DNA of 64,000 nt from Lophium mytilinum. Lineage: Eukaryota; Ascomycota; Dothideomycetes; Mytilinidiales; Mytilinidiaceae. Position numbers and translations under genes: made by a program. The notes under the pieces were generated by a model. That model searched no databases and was not told the origin of the DNA. It worked only from the letters and a program-made list of their open reading frames with translations. Shown here piece by piece: positions 1-64,000 of this stretch (positions are counted from its first letter, which is position 1; every line of letters begins with the position of its first letter). Where the stretch lies: the NCBI GenBank assembly GCA_010093605.1, contig MU004191.1, positions 1,357,832 through 1,421,831 on the forward strand, given 5' to 3'.

Positions 1-244
1 CCATGGATGAAGCAAAACTGTAATGTTTCTAGATGCAAAAACTATCCTTGGAACCTCCACGTACTTCGTCACCTGCCTCGATGGACGCACCATAAAAACT
101 CAACGTCCTCAGATTTTTATTCTCACAGCTTCTTCGAACTCGACTTTATCAAACATCATAAGAATGTCATTAACGACTACCTCCTCCAGTGTTCTTGCTT
201 TCATTTGTCATGCTGGAGCGGCTTCATCGTCGAGCCTCCTCAAG

Positions 245-350
245 ATGGCCGTCATAGCTACCTCTCGCCATGTACCCAGTTTTGCTAGTCAAGCTCGAGC
301 GCCTGTTAGGCGCCCTTTGTTGAACCATTTTCAATTCAATGCCGCTAGAG
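245..350 (+). other. Possible upstream exon (mitochondrial-presequence-like)
   Basis: An ATG at 245 opens 35 codons rich in Arg, Ser and Ala with almost no acidic residues, like a mitochondrial targeting sequence. They end at a GTATGC donor (351). Spliced to the CACAG acceptor ending at 678, the frame runs straight into the ATG at 696 of the next gene, giving a 253-residue product. The implied 328 nt intron is long for this window, so this could be a 5' exon of that gene or chance. Nothing else is recognisable before 696. Confidence 0.3.
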
Positions 351-695
351 GTATGCTTTAATTTCAAGTCTCTGAAAATGTATTAGGACATAAGCCTATA
401 GACACGTCACTGCCACTGTTTGGGGTTGCTTAAATATCTTCGAAAGACTTCACAGGACCTGTAAGTATGTCACCGCAACCTCTTGTCTGGCCTTTCGACA
501 TTCCAGATCGAAAGAATGCCTAGCTGAGCCACTCGAATGTCGTGGTGGCCGTCTATCAGATAAAATTGAAAAGGCATAAGCACCATATGCAACAACTAGC
601 AAAGTGTACACAGGCTTGGGTTCTAGAATTGTTCAAATATCTCCATTCTACCAAGAGCTACTTGCTAACTCGCCACAGGCACAGCCAACGCAGCG

Positions 696-1378
696 ATGAC
701 CTCTCGTTCAACCAGCCGTAGACTCAGGGCTCCAGCCGCCGCATGGGGCAACTCCCAGACCTTCCATACCGCTCGCTACTCAACCTTCCATAGAGAGAGT
801 AAGAGATACCCCCCTCCCGTCTCCTCACCACTGACTTGCCAGACCTCGCCGGAGATCTCTCCCGCACCACCCCCATCACTTCCCTCGCCCAGCCCCAAGA
901 CCAATCCGTCCGCAACGCCCTCCACCACAGTACGCCATTCCCCCCTTTCCCTTACCCCCAACCCAGCACGCCCTCACCTAACACGCAACCAGCCGTCACC
1001 CAAGACATCAAACACCTAAAAGAAACCAACGAGCGCCTGGAAGCCGACAACCGCCAACTCGAAACCGCCGAGCGCCTCCCCTCCCACAACACCACCCTGC
1101 TCTCGCTCAACAAGCGCCTCTACGAGAAAAACGTGTCCCTGCGCCAGGAAAACACGGCGATGCAGCAGCAGGTCGAGCAGCTGCAGCTCCAGTGTTTCGT
1201 AAAGGCGCACACGCCTCACCCAGCTACACCGAAAAACGCCTCTCCATCGCCGCCGCGAGTCTCCAGCGTCGTGGTGGAGCGGGGAGAGGTCGTGGTCGTG
1301 GAGGGGGGTGAAGTGGGTTGGGTGGATGGCGGGGAGTTTTGGGCTGATGTTTTGGGGGACGGGGACGCACGACTGTGA
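696..1378 (+). CDS. Coiled-coil protein with mitochondrial-type N-terminus
   Basis: The model is join(696..798, 843..1378), 212 residues. The 44 nt intron has a GTAAGA donor, a CTGAC branch site and a TTGCCAG acceptor. Residues 1-34 are rich in Arg, Ser and Thr with no acidic residue until the end, as in a mitochondrial presequence. A Pro/Ser-rich stretch follows. Residues about 95-155 form a Leu/Glu/Asn heptad-like coiled coil (starting near IKHLKETNERLEADNRQLE), and the tail is Gly/Val/Glu-rich. I do not recognise the family; by inference it is a small mitochondrial coiled-coil protein. The 3' 120 nt are very G-rich on the coding strand while the 5' part is C-rich. A different 3' exon structure is possible. 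Confidence 0.5.
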
Positions 1379-2244
1379 TTTAACGCTTTGGGGCTTCTTG
1401 TGGGCGTACTTGGGGATGATGTGGCTTATATTTGCTTTTTAGATGGGGGGTGGGTGAGATGGGGTAGTGGTCGTGAGGGGATGAGTTCTACACTCAATCG
1501 TATGTTAGTTATGTAGATGTACATAGGAAGGAAATCTCAATGCTCGTGATACCTATTGTAGTCGTTTTCGCTTGGTATTTATAGGGAAGCGACGTGTTAG
1601 GTATCTTCATCAACACACTATGCTAACATTAGGATTAGCCTGGAGCATATGAAAAGCTTACAGGGGATCAATCACTATGTATGGGTCGCTCGTCTTTTCG
1701 CCTAGAGCTATGAATGCAATTGCGGAGAAGTGAGTTTGCTAGAACCCGAGTTGCACGCACGGTGGGCTCGACGGGTTGTGAGTTCGCCGAGCTGCCTTAT
1801 ATGTGTATTGGATGGTCCTTAGAAGCTACGAGCAGCTTCATCCTGTCAACCTCGACGTACGCGTGCCAGACGCTCGAATCGGAAGCGTCTGAAAACGGTA
1901 TATTCGCAACTATATGGGGTGCTTCACATCATTACCTTTTTTGCCAGGGTGCCACTTGTAATGCGACAAAGCTCGACTTACTAGATCGTGGATTGTGCGA
2001 AGTCATACTGTGAAGATTCAGGTTGGTTGACCACGTCACATTCGCTAAATGGAGATCTTTCCTGTTTGATCAAGCGAACTCCAGTTGTGAGTATAAGGAA
2101 GAAGGAAATTTGAAGAACGTGATTGTATTAGAGGTCTGCTAGGTAACTCGGACGGATTAAGTAGAGAGTGAAGGCATACAAGCGCCAGGCCCGAACGACT
2201 TCAGGGGTCAGTCAGAGTGAAGGTTTAATTCGCTCGTTGGGGAA
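1379..2244. other. Intergenic, 3' ends of two convergent genes
   Basis: About 870 bases between the coiled-coil gene and svf1. The longest open frame (1714-2013, +) has no family resemblance and no codon bias. I see nothing else. Confidence 0.6.
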
Positions 2245-3537
2245 TCATGAAATGAAAGTCGCCTCGGTGTAGCAAGCCCCCTTCTCCTGAATAACCTCGT
2301 CGCCAATCTTGAGCGTCAGTTCCAACTTCGGGGCATATTGGTAGATGTAGGGCCTCGTGCCAGCCGCGGCCGCCACGATGTTCTTGACAAAGCCAGGCAC
2401 CTCGGCCATGACGTCCACGCGATCTAGTCGCTTGCCTAGGGCTCCATCAATGTCTGCCACAACGGCCTGGCCCTCGGCCGTCTTCCCTTCCCAGTGGTAT
2501 TTCGCCGCGGTTGGTTCAGGCCAGTCGTTCTCTGAGTCCTGGGTGACTGCGGTGTGTGTGCAGATGCCCATGTTGCCAGCTGTGAGTATCTTGCCATCCT
2601 TGACAATCCCTCCTACTCGCACAACAGTGTCACCATATGAAGGCGGCGTGATGAATTCCATCATAACGGCTGAATAAGTAGGTCCTTGGAAGTTGGCGAA
2701 ATTCCAGCGGCAAGCTGTATTAGGATTAGCATATGCTTTTAAAGGGGCTACTTCCAGACGTGCCTGCATGATGTGGCTTCATTCCCTGCAGCGCGAAAGA
2801 GAAGAATCCTTTGCCCAGGAAATCGATCTCGCCCGCTTTAGTGATGATGCTCCCCTCGACATGGCATCTAGGCCAGAAGGCGTGGCGCATCGAGCCCCAC
2901 GGCTCCTTGGGATCGGTTCCGTAGGTGGTGGTGCCATTCTTCCCCGCCATGAAGCCAGGGGCTGTCCGTATGATCTTGAGGTTCACCAAGCTCGCTTCGT
3001 TGGTAGCAGACTTGATGGTATAAAAGGACCCGTCCTCGGACAGCTCCATGGAGCAGCCATCAGCAAAGAAGCTAAACTTGTCGTCGTCGAAGTCGATATT
3101 CGACAAGGGGTCCGAGGACCAGAGATTCGGGGTGGTGCCATCAGGATAGTAGATTTTGGTGTTGAACTGACAGGTGGTGCGGAGGCCGCTGTAGGCAGTA
3201 AGTACTTAGCACAGGCTCTGCTGCAGGACGCTGGCTTTCCTCTTACGCGATGTTGTTATAGATGATCTGGACCCAGCCCACGTAGCCATTATCGGCGGTG
3301 AGGTAGAAGGTCTGTGTCTCAACGCAGGTCGACTCCATGGCGGCCCATCGCAGGTCGTTCTTGGTCAGCTCGGTGAAGCCATGCTCGGTCTGCTGCTTGT
3401 TCACGGACTGAATGGCTCCGGGCCCGTAGATGGGCTCTTGGGTGCCGGCGACATTGGCCAGCCTAGAGAATCGTGATCAGTGAGGTCATAGGGGCGGGGA
3501 GGCGGGCCACTGACTGCTGCTTGGCCCAGTTGAACAT
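2245..3537 (-). CDS. svf1: Svf1 survival-factor family protein
   Basis: The model is complement(join(2245..2714, 2764..3188, 3247..3462, 3515..3537)), 377 residues, the usual length for filamentous-fungal Svf1. Recognised from the family pattern: short first exon MFNWAKQQ, then [20 protein letters not shown], an [12 protein letters not shown] segment, [16 protein letters not shown], and the C-terminal lipocalin-like part with [14 protein letters not shown]. In yeast Svf1 protects against oxidative and cold stress and moves ceramide between ER and Golgi; this is family knowledge, not seen here. The four exons join in frame. The third intron (2715-2763) is a GC-AG intron (exon end CAG, donor GCACGT, GCTAAT branch, ACAG acceptor). 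The start is the only ATG that yields the conserved N-terminus. Confidence 0.93.
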
Positions 3538-3959
3538 TTTACGCGTACGTCGGGGCACTATTATATCCAAGTGGTGAGCGTGTGTATGCAAGGGCAGTGG
3601 GGTCCCAAAGTGGTAAGGATAAAGATATGGGAGGAGTGGCTGCAGAGTGGCGGGCGACTTCGGGGCGGAGGTTAGGTACTGTTGGCACTGTTGAGCGGGA
3701 CTCGGTGGCTGCTAGGGCGGGCAGGGATGCCGGTGCAGATGTGTTCTCGCAGACCTCGGGAGCGGCGCAGGCGACAGGGCGACAGGGCGACGGGATGACT
3801 CGGCGGGAGATTTGGTGGGCAGACTGCGAGCAGACGGCAGAGTTTGCTGGCGCGATCTCGGCTTCAATAGAGCCTTTGTGCAGCGGGCCTTCCCTCAAGG
3901 AAAATCAAATTTTTTCGACGGCCGGCTGAACCTCGGGGGCTCACGTAAGTGAACTTGAC
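3538..3959. other. Promoter region upstream of svf1
   Basis: Gene-free DNA upstream of the svf1 start. It holds a short GC-rich tandem of about 2.5 copies of a 9 bp unit (GCGACAGGG) near 3770-3793. Open frames on both strands (3539-3929) overlap each other and lack family resemblance. Confidence 0.5.
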
Positions 3960-4330
3960 CGATTCAGGCTGTATCAACCTCATATTTCTTGGCGCTTCTC
4001 CTATTGACTCAATTCACTCTATATAATTATATAAACACTACAACTATATAATCTTAATAATATTAAGCGGGGCAATTAATTCCCTATATCTAATAGCTGT
4101 ATATATACTTATTCAGCGCCGCACAACTAGAATTAATAGCAGCTCGTTTATATACGGGCGCACGGCGTGGAGCATAGAGGATTATAGAAATAGGGGTAAG
4201 TATAGCCCAACAAAGCCGCGCGCGTTGTATTAAAGTTATAGGCTAACGTTTCTCTAGCTATACGCAGTTAGTACAGTGCAGATTTTCAGGAGGAACCTCG
4301 AGTTCTTGCGAAGAACTCAACGTTCTTCGT
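3960..4330. repeat. AT-rich relic, possible RIP-mutated repeat
   Basis: About 370 bases dominated by TA/AT runs (for example ctatataattatataaaca) between GC-balanced neighbours, with no open frame. This is what repeat-induced point mutation leaves of a duplicated element in Pezizomycotina. No transposon domain survives, so the origin is unknown. Near 4300-4318 lies a perfect inverted repeat (GAGTTCTT, 3 nt loop, AAGAACTC). Confidence 0.45.
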
Positions 4331-5222
4331 TAAAAGGATGTCTTGCTGAATACAGTTAGGTAACGCTCAAAACAGCTAATCCGATTGCCAAGTCTGAGCG
4401 ATTTTCAGACGGAAGGACCGCTGCACAAAGGCTCTAATAATGTGACGGTGCACTGTGTTTGGCTGTCCGGGAGTCGCAAAGGCCTCACCTTGCACTGAGC
4501 ACTGTGCAGGCGGCTCACAGGGTACACGCCCACGGCGATATCCTTGCCGAGATCGCGGCCGACACAACAGGTAAACCGAAGCCAAAAAGGAAAAGAGGAC
4601 CCCTCCACACGCCGACTGCGCTCTGCTGCTACTCTGCTCTCGACCTACATCCAAGCCCATACAAGCCCTCTCACGCCTCCTACGTGCTTCTTCTAGTTCC
4701 TCTCCCTGCCCGCGCTGCTGCAGCGACGTTCGCCCGCTCATCCGTTGCAGTTCCGCGCTCAAGGCGTCATCACAGTATCCGCACCAGCAGATATCTTGGC
4801 TGCCGGGCTATCCGCAATTGCACGCCGACCATTCTCCATTCGCTCGTCCCGCCAACCCAGTCCTCCCCGCGACATACCCATACACCTCGTGCGATACACT
4901 TACAGCTCATTCTCTTGGGCACTCAGTGGCTGCATTCTTGACCCAGACCATATCCAACGTCTTGCTCGTTGCCCGGATCGCCATATCAACTGCGCATGCT
5001 CCAGTCCCGAACAGGACTACCATTGAGGCTTCACAGCCTCTGCACCGAGGTCTACCCACTACCGCTGGTGGAATCCCATCTCCACGTCACAGGTAAGCTC
5101 CCGCCCGTCGGTTTGCTCTACGTGACACCATTGCCCTCCGTTCCACCTCTCCCGCCGTCCTGTCACCACCGCGTGCTTACGCTGACCGCACACCTGAATA
5201 GCACTGCCCAAACTTGCCCAAG
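4331..5222 (+). other. Upstream region and probable long 5' leader of the Hal4-like kinase
   Basis: About 890 bases with pyrimidine-rich stretches, typical of fungal promoters and 5' UTRs. Several short overlapping open frames (4459-5226) have Pro/Ser/His-rich random-looking products and are not supported as genes. Some could act as upstream open frames if transcription starts early. I see no TATA-like or known operator with confidence. Confidence 0.4.
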
Positions 5223-7753
5223 ATGACACCCACATCACACGTCCCGCCCCAGCAGGCGGTGCGCTTCAGCTCGGTCAACCAGGAAATCGATCCCGTCTCC
5301 TCGTCCCTAGACCCGTCTCTCGCATCGACAGACGAGTCGAAAGAGAACCTCTCGCTAGAAGACCAGGAGGCTATCCGCAGTCTGCCAATCTCCCTGCAGC
5401 AGTCAAGATGTCAAGCCAAGCGAATGGAGAACTTCTCCTTTGAGCCAGTATCATTGCCGCCGTCGAGAGTGAGTAATCCTCTTTCCATGTACAGACTCTG
5501 GACCCCTGCTGACTGTGTCAAAGGCACCATCACCAGCCTCCGCGCATAGGATACCTTCTACACAGTCTAGCTATCGCTCAGGCACAACTCCAAGGCCGTC
5601 TCCCCCAGCGTCCGCCATGCACTCTCCTCCATTGACCCCCGCCGCAACCCTATCGCAAGACGGAAAGCCCTCGCCCGCCGCAGACCAGAGGAAAGCACAT
5701 AACGATCCCGCTATGATGACTCCTCAGGTCTCCCCACCCCACGAGCCTCCTCCTACATCTGTACTTACTATGAACAAGGAAAGGGAGAATAAAGACGCTG
5801 CGCCGGCCGCATCTCTCAGGCAGTCTCCACAGCCCTCCTCTCGGCCCCAGTCAATATCGGATATAAGCGGAATCGTGTCAACACACCCCAGACATGCTCC
5901 CACATTCACCGTTGGACCCGCTGGTGACTCTCTACCTCCTTCTCGAGAGATAAGTCCCTCTGGATCTCCCTCTTCTACTCCTGGTCACCATACCCCGGGC
6001 ACATCTACTCCAACATATAGTAGACCATTTACTCCATCCGGAGAGAAGGACGATCCCTATGCCCGAAGTAAACGCCCGCCTCAGGCGAGGAACCTGGAAG
6101 CCTTGGATGCTAGATTCATCTTTGGAGGGCGAGACTCGAGGAAAAGAGACAGCCAGAATTACTCAACCTCGTCAGCGGCACCGCCGCTACCCCGCTCGCG
6201 TGGCAGTGCGACCGACATAGCAGCGAAGGAGGAGAAACGCCAAAGTTTCTTCAATGGCAATAAACACGAGAACGATTCCAAATCGAGTCAAGTAGGCATA
6301 GTTAAGCAGCATGATTCCATGTCAAATTTGAAGCGCTTTTTCAAGCTCGGAAGCCACAAACATACCAAGGACAAAGATAGCAAGTCTAGCAAAGACAAAC
6401 GTTCCTCGCCTGCGCCATCTATTAAATCAAGTAAGCCGGCGAAGCCTACCCGAGCGGGTACTGCGACTCCTCCTGGCTCCGTCAGCGTTCCTTTCGCCGA
6501 TGACCATGGATTGGAAAGCAAGTACGGGAAATTTGGAAAAGTCCTGGGCTCTGGAGCTGGAGGCTCAGTCCGACTGATGAAGCGGAGTAGCGACGGAGTT
6601 ACATTTGCAGTGAAGCAGTTCAGAGCTCGGCATTCGTACGAGACGGAACGAGAGTATAACAAGAAAGTTACAGCAGAGTTTTGCGTCGGCTCTACGCTTC
6701 ACCACGGGAACATCATCGAAACCATGGATCTTGTTCACGAGAAAGGCAATTGGTATGTTGTTATGGAGTTCGCGCCCTTCGATCTATTCGCTATCGTCAT
6801 GACGGGCAAAATGAGCCGTGACGAGATAAGTTGCGCTACGTTGCAGATCCTCAACGGGGTCACCTATTTGCACAGCATGGGTCTCGCACATCGGGATCTC
6901 AAGCTGGACAATGTTGTCGTCAACGAACATGGCATCATGAAGATCATCGACTTTGGCAGTGCCGCAGTATTCAAATATCCCTTTGAGAATGAGATTGTTT
7001 TGGCAAGTGGTAAGTTCATTCCGTCTTCCGTATATCCCTCTAAGTCAACTCACCGTACTAGGCATTGTTGGATCCGATCCTTACCTCGCGCCTGAAGTCT
7101 ACGACTTGTCGAAATACGACCCACAGCCGACGGATATCTGGTCACTCGCAATAATCTTCTGCTGCATGACATTACGACGTTTCCCATGGAAGGCACCTCG
7201 CCTCTCCGATAACTCGTACAAACTGTTCGTCTCTCCAGCCAATGATGGCCCTCGAAGCATTCAATCGAAATCGGCGTCGGACCTCAATCCGAATTCCGGC
7301 GACACCCGGCGACAGGCGGGATCATACTCGGAGCCCACCTCCCGACAAGCGTCAGACACATCGACCGCACCCCCTCACCATCATCATCACCACCACTCGA
7401 CTGGAGATAAGGATGCTGCGCGCTCAGACCCTGCGGTCAACGAAAATCGACTCTCTACTGCATCGGCATCAGCGGGGTCTACTAGGGAGCAACCGCAGGT
7501 AATCAAAGGGCCATGGAGGTTACTCCGACTCCTGCCCCGCGAAAGCCGGCTCATAATTGGTCGTATGCTCGAGGTAGACCCTCGGAAACGAGCAACCATG
7601 GAAGAGATTCTCGAAGACAAATGGGTCTCAGAGAGTGCAATCTGCCGACAGGAGGAGGGCGGCATGATTGTAAGAGCAGAAGGACACGAACACGCGCTTG
7701 AGCCTGGCACTGGTGTAGGTGCCACTTCTGCATCGCAGCAAGCTAAGCGGTAA
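5223..7753 (+). CDS. hal4: Hal4/Sat4-type serine/threonine kinase
   Basis: The model is join(5223..5468, 5524..7009, 7062..7753), 807 residues, with introns of 55 and 52 nt. Residues 1-400 are Ser/Pro-rich and disordered. The kinase domain starts near 416: Gly-rich loop GSGAGGSV, catalytic-lysine motif FAVK (K446), HRDLKLDN (H538, D540), DFG at D558, and the family-specific stretch [12 protein letters not shown]. This matches the fungal Hal4/Sat4-Hal5 group, which in yeast stabilises the Trk potassium transporter and other nutrient permeases at the plasma membrane. A roughly 100-residue Ser/His-rich insert, including seven consecutive His (about 7377-7397), splits the C-lobe before [10 protein letters not shown]. 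The ATG at 5223 is the first in frame and sits in a good CAAG context. Confidence 0.9.
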
Positions 7754-9299
7754 ACAGGTCAGCGCGTGTCATGTGCCGAAGATGATGAAGTCCGAATTCG
7801 CTCATCTGTCCCGTTTTCTTCATACATAATCAAGAGTGCCTAGTAAGTGCACAGTAGGGGACAGTTGGAGGTATTGTTATGCCATTGCATAGGCGTTCTT
7901 TTTGGATTTGGCTGAGGCCCTTTGTTTGAGTTTGGTAAGAAAGCCGGAAGGCTGCTATTTCTTCTCCCCCGACGTCTTGGGGTTGGGTGTACATATTGTT
8001 ACTACTCTTCGTCGTCGGTATTGCTCCACAAAGGATTCTTCTCTTCTCTTTTTTTAATGTATTTGGTGGCTTGGGTGCGCGTAGTCTGAGCGGGTGGGGG
8101 GCATTGGCGTGCAAAGGGGTTAGCGGAATTTCTAGAGGTTTGTGGATTGACGGGGGCTGCGAAAACGCCACGTGTGACGTCTGGTATGATCTTAGACAAC
8201 ATATATAGCGAAATGGATTTATAGGCACAAACGAAAACCGAATGAAGAGACGCACATGCCCAGCGACGTCGTGAATAAAGAGATAGATAAGAGGCGTCCT
8301 CTTGGCTTGCAAGTCACCCGCCTTCCTAACATAAGATACGATATGCGGCTTTACCTAGGGCCCAAGATAGCACACGCAGCTATCTCTCTCCAACGAGGGT
8401 CACATGTCTACTACAAGCAACACCCCTCCCCCCGATCGACAGCCCGGCTGCCCCGCGATGAGTCGATGGCGCAACTGCACCCGGCACGCTCGCGTTTCGG
8501 CGCTGTTTCAACTCTGCGGAGTGCCCCCGTGCCCCCTGGAGTCGACCAACGCGCTTCGCTGACAAGGACGAGGACGAGGACGACCAGCCTTGGCACTGTG
8601 CCTCCCATACGCTGAGACGGACGCCGTGGACGCGCGGATGACGCAAAAGCGCCCCACGAGCGCGAATTCTGGCGCGTTGCACCTCCTGTTCCTGCTAGAG
8701 CTGTCGACGGAGCCATGGGTCGTCTGCGCAACTCACACACCGATTAGATAGCCAGAAAGCTACCTACCAGCTAGATTGTGCGTCTGCGACCCGGGCAGCC
8801 GGTGGAGGGGGGACGAGGTTGGAGGTGGTTGATAGAGAACTGTGCTTATCTCTTGGGGAGGGCTGATTGGGTGGGTGCGAGCCCAGCTTTTGCGCTGCTC
8901 CTCCCACAGGTTCACCATATCAAACCCAGACCCAGCAATCCTAGGGAGGGGCGCGATAGCTGGCCTGAGCGGGCGCCGACTTGCAAGAAAGCCAGCTAGC
9001 GCAACCAACGCCGCCGCTTGTGCGTGTTGGAGGGGCTGCGGGGCCTGGGGCAGAGCTCGAGCTTTTTCGTTGCTATCATATGAGAGCCAATACGTGCAGC
9101 ACGTTTCTCCCAGCTTTCCTTTCTCTTGCCCTTTTTTCTCTCCCCCCGCCGCGCTTTGCCAGGCCCTTTTTTTACCTAATTGCTTTCCCACTATTGATTC
9201 CTCGTGTTTAATTCGGTTTCGGTAGAAGTTCTTCTTTGAGAGAGTTAGACTCGTTTTGGCGCTGGCGCAATAGAAGATTTTTTTCGGGAAGAGTAGAAG
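7754..9299. other. Gene-free interval
   Basis: About 1.5 kb between the kinase and the acetyltransferase. It includes the kinase 3' end, a CACGTG box near 8170, a short GACGAG-type repeat near 8568-8582, and T-rich pyrimidine tracts just before 9300 that fit a promoter. The long minus-strand open frame (8760-9398) overlaps the acetyltransferase start and has no family resemblance. Confidence 0.5.
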
Positions 9300-10639
9300 A
9301 TGCGGACGATGGTCCGCCAGCTGCCTCCTCCGCACCTCAAAGTGCCCCCTCCGTCTGCGACTTCTGCGAGCTATCGGTTCGTCGACGTGGTTAGTCAAGG
9401 GAACCAGTACGCCGGTGCGGTTGGCGATAGGCTTATTCCTGTGATTCCTGGGTTTCGGACCAGCGCTGGTGAGTTTGGGGTTGTTTGTTTTCTCGGGTAT
9501 TGGGGTGACACAGCTTTGGGAACTTCGAGGGAAATGGTCTGGACGAGCACACTATTTGATCTTATCACGTCTTCTTCTTGTTCTTCTCCATCTTCTCGTT
9601 CTATTACTTTAAAGCTCCAAACCCGCAAAAAAACCACAGCTAACACCCAACCCCAGCCTTCCTCACTTCCCTCAGCGCAAACCTCCGCCTCACCGACGAC
9701 GACCTCATCCCATCCCCAATGCCCACCCCGCCCAGCATGCGCAGCAGCACCGCCCACCTCCTCCCACCCCCCTCCCCTCTCTCCGTCCCCACCTCCACCC
9801 CCCTCGCCGCGCCCTCCGCCTCGCCGGCCGAGCACCATCTAAAAGCCACCACCAACTCTACGAACACCCCCGCGACCACGCAACCCGCGCCCGAACCCGC
9901 ATTACCCGAACTCCGCACCTACCCGGCCACCACCGACGCGGACCGCATCGCCGGCCTCAAGCTCGTCGCCGACAGCGTCGCGCAGCAGCGCCAGCTGACC
10001 GCGCGCGTGCTCATCTTCCACCCGCTGCACCTCGCCGCGCTGACCGCCGTGCTCGCCGTCGTGAGCCAGTACCTGTATGCCAGCTCCGGGGATCTGGTGC
10101 TCGTGGGCACGACGTGGGGCGGCGTTGTTATGGCGTGTCTGGCCGCCGTGCGCTGGGCGGGCGGGGCGTATATCTTCCACGCCGAGACAATCGATTGGGC
10201 GTGGCTTGGGGGGGATGAGGTGGTGGTGGTAAGGTGGGGGGAGGAGGTGATTGGGGGGTTGGTGCTGGGGTGGAGTGAGGAGGGGTTGGCGGCGAAGCGG
10301 GCGAGGGGGAAGGGGGGGAGGAGGGGGTTGGGGCTTGTGAGGGGTTGGGCGGTCACGCAGAAGTATCGGGGGAAGGGGATTGGGGGGAGTTTGCTGGAGG
10401 AGGCGGTTAGGGTGGCTGGGGAGAGGGGCGCGAAGGGGATCGAGTTTGCGGAGGAGCATGCCAGTGAGTACTGCCCAGGTGGTGTCGTTAGTTGAGAGGG
10501 GGTTGCTAATCAGTGTGTAGATGCGTTGAGGATTCTGCCGGCTTTTTATAATGGCTTCTTGGATAAGAGGGATGCGAGGGCGGCGAGGGCGTTGGAGAAG
10601 GTCGCGAATGCGAAGGGGAGCTTTGGGAAGAGGAGGTGA
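9300..10639 (+). CDS. Membrane-associated GNAT N-acetyltransferase
   Basis: The model is join(9300..9468, 9657..10463, 10521..10639), 364 residues. A Pro-rich variable N-terminus is followed by a likely two-helix hydrophobic hairpin (LHLAALTAVLAVVSQYLY and GGVVMACLAAVRWAGGA). The GNAT core follows: an RGWAV strand, the acetyl-CoA loop QKYRGKGIGG (motif A, R/Q-x-x-G-x-G), and EEHANALRILPAFYNGF completed across the last intron. The layout resembles membrane-anchored acetyltransferases of the NAT8 type; the substrate cannot be told. The first intron (188 nt) is the least certain. The coding strand is strongly C-rich before about 10090 and G-rich after about 10200. Confidence 0.75.
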
Positions 10640-11069
10640 TGGGTGTGCGGTGGATTATAGAGGATCTGGTAGACGGAGAACGGAGCTTTAATAGATAGTT
10701 GTTAGGGCCGCATCTTCATGTGGTCGTGAATCCACCCTCTTGGAGAACTTATTCCAAACAATATTGTGCTTAGATATGAGCTTGTGCACTCTCTTTTGCA
10801 TCATGCAGATTTCTTGAGACACGTTTGGCCACCCCCAACGAAACGGTAGAACCAGCCGATCAGAAGCCTGAGACCGCCTCAATACACGACCTCTTGACCT
10901 CGACATCCCATCTCAATCCTTGATAATGCACCAGAGGACCTCAGACAGCGGCGAGCAATCGCACCCCTCTTTATCCTAGCACTTTATCATAACACACCTC
11001 ATACCATTCCCATTCCTAAACGCCTTCATCTGCCGGGTATCAAACACTCATAATAACACAGCGCACCGC
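10640..11069. other. Convergent 3' intergenic region
   Basis: About 430 bases between the 3' ends of the acetyltransferase and mzt1. I see no gene or repeat. Confidence 0.6.
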
Positions 11070-11406
11070 CTACGCCTCCTCCTCCTCCGGCTCCGGATAT
11101 TGGATCCGCAATTCCTTGATAACTTTCTATACGCAAACATCAGCGTCGCCTCTGTCTAATGTATGCGAAGGAGGCATGTACGGCTAGCGCTTCCGGATTG
11201 ACCCCATTCTCGATCAGCGAGACGCAGTAGGAGAGTTGTTGGCGGTTGAGATGCGTATTCTGTTCGCGCGTGAAGGTTAGTCGCGGCATAGCAGGGAACT
11301 GCGGGGAGGAGGGGTGGGGAGGGCGTACGAGGAGAGTCGCGATTTCGTGTAGGATGTCGATGACTTCGCGCGCGGCTTGGCGCTTGTCGACAGGTTCGGG
11401 GGGCAT
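11070..11406 (-). CDS. mzt1: Mitotic-spindle organizing protein 1 (MOZART1)
   Basis: The model is complement(join(11070..11126, 11182..11259, 11329..11406)), 70 residues in exons of 26, 26 and 18 codons. The spliced protein carries the family signature: [20 protein letters not shown], then [15 protein letters not shown], then KVIKELR and an acidic tail EPEEEEA. Mzt1 binds the N-terminus of gamma-tubulin-complex proteins and is needed to activate them at spindle pole bodies. Length matches the family (about 70-80 residues). Intron 1 (11260-11328, 69 nt) is a multiple of three without a stop, so unspliced reading gives a misleading 88-residue open frame. Exon phases are all zero. Confidence 0.93.
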
Positions 11407-12229
11407 TGTGGGAGGGTTGGTGGGGTGTGATGTGGTGGAGTGGAGAGCGCGTTGTTGGTGTTTAATGTTTTTGGAGAAGCGAGCGTGGGGTTCGATGGTG
11501 AAGAGGCGCGTGGAAGGTGTAGCCGAGAGAGAGGAGCTGAAACGGCGCTGGTGATGGGTTCTAGATAGATCCCACGACGATGAAGGGCTTTATGGCCAGT
11601 GTGAGGAGAAAAGCGGCTTCGCGTTTAATAATGCAATTGTATCTGGAATTGCTACAGCTATGTCCATCTGGAATCGGTTCAGATGAAGGTGGGTGATAGA
11701 GTAGTAAAGAGTCTTCAGATTCGTACGCTGGAGGGGACAGACGCCGGGGGCAGCGGATACACTTTCAATCTGTGTACACCCTGTTGATGCTGTCTGGGGT
11801 AGCCTCACGAGTGTACTAGTTGTCCAAAATGCCGTACTTTTCTATTGTTCGTAACACTGGAATGCTATGAATACTACGAGGCTCCTCACGCATCGGTAGG
11901 CGAGTGTACTATAACGAGGCATTGTAACTGAGGCCGACTTCAGCACGTTTGGAGTCTGCCCTCGCATCTACCAACTGTCAAGACGGCACGGACTTTCCCT
12001 TTCACCGCCACAGTCACTGAGAGCAGAGATAACACGCTATCATGTGCTTTCGTGAGTTGGCGAAGCCTTGGCGAGCTCGGAAAGTCCAAGCTCGCCTCCG
12101 CCTCAGGCTCCCTCGTCGCCCCGCCTACCACAACACCTTCGCTTTCGACCAACTTTATGGTCGCATAGCCCTCACACTCACTCCACAAGCCTTGCGGGCT
12201 ACCCACGGCCGTCGGTGATCTTGAAAATC
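11407..12229. other. Intergenic between mzt1 and the H4 variant
   Basis: About 820 bases: the mzt1 promoter, a dispersed repeat copy (11761-11897, listed separately), and the promoter of the H4-like gene. The frame open upstream of 12230 continues the H4 frame but looks like leader sequence. Confidence 0.5.
11761..11897 (+). repeat. Dispersed repeat, copy 1
   Basis: This copy aligns along its length with 40131-40260: both share GTACACCCTGTTGAYGCTGT, a GTAGCCTCAC/GTTAGCCTCAC block, AAAATGCCG and AGGCTCCTCACGCA. A shorter, more diverged relative lies at 58711-58770. Several differences are C/T or G/A, as RIP would give. No coding potential. Confidence 0.7.
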
Positions 12230-12957
12230 ATGGCCAAACCATCCACAGCCGCGAGGCCACAAGGCGCGCCCATGAGCAGGTGGACGACCGGCTGGATCAA
12301 CAACCCAGTGCAGCGATATTTCAACGGCTCCGGCTCGCAATCGACACCAACGCCCACGCCGGCAGCTGGCAATGCTTTCGGTAGAGGAGGCCTAGGCCTG
12401 GGTAAAGGCAAGGCTATGAAGCGCCATCGGTGAGTAAACAGACGCCCAAACAACCACCACCATGTTCAGGATATATCATGAACATTGTCTAACGATCGCC
12501 CAGGCGCGTGCTGAAGGATAACATCCATGGGATCACCAAGAGTGACATCCGGTAAGTTCACATCCTCCTTTGCCGCATTGAGTCACCTTTCTATCAGATT
12601 CCACGGTGCTGCTCGAGCCCGAGCCATCTTGTTTAGAAAGAGTTACTGTTTACGCTTCCTCTATACTGACTCGGTTGTCTCATAGTCGTCTCGCACGTCG
12701 CGGCGGCGTCAAGCGGATCTCCGCCGATGTCTACGAGGAGACACGCCTGGCTCTTCGCGCCCGCCTTGAAAAGGTACGCACAACTACCTGACTTGCTGAA
12801 ATCGCGATGCTAATTCCTATTTCTCCAGCTTCTCAAGGAGATGACAGCCGTGGTCGAAGTCTGCGGAAGGAAGACAGTCTGCGTGAGCGATGTGATCTTC
12901 GTGCTAAAGCGACTCGGCTCGCCGATCTACGGCTTTGGAGAAGCGAATAGAAGGTAG
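12230..12957 (+). CDS. Divergent histone H4 variant
   Basis: The model is join(12230..12429, 12504..12551, 12686..12773, 12829..12957), 154 residues. Residues 51-154 align with histone H4: GRGGLGLGKGKAMKRHR, then DNIHGITK, RLARRGGVKRISA, VYEETR, GRKTV, VLKRLG and YGFG, so the full histone fold is present. The first 50 residues are an extension absent from normal H4 (103 residues), with a Trp/Tyr-containing part and a Ser/Thr/Pro linker. The tail lacks the K5/K8-equivalent spacing, and the K20 position is Arg (RHRR). C-terminal residues EANRR follow YGFG. Filamentous fungi such as Neurospora have an annotated H4 variant (hH4v); this may be its orthologue, from memory. It is likely a rare nucleosome component or H4-like assembly factor. 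The ATG at 12230 is chosen for its context; an in-frame open stretch extends further upstream. Confidence 0.85.
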
Positions 12958-13716
12958 AGGTCGCTCCGTCCTCGGTCCTGTCCGACAAGCTCGTCGACTT
13001 CTCGGGAACCTAGGCACCAACTGCCAGGTCGTCGACATGGAGTTCCTCTGTTGCCCCATAATTCCGGAGTTCTAGGATTTTTGATACCTGCAGGATGATG
13101 AAGCTGTCTTTGGAGTTGTGGTCTCGAGTGTGCTCTTTGTACCTGTTCGATTGCCAGCGGCTGCTATGTGGTGGGTGGGAATGCCTTGAGGGACTTGTTG
13201 CCTAGGAGTATATTCTGCCTACAAGAATAATGAACAGTGAAATGCTTGGATGAATACATGACTTTTCACAACCCAATATATGGTATATGTTTGCTCTGAG
13301 TTGCGGAGTTGTCGTCTCACAGATTGGGCTAGCTCCATTGAAGGCTTAGTAAGACACCAAAAGCAATTACGCAGTTGCCTCCCCTTCAACCTCAGCTTCA
13401 TTCACACCATCACGCGTGAATGTTTCGAACTTTGAACAACCTATCTGACACAAGCAGCCATCAGTAAGCAGCAACCTCTGGCCTTCCAGGTATGCGAGTG
13501 TTCGTTGTCATGGCTCGCTTTGACCAGTCTACTATTTCATCCAACCTTACTTTCAAGTGCCCCTGCTCTACTCACTCATCATTATCACGCATCTCCAATC
13601 GTCCATCTTCACAGTTCTAGCACACTTATGTCACTTATGCTATCTCGATGTCATAGCAGATTCTAAAATGTAACCAGTGCATCAAACCCAGGTTATTTTA
13701 TAATCCAGTCAGCGCG
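12958..13716. other. Intergenic
   Basis: About 760 bases: the 3' region of the H4 variant and the upstream region of the next gene. I see no gene, repeat or recognisable site. Confidence 0.5.
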
Positions 13717-14721
13717 ATGAATACACCTCCATGTACGCCTAGGAGGCAAAAGTCGCCTCCTTATGCTCGTTCTACAGTCGCGTCCTCCGCGAAAAGCTCA
13801 AGCAAGAGTCTAGCAGCACCCACAATTACAGCCAACTCAGCCGTTAAAGACCCGAGCACACCAAGTCGTTCTCCGAATCCCCACCGCATCCCTACGCACT
13901 TTCGGACGCCACCCAGCAACGCTCCTATCAAAAGCACACCTGGTCAAGTATGCCATCTCGCCCGCCTACCCGCCGAACTCCGTACCGTGATCTACAACTT
14001 CGTCCTCGAGCCTGAGCTCGAAAACCATATCAATCGGCCCCATCGTTTCGGCCGCTCTCTCCCCAGGACCCGTCTTGTCCGCGTCTGTCGCCGCATCCGC
14101 TACGAAGTTTCATATGAATTCTACCGTCGAGCCCACTTCAGCACCTACGTCGTCCACAACGACTTCTTCACGGTCATGAACTGGTTCCGCCGCCTTACCC
14201 CGCTTCAACGCGCTGCGGTGTCGCGGAATCCAAATCTCACTCTGGAGCTTCGGCTAAGCGCCTACCCCGGCATCATCACTAACGAGAAATACGCTTGGGA
14301 TGCGACTCGGAACATTGGGAATATCTACGAGGTGTCGCCGCGCAATCGGGATAGGTTCCTCAGACTCGGGGGCTTGGTGACTTGGTTTACGTTTATTGCG
14401 CACCCGGCGCTCAGGGATGTCGAGTTCAGGTATAGCCTTGGGGCGGATAAGTGGCACTACTGGGGTATGAGTAAGCGTTTTGGGGCAGTTGATGTGGATG
14501 AGATTCTGCGGGGGACGCTCGGGCCGCTTTGGGGCGAGTCGGGAGCGCGAGCGCAGCTGGATGGAGAGCAGAAGGAGGCGGTTGTCCGGGGAGTCGAGAG
14601 AATGGTCAAGAGTTTGGAGGAAACGCAGGCTGCTCTGGGGGTGGATTTCGGCAAATGGCATCGTCGGGTGAAGCAGCTGCGGAGGTCCCTGCTTGGAAAT
14701 GGTGTTGAGGGGTCCAGGTAG
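13717..14721 (+). CDS. Fungal F-box-like / 2EXR-type protein
   Basis: Single exon, 334 residues. Residues 1-75 are Ser/Pro/Lys-rich and disordered. A motif LARLPAELRTVIYNFVLEPE near residue 82, followed by RLVRVCRRIRYEVSYEFYR, is typical of the large family of Pezizomycotina proteins with an N-terminal F-box-like helix (often labelled 2EXR or F-box-like). The C-terminal part is helical and charged. No leucine-rich repeats are visible, so a role as an SCF adaptor is inference only. Third codon bases shift from C to G along the gene. Confidence 0.65.
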   Translation: MNTPPCTPRRQKSPPYARSTVASSAKSSSKSLAAPTITANSAVKDPSTPSRSPNPHRIPTHFRTPPSNAPIKSTPGQVCHLARLPAELRTVIYNFVLEPELENHINRPHRFGRSLPRTRLVRVCRRIRYEVSYEFYRRAHFSTYVVHNDFFTVMNWFRRLTPLQRAAVSRNPNLTLELRLSAYPGIITNEKYAWDATRNIGNIYEVSPRNRDRFLRLGGLVTWFTFIAHPALRDVEFRYSLGADKWHYWGMSKRFGAVDVDEILRGTLGPLWGESGARAQLDGEQKEAVVRGVERMVKSLEETQAALGVDFGKWHRRVKQLRRSLLGNGVEGSR

Positions 14722-14963
14722 TGAAAACTAGCAGGTTTTATATGTCCCCTTTGACTATAAGGTAAACATTCCCTAAAGACTCTTACCGATATGTTCGATC
14801 TCGCAATTTCATGTTGAAGAGCATAGAATCAGGCAAACGCAAATATCATCAAACTCATTGATATCTAGCTCGTCTATGCTAAAGTGTAAATCAGTGCCAA
14901 TTAGGCCAAGGCTAACGACATCTCAAAGAAATGAACACGCATTAGATCGATCAATCATCTGGA

Positions 14964-16247
14964 TCATGTGGGCCCATAATGAGACCCAGCATTCTTCATC
15001 TCATCCCAAATTTTCGGCAGCAACGCGTCACCATGAAGTGTACCGAATTGCCCCAGCCGCTCCGGCTCGCCTTCTTTCTGGAAAGCTTCCTTGATCACTC
15101 CGGCCTGACTTTTGTCCACGGGGCTCCAACTACTCGCCTTTGCAACCACCTTCTGGCCCTGCGTCTCCCCATGTGCTCGCCACAACGAGTCGAACGGACT
15201 CCTGCCCACGCCCAGGTTCCGCCACACCTCGACCACAATCTCGATCGTTCGCAGGTTTGAGTGCGGAAGACCACGATAGCAGCACGTAACCTGGTAGTCG
15301 GTCGAGCACTGGCCGCAGTACTTGACGTCCGACTGGAAGAACTCTTGCGGCGGCATCATGGAGAGAAATAGCTGGATGACCCAGACTAAGTCTCTATGTC
15401 TGTGCTCTTTACTCCGGTGGCCCACGACAACCTGTGGCATTGCCCTCGTGATCTCAATCGCGATACCTGGCTGAGGCCGCAGTCTCAGGGGTATCGTAAC
15501 AGTGCAGGCGGCGTGGAGTAAGAATTGGTTCGCCACGATCCGCGCCATCGTGCTGGTCTCCATCTGGCAGTCCACTCTCAGGATCTTCGCCGTCTGCTTC
15601 GACAGGAACGTAAACTCATCCAGGGGGATCCCGTACTCCGGCCCGCAGAGGTGCCGGTTCATAGCCAGGCGCACGTGATGGTAGGCGAGCGTGAAGCCGC
15701 GTCCACAGCGCAGGAAGCTGTTGAACTGGGCACACTCGCGCTTAGTCTCGCGGCTGAAGTGCTGGGGCCCGCCGGCGTGGTCGTGGCGGTGGAATTTGTC
15801 GCACCAGGCGCAGAGCCAGTGGCTCGGGAAGGCTCGTTCGAGGATCATGGTGTTCGCCCGGCGGTCGAACTTGCTGTTATACGCCGCCCTGAGGAGGGTG
15901 TGCAGCGCCTGGGTGCCGACGGCGTAGCACGTGAAGCGCGAGCTTAGGCAGAAGGAGGCGGTCTCATGTCGGGACAGATAGGAGGCGATTTCTTGGATGA
16001 TCTCGACGGGGAGTTTGTGGATGGCTGGCAGGTTGGTGGGAAGCGGGGCGGAATCGTCTGTGTATACTGCGGAGTCATGTTTTATGTGTTGAGTGCTCTG
16101 CTCTTTCGGCTCTTCTGGAGCTGTTTGTTCCAAGATTTCGGCGGGTTCTTGAGTTTGCTTCTCTTGTAGTGATCGCAGACTCTTCTTATAAAATAATTGT
16201 GAGATGCGACGGAAGTTGGTATCAAGAGACTTATTGACTAGAATCAT
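14964..16247 (-). CDS. F-box protein
   Basis: Single exon, 427 residues from the first ATG (16245-16247); the frame is open to 16307 but only with GTG. After a charged N-terminal 75 residues comes an F-box: IHKLPVEIIQEIASYLSRHE, then CLSSRFTCYAVG. The rest has scattered Cys pairs (CAWCDKFH, CGQCSTDYQVTCC) that could bind zinc. F-box proteins bring substrates to SCF ubiquitin ligases via Skp1; the target is unknown. It is divergent from dib1 over a 456 bp shared promoter, and tail to tail with the preceding gene about 240 bp away. Confidence 0.75.
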   Translation of the reverse strand: MILVNKSLDTNFRRISQLFYKKSLRSLQEKQTQEPAEILEQTAPEEPKEQSTQHIKHDSAVYTDDSAPLPTNLPAIHKLPVEIIQEIASYLSRHETASFCLSSRFTCYAVGTQALHTLLRAAYNSKFDRRANTMILERAFPSHWLCAWCDKFHRHDHAGGPQHFSRETKRECAQFNSFLRCGRGFTLAYHHVRLAMNRHLCGPEYGIPLDEFTFLSKQTAKILRVDCQMETSTMARIVANQFLLHAACTVTIPLRLRPQPGIAIEITRAMPQVVVGHRSKEHRHRDLVWVIQLFLSMMPPQEFFQSDVKYCGQCSTDYQVTCCYRGLPHSNLRTIEIVVEVWRNLGVGRSPFDSLWRAHGETQGQKVVAKASSWSPVDKSQAGVIKEAFQKEGEPERLGQFGTLHGDALLPKIWDEMKNAGSHYGPT

Positions 16248-16703
16248 AGTGATGTTAGAGTGTAGCAATGAGGCACCCGTAAGTTTACTTGAATGTTGAG
16301 ACGGCACGGGTGGCTGAGGTATTAGTGGAGAGGTTCGAGATACCTCAGGGCTTTACATCTCTTTATGTTGTATGCCCTGATTCATGAGCCAAGCGTCATC
16401 TGTTGGCAGGTGATTAGTGCATGCGGCGAAGCAGTTCCCAGGCACAAAAGGTCAGGCAGTGCAGGAGGGTGATACCTGAGGTGGATTAGGCTGCTGGTGT
16501 TTAGTAGAGCTCTTGACTTCGCTTGTTGTGGGCTGAGCATTTCACCGGTCCCGCTAAATCGCCCACTAGTGCCCTCGTATCCAATACCCGAAACCTGGCA
16601 CTCAGATTGACGCCTTCATCAACCCCACGGCCTCAGCCACCGCCATACACCACAGAGCCACTCGACCCTCACCACCACTCCAGACATCACTACCACCGAA
16701 ATC
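16248..16703. promoter_or_regulatory. Divergent promoter, F-box gene / dib1
   Basis: These 456 bases separate two divergent ATGs, so both promoters must lie here. No specific operator is recognised. Confidence 0.5.
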
Positions 16704-17218
16704 ATGGGTTCCGTCGTCTTGCCACATCTGCCCACCGGCTGGCACGTCGACCAGGCCATCATGTCCGAAGAAGAGCGTCTGGTCATCATCCGTTTCGGCC
16801 GCGACTGGGACAAGGACTGCATGGCACAAGACGAAATTCTGTTCCGGATCGCCGACCGCGTTAAGAACTTCGCCGTGATATACCTCTGCGATCTAGACCA
16901 GGTCCCCGACTTCAAGCAAATGTATGTATCTTCCCCGGCCCTTGCGCATCCACTGCACAAGGCAACACCATCATGTCAAGAAGCAAAAGCTAACTGAGAA
17001 ACAGGTACGAACTGTACGACCCCATGACCATCATGTTCTTTTTCCGCAACAAGCATATGATGTGCGATTTCGGCACCGGCAACAACAACAAGCTCAACTG
17101 GGTTCTCGAGGACAAGCAGGAGCTGATCGACATCATCGAGACCATTTACCGCGGCGCGAAGAAAGGTCGTGGTTTGGTTGTGTCGCCGAAGGATTACTCT
17201 ACCCGCTACCGATACTAG
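16704..17218 (+). CDS. dib1: U5 snRNP protein Dib1 (thioredoxin-like 4A, DIM1)
   Basis: The model is join(16704..16921, 17005..17218), 143 residues, exactly the family length. Motifs: LPHLPTGWHVDQAI, EERLVIIRFGRDWD, CMAQDEIL, IYLCDLDQVPDF, and MTIMFFFRNKHMMCDFGTGN; it ends in STRYRY. This thioredoxin-fold protein (without the redox CxxC) is part of the U4/U6.U5 tri-snRNP and holds the pre-B spliceosome before activation. The intron (83 nt, GTATGT, CTAACTGA branch region, ACAG) splits the Met of KQM-YELYD, phase 2. Nearly all conserved residues are present. Confidence 0.97.
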
Positions 17219-18220
17219 ACGTGCGTGGAACCCCTCTCGTCCTCATACAGCATTATTATAAGGACGACATTGAACATCTACGAAAACGGAGCTGGGTTGG
17301 TGATGAGGGAGGTTCCGTTAGAATTTAGGTCGAGGGTCGGTTTCACGGGGATGATGCACTTGAGAGATTACGAGGCGTTTCGGTTTGTCTCACTTTATCT
17401 GAGAGTATGATTACGATCAATATGCTAATGCGGATTGCCATTCAAGAACTTCCTCTTACTGAAGCACTTTGTAAGTGCTACTGAGTGCTACCTACTAACA
17501 GTGTTGTAGCCCATCCTTATTAACCCCAGCAAAACCGTGACTGTCGTAGAACTCCCGTACCCGAAGTCAACGTGGCATCTTTCGTAGCCTGGGGTCCGGG
17601 GTCTGATATCGCTCCTAACTAACTCGAAGCCATAGTCTCGAAGCTCGAGCATTATGAGACGCTACAAATAATCTCACAGTTTTCCTCGCGCGCTCGCTTT
17701 CGGCATATCATGATATATCATATCCGTTCCTACGCATATCGCGCGCTGAGGCGAGCAAAGCGGCACTCGGAAACTATGCAAGTGTTAAGCAGGCCCTGTC
17801 AGACCCTGAATTAGATCATAGTCCAGGTCGCATTCAAATGGATGCTGGGAAGGCCTTTGCTATACCTCCATGAATACTCGGTTGGGGTCTATCTGACCGT
17901 TTGCTGACCGTCCGTTGCCATCCGCTAATCCTCCGCCATCTAGCTCGCGAAATAATCTTCAGTTCCATGCGTTCTGATTGTACTCCCTATCAATGCTAAC
18001 TCCAGATAAGGAGAATCAAGCTTCTAATCAGTCAACGAAATACCTAACGCCGAGTTGCGATGACGGGAGATATCCTGTCGTCTAGACTACAGGTCAGTAT
18101 ACTATCAGATGCGTCCCGACTCAGCCTCACGTACCTTTGGTATTCTTTTCAGGCATAATTATTCCAAAACTCTTTCATGATACTAATCATGAGAGAATCT
18201 CATTTCCAAAAACCAGGTTG
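17219..18220. other. Gene-free interval
   Basis: About 1 kb between dib1 and the EthD gene (convergent). No open frame with family resemblance, no repeat and no RNA gene seen. Confidence 0.5.
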
Positions 18221-18714
18221 TCATAACCAATCATCACTTTTTGGTTTTGTATTATGAAATGCGACTCGTCCTCTTGAGAAATCGTTCAGCGTCTCTTGAT
18301 CTTTTGGAATTCCACAGTCGAACTCACTATCAAGCGCCATTACAAAGTCAACATCGTTCATCACCTCCCTCCAGTCATCCAAGCTATCGAACCACAGCTC
18401 TTGCACGCCATCATAGTCAAGCGTCGGTAAACCCGCATCTTTCACTGCGCTTCTCAACTCGGGCGTGATATGGTACTGCCGGGAATCATCAACATCATCC
18501 TTACTCCAAAGGCTAGCTAGGGCTAGAAGGTAGCTTGGTTGCTTACTTGGTTGTATCTGCGGATGTTCTCCCTAAAGACGTCGTTTTGCATCAAAACTTG
18601 AGCATTCCTCTCGGTCCACCACCGATGGAACTCCTCGTCAGTGCACTTGGGCGAGCGCGTTAGGTACACGGTGACTTTAATGTATTTTGGAGGTTGCGGA
18701 GAAGCAGGAGCCAT
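18221..18714 (-). CDS. EthD domain protein
   Basis: The model is complement(join(18221..18475, 18547..18714)), 140 residues. The intron has a GTAAGC donor and CGGCAG acceptor, phase 0. Motifs KVTVYLTRSPKCTDEEFHRW and later GVQELWFDSLDDWREVM match the EthD ferredoxin-like alpha/beta-barrel family (PF07110). Such small proteins occur next to oxidative or polyketide enzymes, where some act as dehydratases or decarboxylases; others have no known role. No such enzymes lie nearby, so the function here is open. Confidence 0.8.
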
Positions 18715-19364
18715 TCTTTTTTACTTTGTGGTAGGATGTTTTTGGGTGGTTTTCATGCAGGACATATAAAAATGTCGGAAGAGAGTGAGGCGCGACGACG
18801 TACCCTGCAATGGGCGGTGAGTGGATGGAAACACGAGCAGATTTTTGTACTTGGGCCAAGTCCCTACCTAGCACTCTTCAGGTGGCATGCCGGTGTTTAG
18901 ACGGACCACTAGGACTGAACTGTCACCTGCCACAGGCGTAACGCGCGTATAAAGATTGGGACTGTGATACCATGCTTGATTTGGCTGAGAGTGATAAAAC
19001 ACAGGCCAAGCAGAGGCGGGGAAGTTGGATGAGAAACAAGGGCTACCTAGCACCGCGTGGGGCAATTCCACGACGCTTGTTTCCTGATTTGACTTCCACC
19101 CTCTTCGATTAACCCCTCCCTTTCATTCCAGCATCTGCTTCTCTGCCTCAATTGGCTCCTATCAAAACTTCTCCAAAGGAGGTTCATAGCACACAGGCTG
19201 TATACATTCACCAAATAGGATTAGCCGCAACAATGACGTATGATTAACATTTGGGGGCTGGAATCGGGCAACCTCAATACTCATGCTTCGATCACTTCCT
19301 CGCTTTCACCTTTTCTAGTCATCTCATTTCAACTTTGCATTTCACTCTTTTCTATGCGGGTTTC
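18715..19364. promoter_or_regulatory. Divergent upstream region, EthD gene / propeller-like gene
   Basis: About 650 bases between two divergently transcribed genes. No specific sites recognised. Confidence 0.4.
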
Positions 19365-20783
19365 ATGGCTGAAAAGGTGGATAAAACCGCTGAGCTTGGT
19401 CGAGATCATGAGAACACAACTCCCGGAGAATCTGACGAGTCAAGCCATGAGCAAGACGGTGCAGAGAAACCTAGCGATCAGAGTCATAATAAGGAGGAGG
19501 TCGAGGGAGACATAAAACACAACTCCACGCGTGGAAACGTGCTTTTCGCTTTTGGCCCTAACCGGTCGTACTTCATATACACGAACCCAAGGTGGCAATA
19601 GTATGTGTCTGCTTCAGACTGGGTCAGGTATTTTGATATCAATCTGACGCCCATACAGCAGTGGTCCTGGAGCTGTGGTGAAGGCCGTACCAGACACAAT
19701 ACTTCCCCCATATGCTGTCTCAATCACCCCCGAAGGCGACTTATTCTTGGCGTACAAAGACGAGCACCTCTCACCAGCTTGGACGTGGATCAACGCTCCA
19801 GACCAAGGTAAGGCTTTCTTGCCTCGGCGTTAGCTTCACAGTCAGAATATCTCATTCAATCATCCTCTAGTGATCGCGACTAGCGCTGCCGAGCAATGTT
19901 TGTAGCCACTCCTTACCACCTCGTGCGATTCTGATTAGAAATAGGGGCGCAGCAAAGAACAGCATATAAACAGTTATTCGACAAGATTGCAAAGTCTGAT
20001 GCTGGCTCCCTGGAGAAACTCCGCAACGTATCCGTAACCATCGGTCCTAAGGGCAGTTACTTCGCGCGCTCATCAACTGGCACACTACAACACAGACTCC
20101 CACCCGACCTAGCATCCTCAATCGCGACCCAAAAGTCCGCCAACCCGCCCATCGAGCCCACCCAAGTCGCTCTCGGCATCAACGGAACGTGGATCGCACT
20201 CTGGTCCGACGACACGTGCACATACAACATCGGCACCAACGCGCAACTCGAGGAGAACCTCTGCGATGAAACCAAGGGCCGGGTTGCATTCGCGGCGCTG
20301 AGCGTGCACAACGACGAGCATTTCTTCCTCGCATATGAGAACGGTGCGACATGGTATTGCGTGCCTACCACAAGCGACAACTACATCGGCCACGCTACGA
20401 ATGCGTACATGCAATCCCGCGCTCAGCAGGACGGCACGACGTTTCAGTTCAAGCGTTGGGACCCGCGGAGCACAACGCATGTGACGATATCGCCATCCAC
20501 GAAGTATGAGTTTCCGGCCCATCTTCACAAGGAGGACGCAGGGCCGCGTGCGTGGCGTCAGATGGTGCAAACGCGCCTTTTTTCCAGTATGGAGACCGAT
20601 GCGATGAGGAGACTGGGGATGCATAGATTGGCGAGAAGAGAGAACATGGTTGCGATGGGGTCGGCGGCGGTTAGTACGGCCGTTGTCTGTCGTGCTTTGC
20701 AGCTTTCTCGTGGCGCTACGATTGTGGCGGCGGGAGTGGCGGCGGGCGGGACGGGCGCGCTGTGCTTGTTGTTGCAGAAGTGA
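19365..20783 (+). CDS. Propeller-like protein with C-terminal membrane anchor
   Basis: The model is join(19365..19600, 19659..19807, 19939..20783), 409 residues. The introns (58 and 131 nt) restore one continuous frame. After an acidic, disordered first 55 residues come at least five similar segments with aromatic/Gly spacing: FAFGPNRSYFIYTNPRWQY, ITPEGDLFLAY, TIGPKGSYFARSS, ALGINGTWIALWSDD, and VHNDEHFFLAYENG. They read like blades of a beta-propeller. The C-terminus (VSTAVVCRALQ... to GTGALCLLLQK) is a hydrophobic Gly/Ala-rich stretch ending the protein, so it may be tail-anchored. I do not recognise a named family. The ATG at 19365 is preceded by an in-frame open stretch that looks like leader. 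Confidence 0.7.
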
Positions 20784-21038
20784 GGAAGGAAGATAAGAAA
20801 TGGTCAGTAGTTACTGGAATGGAGGCTTGTTCGTTTGGAGATATGTTCATGGTACGCGATCTTAATGTGGTCAGGAACGCAACATTTGTCCTTTATCAAA
20901 AGAGGCTGCAACGGCAGACAATCCTACACAGACTGAACCCGAGGTTCTATATCCCCAATCTAACTTCTACCCCCAACGCACTACCCAACCTACTCTCATC
21001 TCTCACACCTCTTCCTCCAAACCCCACCATCTCTTCCC

Positions 21039-23290
21039 TCAAACCACCTCCGCCAACCTCCCCACCTCCGCTACCGCCTCCTCAAACCCATCAAACGCCC
21101 CAATCGGCAACCCACTCTCCGCCAGCACCCGCCTCCCCACCTCCTCATTCGTCCCCCTCAACCTCACCACCACCGGCTTCTCCACCCCAACCTCGCGATA
21201 CGCCAGCACCACCCCGGCCGCAATCATATCGCACAGCGTCAGCCCGCCGAAGATATTCACAAACACAACCGCGACACGGGGGTCCGCGAGAACCAGGCGG
21301 AAGCTAGTCGCGATAGTCGCGGCCGTGGCCTTGCCGCCCGTGTCGAGGAAGTTCGCGGGGGATGTGTGCGGCAGGCGGGTGGTTAGGACGTCGAGGGTGT
21401 TCATGGCGAGGCCGGCGCCGTTGACGAGGGTGCCGATGAGGTTTGTAGGGGAGGTGGGGGTGGGAGGGGAGGGCAGGGGGATGTAGACGATGCCAGCGGC
21501 CTCGGCTTCGGTTTCGGTAGGGGATAGTGCTGCGCGGAGGGCATGGAGGGTTTCGTGGCGGTACGCGGACTTGAAGGCGGCGTCGTCGAAGGTGAAGGAG
21601 GGGGTCGAGATGTTGAGAGTGGAGGAGGATGGGGGGATGGAGAGGTTGACGGTTAGGGTGAGGGCTTCTTTGGATTTGTAGAGGTCCCAGAGGTCGGAGA
21701 TGAGGGAGGCGGCGGCGGCTTTGGCGGCGGGTGGGGCAGCGTCGAGTTGGAGGTGCGAGAGGGCGGCGAGAATGGTGGATTTGGAGGGGCCGGTGCGGTA
21801 GTCGAAGGGGATGCGGCGGGAGCGTTTGGGGAGGTGCTCTGGGTCGGTCGTTGGGGAGGCTAGGACGCAAGGGCTGCGGGCGGAGCGGTCGATGGTAATG
21901 CCGACTAGGTGGGTGTCTGATGATGAGGGCGGGCTTGGGGAGACGGTGATGTTGTAAGGAGCGAGGAGCTCGGCGGCTTGATCTGTGGTGATGTGGAGAC
22001 CACGAGATTGAGGCAAGAGTTTCGAGCGAGAGAATGATGGCTGTGGGCGATGAGGCGTTTGGGAAGTCTGGTATGATCTTCGTTGGTTTGCAGCAGACTT
22101 TTGCTAGCATAGTGTCAGACGTATACGGCTGTAAGTAGGAATGAAGCTTACAATCTCTTGAACATTCCTTCCACTGCTTGATAGGAGTCCTTTCATCACA
22201 TTTCCAAACTTGGCTGGATGATCTACCATAGTAACCCCGGCTTTTTCCAGAGCTTTGTACTTACTCTCCGCATTGCCCTCTCCAATTCCAGTCCAAGCTC
22301 CTGCATGTCCCATGACTTGGCCAGGGACAGCTTGGAAGCCACCGATCACGGCTGCGATGGGCCTGATACAACTAGTCAGAGAGCGAGATAGGAGTTATCG
22401 AAGGAATATACATACTTGGGGTTCTCAGTCCGCTTTTTATAGTCTTTGATCCACTCGGCTGCCTCCTCCTCCGCAGTCCCACCCAACTCGCCTACTAAGA
22501 TGATTGCCTCGGTGTCCTCGTCCGTCTCAAAGATAGTGAGGCCGTCAACAAAATTAGTCCCAGCAATCACATCGCCACCCATTCCTATACACAAGCTTTG
22601 GCCGAGCCCAGCTCTTGTCAACGATCCAACAGTTTCGTAGCTCAGGGTTCCAGATTTGGCCACGATACCTATATGGCCAGGGGAGAAGGTTGACAGGGGT
22701 TGAAATCCAATCCTGCATTTCCCAATTGCTGAGATGATTCCAGGGGCATTAGCGCCGACTAGTCGTGACTTTGACTGAGTGCTGAGAATCGAGTGTATCT
22801 GAAATTCTTTAGCAACAGCTCATGGAAAGAAGAAGTAGTATCATAATACCCGCATAACATCATGCAGAGGGACATGCTCCGCAACCGCTACTATCAAAGG
22901 GATCTCTGCTTCAATCGCCTCCTCTATAGCTGACGCAGCATGCTGAGCTGCTACAAAGATGGCCGTTGCATCTGGGTTAAGCTTCTCTTTGGCAGCCCTC
23001 ACACTGGGCAGAACCGGAAGACCAAGATGCTCTGATGTGGTGCCAGGTTTCACGCCTCCAACGATATGGGTGCCCCAGTCGATTGACTGCTGGGCATTTG
23101 CTGTTGCTTGCTTTCCAGTGAAGCCTTGGTACATTACCCGAGTGTGCTTCCCAATCTTAAGGTTCGGGATGGTTTCCGCGTATCCATTGCGAGAGATAGA
23201 AGTCGAGAACGAACGAGGACCGTATTTACCAGCATACGCATGCCTTGAAGGATGTAAGACAATCCTTGGCGAAATACGGAGAATTAACAT
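21039..23290 (-). CDS. Fused succinyl-CoA-ligase-like protein (alpha + beta)
   Basis: The model is complement(join(21039..22103, 22152..22362, 22416..22798, 22850..23290)), 699 residues. Residues 1-35 resemble a mitochondrial presequence (Arg/Ser-rich). Residues 36-345 are a complete succinyl-CoA ligase alpha chain: CoA loop MYQGFTGKQATA, GVKPGTT, SGTLSYE, GELGG (E251), and the phosphohistidine motif MGHAGA (H294). After a basic linker, residues from about 381 are a beta chain that keeps VDRS-type (TIDRSARSP) and the CoA-ligase core LVNGAGLAMNTLDVL, PANFLDTGGKAT, VNIFGGLTLCDMI and VVVRLRGTNEE. The glycine-rich nucleotide loop of the ATP-grasp domain is missing, and the EINP/LDGK metal-binding motifs are not conserved. 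It may be a non-canonical or regulatory ligase. I recall similar fused proteins in other filamentous fungi. Confidence 0.85.
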
Positions 23291-23927
23291 GACGGGCACG
23301 TGCTCGCTAGATGAGCAGTCGTATGGATTCTTGAGCAAAGGAAACGACCGGCGCCCTTTAGTCTCGTGGAATGTCTATAAGAAGGACCGGGCGTCCGTAT
23401 GACTAGGGCCAGTGCAATTGACTCTTTCTGCTACTTTTGAGAGGAGTAAGATTGAATTTGAGACGCGGGAATACCGAGGAAATAACGACTCGTGACAACA
23501 GCACTCGGCGGGCGACCTCGGGAAGTCGCAATTGGGGTCAAAATCAACGGAAATATGAGGTAAAATCCAGAAAAGGACGACGCGGTCTTTCTATCTATTT
23601 TAACGTACGACGACTGTCAATTTCATTGGAAAATAAGAAGCAACTATAGAGAAATGTAGAAAGGGAAAGTCGTCGAGTGACGTTGGAGCTTGCCCGTTGG
23701 AGCTTGGACGACGTTCCCCTCCATTTATCCCCACACTTTGGTCCGATCTTGTTCCTGATGGATCGGCACTTTGTCTCCTTGTCACCTCCCAACATTCCAC
23801 CTCAACGAAGCTGCTTGCATATACAGCTTGAAGCGATCTGCTACAATCCCATCCCTACCTCCTCTCTACATGATCCACACGACAAACTAGCACTCTCGCC
23901 CAAAGCACCCCCATAAGTACCCCCACA
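23291..23927. promoter_or_regulatory. Divergent promoter, ligase-like gene / disordered-protein gene
   Basis: About 640 bases between two divergent ATGs. No specific operator recognised. Confidence 0.45.
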
Positions 23928-24578
23928 ATGTCTCACACCACCCCCTCCGAATCAGGTACCCTCTCCCCAACCCCCCCCGCCTCCTCCACTCTAACCAACA
24001 CCCTAGAAGTCACCAGCGCCATCAGCAGCCTCAAAATCAACACCGCGCCGGCCTCCCTCTCCACAAAATCCACCATCAAGCCCAAGAACCAAAAAGTCGC
24101 CGACTCCTGGGACGACGACGTCTCCGACGGCAGCGCCACCGAGACCGAGCCCGACGGCGTGCTCTCCCCCTCCCTCTCCAACGTCTCGTCCGCCTCCACC
24201 TCCCTCAAGCCCACAGCCTCAAACACCCCGCCGAACCCGCCCCCGCCGACCCCCGCGTCGCCCACCGCTGCGCCGTTCGGCTTGCCGGACGCGCCGCCCT
24301 ACTCATACGCGTATGAGGGGGATGAGGGGCGGGAGCGGAGTCGCAGTGGGAGCGGGGCGGCGAGTCCTGCGCGCAGGCCGGAGAAGACGACGGCGGTGGC
24401 GGGGAGGTTGATTGCGGCGGGGTTGGGGGTGAGGGCGCCGCGGCGGACGGAGGAGGAGCGGGAGTATGATCGTGTGATGCGGGAGAAGGAGAGGAAGAGG
24501 CGGGATGAGGAGAGGGATAGGAAGAGGCGGGAGGAGGCGGAGAGGGAGAGGAGGGTGAAGGCTGCTTGGGATGATTAG
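23928..24578 (+). CDS. Disordered protein with charged C-terminal helix
   Basis: Single exon, 216 residues. Residues 1-150 are rich in Ser, Thr and Pro, with a short conserved-looking acidic patch VADSWDDDVSDGSATETE. From about residue 165 to the end is a long Arg/Glu-rich helix (EEEREYDRVMREKERKRRD...) ending in KAAWDD. The WDDD and AAWDD echoes could bind the same partner. I do not recognise a named family; such proteins recur in Pezizomycotina. The coding strand switches from very C-rich (first 300 nt) to very G-rich (last 280 nt). Confidence 0.65.
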   Translation: MSHTTPSESGTLSPTPPASSTLTNTLEVTSAISSLKINTAPASLSTKSTIKPKNQKVADSWDDDVSDGSATETEPDGVLSPSLSNVSSASTSLKPTASNTPPNPPPPTPASPTAAPFGLPDAPPYSYAYEGDEGRERSRSGSGAASPARRPEKTTAVAGRLIAAGLGVRAPRRTEEEREYDRVMREKERKRRDEERDRKRREEAERERRVKAAWDD

Positions 24579-25225
24579 AAGAGGAGTTCGGCGGCTCGAA
24601 TGGTCTGGTTTGTTGCGTTTCGTTTTATGGGCCGGGTTGGGTGGCGTGGTTTGGGAATCGTGGTGATGGGACACGATCTGTATGAGATATGGTGTTCCTC
24701 GAGCTGAAAAACCAGGTGGAAGTTTCAGGTTCTTCTGCTGCCCTTGTACGCGTAAATAATGTTGAAAGTACTCTGGATACGATGATGAAAGATAGCCTGT
24801 TACGGAGTCGTAATAATGTGGGCTCATGGCCAAATGCGTCTAGCAGACATCTTTATTGGGTTACATGCGTCACTAGTGAACTTGTAGATAGAACCGATGA
24901 ATTTTATATTTATGTCCGAGAAGCACAAAAACATGCATAGCCCCATCTTGAACTTCCCGGTGGTGTCGTGGAATAGAAAGGGATATTGGGGAAGCCTTCA
25001 ATGTCAACACCAGTTGGACGCCAAAAGCGCCATCTTCGAGTAGTTCCCCCGGAACACCCAGAAATCGAGGAAAACCACCCGCATAAGATTCGTTCGTTCA
25101 TTCAAGTGGAAAACCCCTCGCTCCCACCCTCCTCAGATCCGATATATCATAAGCCGTTTTGTCGCCCGGTCGGGAAACCTATGTGGTGCCGTCGTTCATC
25201 GAAAGTCGTCGGGGAAATGGCTTGA
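24579..25225. other. Convergent 3' intergenic region
   Basis: About 650 bases between the 3' ends of the disordered-protein gene and the SUMO gene. Nothing recognised. Confidence 0.5.
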
Positions 25226-25698
25226 TCAACAGCCGCCAATCTGCTCCTGGTGGACCTCGAGCGTATCGCCGTCTTGCATTTCGAGCTACCACAAAATGTC
25301 AGTACTGTAAGAGAAGCGAGTCTGCGATTGAGTGGCGAGAAAGTAGGGCTGCGGTAGACGTGCTTCCGAGTTCTATACTGATATTCTAGGCAAGAACTAC
25401 CATGATATGGTGGTGTATTACTTGGGATAGGGCATTGTAGCCACAGAAAGCAACGGTCACTCACAGATTCGGGGTTGTCGGTGGGTTGGACTCGGACGCC
25501 TTCGAACAAGAAGCGGACACTCGCGAAACTTTTGCCCTGACGGTCACAGAAAGCGTCCATCAGCTTCTTCAGCTGAGTGGTACGCTTTATTTTGAAGAAA
25601 ACTTCATTGTTGTTGTCGGTGACTTTGATGTTCAGGTGCTCTGACTGCTCAGCCCCCTCCGGCTTCTGCTGCATGTTGGGACTGCCGGAATCGCTCAT
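25226..25698 (-). CDS. smt3: SUMO (small ubiquitin-like modifier)
   Basis: The model is complement(join(25226..25285, 25465..25698)), 97 residues. The fold matches SUMO: HLNIKVTDNNNEVFFKIK, LKKLMDAFCDRQGK, VRFLFEGVRVQPTDNPES, and in the second exon LEMQDGDTLEVHQEQIGG followed by a single Cys. The Gly-Gly end is exposed by a Ulp protease before conjugation to lysines; here only one residue would be removed. A 179 nt intron (GTGAGT donor, GGTAG acceptor) separates the exons in phase 0. Divergent from cmc4. Confidence 0.95.
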
Positions 25699-26243
25699 CT
25701 TGAGGAAATGTAGGTAGGATCAGTTGTGGTTGTCTGGATGATGAAGTTGATGGTGGAGGTGGTGGAGGTGATGAAGCTGCTGCTGCCTGTTAGCCGGTGA
25801 AGTATTTGAAGGACAGGCTGGCGTGACCAACCTGTGGGCGGCGGACGCGCGAGGTGATATGGCAGCGGAGTTTGTGCTATTGCCGTGCAGGCCCGCGCGA
25901 GTTTCACGTTCTGGAGGGTCGGCGAAGAAGCTGGGGAGGAGCTGGAGGAGTGAGAAGGGTGTGGCAACTGGCAGGCGGATCAGAAGAGACGAGATGGTTC
26001 GTTGTGGATGTGTCAACGAGAGTAGTGAGGTGGAGGATGTCTGGTGGGGTCTTGAAAGAAGGGCCAATGCGGAAGCGAGCCGCGAAAACTGGGCGAAGGG
26101 TGGCAATTGAGTATTTCACTGCTCTGCAAGACCTTACTGTGTTGATCAAAGAATAAGAGCGCTTCGAGACCCTTCTGCGCCCTTTATACTCGCCGCCGCG
26201 CTGTCTGTCGGGTGTCCACGTGACGAACTGTCCTTGTGACACT
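25699..26243. promoter_or_regulatory. Divergent promoter, smt3 / cmc4
   Basis: 545 bases between divergent ATGs. Open frames here on both strands (25720-26482) are mutual shadows without family resemblance. Confidence 0.5.
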
Positions 26244-26684
26244 ATGGTATCTAGAGCAAACACCTCTGCATCGAGCCGCGCTGATTCGCCCCAGGGACTT
26301 AAGGACGACCTCAAGACTGATCCACCGTGCCATCCCAAGGCGTGTGCTATACAGGGTGGGTCATTAGGCCTTCTCACAGCACCAATTCTGATCACACAGT
26401 ATAGATTGCCTGCAGAAGTCAAACTACAACGAAGACAAGTGTCGGAGCCAGGTCGGTTCCTAAGCTGTTCACGCCCAAGCAATCTAACTAACAGACAAGG
26501 TCGATGCTCTGTATGAGTGCTGCAACGAGTTCTACAAGGAGAATGGGGACAGCGCGAGCACTGTCAGCTGCCCCAAAGCATCTCTATTACGGTGAGAGCT
26601 CACGGTGCAGCTTCATCGCCCTCCTCTCATCCATGCTAACCATACGGCAGCCTTAAGATGAAGCAGAAAGCTCAGGGCTTGTAG
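26244..26684 (+). CDS. cmc4: Cx9C-motif mitochondrial protein Cmc4
   Basis: The model is join(26244..26355, 26405..26451, 26500..26591, 26651..26684), 94 residues in four exons with introns of 49, 48 and 59 nt. The spliced protein has CHPKACAIQDC (Cx9C), the following C with DKC, then VDALYECCNEFY and STVSCPKASLLRLKMKQKAQG, the Cmc4 pattern. Cmc4 is a twin-Cx9C protein of the mitochondrial intermembrane space, imported by the Mia40 disulfide relay. No exon exceeds 112 nt, so the gene is easily missed. Exon 2 encodes only 15 residues and part of a codon. Confidence 0.9.
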
Positions 26685-27391
26685 ACAGCAGACGGCAGAC
26701 GGCAGGCAGGATCGTGGCATAGATTCTAATATGTAATAACCGGATCCAACCCCAATAGTCACTGGGAAAATTGAGCGAGGAAAGCAGATATGTTGGTATA
26801 AGACGGTCGTGAGCGCGCAAAGAGGCCGCAAGGACCTGCTCAAACATGGAGTATTGTTTGAACCGAGACTCTAATGACTGCCTAAAGACATTGTTGAAGA
26901 AAAGAAGAGGACGAGAAATTTTTTGGTTGGTTTTGAGAAGCGAGATCGGCGCTAGGCCCAGAACAGCTGGCCTGCATAACATGCATATTTTTGGCCATGC
27001 AAGGAGCAATGCAGTGAATTGACGTTTGAAATACTGTTTTTGAGATCGTAGGCATGCGTGACTATGGCGTTTTATGTATTCGAAAGCATTCCAAGCAGAC
27101 TTGAGGAGATCTTGAAACAACGCCAAGTACTTGCTGATCGGGGCTGAATCCGTCGGAGGAGCTGCCACCTATCGATTCTCGACTCGGAGTTCCTTAAGAA
27201 GCTCATCTCACGCCCTACATTGTTACTGTAACTTACTAGCGACGCGTTTGCTCGTCCCTTGTTAGCCGTGAACGTGCCATATAGCTTCCCCCGCCTGCGA
27301 CTGGCTCCTGAGCTCCACGATCCGACCCTACGACCGCCTCGTGCCCCGAAGCTACCATAGCCCCCCCTATCGCGATGAGACGGTGACACGC
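26685..27391. other. Intergenic between cmc4 and the type II membrane protein
   Basis: About 700 bases. A minus-strand frame (26653-27168) has no family resemblance. It presumably holds the promoter of the following gene. Confidence 0.5.
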
Positions 27392-29695
27392 ATGTTCGAC
27401 GGAGGACGCCACCGGACTCGAGGAGGACTAGGAGTCGCTCCTGAGTCCAACATGGTGACACGCACTATATTTCCCACGGATGAAGAGCTTGGGAAGAAGG
27501 ACGACGACCACAAACCCACCAGGTCACCTACGTGGAGCGCGTTGCGGAATCCATTACGATGGCGTAGAAGGCGGATACTCCTAGCGTTAGTCGGCCTCTA
27601 TCTGCTATACGTTTTCATACACAACATTCCAGATCTGGGCGAGGAAAATGGAAGGAGACCGCCGAAGATACCACTCACGAAGAGCGGGAAGAGTTCATCC
27701 TCTGACCTCGGGCCCCCTACTGGACCACCACCGGGTACAAAGACGCCGAAAGACGAGGAAACGTCGCATACATACAGTGGAAGAATCCGCTTCTACAAGT
27801 TGGGGGCTACGCTGCAAGGGTTCTATATGGGAAACCGTTATACCAATAGAAATGTCCTTTTCGCGGTGTCGAATCTGAAGAGCGCTTCAGTCATGCTACC
27901 ACTGGCATGTGAAATGTCAAAATGGAACAGGAATGATGTCCATCTGGCTTTTGTGGGCCGCGAGGACATCCCTCTCGAAGACATCCTCGAGATTAATGGA
28001 GTGGACGAGAAGAAATGCAAGGTCTATTGGCATGACGCCCGCCCGGATTACTCCGAATACAGCACCGATTTCCGCGCCGAAGCAAGTGTCACTGCGGCTA
28101 TGAATCACATACACAATTACCTCCACCCACAGGTGGCTATCATTGATGATTCTGTTTCAGAGGATGCCTTCTTCGTAAGAAGCATACGAGCGAAAGCAAA
28201 AGTCCAAGACATGCCTATTATTGAAATTCCAAAAGACGGATCTGAGAACTTCCTATGGTTGGGCAGACTAGATGCTGGATCATTAAGGTCGTGGCACCGC
28301 TCCACGATCGACATTCTTATACAAGCTCCCTCTCAGTCGTCTGGGTCACTCATTCGCCTGCTCCGATCAATCCAAACTGCCGACTATAGGGGGTTAAAAC
28401 CTCCTCGATTGATTATTGAGCTGCCGACGAGATTAGACCCCCCCACTCAATACTATCTAGAAAACCTCATCTGGCCACCTGCGGCGAAAGACAGCCCTCT
28501 TGCTACTAGCGAGATTATTTTACGACATCGCATCCCTAACGAACAATCATCTCAAGAAGAGTCTTCCATTCGATTTTTAGAAAGCTTCTTCCCCACGAGC
28601 CCCGCAAATTCTCATGTTCTCTTGCTATCCCCTCAGGCTGAACTGTCTCCGCTATATTATCATTACCTCAAGTACAACCTCCTTGAATACAAGTACTCTA
28701 CGTATGGCGCAGAAGATGCTGCAGATGTCATGGGTTTGGCTCTAGAACTTCCATCCTATCTCTTGGACGGAACTTCATCCCTAAAAGCGCCCACCTTAGT
28801 GGACATGCACGACTCCAAGTACAAGGCTATGACCGGAGTTCCCAGCGTCCCTTTTGTTTGGCAAGCACCAAACAGCAACGCAGCTCTGTACTTCGGAGAT
28901 AAGTGGGTGGAACTCCACTCCTTCCTCAGCAACCGCATATCCGCAGAACGCCGAACCCCAAAGAGAGCGCCCCGCGCCAAACTCATCTCCGAAACCTTCC
29001 CCGCGTGGGCCGAATACATGCTCGAATTCATGCGAACCCGCGGCTACGGCCTCATCTACCCAGGCACTCTGTCTTCAGAAAGCCTCGCCAAAGTCCACAA
29101 CGAGCTATACCAATTGCCCGAAGAATTCCAAGTGCCCCTCTCAGAGCCTAAACCCAAAGACAGCGATGCTCCGCCGCCGAAAAAGCCAGAGCAGCCCTTC
29201 CTAACAGATGAAGCCCCGCCTCCGCCGCCGGTCAACGCGGAATCGCCTCTCGTCCCTTTCTCTCGACCCCTCCACGCCGCACTCCCATTCGAGGGCGACC
29301 TCCCCGAGATCCCTCACTTGCCCCATCTGCTCTACTCAGGCGAGCTCATCGCGCCGGCAAACGTCACGCGCGAGGCAGACGCCTTCGCCGCCAAATTCCG
29401 CGAAGAGATCGGAGGGTGCGCGCCTGTTCCCAAGGGACAGCGGCGGAAGGTTCTTCCTGGAAGCGCGAGAGATCTGTTCTGTTTTGGGGATGAGGACGAG
29501 GACGACTTTGAGGATGAGGAGCAGCCGCTGCTGGGGTCGGAAGCTACCGATGCGTTCTGGGGGCGCAAACCAGCAGTAGTCGAAGAAGAAGATGCTACTT
29601 CAGTTGTTGCGCCGGCGGCGTCGGCGTCGGCGTCGGCGGCTGCGAGTGAGATGCCGGTTAGCAGTGCGGCGGCAGTAATGAAGGAGGGGGTGTGA
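27392..29695 (+). CDS. Large type II membrane protein, possibly glycosyltransferase-like
   Basis: Single exon, 767 residues from the first ATG (the frame is open upstream only with GTG). A short basic cytosolic tail ends in LRWRRRR and is followed by one hydrophobic segment (about 61-79, ILLALVGLYLLYVF), so a Golgi/ER type II topology is likely. The lumenal domain (from about 140: SGRIRFYKLGATLQGFY, RNVLFAVSNLKSASVMLPLACEMSKW, VHLAFVGREDIPLEDIL) resembles a fungal family annotated as glycosyltransferase 2-like; VAIIDDS could be the DxD-type site, by inference. The C-terminal 180 residues are Pro-rich, then acidic and Ala-rich. No signal peptide apart from the anchor. Confidence 0.75.
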   Translation: MFDGGRHRTRGGLGVAPESNMVTRTIFPTDEELGKKDDDHKPTRSPTWSALRNPLRWRRRRILLALVGLYLLYVFIHNIPDLGEENGRRPPKIPLTKSGKSSSSDLGPPTGPPPGTKTPKDEETSHTYSGRIRFYKLGATLQGFYMGNRYTNRNVLFAVSNLKSASVMLPLACEMSKWNRNDVHLAFVGREDIPLEDILEINGVDEKKCKVYWHDARPDYSEYSTDFRAEASVTAAMNHIHNYLHPQVAIIDDSVSEDAFFVRSIRAKAKVQDMPIIEIPKDGSENFLWLGRLDAGSLRSWHRSTIDILIQAPSQSSGSLIRLLRSIQTADYRGLKPPRLIIELPTRLDPPTQYYLENLIWPPAAKDSPLATSEIILRHRIPNEQSSQEESSIRFLESFFPTSPANSHVLLLSPQAELSPLYYHYLKYNLLEYKYSTYGAEDAADVMGLALELPSYLLDGTSSLKAPTLVDMHDSKYKAMTGVPSVPFVWQAPNSNAALYFGDKWVELHSFLSNRISAERRTPKRAPRAKLISETFPAWAEYMLEFMRTRGYGLIYPGTLSSESLAKVHNELYQLPEEFQVPLSEPKPKDSDAPPPKKPEQPFLTDEAPPPPPVNAESPLVPFSRPLHAALPFEGDLPEIPHLPHLLYSGELIAPANVTREADAFAAKFREEIGGCAPVPKGQRRKVLPGSARDLFCFGDEDEDDFEDEEQPLLGSEATDAFWGRKPAVVEEEDATSVVAPAASASASAAASEMPVSSAAAVMKEGV

Positions 29696-30122
29696 GGGAG
29701 TTGGGTTTTCTTCTTTTTTCGAAGGGTTTTGGATGGCGTTTGGATATTGGGTGATCTGATGGGTAGCTTTAAGGAACGAGATCTAGCGCCCGATATCTCT
29801 ATATCTGGAGCATGGGCTTGATATATATAGAGCATTTTTCACGCTGTTACTGAATTTGTTTCTCCTCACCGTTGGCTGCGACCTATAAGTTTGGGGTGTC
29901 TTGCATCTTCGATTCAGCTACATCATGTCTGGTATAAAGCACGTGAGAATTCGAGGTGAGTACGCGACGGGCTCGAAACTTTATTCTATCGACCGCAAAA
30001 ACGCCAAACCTGGTATCATAAATCTTCGTAGCGCGCGTCCCACGCCCGCCTTCCAACCGAACTGCGATCCGTTCCTTTTTCTAAAATGCGCTCAACACTC
30101 CAAACGCAAAAGCTTGCTCATG
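29696..30122. other. Convergent 3' intergenic region
   Basis: About 430 bases. An ATG at 29925 followed 31 nt later by a GTGAGT looks like a first exon but leads nowhere. Confidence 0.5.
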
Positions 30123-32262
30123 TTATTGCCCTAGCAGTGGCCTAAACGTCTCAAGATCCTCAGACGCCCCCTCCTCGATCATACTGCGAATCATGTCGTC
30201 ACTCGCAATCGAGTTCCAATGGTGGATGCTCATCGACTTCTTCGAGTTAAACATGACGCTCGCGACGCCGCGGACCTGCTTCAGCACCGTGTTGGCGACC
30301 GGCCACCAGGCGGATAGGCTCTGCAGCGAGCCGGTGTCGAGGCGGATGAGGCCTTTGATCTTCTCGTCTTGGCCGTCTGGGACAAGGAAGGACCAGTAGG
30401 AGAGGTGGACGACTGAGGCGACGACGACGACGCATGTGAAGAAGGGGGAGTGCCGTTGGAGCGGGGTGGGGAGGGTGATTAGCTTGGAGATGTCTTCGGC
30501 GGCTTGGAGGCACTTGGCTGTGTGGATTTCGCGCGCTTGCGTTGGGAGTAGGATTTGGCCGGGGTCGACGCAGACGGTGACTTCTTCAACGTCGCCGAAG
30601 CCGAGGTTGGAGCGGGGGCGGTGGAGTTGGATGGTAGCGCTGTTACACGGAGTTAGCTAGTGTTTGGGTGTTTAGTATGGGATGTTCTTACGCGCAGATG
30701 ATCATTTGAGCTTGGAAGAGTATCTCATCAACGTCCCTGTCGTTGTGAAGCATGTCTCGTTTGAGTTTTGGTAGATGGAGCGACCAGTTAACCAGGTCAG
30801 CGTCTGTGATATCAACCATGTGGTATTCCAAATTGTCGGCTCTGCTGACTTCAAGAACTTTACCCATGATGCGCACGGCGTCGATGAGGTACGTAAAGGA
30901 TGAGAATTGACACTCTTCGGTAGCAAAAGCGGAGTCATCATAATCTTGAAGCGAACGGGTGAACGGAATGTGCTGTTATCTGGAGTTAGCTTCGAGTGGG
31001 AAGAAAAGGCAGGAATAGTATTATAGCGATATTGGGTGAAGGCTCTTGGGATATCATGAACAGGGAATAAGCTTACCCCGGAGTAGTATTCCGCTTCCTC
31101 ACAAGGTAAAGGTACGTCAGTCACCACGTCTCGAAGGCGGAACGGGATGCGAGGGTTTACTCCAGCAAAAAGGCCATTAATTACGTATAACGACCACCAG
31201 GTACGCCTAAGACACTCTTCAAGTATTCTATCGTTTGAGCCGTGCATCAAAGCAAAGTCTCCTCGGTTCAGTCCAATCTCGAGAGCTATATTGATTGCCA
31301 CATCGAGCATCTGGCCAGCTCTTTCCGGATCGTTGTTGGCATGCAGACCAATGGCAAAAAGCAGCAAAGTTTGGACTGAGAAAGCGTCCTTGGGGAGATT
31401 GTGCTGAGATAACATCCGTTTCAGGGCATCCTTGTACATTTCAGTGGGAGCTGCTGGGAGGAAACACGATCCAATGTACTGAATAGCAAGTTCCAAGTGT
31501 GGAATGCGTCTTTGTTTTAACAACTCCACTTGACGATGGTGAGGCAACAAGAATGGATGTGAACTGTAAAAGTAGACATAGAACGCGCCGGTTGTGCTCG
31601 CGACGCCAGAGTTCATAGAATGTGTTGGATTCAGGGATGATGGTAATGACAATTGGTTGGAAATTGGAGGCGACGCGAAGGGATTTGTGTTGATAAGGCC
31701 GTCATAAGATCCGTGCTGTGGAGTCCCCATTTGACTGATGGGCACTGTATCAGAGTTGAAGTCAAAAGCCGGAGTTGATGCGTGAGAAGAACTGAATCCC
31801 AAGACGCTTCCCATGGGAGTTTGCACAGGCAATGCGTTCTCTTGACCTGCAGAGTTGTAAGAGAGATGCGCACACGTGACTACCTCTCAACTGATTGGAG
31901 CATTTACTAGATGTCGATTCGCCAGCCTTGAGTTTCCTCTTCCCTTTCCAGCCGCGGCGTGACTTCACGTAGGAGCACTCGACGCCATCGGCTCTACACC
32001 TTGTACAGCGTACACCACCGTCGCACTTGAGATGGCGGCTTCGACAGGCCACGCAGGCGACAGGAACCGACGTTCTGTTTGCGGACACATTTCGAGCATT
32101 TCGAGCTGGCTGCGTCGCAGTAGGTTCGGGTAAACCGTTCGGATGAGCCAAAGGAGCATCTGGTGAGGAGTTCGAGGCAGTAGAAGCGTCAATAGACCAC
32201 CACGAAGAATCTCCAGCGGCAGACACGGAGAGCCGAGAAGACGTGGGCATGTGAGGCTCCAT
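30123..32262 (-). CDS. Zn2Cys6 transcription factor with fungal-specific TF domain
   Basis: The model is complement(join(30123..30639, 30692..30972, 31077..31846, 31884..32262)), 648 residues. The zinc cluster VACVACRSRHLKCDGGVRC continues as TRCRADGVEC (C-x2-C-x6-C-x5-C-x2-C-x6-C), followed by a basic linker SRRGWKGKRK. The middle homology region (from FYVYFYSSHPFLLPHH through LQTLLLFAIGLHA-type helices, RRTWWSLYVIN and GVNPRIPFRLRD) matches the Fungal_trans domain. It would bind DNA as a dimer at CGG half-sites. No metabolic cluster is adjacent, so its regulon is unknown. Introns are 37, 104 and 52 nt; the first (31847-31883) is unusually short. Confidence 0.88.
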
Positions 32263-32516
32263 ATCCCATTAACCAGGTGTTGAAACCACGATGAATCAAG
32301 AGTGGGCTTCAAGCTTGAATATAGAGGGGCGGTATAGGGATGAATGCGATCGACAAAGCGGTGCCGGATAGATGGACTCCAGGGTTGACGTGATCCTTAT
32401 GAGTGGAGAAATTCAGCCCTGTGACCCTTGAGGGAAATTAGATAATCAAAGCCACCATGTAACGCTGTACCTTGCAGCTGAGGCTCCAAAACCTTTTCCA
32501 GCTCTTACAAGGCTTC

Positions 32517-32647
32517 AGCTCTTGGGCACGTTCGTTTTCTGCATCTTTCATCAAGGCTGGTTCCGCGATTAAATGTGCTCTTCGTAGTCTAGAATAGAAT
32601 AATGCCTAGGCACAGTCGGACCGACTGTAGGGCTATTCTACTACCCC
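32517..32647 (+). repeat. Direct repeat copy A (131 bp) left of the APH locus
   Basis: It aligns with 34519-34646 (shared AGCTCTTGGGCA, CCGCGA, GTAGTCTAG, CTAGGCACAGTCGG, CCGACTGTAGGG). Near its end it has the palindrome ACAGTCGG-A-CCGACTGT, also present in copy B. The pair brackets the APH-like gene at a spacing of about 2 kb. There is no coding content. Confidence 0.75.
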
Positions 32648-32747
32648 AGTCTACACAATCCTGACTCCTCTGCTCTTTCATCTTCCCCCAAAAAACATCT
32701 AATGCTATGTCTATAGTCAATCTCATTCAGAGAACAGGGTTGACGCT

Positions 32748-32761
32748 GTCTGAGGTGGCCT
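32748..32761 (+). repeat. Inverted-repeat arm, left of the APH gene
   Basis: GTCTGAGGTGGCCT is an exact 14 bp inverse of 34489-34502 on the far side of the APH-like gene. The adjoining TTGACGC is shared less exactly. This resembles terminal inverted repeats of a DNA-transposon-like unit. Confidence 0.6.
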
Positions 32762-32788
32762 GAACAGTTTTCAGACTGTGAAGACTAC

Positions 32789-34141
32789 TCAAGCATTTTG
32801 AGCTTTACACTCTGCATCATAAGCCTTCAGCTGCTCCATCTTCATATCTGCGAATTGCTCCATCTCCTCTCTTGTTTCCTTGTCAAGCACATCGTCTCCT
32901 GGCCTATGGAGCGCAGCCCAATAAATCGCATCAACATCAAAACTCTTCCTAATTCCATAGTCAAACCAAAACCTCCCCGAGTCCCAGGAACCGCGCATGC
33001 GTGTAGATAGAAGTACAGTATTGTGGCTCCCTTCCGCCTTCGCCCTCGCCCTCGCTTCCACCCTTTTCATCGCCCGCAAGAACTGCTCCATTCGCGGCAC
33101 GTAATGCGCCACGAAAGCTTCCATCGTGTAGCGCTCAAGCCACATGTCCGGACCCAGCAAGAGCAACCACCATGGCGGATCGTACGCAAATTGTACTGGC
33201 AGTGTGTTTGAGAACTCAAAATCTAGGACAGCCGTGATGCGCAGAAGTTTTGGGTCTGCAAGCATGTTCGCAATCCGTAGGTCGTCGCAGTAGGGTTTGA
33301 AAGGCCCGGTGTCGGCAAGACAGTAGCGATCGACCGACTGTTTGAAGCGGTGACGGGCGATAAAGCGCCTCTTCGCATCTTCTCTACTTGTAACGAGGTT
33401 TCGTTGCGTCCGCAGATGGACAAGATGCTCGTCAGCGAGAGAGTAGAGAAAGGCTTTTGCTGAGGTAAAAGGCGCCGCGGGGAAGCCACTTATAGGGTAA
33501 TTCGACACAACAGACGCTAATTCGTTCATGTTGTAGGTAAAGGGTCTCTCGCTAGCAGTCCACTCGTTCGAGGACGGCTTCCGGGATATCGCTCCAATAG
33601 CGGAGAAGTCTAGCTGGGACAGTTGCAGCATATAGTCGGCCAGTTGCTTATAGATATAATCTAATTTCTCACCGTCTACGTTCTCCGCAAGGATCACCTC
33701 TTCTTGTTTAGTTTTGGTTGGCTTCTTTAAGAAGAGTTCTAGCGACGTTCCGGGCATAAAGTCCATGATAATAAATGGACCGAGCTGCTGGGGACTGTCT
33801 TCGGTCATGCCCCAGCTGAGCACTTGGGGCACGGGGATCGTTGTCCGCTCACGCAGATAATTCAGGATCTGTGCTTCATTTCTAACCTTTTACTCCCGGA
33901 GAATTGTAGCTGTGTGTCCTGGTTTTGGAAAGCGAACTAGAACTTTCCGCCTATCGCCGAATCTCACAACGAAACTGAGGTTGAATGAACCTTTGAGGTA
34001 GCTGTCAAGCTCGGCTGAGCTGCCTCCTACTTGACTAGCGGCGAAGGCAACGATCTCTTGCTTTGTATCGATGGCCTTAGATACCCAGGCCTTGAACTCA
34101 TTGTCGCAATCTGTTTCGGCTAGCTCGTCGAATACAGTCAT
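32789..34141 (-). pseudogene. APH-family phosphotransferase gene with an internal stop
   Basis: One frame runs from the ATG at 34141 to the stop at 32789 (451 codons), but codon 84 is TAA (33890-33892). Both sides belong to one protein: before the stop, LSFVVRFGDRRKVLVRFPKPG; after it, KVRNEAQILNYL, TIPVPQVLSWG, FIIMDFMPGTSLE, the catalytic loop PFKPYCDDLRIANML, then LDFEF. This is the fungal aminoglycoside/choline-kinase-like (APH) family, where C-D-D-L-R-x-x-N replaces the usual HxDxxxxN. No intron with normal signals removes the stop: the only GT...AG pair around it would be 12 nt. It is either a recently inactivated gene, a strain polymorphism or a read error. It lies within nested repeats, which favours inactivation. 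Confidence 0.75.
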
Positions 34142-34409
34142 CTCCCCGTCAAGCCAGAATCAGATGTGGGGAGTGATTACTTCTGGGCAGAAATAAGATC
34201 AAGAAGTGATTGTGGTTGTTCGACATGCATCATCGGAGTTGCCAATGAGCTCGCGAGAATGTGCTGTGCCGCAACATATTTGAGGGCCAGTTCACTCGAG
34301 ACCAGGGGCCGCAATCGGACCTTCTGAGCTAAGGGTCGAAAGTCTTTCCAGCTGTTAAGACGCGTCAGCTCCTGTAGTATTCTAATGCGAGGACCGTGTT
34401 GTGTACAAT

Positions 34410-34514
34410 GGCTTGACGCCGTCTGAAGCCCCCCAGTAGGTTTCCAGAAGCCGTGAAACTACAGTTTCAGTGATCGTGACAGCACCCTAGGCCACCTCAG
34501 ACGCTGTCACAGCC
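34410..34514. mobile_element. Short inverted-repeat element (MITE-like, 105 bp)
   Basis: The left arm GGCTTGACGCCGTCTGAAG and right arm (inverse GGCTGTGACAGCGTCTGAGG) are imperfect inverted repeats about 19 nt long around a non-coding core with a small palindrome (GAAACT, 2 nt, AGTTTC at about 34455-34468). It sits directly before direct-repeat copy B, upstream of the APH-like gene. No target-site duplication was established. Confidence 0.5.
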
Positions 34515-34518
34515 CCGT

Positions 34519-34646
34519 AGCTCTTGGGCATGTATGTTTGTCAACGTTTTTTACGAAGTATCAGGATAGCATCCGCGACAGAATGTGGTCTTTGTAGTCT
34601 AGTGACTAGGCACAGTCGGGCCGACTGTAGGGTTGTTGTACGCCCC
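34519..34646 (+). repeat. Direct repeat copy B (128 bp) right of the APH locus
   Basis: Partner of 32517-32647; it contains ACAGTCGG-G-CCGACTGT. It begins a few bases after the 105 bp inverted-repeat element. Confidence 0.75.
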
Positions 34647-36053
34647 TTTTTCAGCTGCCCAGAACCCAACCTCAAACAGCATCAATGCGAAAAGAAAACT
34701 GCTTCTTGAGTCCCAATCAGGAAATAATGTCCTTCCTCCGCATACGGTCTCCGTTACCGCTCACGCCTCGCAACGGCGTCGGGTAAAATTCCACACGTCC
34801 GTCGAACAAAGGTTCGGTGACAGCTTCCATCCCATCGGCCCCCCACAAGAAATGTGGAGGCGGCGCCACCACCGGGGATCCGCTGCAAGGGCTCCACCCA
34901 CCCCCCTGCCAGAAGTGAGATTTAAAGCAGCGAGACGGGCGGAAATAGCCACGAGGTTCCGCCCCGCTGTCACTCTTTTGGCCCGACACTACCCTCACGC
35001 AACCACCCTCTTTTGCTTCTCTGATGAACCAGTTTGCTGTCCTTAAGGACGTGGCATTAGTCCCGCATGGTCTGCGCCTTTGGGGCCGCCCAGGCCAAGA
35101 GAACCTTGGAAGTGAACAGGTACAGCCGCAGTTGATGGACCCAGCCCATTCAATCCAGCATGCGGAGAAACAGCATCATCGTCCCTTCACCCAGTGCCAC
35201 CACGCCGGGACTGAGCGAGAATGAGGCAGTGGTGGTGCTGCACTCAAGTTGAGGCACGCCGAGGTCTGTCTCCGGGCTTGACCCCTCCGAGCATCCGACC
35301 TTCAGCGCAGTACCCAGCATCGTCTGTTCACGAGGGAGTGGCGTGGGCGGCGAGAAGTCCCATATGGTAGGCAGAAGCCACTGCATGAACCAAGGCGGTG
35401 GAAGGCATCGGGTGAATAAACCGAGACTCTCTTCCCTAATTCAATTCTGACAGCTGTGACTCTACTTTCTCGTTGTTTCACTTCCTTCCTCCAATCTCTC
35501 GATCTGTTTCGTCATATAGCATTGCAGCGTATGCATACCGGTCACATCATCAGGGATTTCGCTGTCAAAAAATCTGCTCCTCATCCTCTCTCATTGCCGT
35601 GTCAGGACGCTCGCTATGCCATGCTCTCCTTGCAGCAAACAGGTACCTACTAAACACTACCAACTCCTATCCCGCGAGCTCGCTGCCGTCCTACCACGAC
35701 TACTGGAGCTACCTAACAGCTCCTAACAGCCCACCTTCGTCCAACGCGCGTCTCAAATTGCGCGCAATCTAACCCCACACAGATCTGCGGCCTTGGCTAG
35801 ATCGAGCCGCCGTTCCGTCCATTTCACCATGGTGATCCATCTCGATGCTCGGGAGAACGGGCAGCACCGCCTCCCCGCACTCGTTCGCGTCCAACGTCTG
35901 CGCTGGTTTTCCTACACGCGGTGCACCCAGTCCAGACCCCGTCGCCTGCGCGATAAAAGCCTTCACAAGTGCGCCCGCGCGCTGGAACCTCGGAGGTGAG
36001 CTCCGTGGCGCCACCGCCCCTCAGGACAGTAGAAAATGTTCCCTCTTAAGCGT
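34647..36053. other. Gene-free interval
   Basis: About 1.4 kb. Many short overlapping open frames on both strands (34633-36057), none with family resemblance or codon bias. I see no repeat or RNA gene. Confidence 0.45.
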
Positions 36054-37200
36054 TTAGCTCGTATTCAGCGGCGTGGTGAAGTCCGAGTAGTTGCAGTACT
36101 CGACCCACCCGTCCAAGTCCATGAGCTTGATGACGGTGCTGAAGTTCTCGGCGTCGGCGTTGGCGCCGCAGTAGCTGTCCACTTCGGACTTGGTCACTTT
36201 TTTGCCGGCGTCGGGGTACTCAATGTGGAAGACGGGCTTGTGGTGCGTGATGAAGGCGGTGAAGTTTGAGCACTCGGAGTACTGGGCGCATTGCTCGTTG
36301 ACGCTGAAGTGGACGAGGGGGAGGACGTCGTCGATGATGGCGGCGGCGTTCTTGAGGCCCATGGAGAGTTTGTGGGCGAGGGTGGCGTTGGAGAGGAAGG
36401 AGAGGAAGGAGATGCTGTCGGCTGGGGTGAGTGAGAGCCCGTTGGTGTTGGACTTCGGGTGGGTGTTAGTTATGTTGCATATACTTGTCAATCTACACTC
36501 TGTTTTGACGCTTTGTGGGAAAGAGAGGTAGGGAGAAGGCGGGGAGAGAGCGTACATAGCCATCAACGTTATCTGGATCAACACCATCACACCCCTTCTG
36601 CGCGGCTAGCTCTACCCTCTTCGTCATGATGTTCCGCACATTCGTGCTGTTAAGATTGAGCCAGTACTCTCCGGGCCACCCATCCATCTCCTTCCCTTTA
36701 TCCGCATCCTTGAAGTCGCCGCTATCTGGTCTGTCTGGCTCATAGCTGCCCGCACTGAAGTAGCAAATCACCTTCTTTCCCAGCTTGTGCAGCGTAGATA
36801 TGACCTCGGCGCTGTTCGTGAAGAGGTCGATGTCATACACCTCGACGTCCGGCGTTATGGATGTTGCGTCGGACGACAGCTCCAGCGGGTTCTGCAGCAC
36901 AATCTGCCAGGTGCTGTTGACGGTTGGCGCCCATGTGGGCTGTACGGTGGGCGATGGGAGGGGAGAAACAGTGCTTGTTGGAGCAGAAGAGGGTGACGAA
37001 GGGTCGTTGTTTCCGCTCCCTTTGCGGGTTAAACCAACACCGAGGCCGATTGCGAGAGCGATGACAATAATGATCACAACGGCACAGGCGATGAGGCTGA
37101 TACGTTTACGGCGGCTGCGATGCTCAATTGGGGCGTTGGATAGTTTAGAAGACATTGTGGTGTGGAGTAGGGGGTATTCGCTAGGAGTCGTGGAGACCAT
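36054..37200 (-). CDS. GH114 endo-alpha-1,4-polygalactosaminidase family protein
   Basis: The model is complement(join(36054..36452, 36556..37200)), 347 residues. One transmembrane anchor (about 33-58: ISLIACAVVIIIVIALAIGL) is followed by a Ser/Pro stalk, then a TIM-barrel domain with WQIVLQNPLEL, VEVYDIDLF, KKVICYFSAGSYEPDRPDSG, KGCDGVDPDNVDGY and, in exon 2, HIEYPDAGKKV. This matches GH114 (PF03537), which cleaves galactosaminogalactan, an exopolysaccharide of filamentous fungi. The acidic residues of YDIDLF and GVDPDNVD are probable active-site residues, by family analogy. The 103 nt intron is phase 0. A second in-frame ATG at 37155 could be the true start. Confidence 0.88.
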
Positions 37201-38252
37201 GGAGAGTGTCTTGAGAATTGAGAGGCTTTGGAATATGATGCGAGTAGGCGTTACAGTTATATAATAGGATCAGACCATATAAGTTGCTGCGACACAGGAG
37301 TGAGTTGCTCCTCTGCAAGTGCTAGTGGTGCAGACGTCCTCTCCTTTCACGCGACGGTCGAGGCTGAGCAGAGCAGCAACCCGAGCGACATTGAAAGAAC
37401 AAAATCTAGAGAGCTAGAGAGCTAGAGAGCTAGTACCTTGGTAATGAAGGATTTTAGCGTATTGAGTTGGAAGACTAACGTGCTCCTCCTGGCGCGAGTG
37501 TGGCTGAGCAGGCAAGCTCGGCCAGGGAGCTTTAGATTGCGTGGGCTGATGATATTCTACGATTATCATACCGGGCGCGGAACTGGTCGTGTATGAAGAA
37601 AGAGAGATACCCAGGTATGGCAGAGGGCGATGCGCTGGTGGGAGTAATGGCGACAGCATGGTCAAGAATGCGTGCATAAAGGCAACAAGGGAGGTTTCAA
37701 ACAGCTGCAATATATTCTAGAAGTGCAACTGTAGGCGAGCAGCTGCGCCTCATCTGGAGAGTAAAAGCATTGGAAGGGTTCCTGCGGGCACGGGCCGATT
37801 ACTAGCTAGACACGGGGCTCATCGCAGCTAGTACATACGCTATGAGCCTTCAGCTACCATTTCTTGTCCCTTCTCTCAATCTCCTACAGCTCGCCACGAA
37901 GGCCTCGATCACAGATCGGCAGCATGGTTAAACCCCGGCATCCAGTATCATGATCATGCCACCACAACAGTTGTGCAACCTAATTGGCTTCCCAGCAAAG
38001 TCGTTCGACCTTCCCTTTTGACTTTTGAACAGCCGAAAAGGGGCATTCGGGTTGTTTTGAGACAATCTGTTCATCCGGGTTTGGCACTTGCACTCGATCT
38101 TATAGTTCATAAAACTATATCTTGCCGTTCCACTCAAACTTTGCTTCTGTCTACTATTGCAGACATGGCGATATTATGATGCTAGCAAACTATACACTTC
38201 GCGCCTAGCCAATCCGCCGAGTAGTCATAGATAGAAAGCGTAGAAAATGCCA
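37201..38252. other. Intergenic with a small tandem repeat
   Basis: About 1 kb upstream of the GH114 gene. It contains three tandem copies of CTAGAGAG plus CTAG at 37406-37433. No gene seen. Confidence 0.5.
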
Positions 38253-39265
38253 CTACAACCTTACCGCCATCGTCAGGGTGTACGTGCGGGAGTACCCACT
38301 CATCGTGACCCAAAGCATTGGAGGATCTGTCCTGACCTGCTCCGTAGTCGCGCCGCTGATCGAGGTGACCGGGCCGGGATAAGTCACGGGAATCGTCGTT
38401 CCGAAGGTATTGCTATCGGAGGTGATCATCACTCTTAAGGTTGACATGCCGTATGCTGAAAGATTGTACTTGATGTTGGGGTTGCAATGTCGCGTATTTG
38501 ACGAATGACGAATTGCAGGGTGAGATCATCGTATTTAGGGGTAGTGAGTGGCCAGGTGGAGCTGCTCTTGTTAGAGAGGTAGCCATGAAGGCTGGGGGAA
38601 TACTTACAGCCTTGTATCTCTGTGACGACAGTTCCAACCCAAATTTGAGGCAAGGAGAGCTGCTGTGAACTTCTATTCACCTCGGCGCTTGCGACGTCGG
38701 TCTGCCTTAGGTGTTTTTGGTGTATCTTGTACCTGTAAACCAAAAGCCGGAATGTCACTCTATGGATAGGATGCAACCCGAGAAGATGCCGTGTGTTCGT
38801 TGCTCCAGCAACTGCAAGAAGATTGTCAAAAGCTCCACTACCTCCAGACGTGTTGATCCATTCGGCCGATGTGCATGCTGGAACATCAGAATCGTAATAA
38901 TTGGTGGTTGCCCATCGAGGCACGATCATCAGACCATCATGTCCATTCGCAGCGAGCGTGGTTGTGAGCGGCCAAGATGGATTCTCAGTATTCAACAGCA
39001 CTGAGCGGGTATTATCTCCTATCACATACTTATTATTAGAGACTTAGTTAGTCATCCATACCCGTATAGCGTCTCCATTGTGAACTCCGGTAATGGCAAG
39101 TAGGGTTAGACCATTCACGCTGAACCTAACGGCGTTCCATATACCCACTTGCTTGAGCCAGGCAATGTTGAAGGTTATCTCCTTCAGAGTATCCGAGTAC
39201 GTAGCATCGTTCAGATCTTCGTGTGTGCTATCAAAGGTCAACAAGAGCTTCGCAGAAGGCCCCAT
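38253..39265 (-). CDS. Unresolved multi-exon gene or decaying gene
   Basis: Three minus-strand coding pieces look related. 39265 down to about 39059 (ITFNIAWLKQVGIWNAVRFS) reads through a plausible intron (GTATGG to AATAAG) into 38435-39025 (LLNTENPSWPLTTTLAANGH, ATTNYYDSDVPACTSAEW). A final piece at 38253-38447 (LRVMITSDSNTFGTTIPVTY) follows a TTTCAG acceptor. Two further introns near 38690-38735 and 38560-38610 are needed but their boundaries are ambiguous, and an alternative last exon ends at 38413. The Trp/Thr/Asn-rich character suggests a beta-rich surface or secreted protein, by inference. No family recognised; no signal peptide found at the chosen ATG. Confidence 0.3.
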
Positions 39266-39447
39266 GAATACTTACGTTGTGTGAGAACTATGCGAAAACG
39301 CGTTGAGATTCGATGGGGTTGCGAGCTATTGCTTGAGTGCATCAAGCTTAATACATGCCAGACTCCATGTGTACGACGTTGGTGTGGTGAGCTAAACGTT
39401 TGTGCTACTCCCTAGAGGCTGTTGGAACTAAAAAGCGGTATGCGGAT

Positions 39448-39493
39448 GAGGAAACTTGAGTTGTCGGTATGAGGAAACTTGAGTTGTCGGTAT
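39448..39493 (+). repeat. 23 bp tandem duplication
   Basis: The unit beginning GAGGAAACTTGAGTTGTCGG occurs twice back to back, followed by a partial third start (TATGAGGG). Confidence 0.7.
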
Positions 39494-40130
39494 GAGGGTT
39501 TCCCCAAGCGGCCATGTCACGGGCTTAATGATAGATGTATATATGCTTATGTACCCTTATTGAGCATCGTTTGAGGTCCTCTGGTATGTTATTGCTATTC
39601 AAGAAGGACCAGCTTTGACAAGCCTGATAGTTCTCCGGACCACCCTTCTGAAAGTATATGAGGACCTTGGCTTCCCTCTGCAAAGCACTCGCACTCGACT
39701 TACAGCAAACACCCTGGCCTCAGCACGTTCACAGCACAGCTACACACACTAGAAACCTCACACAACACAGTATCTTAGTTGACAACGAAAGGTATGTGTC
39801 TAGGCGCCAGAGCAAGAAGAAGGTTGAGTTGAAAGCCGCAGCCGAGATAGAAAAGAAAGAGGAACGGGTTTGCAATGCACCTATGGTGTTCATCTAGTTC
39901 TATAATGACGACAAGCTGGTCCATTAGAACTAGTTGGAGAACACTAAGTTTCTTCGACGCCGCGGGGAGGAAATGAAGAAGGCTCTTCTAGAGACCTCAG
40001 ACGGCGTCGAACTGCTGCCTGAGTGTGCCACCTTTTTCTTGCCTAATTCGTAGCGTGATATGTGCACTTGCCTGCCACTGCCTGGGGTTCCCTGGTATAG
40101 GATACTAATAGAGACCGGGCAAGCGTATGC

Positions 40131-40260
40131 ACTTCGAATCTGCGTACACCCTGTTGACGCTGTCTGGGTTAGCCTCACAAGCTTACAAGTCCTCTAAAAT
40201 GCCGGTCATCTCTCCTATTCAAGATGCTGAAAATACTATGAGGCTCCTCACGCAGCGGTG
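40131..40260 (+). repeat. Dispersed repeat, copy 2
   Basis: It aligns with 11761-11897 over about 130 bp. It lies about 200 bp upstream of the Nup2-type gene start, within its likely promoter. Confidence 0.7.
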
Positions 40261-40458
40261 AATGAAGGTGATGGGGGTGGAAGAAAGGAAGACCACGGGC
40301 CGGAATAAGTTGCTCCCGGCCACTTGGACCGAATCGGCGCCTATTTATGGCCTAGCGTGGTTCCCAAAAATCATGGGCGACGCGATCCACCTCCACCTCC
40401 ACCCCCTCGTCTTCCATACACAACAAACACCTCCCACCACTCCGCGGCCTCGGTCGTC

Positions 40459-43400
40459 ATGTCTAAACGCCAGATCGAAGTGCAAGGCACGAAGGATGGC
40501 ACCTCATTCCAAGGCGATGGATCTGCTTCCGCAAATGCTGAAGATGTCCCCAAGAGGGCGACAGCGGCGCAACTCGCGAACAGAAAGTAAGTAGAGGACC
40601 AACCGCGCAGGAAGACAGCATTACCCATCGTCGCACCTAGCTGGCCGTCGGTCGCGACTGTGTGGACAGGTGGCGCTCTGTTTCTTTGACTGCATAGAGA
40701 TTCACTGGCAGCCGCGCCTGTCCACAATCCCTTGTCCTCAATGCCTTTATAAGCTTGCACCCGCTAATGCCTTCTTCACAGACTCCGAAGTATAAAGCAG
40801 CCACTCTCGCGCAAACAAACGTCTGGCTCGGTAAGTCATGCCTCCTCCCCCCCGGCACAAGCGCTTTCAGCGTGGTCCCCCTCGAAACCCTTCTTCCCTC
40901 AACTTCAACATTGATCGTCTCGTTGCTCAAGCACAAGCTCATACCTCTCAGCAGTCCCACAATCAAGGCGGCGTCTCACAACCAAACCCCTTCGCCCAGG
41001 CGCAACTAGGAACGCCCTCGTCGGCCTTCGGATCTCAACAACAAAATGCGCCTCAACAACCGAGTCCCTTCGGACTCCAACAACCACAACAGCAGGATGG
41101 AGGCATTTTTGGGGGCGCAACAAGCAGCTTTCCTCCAGCACAATCTGCTACGCCTAGCTCATCATTCGTCAACTCATCCTTTCCAGCTTTCGGCGCGGGT
41201 GCGAACGCGAATGTAAACACAGGTTTCAGCTTCAACCCGACTCCTCCAACAGCGTCGGGTTTCAACTTCTCCGCCGGCGGGCCTAATCCGTTCGCTGCCA
41301 CAAACACCGCCGATGCTCTGAAAACTCCTGTATCAGCCGGCTTCTCAGGATCCATATTTAATCTGGCTCCTCCGCAACCCGCCGCGACGCCAGCTAAAAA
41401 CACCGCGACTCCGTCCAATGCCCAGGCATTAGCCGCGCCTTTCAGCTTTGGCGCGACCGGCGCATCAAGCGCTCCATCTCCTAGCATCTTTGGTCAAACT
41501 ACTCAGACCCTTGGTACCAATGGAGCATCTTCCAGCATCTTCGGCACAAGCACTACCCCGAATACCAATATTTTCGGCCAAGGCAATGCGCCGACGACAC
41601 CATTCTCCTCGAGCCTAGAGAAGGTGTCCAGCCCAGATGCGATGCAGACTTCACCTGATTACTCTCCCTCAAAGCCAACGTCCCCGGCCGCCACTACTTC
41701 GCAGCCTTTGGGCACGAGTCTGTTCGAGAGAATCACTCCTGCGGATCCGAAACCTCAAGATACACCAAGACAGTCTGTGGAAACTCCGCCGGCAGAGCAG
41801 CCTAGTCAACCGCCGTTCGCCGGTTTTGGGCAGACACCTGCGGCTAACAAGGCGCCTATTGCTGGTAATCCTTTTGCAAATATTGCACGCACCCCTTCGC
41901 CGGCTAAAGAAGTCGCACCACCGCGGCCTGCCGAGGAATCGAAGCCTACAAACCCTTTCTCAAAGATGCATCCACTTGACAAGCCAGGTCAATCAAGTCC
42001 ATCTCCAGCTCTAAGCCAGTCTTCCAATATCTTTGGACAACAACCAGCTTCCAATATCTTTGGACAAAAACCGGTTCCCACTCCATCCGCGAGTATATCA
42101 AAATCCTCCGAGCCGGTTGCATCTCCATCCAAACAACCGCAACCACCATCCGCGGCCACTAAGACACCATCATTTGCGCCAAATCCAACAGGTCCTCCTA
42201 TATTAGGCTTGCCTTCGTCGTCCTTTGCTCCGCCTAAGAGCAGCCCCTTGAAGTTCTCTACTCCTGTCGATGTCACACCACCATCGAGTAAACGTAGTGC
42301 TGTCATGGAACAGCTAACGATCTCGTCGACATCTACCGCAAATGTTTTTGGCAGCTCACAAGGACAACCGATGTTCAGTGCACCCCCATCTACCAATAAG
42401 TCGACCTCAGATGGAACAACTGACGCTGTCGGCTATGATCCTGTCACAGGCAAGGTCACCAGCCTGGACGTTCGCAAGGCTACTCTAGCTGATCTGGAAA
42501 AGGCCATAGGAGATGGCCCAGACCCGAACGCGGATGACCTCAGCAAGGAAATCTGGTGTCAGAGGGAAAAACTACGGATCTTGAACCGTGGATTCAAAGA
42601 TAGCATCAACCGTGCTGGTGCGTACGCGGACTTGACTAGGTACACGGTGTGGTACACAGAAGTAGGCCAGGAGATCTCCACACTCCTAGTGGCCGCAAGG
42701 AGAAAGAAGGCAGCGATAGACGAAGCCAATTCCGGCCCAATGAACCCATCGGTCAAGCGGAAAGCGGATCATAAAGGTGAAGGTCAGCAAGAAGGATCTG
42801 GCAGTGTCGCGAAGAAATCAAAGAGCGTGGAAAAGACCTCTGCCCCCCAAAAGACTGTTTCGCAAACGGCCCAGTCTCTCGAAGATGTCCTGAGTGGTCG
42901 CTCTGCTGCGCCCTCACCGCGTCCTGCCTCCAATCCACCGTCTGTTTCAGAAACATCAAAGTCACTGGAGAATATTCTGAATGGTGGCTCTGCTGCGCCC
43001 TCACCACGCCCTGGCTTAACACAGCCGTCCAACTCTCCTTTTACGAGCACTCCTGCTGCCCCCGCCAACCTGTTTTCAGGGTCGGCTTCTACAGCTGCGG
43101 GATCTTCACGGTTATCTAACCAATCCGCAAACAACCGTGCAGACTTTGCTGCTTCTGCTCCTAAATTTCCCCCGGCGTCTACATCCGGTGGTTCTAATCA
43201 GTCACCGTTCAATCCTTTCAACCCTCAAAATAAGTCGCCGGCGCCCAGTTTCTTCAGCTCTGAGGCAGCGTCTAATTCTTTCACCCCGGTCTCCAAGAAC
43301 CCAGTTTCCAATCCCTTTGACTCAGCTTCTACGACGTCCAAAGCGCCTCTAGCTAATCCATTTGGCTCTGTTTCCAAGGCGCCAGCCTCTAACCTCTTCA

Positions 43401-45205
43401 ATCCTGCTCCCAGCTCAGCTCCCAAGGAACCAGTCGCGTCTAACGCTTTCACCTCTTCTTCTAAGGAGCCAACCTCTGACATCGGCTCATCGAATTCTCT
43501 CTTCCAGAAACCCACCAACGCGACCGAAACGCCAACACCCTCCTCCAAGCCGTCTACCACGTTCTCAGGGGGCAACCCCCCCGCGACGGCCCCACCTGCT
43601 TTCTCAGTGAAGCTCCTTCCGGCCGGTACCACCAACGGGATACAGATGCCCAAGTTCTCACTAGGCTCGGGAACTCCTAATTTCATGCAGCAGTTCGCCA
43701 AGAATGCCCTGAGTGCCGAGGAGATTTTGGCGGAAGAGAAGAAGAAGGCGATGCGCGACCTGCCTGACCCAGACGATTCCGATTACGAGGAAGAATTGGC
43801 AGAATTCGAGGAGAAGTGGGAAAAAGAGCAGAACGAGAAACGCGCTAAGAAAGCGGCGGCGTCTTCGACAGCCCCGGTTTTCCAATTCACACCGAGCGGT
43901 TCGAACGCCTCGAGTGACTCTGAAGCCGCGCCCAAGGCTACATTCTCCTTGGCTAGGCCAAGCAGTGCTGCCTCGAGCAACGGACTTTTTGTTTCACGCA
44001 ACAATAGCCCAACGCCCTCGACGAATGGCGGTACATCAGTTTTTGATACGCCAGCTGCACAGTCTACCCCATTCGCGAACATCTTCGGCCATCTTTCCGG
44101 AGGTGAATCAGGCGCTGACGCTGCTGGTGAGGATGATGATGAAGAAGAGGAGACTGAGGGGTCTGATGACCAGGACCCGAACGATTCCACCCCTGTTGTT
44201 GCTCAGCAGACTTCTACCAAGCGTAAAGAAGTCGACGAGCAATCCGAAGAGGACGTGCTCGAGGAGACTATGAGGCGGAAGCGCCAAGACCGAACTCCAC
44301 AGGCCGAAAAACAAATCGAGAGCACGCAAGCACCTGTCCAATCGAAGGGCAAGAGCATATTTGATAGAATCAACCACGGCCCCGACGGGCAACCAGAGAG
44401 GGAACTTCCTACTCCTGAAAGCGGGAAGGCGAATGGAGCGTCTGAGACCCCGAAGGCAACGATGTTCGGCAGCTCACTGTTCCAACCAAACACATCACTG
44501 TCCGGCGATCAAACTTTCAACCGCGAAGGCCCGATCAAGTTTTCATCGACCGCGCCCGCTCCCTTTAGCTTCACGGCTACCAGCCCAGCAAATGGCAAGA
44601 ATTTGTTCGCAAACTTGACGCCATCTACGCTAGCTCCCTCGAACGCCGCACCGGCACAATCACTCCTCGCCCCGCCCGGCACAGCGTTCGGTCTTCCTTC
44701 CGGATTCAACTCTCCATTCATGTCTCGCGCAGCAACCCCATTCTCGGCGGATGAAGCAAGTGGTAAGGAGTCGGGAGACGCCAGCGGAAAGACTCAGGAT
44801 GAGGACAAGCTCACCGATGCCCAGCTTCAACTCACCGATCTCACCGAGACTGAGAAGCGAGAGAACGATGTCTTGTTCGAATGCGATAAGTCGAAGGCTT
44901 TGGAGCACGACAGAGGTTCCAAGAACCCTGGAGGCAGTTGGGAAAATAGGGGTTTGGGCCCAGTTCGCATCCTAAAGAACAAGCAGACGGGAGTCGTCAG
45001 CCTTCTTCAGCGTCAATCGCCTGGTGGCAGAATCGTGGTCAATGTGCGAATCTTACCTGGAATCCCCGCAACCGGCGCAGGGAAGAGCATCAAAGTGCCT
45101 GTTCCGTCGAGCGGCGATAGGCCAGCTACGTGGTGCTTCAGATTCGGGACCGAGGAGAGCGCGGCCGATTTCATGAAGACATGGAACGAGAACAAGCCAT
45201 CTTAA
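40459..45205 (+). CDS. nup2: FG-nucleoporin with Ran-binding domain (Nup2/Nup50 type)
   Basis: The model is join(40459..40586, 40782..40830, 40871..45205), 1503 residues; the first two exons encode 59 residues (MSKRQIEV..., ATAAQLANRK). Ser/Pro/Asn-rich sequence with many FG dipeptides follows (GFGQ, NIFGQ, SIFG). A central helical region has VGYDPVTGKVTSLDVRKATL and WCQREKLRILNRGF. There is an acidic segment near 1090-1120, and a C-terminal Ran-binding domain (from DKLTDAQLQL; VLFECDKSKA, WENRGLGPVRILKNK, WCFRFGTEESAADFM). Nup2-type proteins bind Ran-GTP and importin-alpha at the nuclear basket and, in Aspergillus, move to chromatin in mitosis. Intron 2 is only 40 nt. Two near-identical 37-residue segments (SAAPSPRP) lie at about 42850-43015. 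Confidence 0.9.
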
Positions 45206-45845
45206 GCATTCGGTGGCATGTCTTCGAGAACGATACTTGAGATTGGTCAGGTAGCCTGAGCGGCTCTAATCATCAGATTGCATCCATTATTTCTTTCTTG
45301 GGCGACCTCTTTTCTTGTAAATGGACTTTTCTGCAAAAGGTCTTTTCTTAATTCAAATTTTCGGCGGTTTGTTCTGCATGGGAGCCGGAGTTTTCGGGCA
45401 TATGGTCCGCTAGGGATCCTCTTTGAAAAAAGGAATTGGCGATACACCTCTGTAACACTAGATTAATTTTCCTATACTGAATTTGACAGTTCATTCACTC
45501 AATCCCTCGGGAACACATGCGGTACAGCTATTGTACAAGTCACTAATCAATTCATGAGTTCTGTGTGCACAGGGTAGGGAGTTTCAATCTCAACGTCACT
45601 AACCTCCCGATCCCGCCCTTACTTGCCAACCTCCGCGAGGGGTGCGGAATGCACGCCACCTGTCCTTACCTCGACTTCAGCTCTGTGTATACTATCAACG
45701 CGCAGGCAAGCATGACTGACTGCAATTTGTCCGCTCCATCTCCTTCCTCACTCCTGGAACAACTATATACCTCTACCCTCGTCGGAGAATCGAGCACCAA
45801 TACGCATATCAACGAAACAGAATCGACCCGCAGCCCCCACGGACG
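45206..45845. other. Intergenic
   Basis: 640 bases between the nucleoporin and the small membrane protein. A pyrimidine-rich stretch before 45846 could be its promoter. No other feature. Confidence 0.5.
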
Positions 45846-46397
45846 ATGCAGCTCACCAACTTCATCCGCAACCGGCAGTCCGCTCGCGCCGCGCTCGCCG
45901 CCTGTGCACTGGTTGTCCTCGTCTTCTTCCTTAACGAGCTGCGCTGTGTGCGGTATGGGTGTCTCAGAAGAACGGGTTTCACGGGCGGGTGGGGGCAGGA
46001 GGAGATGCAGAGTCAGAACGCGAGTCCTGGGAGTGAGGGAGTGATGGAGGGGAAGACGCTGGGGTGGACGGGTGGGGAGGATGCGGGGCCGTTTGGGGTT
46101 GGGGAAAAGGAGACGGAGAGCCAGGGGATTTCACAGCCGGCGGCGGTGGTGGTTGAAGGGGGGGCGGGCAGTGTGGGTGTGAAGGAGTGGCAGGCTCCAG
46201 CGCATGTGGATGGGAGCCAGATCGCGGGTGTGGGTGGAGGAGATGGGGGTGTGATTCATGGAGGTGGGCAGGGCGCTGGGGTGGAGGCTGGGGTGGTGCA
46301 GACGGGACATGTTGTTCAGAGTGGGGGGGCGCAGAATATGGGATTGGGATTGGGATTGGGATTGGGTATGGGTGTGGCTGGGTTAGATGGGACTTGA
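45846..46397 (+). CDS. Small single-pass membrane protein, Gly-rich
   Basis: Single exon, 183 residues. A short basic start (MQLTNFIRNRQSAR) is followed by one hydrophobic helix (AALAACALVVLVFFLNEL, about 15-32), then a Gly/Val/Gln-rich region without charges clustered as a domain. The tail GLGLGLGLGMG is encoded by four tandem GGGATT units (46340-46363). No family recognised. N-in/C-out topology is inferred from the positive residues before the helix. The coding strand becomes very G-rich after about 45980, so the true frame of the 3' half is less certain. Confidence 0.45.
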   Translation: MQLTNFIRNRQSARAALAACALVVLVFFLNELRCVRYGCLRRTGFTGGWGQEEMQSQNASPGSEGVMEGKTLGWTGGEDAGPFGVGEKETESQGISQPAAVVVEGGAGSVGVKEWQAPAHVDGSQIAGVGGGDGGVIHGGGQGAGVEAGVVQTGHVVQSGGAQNMGLGLGLGLGMGVAGLDGT

Positions 46398-46549
46398 GGC
46401 TTTTGGAAGGGTTCGATTGGATGATTGTTTGGTAATCCTGTCCATGGCTAGTCTGTAGAAAAAGAGCTATGTATACCTATCGGATATAGCAAAGGCTAAC
46501 CGCGATCCTACCGGGCCCTCCTCACAGCCGAGGGGTCCGTAGTGCCCGT

Positions 46550-47485
46550 TCATGCGAACTGAATGGGATGTGCCACGAAGTACTCTTCAAGAGTGGTGAG
46601 TTTCCCCCGAGCGTTCTCAACGGCCCAGGCTACCAATTGCTCCTCGCCTGGCCCATAGTAGCCCTGCTCCTCTTGGGCCAAGAAACCCTCCGCGAAGATG
46701 TCCGCCATAAATGAAGGTATGGTCTTCTTGAAGTCGTCAACGGGAATCTGCTTGTAGATGATGGTCTTCCCGGTGGCCTTAGACAAGTGAGCAGCTATTT
46801 CTTCCAAGCTGTACAGTTTCGTGGCGGCGCAGAACCTCTTGCCCTCGTACTTGTCGGGCTCGGCGAGGATGGCGCCAACGAAGTTGCCGGAGTTCCCGAC
46901 CGCGTCGATCAAAGGCATCTTGGTCTTGGGAGAGTTGGGACGGGACATAACCCAGGCGCCATCCGGAGCCTCTTTTGGAGCTAGGAAGGTTTGAGACGCG
47001 AAGTTCTCCATGAACGATCCCGGGCAGTAGAACGCGCTCTTAATGGGAAGTGTTCGAATGTACTGCTCGATCTTTGCTTTGGCGTCGAACGGGGTGACCG
47101 CGGTGAACTTGCCGCTAGAGATCTCTGTCACTGATGGCAACGTGCTAAAGATGAGGTAGTCCACCCCTTTCTCGACCGCGACGTCGGCGATCGCCTTGCC
47201 ACTGTTGTACTCGGTAGCTACCGCGTCCGGACCGATGGAAGGTGTTGTCATGGCGAAGACGGTGTGCACGCCGGTTAGGGCTGTTTCGAGGGAGGCCCGG
47301 TTGAGGACGTCCCCCTGAACGACTTCGACCTGCTCCTTGAGCTGCTTGGCCTTCTCTGAGTTGACATCGCGGGTGATGGCGCGGATCTTGTACTTTTTGG
47401 AGAGCTCCGGGTCGCTCAGCACATACTTCAGGACTGATCCGCCCTGTTGGCCAGTGGCGCCGAAGATAGCAAGGGTTTTGGACAT
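46550..47485 (-). CDS. NmrA-like NAD(P)-binding protein
   Basis: Single exon, 311 residues. Rossmann motif AIFGATGQQGGSVL (GxxGxxG, residues 8-14), ITRDVNSEKA, VVQGDVLNRASLE, and STLPSVTEISSGK in place of the Tyr-x3-Lys catalytic pair of classical SDRs, then FMENFASQTF. This is the NmrA/HSCARG group, which senses the NADP(H) state or regulates nitrogen-responsive transcription; many members in fungi are uncharacterised. Full length. Its neighbour across about 880 bp is npr2, another nitrogen-response gene, but no shared control is visible. Confidence 0.9.
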   Translation of the reverse strand: MSKTLAIFGATGQQGGSVLKYVLSDPELSKKYKIRAITRDVNSEKAKQLKEQVEVVQGDVLNRASLETALTGVHTVFAMTTPSIGPDAVATEYNSGKAIADVAVEKGVDYLIFSTLPSVTEISSGKFTAVTPFDAKAKIEQYIRTLPIKSAFYCPGSFMENFASQTFLAPKEAPDGAWVMSRPNSPKTKMPLIDAVGNSGNFVGAILAEPDKYEGKRFCAATKLYSLEEIAAHLSKATGKTIIYKQIPVDDFKKTIPSFMADIFAEGFLAQEEQGYYGPGEEQLVAWAVENARGKLTTLEEYFVAHPIQFA

Positions 47486-48364
47486 GTTTTAGGCTGATTA
47501 AAGGAGGTGAAGGGAGGTTGGTCTTGCGGCACTTGGGCTTTTTCTCAGAAGTTCTTCGAGTTTGATGTTTGATGATTTTCTGGAGGAAAGCAGGTATGCT
47601 CGATCCTATTATACATTTTGAGCGGACGAAAAGAATGCTATCCTATGGCTTTCGGAGAGTCTTTGTTGCCGAGCATTACGAAGAAAGGATAGAGTTTCAC
47701 GGAGCTCCATGTTAAACGAGAAGAGTTCATGGGACTCCGAGAATTGTGTAGATGCGTGCGGCTGGCGAATCGTAAGCAAAGCAGCTACTCACGGGTCAAA
47801 CAACATGGACTCAGCAGACGGCTGATGATGAATTTGTACCTGTAGGTCGTGATTCAATTTACCTTTACTTTTTAGATACTCACCTAGGAAGTACTCTAGA
47901 TCTCACACTGGCCCAGAATGGCACCGCTTGAACCCCTGGCACGTCATCAAGAATTGAAAGACAACAAATACAAGAAGGCTGATAGCTCTTTGGGCCACCG
48001 TACACGCCAGACAGTGTTATAATAGTTTACCTTGTTTGATGAAGCCTAATATTCTATGGATACGGATTACGCGCATAGGGCCGCCCGTACAGAGATCTAC
48101 GCCTATGTTCTGACTTCTACGCTGATAGGGCCGAAAAAGTGTAGGAAGCTGCCCGCTAGTTCTACTTCGTAATGGTGTTTATAGCGTGCTTGTAGCCGAC
48201 CTCAACTCTTACGCCCATGTCTATCTGAACCGGAACAGTGAAGCGTTCGAAGAGACAATGCTTCTGCTTAAGCTCTTTGGCATGATATTGAGTAGTCACG
48301 TGGATTTTCATTGGCCTGGGTGATTCACGCAGAAGTAGGTACGGGCGCGACCCGCGATCCTACC
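47486..48364. promoter_or_regulatory. Divergent region, NmrA-like gene / npr2
   Basis: About 880 bases between divergent genes. It would carry both promoters. Nothing else recognised. Confidence 0.45.
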
Positions 48365-49998
48365 ATGCCCACCAGAATGATTAAGTCTATCTTTTTCACG
48401 CGCTTCCACCCGGAAAAAGGTGAATGCTCTGTCCATGCATCATACATATAAGAAGGTTACTGACCTAATACTAATCAAGGCTCACGCGTTCTCCATCAAG
48501 TCCCCGAAGGCTCCATCACGCCCTCGGCGTCTCCCTCAGCGCTCAAACAGCCCCTCTTCCACTTCCCCTCCGTCTCCGACTATATAATCCCACGGCAAGA
48601 ATTCTGCGATCGCCTAGTCACAACCTGCACGAACCGCTACCGCGTCGTGGGATACCCGGTCTGCATCAAGGGCGAGGGAAAGTACTATCGGAATGAGTTC
48701 ATCTTCAACTTTGCGCTCGTGCTGGACGAGGATGCTGCGGATTGGGGAAGCTATGCAAGCGTGGTGAGAAAGTTAGGGAGGCTTCTCAGGGCACTAGAGG
48801 AACAAGGAGGCTTTCTGAGTCGAGAGGAAGATCTGAGAATGTTTGAGGACGACGAGGACGATGGACTGTCCTGGAAAGAGCTTGGACAGACAGAAAGTCA
48901 GACAGATGATGATGATGAAAGGGAAGATAGACATTTCAACACATGGAGATCTGAACCGTCTGGCAGTGGAGGAAAGGTGTATGCACTCTGTGAGATGATT
49001 CTGGAGGATTTGAACAACTACTGCGAGTGCATGATACCGATAGGTACTACTCCTACGAATCCATTCATCAAAAGCACTCTCATCTAACTATCCGCTCCCA
49101 AGTAGACGACTCGAACACCATCAACCTCAAACTCTTCCCCACGCACCTCCCGCCCGCGCCCATCTTCGCCTGGCACGTCCCGCTCCTAACCATCGACCTC
49201 TCGTCCTTCTCCTCCACCACCATCTCCTCCGACCTCACCCTCACGCGCATCCTCCCCTACATCGACGGCACACGCTCCGTCTCCCACCTCTCCCAACTCG
49301 CCGACACCGACCTCAGCCTCACCCGCAAAGCCGTCCAGCACCTCGTCTACTACGGCTGCGTCATCCTCCTCGACATCTTCCACTTCAACGCCATCTACGC
49401 CCCCACCGCCGAGATCTACGACTTCATCACCGACCAGAGCCTACAGGAGGAGTGCGCGCGCTACGTACGCATCCCGCACATCAGCCTGGCGCACGGCGCG
49501 CGGGACGAGCGCAAGACGCTCGCCGCGCGGAACGTGCTAGCCGAGGACGGCGGGAACGAGGCGGCGGCTGTGGACGCGGACCGCTATCGCGTGCCGAAGG
49601 AGCATCTGGTGAAGCTGTATACGAGCCTGAAGCAGGGGCTCACGCTGCGCAACTGGGTGCTGGAGAACTTTGAGCTGCTGACGTGTGTGGATGTGCGGAG
49701 GTTCATCACGTTTGGGGTCATCAAGGGGTTCCTGTACCGCGTGCACAAGTACGCGATTGCGACGTCGTCGTCGGGCGTGGCAGGGTTTGAGGAGGAGAAG
49801 AGGCGGGAGGTGCTGATGAAGCCGCTGGAGGGGGAGGGAAGGGCGTATGGGTCGGATGCGAGTCGGGAGTTGCCGCTTGCGCGGTATTTGGATGGGTTGC
49901 ATAGCTTTGATGAGATCTGCACGGAGCTGAGAATGAATGAGAGGGATGTTTTGGAGAGGGTGAAGGGGTTTGGGGAGGTGCAGATAATACATCGATGA
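48365..49998 (+). CDS. npr2: Npr2, GATOR1/SEACIT subunit
   Basis: The model is join(48365..48419, 48480..49043, 49106..49998), 503 residues. Start region MIKSIFFTRFHPEKGSRVLH, then FHFPSVSDYIIPRQEFCDRL and RVVGYPVCIKGEGKYYRNEF; a longin-like N-terminal domain, an acidic insert, CMIPIDDSNTINLKLFPT across intron 2, and a C-terminal winged-helix part. Npr2 with Npr3 and Iml1 forms the GAP complex that switches off TORC1 on amino-acid shortage. Either ATG 48365 or 48377 could start it; the latter gives the usual MIK- start. Intron 2 ends in AAGTAG, two acceptors three bases apart. Coding strand changes from C-rich to G-rich around 49500. Confidence 0.93.
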
Positions 49999-51072
49999 AA
50001 GCGGATCTTGAAGGCATTTGCTCGGCTAACAATCAGTCGGAGTTTTGGTAGTTGTAAGACAGCTTGATCTTGAAGACAAGGTTCTCAACTTTTATGAGTG
50101 GGCCCGGAACACGCTGTATGATACGTGAGAAGTCCGGAGAGTCTCAGATGTGAGTGGTAGAAGGTGCTTGACAATCAGAAGGGGAGCGCGAGAATCTTGG
50201 TATTCCACCCCCTAGGAATCCCATAGATGCATAGTAAGATCATGTCACTCATCATCTTGCCCGTGCTAAGTAAGTCGTCGTCGCGAAAAGCAACACCATC
50301 GATAGACATCTACACCCCTCGTATAAGTACACGCTACGTTCAATAGGGCATACACTGCCTGCGCGAGGGGAGGCGGCAGAGACCCAAAAAGGTCCCATCA
50401 CAATGGCGTTGAAAGGAGTGGCCCTGGCGTGTTACAGAAGATAGAAAGCCGCCAGGACTAAGAGAACTCGCCAAGGAAACTATGAAGAGACAAGCATTTT
50501 GGGTGTGATAAGAATAGTACAGCAATGTAACATATGATGGTGGTAAAATCCGGGCGCGCTGCCGATGAAGGTCTCCGTACGATTTCTTTCCTTATACCCC
50601 CTCCTCTTGCGTACCAAAGGTCCCTTGAAGATTGTTTGCGCCTTTCAATGCAACGCCAGTTCCATTCTCTTTCTGAACGCGACGTGTCGGGCATATAATT
50701 AGTAGTATCGACGTCACTCTCATGTGTCGCAAGCATGATGGTGTCGATGCCTCTCGCCTGCCTTGCGAACCGTGCGGATAAATTGTGTTCCCCCAGACGC
50801 CTCTTGAATACCAATAGCTTTGAGCCTCCATCTCTTTAAACCCCATGGACGCCACATGATTGTACCACCAGAAAAGAAATCGCCGAGAGAAGTCGTGAGA
50901 TAAGCCGTAAATTCGAATTAGTTTGTAAGGTTGAGCACGCTCCAGTACGTGGAGGTCCGAGAATTGGATTGAAGTCCCGTCATGATAAACACAAGCATGC
51001 AGTCTGCTAGTAGACGAAAAGTTCCGAATATGTGGAGCAAGGAAGACCGAAATGAATGATGCAAAGGGAAAG
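49999..51072. other. Convergent 3' intergenic region
   Basis: About 1.07 kb between npr2 and the second zinc-cluster gene. Open frames on the minus strand (50458-51215) have no resemblance to known proteins; part may be 3' UTR. Confidence 0.45.
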
Positions 51073-52745
51073 CTATCCTGCTTGGTAAATACGACCAAGA
51101 CCTGAAACCGAACCACGGTGGGACAGATTTGTGCCGTGCTCAAACGAGTCACGCCGCAAAGACTCCATGCTGGTTGCATGCTGCGGTTGAGATAGTGGCG
51201 AATATCGTTGTCCATTCACGAGTGTCCCTTCGGTTGCTGCGGCCTCCCCCAGAGAATTGCGCTTAGATGATTGCTCCACACCGAAGGTGTATAGATTGGG
51301 ACAGGAGTCCTGGCGAGAAAGAGCCATTTCGCCAGAAGAGCAGACGGGAAGGGTCTGTTGGCGCATGAGCGAATAGCCTGAGCCCAAAGATGTTGCTGGC
51401 ATCGTCGAGTCTGAAGACGAAGTACTGCTGTAGGACATCGAGGGCGCAGTGCTGATAGGAGATGGCTCGGGACTGTTTGTCTCTGCAACGTGATAACCAA
51501 ACCCGGGCTCCGGAGCGGATACTGCGGACATGTATGTTTTCAAGGGGTTTGGTGAGGTCATGTCGCCAGAGGAAGAGCTCGCGATTGAACTCGGGCGGCC
51601 GCTGGCTCTGCCACCTTCGGTGGACCAAGGCATAGCGGCTTTCGTGTAAGTACCATTCGAACTGACGGTGGTAGTAATGGTAGTACCTTGAGCAGCTGGT
51701 AACAGTCGGGTCGGGATCTGGTCCACTAGCGCCGTGGGCAAAGACCGGGTCGTCTGCTGCGGAATTGGCAACTGTCGGTCAGTCAATGCGACCGGAAGAG
51801 TCGAGTTGAGTGATGTCATGTTCAATGGCGAAAAGCATTCAGTGGTAACTGCTGGTCGTATCGGGGTCGTGAGGTATGGAAGGCTGTTGCCCGCATAGGT
51901 AGTCGCAGGGTTGTCTTGATCGAGATATACGCCGGTGCCGTTAGGCATTGATTTATGGGGCATTTGGCTCCATCGGAGACTACTCTCTGGTGCGGTATAT
52001 ACAGAGCTCATAGGCCCTGGCCCCATCAGACAAGCACTGTTGGTAAGGCCGTAAGACTCTACAGGGGAGTCATCAGTGAAGGGGCTTGATGACCAGGGCT
52101 GGGAGTAAGCCGTCTTCGTATTGACGGAGGGATACTGGGTGCTAGGGTAGACTCGCTGGCATGTAGGAGAGCTAGCTGAGTATATTGGAATCATTCCATT
52201 CTGATTGGAACATCCGGTCGTCATGCTGCTGAATTGGGCAGCGATGGGACCGGTCATGACGATGCATGCATCTCCAGATCCAACCTGCTCGCCGGATTAG
52301 ATAGCCATACATTTACGTACTAGAATCATCAGGGGACGAACTCGATTGAATTGACACTGGCTGATATCAGCACCAGAGCCCCTACAGTTGTCGCATCCCA
52401 ATCCATTTCCCGGATCGCCACTGCAACGAATCTTGCGTTTCCTGCAACGAGCGCACTGATGTTAGGTCAGCAACGGAGACCCTCTGGTTGTGAGTGAAAC
52501 AACAGGCACTAAGAGTGTACCTCACTTACTGCTACAGCGATGCGGCGTCTAGGTTGTCCACCACCCTGTTCTCCTTCCAGATCCCTGACCGAAGAACCGC
52601 GATGCCGAGAAGTGACCGGATAGCCACGGAAATCGGGGCGCGTGGAGTTAGACAGGAAAGACGGAGCATTGCGGTCGCCAGAAGAAAGCCCGTACCGTTG
52701 CATGGCGAAATCGGGGTAACGCCGGACGGGCTCGTAGTCGTTCAT
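51073..52745 (-). CDS. Zn2Cys6 transcription factor with Ser/Thr-rich C-terminus
   Basis: The model is complement(join(51073..52284, 52342..52455, 52530..52745)), 513 residues. The N-terminus MNDYEPVRRYPDFAMQRYGL is followed by a basic run, and the zinc cluster is spelled across intron 1: RRRIAVA-CARCRKRKIRCSG, then GLGCDNCRGSG...QC (C-x2-C-x6-C-x9-C-x2-C). The remaining 400 residues are Ser/Thr/Pro/Gln-rich, with no fungal-specific TF middle domain. This two-part layout recurs among filamentous ascomycetes, but I cannot name the orthologue. Intron 2 (57 nt) uses a weak GTTCGT donor; a stronger GTACGT lies 21 bases on but would leave a 36 nt intron. The region upstream is unusually long and gene-free. 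Confidence 0.82.
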
Positions 52746-55700
52746 GGCGCTGGCAATGCGGTCTGGAGCAATGTTAATTAGGATGCAGTATGAACAAGGA
52801 CAGAGGGTATGCAAACTGCAGGTACAGTGGAATGGAAGCACACGTAGGCTTGCTTGCAGTCAGAAGCAGCGTGCGCCCCGATTGAGTTCGACTCGAGCTT
52901 TCGACAATGAGCAGAGACAGGCCACAGCAGTGGCCAGACAGGATTGTAAGGGTTATGATCCAGAGCTTCTTCGCAGTCGCAACACCCTCGAAGACTGGAG
53001 CGGCAGACTGAGCGTGCATCGATCTGGGCTTGTAAAATTTATACACATGCACGGAAGACGGCGGTCAAGATTCCGGGGTGATTGCTCGTAGGTGCGCTCA
53101 ACTACGTGGCGAAAGTGATAGCTGAGCCGTCGTTCTGTGAAGCGTGCTGTTCCTGAAGAATCTGGATGTCTTGGGAGAAGGGTCAATAGCCCATAAAGTA
53201 GTTTGCAGACGAAACAGTCGAATAGGTATCACTCTAGTGGCGGCCGGCTGCAGTGGTGGCCCTGTGTACCAATCCTAGGGCAGCACGCGCCAACGAACAA
53301 GGCCATGTCCAACGGTCGTCTGGCCCTCTGGAGTGCGATAATGTGTAACCAAGGTACAAAAGCTCCCACCGGTACGTCGTCAGACATGTGCACAGCCCGT
53401 CTCCCCCCGTTGAAGGAGCCGGCCGATGAGCCCAGCGCCCTCTGCGGCAACGCACCCGAGACAAGGTCGCCCCCGTCGAGACAGGAAATAGACGAAACAT
53501 GCGGCCCAAGACAGTGCAAATTTGAGGAGGAAAAGACAAAGAGCTAGACGGCAAGGCACAGTAGCCTAGCGCCGCGGGGTTGGTAGCAACCCACTCCGCA
53601 TGCGACCCCCACACAATCCCCTTCACTCTTGGTCGTGCTTGGTATTCGTCAGTTTTGTGCGTTTGCTCTCTGCGCGTGGTACCACGAATTCCGGTTTGGT
53701 CGACAGATGGAGTAGTTGCACGTGTTGACTGCTTGCATCGAGAGTCTGCATCTTTGGGTGGCTATTGTCGTTTAATGACCATGCAGTGTAGCAAACGTCG
53801 AGGGGAGATCTACGCACACCGAGAGTCCTCTTAGGCCGAATGAAATGCGCCGCGCGAAGAAGCTATTGCGTAGGCGCAGCGTGAAACGGTCGAATACTGT
53901 GCCGTGATTTAGTAGTAGACACCATGGCCAACGTGGAAGCGGAGAAAAGAAGAGCAACTCGAAGCGCACTATCAAACTGTGGGGACAGCCAGCTCAAAAG
54001 ATGTGCGTTGATACGGTGAAGCGGGACCATGACAAACAGGTATGAGGATTGCCACGGCCGCATGCCAAGTAGGGAGAATTTCAGGTGCGCTCTGGCTCCG
54101 GTAGAATACCACAACAGATAGGGACATCTCAGCATCCAGAATGACGAGACTGAAGTCGCCATGAAAGGATGGGGTCTGCGATCGACCCTGCGTTCGTGCA
54201 TCCGATATGACGGCGGTGGGTGGACGGCTAATCGTTGCGAGCAAGGCTAGAGCCGCCCTCAGATCAGACGCTGGTTCCCACGATGGAGGGGCGTACATCA
54301 ACGACAGAGCGGTACACCACATCTGGACTGCGGGCCGGTGCACTTTGGGGTAGCCGGCGTCTTGCCAAAGTAGACCCAGTAGCCGCTACCCCTGTTGCGG
54401 AAGATTCGTCAAGTCATCCAGTGCTTTTCCGCAGTAGGAGATGACAGCGATGCAGCAGAGTGGGGCGGCAACGGCGGCGCAAACAGAGCCCCTGGAGACG
54501 ACCCAGCCCGTTACAGTGTCACCGTCTGAGGCGTCATGAGATGAGAATCCCCGGACTTGCCTACACGTGATCTTAAATCACTCCTTATTGCCAAGGATCG
54601 TGGAGAGGTCTCAGTAGGGAACGACATGGTCGTCTCTCCCTTCGCGTGCAGAAGCAGGGACGCGATGAAGCTTAATCCAAAGCGCGAAAGAGCAGGAGTG
54701 CAAACCAACCAAGGCTCAATAACAAAGGAGTCGCTGGCAAACAAGCTAGGGTATCTAGGTGGATGCCTTCGATCGTGATGTTTCACAGCAACTCTTTGGT
54801 GACGAGCTTTTGGGACGCAGCCCACAAAGTCCTTGCCGATGCGCTAGAGCTCACGTGGTCCTCGCAGAAAATAGCAGAATGAGACGTTGCAGAAGCTTTT
54901 TGGGGCACATACACAGTGGGCGGTTGAACAACCATTCTGCATAGGAAGAGAAAGAGCACTCGGAGACAGAGAGAACTCCTCAGATGTTATTCTATCGTCT
55001 GAAGTGCAACGAGCCAAATTTAGTGCAGCTTTGGGCAGTGTGCATGAGCTCTGTGAAACAAAAATCTGCATCGTCGATGCAGATTCGGAAGCGGACGAAG
55101 CAAGCCACTGGAGGACTGCAGAAGGTCGGACAAAAGAGACAGGTCGGCATCTTAACAAATGCTAAACTAGGACGTGGACGAGCCGTAGCTAGACGTCAAA
55201 GCCACTAAAACGGCCGAGGAGCAAGCAGAAGAAGAAGAAGGCGGGTTAAGTGACGGAAGAGGTGAGCGGGCCTAGCTTTCGGGATGCCGAGAGCGTGTGA
55301 TGGTGCGGAGAAAGGCCCGAGCGAAGAGGAGGCTGCCCGGGAGGCTGAAGAGGCCCGTTCCTAGGTAGGGTAACGGTGGCGACGACAGTGAGTGGCTGGG
55401 CATTGCCTTCATCCATGGTTCGCGGGCTGGTCTGTGAATCTTCAGGGTTCTGCAGGCGGTTGTGGATGCTGTGCTGCAGCTACCCGTCAGAGAGGTCCAG
55501 TTGCAGAATAATAGCCCGCACGCGCCCTCCCGAGCCCTAAGAGGCCACGGAACGTGAGTAGCCAGCCGTTTGGCTGTTGGCCGCCATCCAGGTGCTCTCG
55601 ACAGACACAGACACAGCGTGGATGTTCTCATCTGCACGCCAAATCGGCTTCGTTCCCAGTTGCCGCGTGTCACGCTCGATTGTAGCGCGGCATTGTGTTT

Positions 55701-56150
55701 GCTGTTGAGCCCGGGTTAGTCCGCCGTCAAATGTACCGGTAGCCAGCGCGTACAAGGAGCGACAGTGTGGGAGGACGAGGTTGTGCTGGGGACGACGGTA
55801 CGTGAGGCGGAGCAGGATCCAACGAGATGGGTAGACGTGTCCACTGCCTTCGTATCATCAACCAGTAGGTTTCATGGCAAAAGCACAAGCGGAGTGCGAC
55901 GACTGCAAGACTTCCATAGTGAACATGAATAGCTTCATCATGAATGGGGGAATATGCTGCGTTAGGATGGACAGGAGGAGAGGTGTGATCAGGTATCTTT
56001 ACGAGTATAGAACAGTCGTGACTAAGTACGAGCTAGCCGAAAGAGGGTCTATCTTTCACGCGATACTAACGTCAACCGCGACCCTCGAGCTGTCTGCCAC
56101 TACCCTCACGCATCCTGTTACTCGGCGCACACACTACTACATGAGACGCC
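52746..56150. other. 3.4 kb gene-free stretch
   Basis: All open frames here are short, overlap on both strands and lack family resemblance. It separates two divergent genes and likely holds the long promoter and leader of the zinc-cluster gene and the promoter of the cyclophilin gene. At about 54519-54536 a sequence (GTCACCGTCTGAGGCG) resembles the arm motif of the repeats near 34.4 kb, possibly by chance. Confidence 0.45.
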
Positions 56151-57685
56151 ATGTCGGTGCTACTGGAGACATCTGTGGGCGACATTGTCATTGACCTGCT
56201 TGTCACTGAATCCCCTCGGTGTTGCGAAAAGTGAGTCCCTCTGCGCGTCACCAACTGCTTCCTCCCACTTCCAGCGCGAGACTGAGCCTACAGAACAGAG
56301 ACTAACACCATATCTCCCATTACTCCAGCTTCCTCAAGCTCTGTAAGATCAAGTACTACAACTTTTCGCCCGTACACAGCGTGCAGCCAAACTTCTCCTT
56401 CCAAACGGGCGACCCCATCGGCCCCGGCTCCAAAGACAGCGATGGCGGCTCCTCCATATGGGGCCTGCTGTCGCCCAACGACCCGGCGAAGAAGACATTC
56501 AAGCCAGAGTTCCACCCAAAGCTGAAGCACGTCGAGCGCGGCACTGTCAGCCTTGCGACCGCGCCCGCCCCCAATGACCCCGATGAGCGCCTCGCCGGCA
56601 GCCAGTTTATCGTTACACTAGGGGATAACCTGGATTACCTCGATGGCAAAGCTGCCATCTTCGGCACCGTCGTCGAAGGTTTTGATGCGCTGGAGAAGAT
56701 CAACACAGCCTTCGTGGACGAGTCAGGCCGCCCGCTCAAGGACATCCGCATCCGGCACACCGTGGTTCTCGATGATCCCTTCCCCGACCCACCAGGCTTG
56801 ACCGCACCAGACGCTAGTCCTGTGCCCACACCCGCCCAGCTCGCTACTGTCCGCATCGCCGACGACGAAGAATTCGCCGAAGAGGAGGATCAAGAAGCCA
56901 TGGAAGCGCTCCGGCGCGAGCGCGAAGCCCGCGCGCAGGCCCTTACCTTGGAGATGATGGGTGACCTGCCCTTCGCTGAAGTCAAGCCCCCGGAGAACGT
57001 CCTCTTCGTCTGCAAGCTTAATCCCGTGACGCAAGACGAGGACCTCGAGCTCATTTTCTCGCGCTTCGGCAAGATTCTGTCCTGTGAGGTCATCAGGGAT
57101 AAGCGGACCGGCGACAGCCTGCAGTATGCCTTTGTTGAGTTTGAGGAGAAGAAGGATTGCGAGAACGCGTATTTCAAGATGGATGGTGTACTGATCGACG
57201 ATCACCGCATCCACGTTGACTTCTCGCAGAGCGTGAGTCGCTTGTCTGACTCGTGGCGAGATGCGACGAACGCCAAGCGGAAGAGACAGGGTGGTGGATT
57301 CGGCGGCATTGAGAGCTTGGAGAGGAAGAGACAGTACCGGGTAGATGATGGCGCGGAAAGGCAGCGCGAGCGCGAGCGGGAAAACAAATATGGTATCGTA
57401 ATGGACAGAGAGGCGGCAACGAGGCGAGAAGAGGCGAGCAAAGACTTCGAGAACTCGCGAAAGCGCAAGGAAAGGAGTAGTGAGTATGAGGATCGATGGC
57501 GGCCGTCAAGGAGTCGCAGTCCGAAGAGGAGCGACCGACGGGACCGAGACAGCAGGTATTCGGAAAAGCGTAGGGAGCGGAGTCGAAGTCGAAGTCGGGA
57601 TCGGTACCGCGACGATCACCGAAGGCGAGATCGAAGTCGTGAGCGCTATAGGGATGGTCGGCGACGTGACCGGGACCGACGGTAG
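56151..57685 (+). CDS. Cyclophilin with RRM, PPIL4 type
   Basis: The model is join(56151..56230, 56329..57685), 478 residues. The N-terminal cyclophilin domain: [79 protein letters not shown] central acidic helix leads to an RRM ([10 protein letters not shown] as RNP2; [15 protein letters not shown] as RNP1), then an RS/RD-rich tail ([16 protein letters not shown]). PPIL4-type proteins are nuclear and linked to splicing. The cyclophilin domain has diverged from the canonical active site, as in the family, so isomerase activity is doubtful. The 98 nt intron lies after CCE in phase 2. Confidence 0.95.
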
Positions 57686-59131
57686 ATCAGAAAAGCGCCA
57701 CAAGCTATTCTTCCTGGACTATCTCGGCTTTTGGCCAGTCTTTTTAGTGTCACGGCTCAACAGTGATGATCTGGATTCTCGGTGCCGCGTCACTCTGTCA
57801 CTAGTTCTGTTTTCAAGGCCGCCTCTACACCACGGCTCTGTTTTAGGAGGACAAGGATGCAGTCAAGCTGGAAGACATGTGCTCTCTCGCCGAACAGGTC
57901 TGATAAACCTGCGCAGAGATGCTCGTTACTCGCTCCGCTTCTTCTCTCTGGGCTGCCTGATGGGCTAGTAGAATCTCCGTCCCTTATGTCAACGACACCG
58001 TCAACACCTATACGTCCGCCGGCATCGCGACTGGTGTTCCACTTTGTGACGCTTGTGGTGGGATTGGGGTGATTCAAAGCTTCTTAAACCGAGTGGCTGC
58101 TGTGATCATAATCATGGGCAGCATACAGCAAGCGACTATATTTGTACCTATTTCCAAAAAAAGAAATTCAGATAATTCACTGATCCGAGCAGCTTTCAGC
58201 TTTTAGAAGCATTGATGCTGTGTGTACTTAAGGTGATAATGAAACTTATTCAAGAGCTCAGTTTATGATTTATATACAGCTAAAGGTATCTAACATAGCC
58301 CACAGGTTACAAAATCTAGGTCATGATTATGTGCGAACGAATCTCCTACCACTCGAGTTCCACCCTTGCTCGTTACACACTACTGTGCGAAACAGTGAGG
58401 CAGTCCAAATCCCATTGTGTCAGCTTTGACATCGTGCTCGAGTTTTCGAAGGCCTATAGGGGTAAGCCAGACAGAGACATACGTACATACATGCCTAGAA
58501 TCCAAGCAAAGCACTGTAGCAAGGACCGATTCTCATGTTTCGATTTGAGTTTCATGTTGTTTCAACAACGGAGTATAGAAGGAGTGATATAGGAGGGTGG
58601 TTCAGCTCGGTGAAAGCTGTTGATACTTTGACTCCGTGCTGGACCAACTTCGCCAGAATTAGAAACTGAGAAACGCCTCCTCACCATGCATTTATGAACC
58701 CGCCTCCTCTCTGTGTGTACCTGGTAGCCACTGTTCGAGTTAGCTTGACAAGTTTACAGACTGTTCAAGGTGAAGTTGAGATCTAGAGAAGGCCCTTGTC
58801 AGAATTCAAGCAACGGCCTCATCGGAAAAGAGCTGAAATTTTGCTCTTCTACGAAGCAATTTTGCTATCCATCGATTTTCTATGATACAATTCGGTAGCT
58901 CAATTCAATAAGCTCAATTCTACGCCTACTACCAAGCCCTGTTTCGGCAATTTTAGGCCCCAATCCCAAGTCCAAACCTGGAAAGCCACCGACGCCAAGG
59001 CAGTATGCTAAAAGGAAAAGGCTAAAGCAATCTCAAGAGAATCACATCTGAAAGCCTCCAATTCGCCGCTGTTTGTTATTCATTTTCTGGATTTTCAGAG
59101 GTACCTGAGCTGAGAATCTGTGCTCCCACTC
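57686..59131. other. Convergent 3' intergenic region
   Basis: About 1.4 kb. It contains a third, diverged copy of the dispersed repeat (58711-58770); otherwise nothing recognised. Confidence 0.5.
58711..58770 (+). repeat. Dispersed repeat, diverged copy 3
   Basis: GTACCTGGTAGCCACTGTTC followed by a GAGTTAGCTTGACAAGTTTACA block aligns with the 5' half of copy 2 (GTACACCCTGTTGACGCTGT, then GGTTAGCCTCACAAGCTTACAA). Changes are mostly transitions. Confidence 0.45.
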
Positions 59132-62100
59132 TCAATCTCTCACGCTGATTCCAGTACGGGTGGTGAACATGCGCGCGGCAATGTTCATACTGGCCAGCTC
59201 CTGAAACAGCAGCTTCGCCGCATACGGAATCTGGACCTGCGAGATCTTGGTCTTGTTGTGGCAAGGGCGGCACTCGTACTCGCCTCTCTTGATTTGACTG
59301 TCGAGTATAGTTAGTATATAGCTTCCTGAAAAGAGGGAGGGGGTTTCATACGCGATTGGACTCATCAGCCCGCAGATATCACAGATGTGCACGCGATACG
59401 CATCCGAGACCTCGAACAACCGCTCCTTCAAGAAGGCTGCTGCGCCATGCGAAATCATGCAATCACGTTCCATCTCTCCGAAACGCAGGCCGCCGTCTCT
59501 CGCACGACCCTCGACGGGCTGTCGGGTAAGAATCTGTAGGGGTCCTCGGGCACGCGCGTGGATTTTGTCGTCCACCATATGGCGCAGACGCTGGTAATAG
59601 GTAGGACCAAGGAAAACCTGAGCAACCATCTTTCTGCCAGTATGGCCCTGGTACATGACCTCAAAACCACGACTATGGTAGCCGTGATGGCGGAGAATAT
59701 CGGAAACGCTCTGGACGGTGACGTCGGTGAAAGGAGTAGCGTCCCCTTCAGCGCCACGGAGAGAACCGACCTTTGACAACAGACATTCGATCAAATGAGC
59801 AATCGTCATTCGAGAAGGAATGGCGTGTGGGTTGATGATGATGTCTGGAGTGAGCCCCTCGCGAGTGAATGGCATGTCTTCTTGGCGGTACGTAATACCA
59901 ATCGTACCCTTCTGACCGTGACGGGAGGCAAATTTATCACCGATCTGCGGAATCTTCGTCGTACGCGTGCGCACTTTGACAAACCGGAGACCCTCAGTGT
60001 TGGTAGTGAATAGCACCTGATCGATGATGCCGTTTTCAGTATGTCGAAGCGGTGTGGACACATCACGCTTTGTGTGCATGATGGTCTTCTGGCCCAGCTC
60101 ATTAGCGTCTGGCGGAATAGGAGCTGTCTTTCCAATGATAACATCATCTCCAGACACACGAACTCCAGGTGCAACGACACCGTCGTCGTCAAGCTTATCG
60201 TAGGTCCCGCCCTTCATGCGGAGCGTGTCACTACGAGTCGGCTTCTCGAACTGCTCGAGAACGTTGACACCAATACGCTTCTCCTGTTCCGTGTATGACC
60301 GGTAGAACAGGCTCCTGAATAGACCTCTGTCGATGCTGCTTTGATTCATGATAACAGAATCTTCCTGGTTGTAACCAGAATAGCAGGCAATAGCCACAAT
60401 TGCATTCTGGCCAGCAGGGAGCTCTCGGAACCTAAGATACTCCATGGACCGCGTTGTAGCCAGCGGTTTCTGAGGATAGTAGAGTACGTTCATCATAGTC
60501 TCCATACGTAGAGCATAGTTCGTAATCGCAACTCCCATGGCTTGTTTACCCATAGCGGACTGGTAAGTATTACGAGGAGACTGGTTGTGGTCTGGGAATG
60601 GAATAATGCTGGCGCAAATCCCGAGGATCATACTTGGGTGAATCTCACAATGCGTATATGTTTTCACCGTTGGGTTTGGTTTCGGTTTGATCCGCGTGAA
60701 CCCATCTGCACCGTCCTCATCGCCTTCGAAGGTTCCCTGGCTTGCACGAGAATGGTCGACCAGGTCGTCTGGTGTCATGATAATCATGGCAGCCTCTTCC
60801 TCTTCAGCATCCAAGTACTCCACCACACCACTGTGGAGGAGACCTTTCCAGCCGAACTGGACTTCAGATTTCTCATCGTCGCTCATGCCTGTGGTGTCCA
60901 CAAGTTTATCGTCATGGAGCTTTTGAACATGAGACTTGTCCAGCACTAACATTCCGCGATTGGGTTTTCTTGGATTGTTTTCAACAACGAACAGAGGGCG
61001 CATAACTCGGCCGGCATCAGTGAAGATTTTGAACTCTCGATCGCGAATATCCCGAACAAGACTCATTTCGTACGACAGGACACCACTTCTACGTAGTTCC
61101 TGCACAACGTTTACGAGCTGAGATGGTTGCGTATGTACACCGACCCACACGCCGTTAACGAAGATTTTGGTTGCGTTTGGATTCAAGGTGGGGTCATATT
61201 CCTCGAGCAGCTCCATGTTGCGTTGAGTCATGAAGTCGGTAATCGGTGTGCTCTCGCTGCCCACAGAGACGTAGCACATCAGTGAGAGGTTTTTCACCAA
61301 TCCACAGGCCTGTCCTTCCGGAGTTTCTGCCGGACATACCAAACCCCAGTGGGTGTTGTGCAATTGGCGCGGTTTTGCGAGCTTCCCGTCGCGGCCAACT
61401 GGTGTGTTGGTCCGTCGTAAATGAGATAATGTCGACGAATAAGTGTAACGATTAAGGACCTGTGAAACCCCAGCTTTGGATGAGGCGGCCTTCTTTTGAT
61501 CGCCCCAATTGCCAGTGGCTAGGGAGTACTTGAGTCCATTTGTGATGATACTGGCTTTGACCGCTAGCGCGATGCTGAACTCCTGACCATGTTCCACGCA
61601 TTTCTGGAGGTACTTGTAGATATCCTTGGTCAGCCGAAGGAATAGTTGCCTGAAAAGATTGGCAATCAGGGGACCTGCGAGATCTAAACGCTTCTTTCCG
61701 AAATGGTCCCGATCGTCTTCGTCGCGTCGGCCAAGAACACACTGGAGAAGACGGTGGATCATGTAACCAAGGAAAAAGGCTTTCCTCGTGTCTTGGCCCT
61801 CCTTCTGAGATATATGTGGCAAGAATTCTCGCTGCATGATGTCCCGCGCGTACTTCAGACGCTTGTCCCGAGTACCGGTATTTTGGCCACGCTTCGCGAT
61901 CCAATCTAGCGCGGTCTCCCGATCTTGTATCATGGCGCCTTCCTCTATGCTAGGCTTGAGCAGCTCGAGCATTTGGGTGTCGTTCCGGTCGTAGACGATA
62001 TGATTCAAAATCTCTTCGTCGGACACAACTCCCAGCGCACGGAAAACAACAGATATCGGGACGTCTGCTTTGATGTATGGGAGAGTGGCGTAAGCGTAGG

Positions 62101-62974
62101 GACCGGGCTGTCGCTTGACGATCATGGAGTTCTCTGTCCACTTGATGTTGAAGGTAGAGATAAGACGAGATCCCTTCTCAACCGCACTGCGAATTTCAGC
62201 CGTCCAAGGAATGGGGCCTTGCTTCTTTCGGAACACCTGAACTATGTTCGCGGCACTCCGTTCTTGAGCAATGAGTACTTTCTCAGAGCCGTTGATGATG
62301 AAGTATCCACCTTGATCATAGGGACACTCCTTTTCCTGGTACAGCTTCTCGTCCGACTGATTTCGCAGATGGCACATCTCCGAGCGCAACATGACGGGCA
62401 GCTTGCCGATGAAAACGCGATTCGCTTCATCGTCGAGGTCGACTGGCACATCGCTAGGGTCCTCTTCTTCCCAATATAGTTCCGTTCCCCCAGACGTGTT
62501 GTTGTCGACGTCCATGTCGTCCCCGCCGGGATTCGCCGTGATGGGTCGTTCCCGGGCAACCATCTTCTTGTGCTGGATATTGGCCATCAAAGCCCCAGAG
62601 TAGGTGAGATTTCGCAGACGGGCCTCGTGTGGAGTCATGGCCATAGTAACACCATCACCTTCAGTATGCGTAGGGCGCGCCAACGAGACTCTGCCAAAGT
62701 GTATCTCATATCGCCGCTTGATGATGGGATCATCGTCCTCACTGTAGGGCGCATTCTGGTCCAGAATGACGTGGCCGTTCTCCTTCACAATATCCTGGAT
62801 TGTGTTGCGCGTGAACTCGTCGTACGAGTCCAGCTGCTGCGAGACCAGACCCTTTTGGAGGAAGAAAGAAGATATAACGGTCCAGCAGTCCTCGGCCGTT
62901 ATCATATCGGTATCCTCCACGTCTCCCTCCTCCAAGTACTCTTCATCATCATATCCGTCACCATTGTAAGCCAT
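59132..62974 (-). CDS. rpb2: RNA polymerase II second-largest subunit RPB2
   Basis: The model is complement(join(59132..59297, 59352..62974)), 1262 residues, the usual length. All landmark regions are present: [20 protein letters not shown], protrusion and lobe, the fork/switch region [20 protein letters not shown] and [20 protein letters not shown], the hybrid-binding block with [18 protein letters not shown] and the [15 protein letters not shown] motif, and the C-terminal clamp zinc site [11 protein letters not shown]...[11 protein letters not shown]. It forms the active-centre cleft opposite RPB1. The single intron (59298-59351, 54 nt, GTATGA to ACAG) is a multiple of three and stop-free, so an unspliced reading adds 18 residues between the two Cys pairs of the zinc site. 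A good taxon marker. Confidence 0.98.
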
Positions 62975-63616
62975 GTTGGCGATAGCGTTAGGAAGCTACG
63001 TGTGGGAGGCTTCGAGGTTGGGCAGCGCAAGTGAGGTATACGGCTTCGAGGACAGCGCGCGGCGCTGCGCAGTCAGCGGAGGTCGAGCGAGATCACCTAG
63101 GCGCTGGTAGCAGAAACGTCAGATTAGCTTGAAGAGCCCAGCAAGTATCCAGAGTGGTGCGCTCGTGAGGTGCTGCGACGGCGGCGCGAGGTGGCGGGTG
63201 AAGGAGGAGCTGGAGTCCTTGAGGTTCACGGCACGGGTGCTAACAAAGCCAAAGCAGGGGGCCTTGGCGCAAGCGCTCTTTGACACCAACCACGTGACTA
63301 CGCTCCACTTTTCGAAAAGTATTGCAGTCGCGCAACAGCGCAACGCCTCTTCACTCGATCATATAAGGCTGTCCAGAGTGGTTTGGCATAATGATGACAG
63401 CCTCATCCGCATAGTAGATTGTCACAATGCACAGGCTGTAGGCTCCACAACCCACGTCAAAGGGGCAGATATCTGGACTACAAGAGTGAACTCGCTCTGG
63501 ATACCTGAACGTTCATCAAGCAACCAAAGGTAGTGGTAGAATGGTGTAGACAGATCTATTCCGACGAAGCACATCTAGTAGAAACGCACATGGCAATACT
63601 AGTAGTAGACTCTCTT
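62975..63616. other. Upstream region of rpb2
   Basis: About 640 bases, rpb2 promoter and the 3' flank of the next gene (same strand). The plus-strand open frame 63129-63533 has no family resemblance. Confidence 0.5.
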
Positions 63617-64000
63617 CTAGATCTTACTCTGCCCTTCCTGAGGTATCTTCACCACTACCTTGCCCCAGCTCTCCCTCCCACCCAGCGCTTGAAGGGCTGC
63701 TGGAACACTCTCTAGTCCTACGTACTCCTTGTCTGTGAAGCACGTCCCTCTGTATTTCCCGGACTCCGTCAACTCATATAGCCCCTCCCACACTTTTTCT
63801 ATCGCCTCGGGCTCGTTTATCGAGTATGCACCCCAATGCAACCCGACGACGCTCACGTTCTTGAGCAGGATTCTGTTGGTGGCCATTTTCTCAATATCTC
63901 CTGCAGCAAAACCAATGACGAGGAGTCGGCCGTTCCAGGCTATACACTTCATCGACTGGCCAATGAGCCCGACAGGATCGTAGACGATATCGACACCGCG
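63617..64000 (-). CDS. Quinone oxidoreductase-like (MDR family), 3' part
   Basis: The C-terminal about 127 residues, cut by the window end. RGVDIVYDPVGLIGQSMKCI is the end of the Rossmann fold, then WNGRLLVIGFAAGDIEKMAT, NVSVVGLHWGAYSINEPEAI, and the closing ALQALGGRESWGKVVVKI. This matches zinc-independent medium-chain dehydrogenase/reductases of the NADPH:quinone-reductase (QOR) type. The NADPH-binding loop and the N-terminal half lie outside the window, so substrate class and start cannot be judged. Confidence 0.9.
   Translation of the reverse strand, partial: RGVDIVYDPVGLIGQSMKCIAWNGRLLVIGFAAGDIEKMATNRILLKNVSVVGLHWGAYSINEPEAIEKVWEGLYELTESGKYRGTCFTDKEYVGLESVPAALQALGGRESWGKVVVKIPQEGQSKI

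Follow-up and report, generated by a model that had tools for sequence, protein, structure and literature searches.

The window analysed here is a 64,000-nucleotide stretch of Lophium mytilinum DNA (C11:1357832-1421831, in a genome of 43.2 Mb on 24 contigs). It contains a gene whose product joins an SCS alpha subunit and an SCS beta subunit that seems to lack the ATP-grasp lid. By sequence, the single chain has the domain order 1-2-(lidless 4)-5, its nucleotide site has been lost, its conservation is domain-specific, and both H294 and E251 are kept. Our main reading, held tentatively at a probability of about 0.45, is that this mitochondrial-type fusion of an alpha and a lidless beta subunit is confined to work on the CoA side, in a half reaction or as an acyl-CoA-binding regulator; put more generally, the protein probably has an ATP-free coenzyme A job or a regulatory one. 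In the SCS/ACD superfamily, phosphate is passed between NTP, histidine and CoA chemistry. A protein in which the NTP half is gone and the CoA-ligase half is conserved makes it testable whether the two half reactions are evolutionarily separable, and what use a phosphohistidine has without a nucleotide.

Gene structure and genomic setting

The fused gene occupies 21039-23290 on the minus strand and has four exons encoding 699 amino acids, with no stops or frameshifts. Its introns, of 51, 53 and 48 bp, all follow GT..AG. The features of the gene are listed below.

23290-22850, 22798-22416, 22362-22152 and 22103-21039, minus strand: exons 1-4
22850..23290, minus strand: exon 1, with the presequence-like stretch and most of alpha domain 1 (CoA-binding)
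23171..23290, minus strand: presequence-like N-terminal stretch, aa 1-40 (7 R+K vs 1 D+E in aa 1-45)
23099-23125, minus strand: GFTGKQATA in alpha domain 1 (exon 1)
22416..22798, minus strand: exon 2, with the end of domain 1 and most of alpha domain 2
22634-22660, minus strand: AKSGTLSYE (exon 2)
22478-22492, minus strand: GELGG with E251, aa 250-254 (exon 2)
22152..22362, minus strand: exon 3, with the phosphohistidine loop and the alpha C-terminus
22296-22310, minus strand: GHAGA with H294, aa 293-297 (exon 3)
22104..22151, minus strand: intron 3, 48 bp, phase 0, with a terminal TAG
22005..22103, minus strand: linker, aa 346-378, resembling a beta-subunit presequence
21942..22004, minus strand: retained N-terminal helix of ATP-grasp domain 4, RGLHITTDQAAELLAPYNITV, aa 379-399
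21906..21941, minus strand: 12-aa Ser/Pro-rich stretch replacing the lid (SucC about 22-107)
21444..21905, minus strand: degenerate rest of ATP-grasp domain 4, aa 412-565
21042..21443, minus strand: CoA-ligase domain 5, aa 566-699 (VNGAGLAM, PANFLDTGG, VNIFGGLTLCD)

Retention of intron 3 would lead into its in-frame TAG stop and give an alpha-only product of 360 aa. A full beta subunit cannot start within the beta exon, because no in-frame ATG occurs there before exon aa 234. The 699-aa model thus bears out the sequence-only reading in its description of the locus as one gene for an alpha-beta succinyl-CoA-ligase fusion. Homology to SucD sets in at about aa 45-46, and the presequence-like N-terminus suggests that the fusion enters mitochondria. 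The likeness of the linker to a beta presequence makes a fusion of two genes probable: an SCS alpha gene of mitochondrial type would have been joined to a beta gene, and the beta part would have lost the lid of its ATP-grasp (domain 3) and, in domain 4, several catalytic residues. The mean GC3 is 0.49 before aa 345 and 0.77 after it, with a step near aa 400; such a step inside one gene would fit two joined genes, and regional composition could also explain it. In twelve further open frames of the window, GC3 ranges over 0.50-0.82.

When the whole coding sequence was drifted at random to 50% identity (200 runs), a mean of 13.5 stops and a minimum of 5 appeared, against 0 in the actual gene. This control uses substitutions only and speaks for a kept frame, not for activity. 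Applied only to the remnant of domain 4, it was weak, with a mean of 2.8 stops and a minimum of 0 at 50% identity; at 20% identity the mean was 5.3 and the minimum 1.

Pfam models scoring above their cut-offs were CoA_binding (best stretch 48-139), Succ_CoA_lig (187-331) and Ligase_CoA, the last with 151.6 bits overall in two stretches, the best at 194-318 and the other at exon positions 226-344 of the beta exon (E 6.5e-23 in that exon). ATP-grasp_2 left a sub-threshold trace (E 0.07 and 0.17). The NCBIfam model sucCoAalpha covered aa 46-335 (8.6e-90) with 301 bits and missed its curated cut-off of 353; the SCS beta model matched from aa 411, at profile position 109 of 388 onward, with 182 bits, and missed its cut-off of 370. 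Judged by these matches, SCS is the nearest family, but neither subunit reaches its curated limit.

Elsewhere in the genome, a canonical SCS alpha gene lies on C17 (intact after one hand-set splice) and a canonical SCS beta gene on C3, so that the usual SCS job is left to others. ACL1-like and ACL2-like genes lie near each other on C8, the name ACL1 being an interpretation and not a model match. A second SucC-like locus near the start of another contig (C4:11943-12734) looks like a decayed beta paralog: it has an in-frame TAG and a likely other-frame match upstream, and SucC residues 1-69 were not found in its spliced alignment. In genome-wide searches made exon by exon with three families, no spare ATP-grasp partner was found; the matches to ATP-grasp_2 and Citrate_synth_N were SCS beta, ACL2 or the C4 relic, and ATP-grasp_5 matched nothing at an E of 0.001 or below. 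These results weaken the earlier proposal of a separate ATP-grasp partner.

Matches in 19 further open frames scanned in the window (RPB2, NPR2, a cyclophilin and others) did not suggest a pathway. One of these frames, at 59132-62995, carries all seven Rpb2 (RNA polymerase) Pfam domains; a Glyco_hydro_114 domain (E 7.8e-47) lies at 36493-37269, and a Fungal_trans domain is also present in the window. The convergent neighbour at 19935-20783, an open frame of 282 aa, matched nothing in Pfam at 0.001 and no PDB sequence at 0.1.

The lid and the uneven conservation of the beta half

Passages of PMC11494057 assign domains 1 and 2 of E. coli SCS to the alpha chain and domains 3, 4 and 5 to the beta chain; the ATP-grasp consists of domains 3 and 4, and domain 3 is the lid, which lies within domain 4 in Nmar_0206. 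Exon 4 of the fusion opens with an acid-free stretch followed by RSKLLPQSRGLHITTDQAAELLAPYNITV, matching the presequence end and the first helix of the genome's own canonical beta. Residues 346-385 include 7 R+K and zero D/E, and 18/535 40-aa windows elsewhere in the protein are also free of D/E. The exon-4 start aligned with the own-beta N-terminus at a score of 49, which 0/1000 shuffles reached (20.5 +/- 3.8). Its match to the E. coli N-terminus was weak (score 27; reached by 30/1000 shuffles), so that the strong N-terminal-helix match rests on the genome's own beta. MAFFT placed the beta N-terminus on the lid end. We rejected this placing, which scored 16 against the own-beta lid end (shuffles 16.7; 628/1000 reach it) and 20 against the E. 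coli lid end (shuffles 18.2; 295/1000 reach it), and because of it the alignment rows for the lid and the domain 4 N-terminus were not used.

After the Ser/Pro-rich stretch, VGITIDRS corresponds to SucC from about residue 110, leaving a gap of about 85 residues (the lid) relative to SucC, with the domain border placed after the E. coli structure. The lid seems to have been removed with the preceding helix kept; since the N-terminal helix of domain 4 appears to be retained, this would be an internal deletion and not an N-terminal truncation. No hidden exon carries the lid, because the stretch from LLAPYNI to TIDRSARS spans ~15 codons inside one open exon. ATP-grasp_2 gave no match at the fusion locus in the whole-genome search.

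In the rest of domain 4, EINP has become TVNL (aa 496-499), which retains the Asn of N199, and the LDGK region is the Ser/Thr-rich TLNISTPSFTFDD. The point losses are E197T (Thr496), D213T and K215S; E107T was left uncounted, as it falls in the Ser/Pro stretch and is alignment-dependent. We take N199 and D213 of SucC beta to be metal ligands. A complete ATP-grasp nucleotide site (lid, E197, N199, D213) was not found in the fusion, N199 being the only one of these to survive. The loss of the nucleotide site that had been read from the sequence is thus upheld by the absent lid, the replacement of E197 and D213, and the match of SucC models from position 109 only; both metal motifs read as described, with the Asn in the first of them surviving. 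According to passages of PMC10342173, the phosphohistidine is stabilised by E208alpha and E197beta and, as hypothesised there, swings over to E197beta, at the nucleotide site. In the fusion, the alpha glutamate is kept (E251) and the beta one is Thr496.

To count conserved positions, we used 106 distinct bacterial SucC rows including E. coli (108 were extracted from 110 loci, 30 of which were the best-scoring loci) and called invariant those positions shared by 98% or more of the rows. Domain 4 was taken as SucC 115-240 and domain 5 from 241, slightly ahead of the aa 566-699 stretch. The fusion keeps 12/34 invariants in domain 4 and 48/64 in domain 5 (Fisher p = 1.9e-4; p = 3e-4 and 6e-4 with invariance set at 95% and 100%). 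The corresponding values were 29/34 and 55/64 for the own canonical beta, and 26/34 and 57/64 for human SUCLA2, which is represented by one partial row copied from the alignment. The C4 relic, a single case, has lost both domains evenly (22/34 and 37/60). The contrast between the two domains of the fusion, which is absent in the relic, suggests that domain 5 is under selection and domain 4 released; by its sequence, the beta half does not look like a product of even decay. The CoA-ligase core of beta is therefore kept, as had been noted before.

Exon 4 was modelled with AlphaFold2 using 48 SucC fragments, with middling confidence (mean pLDDT 72, pTM 0.53) that was highest over domain 5; the model has a helix at exon positions 40-50. 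Its best Foldseek matches in a PDB library were SCS beta chains (E 5e-22, TM 0.49 by query length), at an rmsd of 8.7 that probably comes from uncertain domain orientation. The model supports the predicted fold and cannot alone prove the nucleotide site absent.

The alpha half and the possible work of the fusion

The alpha half is 50% identical to the genome's own alpha, 49% to human SUCLG1 and 46% to E. coli SucD. Its 133 invariants are positions conserved in 98% or more of the bacterial SucD rows and shared by the own alpha, which is therefore no control. The fusion keeps 91/133 (68%; 30/46 in domain 1 and 61/87 in domain 2) and has changed 42/133, including G21A, F23A, K43T, C124A, R153K, P182V, R244V and K256E (Met1 numbering). 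GPNCPG has become GANAPG, and SRSG has become AKSG; around the histidine, the fusion has GQVMGHAGAWTGIGEG and the own alpha GRRMGHAGAIVSGGKG. As 68% of the alpha invariants are kept overall, the survival of H294 and E251 is not significant by itself, and the CoA-side chemistry may be altered or lost, because several of the changed positions fall in the CoA-loop and phosphohistidine-loop motifs. The sequence-only reading had located E251 and H294 correctly, but in view of these changes its description of the alpha half as fully active was overstated.

In the tree, the alpha half did not group within the 33 bacterial rows and shared an unresolved node with the own and human alpha; its end branch was 4.88, vs 0.31 for the canonical alpha. 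The beta half (branch 7.3) joined the C4 relic (5.07), a long-branch join that we do not trust and in which the letter make-up of the beta half was flagged. When viral contigs were scanned with the beta exon, the 5 pattern matches included no relative. The prokaryote scan with the pair of E. coli SucC and own beta covered the best 80 of 531 confirmed relatives, apparently gammaproteobacterial by title, and is uninformative on lidless relatives. Protein databases may hold a fungal subfamily like this fusion, named as alpha subunit; a literature search by locus tag for such a subfamily returned nothing related, as judged by title and abstract start, and no title describing this alpha-beta fusion was found in the literature listings.

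In canonical SCS, two half reactions are joined by the phosphohistidine loop. The fused chain would fold as one SCS protomer, and alone it would no longer be capable of phosphate exchange with NTP. It might then carry out a nucleotide-free half reaction, acyl-CoA + Pi <-> CoA + acid + phosphohistidine; discharge of the phosphohistidine to another acid and CoA would amount to net CoA transfer without NTP. Alternatively, it might bind acyl-CoA as a regulator. Retained CoA-side chemistry is narrowly favoured over pure binding, since domain 5 has survived together with the phosphohistidine motifs and domain 4 has not; the many changes in alpha keep the edge small. That the substrate acid is other than succinate is a guess. 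We consider doubtful the more specific proposal of a mitochondrial nucleotide-free phosphohistidine enzyme, which would move CoA between acids, or form acyl phosphate from acyl-CoA and Pi, via H294 alone, and which would have discarded the ATP site and kept the phosphohistidine, unlike FdrA.

Of the rivals to CoA-side work, a non-catalytic regulator survives best, as a possible if somewhat unlikely explanation. Such a pseudoenzyme would bind acyl-CoA or join a mixed complex with SCS, and tune succinyl-CoA turnover without phosphohistidine chemistry; if regulation is all it does, the fusion would count as a pseudoenzyme of the TCA cycle that bears on succinyl-CoA levels in a filamentous fungus. 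The missing nucleotide site, the changed alpha invariants (K43T, C124A, R244V and K256E among them) and the very long alpha branch agree with this, but GHAGA, GELGG, AKSGTLSYE and VNGAGLAM are still present, and a pure binder would not need H294.

It is improbable that phosphate comes from outside, with the H294 loop visiting the SCS beta (C3) or ACL2 (C8), or with a nucleoside diphosphate kinase phosphorylating H294. The phosphohistidine motif is kept, superfamily members have shuffled domains, some on separate chains (in passages of PMC11494057), and NME1 and NME2 are described in a review as phosphorylating SCS alpha, NME1 being suggested to act on the active-site His299 (PMC11277029). Against an outside donor stand the genome searches with three ATP-grasp families described above, and the fused domain 5 would be expected to fill the docking place of SCS beta.

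A decaying or recently dead gene without function is very unlikely. Both halves have long branches, and in the degenerate domain 4 the drift control alone does not exclude lost constraint, but the 699-codon frame is intact across three plausible introns where whole-gene drift predicts stops, and the domain-specific conservation is unlike that of the C4 relic. The least likely explanation is an artefact, either of the gene model, with two genes read as one, or of the assembly, with the lid lost through misassembly: only one genome is involved and intron 3 retention would end an alpha-only protein, but the beta exon lacks an early ATG, about 12 in-frame codons stand in for the lid within one exon, and the point losses of domain 4 fit a real, old loss.

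Comparison with known systems

The NDP-forming acyl-CoA synthetases (ACD, e.g. 4-hydroxybutyryl-CoA synthetase) resemble the fusion in carrying domain 5 and the alpha-type domains on a single chain. ACD proteins are arranged 1-2-5 and have an ATP-grasp_5-type unit either C-terminally or as a separate chain. The fusion differs in the domain 4 remnant between domains 2 and 5, the genome has no ATP-grasp_5 match, and the SCS models (301 and 182 bits) outscore acetate--CoA ligase alpha (66 bits) on it. Its order 1-2-(4)-5 also differs from the 1-2-5-4-3 of Nmar_0206 given in passages of PMC11494057.

FdrA/AllF (oxamic transcarbamylase) is likewise SucD-like and of the Ligase_CoA superfamily, and a SucC match was not found in FdrA. 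Its reaction, in passages of PMC8550087 and PMC11326118, is oxalurate + Pi -> oxamate + carbamoyl phosphate. The fusion scored 31 bits with the FdrA model, vs a cut-off of 433. The SucD alignment of FdrA is without the GExGG glutamate and ends before the histidine loop, and GHAG was absent by eye, whereas the fusion has both. FdrA is thus a precedent and not a parent; by analogy, it indicates that a protein of the SucD/Ligase_CoA type can form part of an active enzyme that uses phosphate even when it has no SucC match. ATP-citrate lyase (ACL1/ACL2), of the same superfamily, has CoA-binding and ligase domains in common with the fusion, in which the citrate synthase domain was not above the Pfam cut-off; the genome carries its own ACL1-like and ACL2-like genes.

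Mitochondrial-type SCS (SucCD, SUCLG1/SUCLA2) shares with the fusion domains 1, 2 and 5 and a SucD-type alpha with the phosphohistidine loop (GHAGA) and the GExGG glutamate. Domain 5 of the fusion is 44-47% identical to the own beta, SUCLA2 and SucC, vs 19-22% for domain 4 with the same three. SCS has two chains; the fusion is one chain, with the lid deleted, E197 and D213 lost and 42/133 alpha invariants changed. The best reading is that the fusion is a mitochondrial-type SCS paralog without the NTP site, with a putative role in CoA-side chemistry or regulation.
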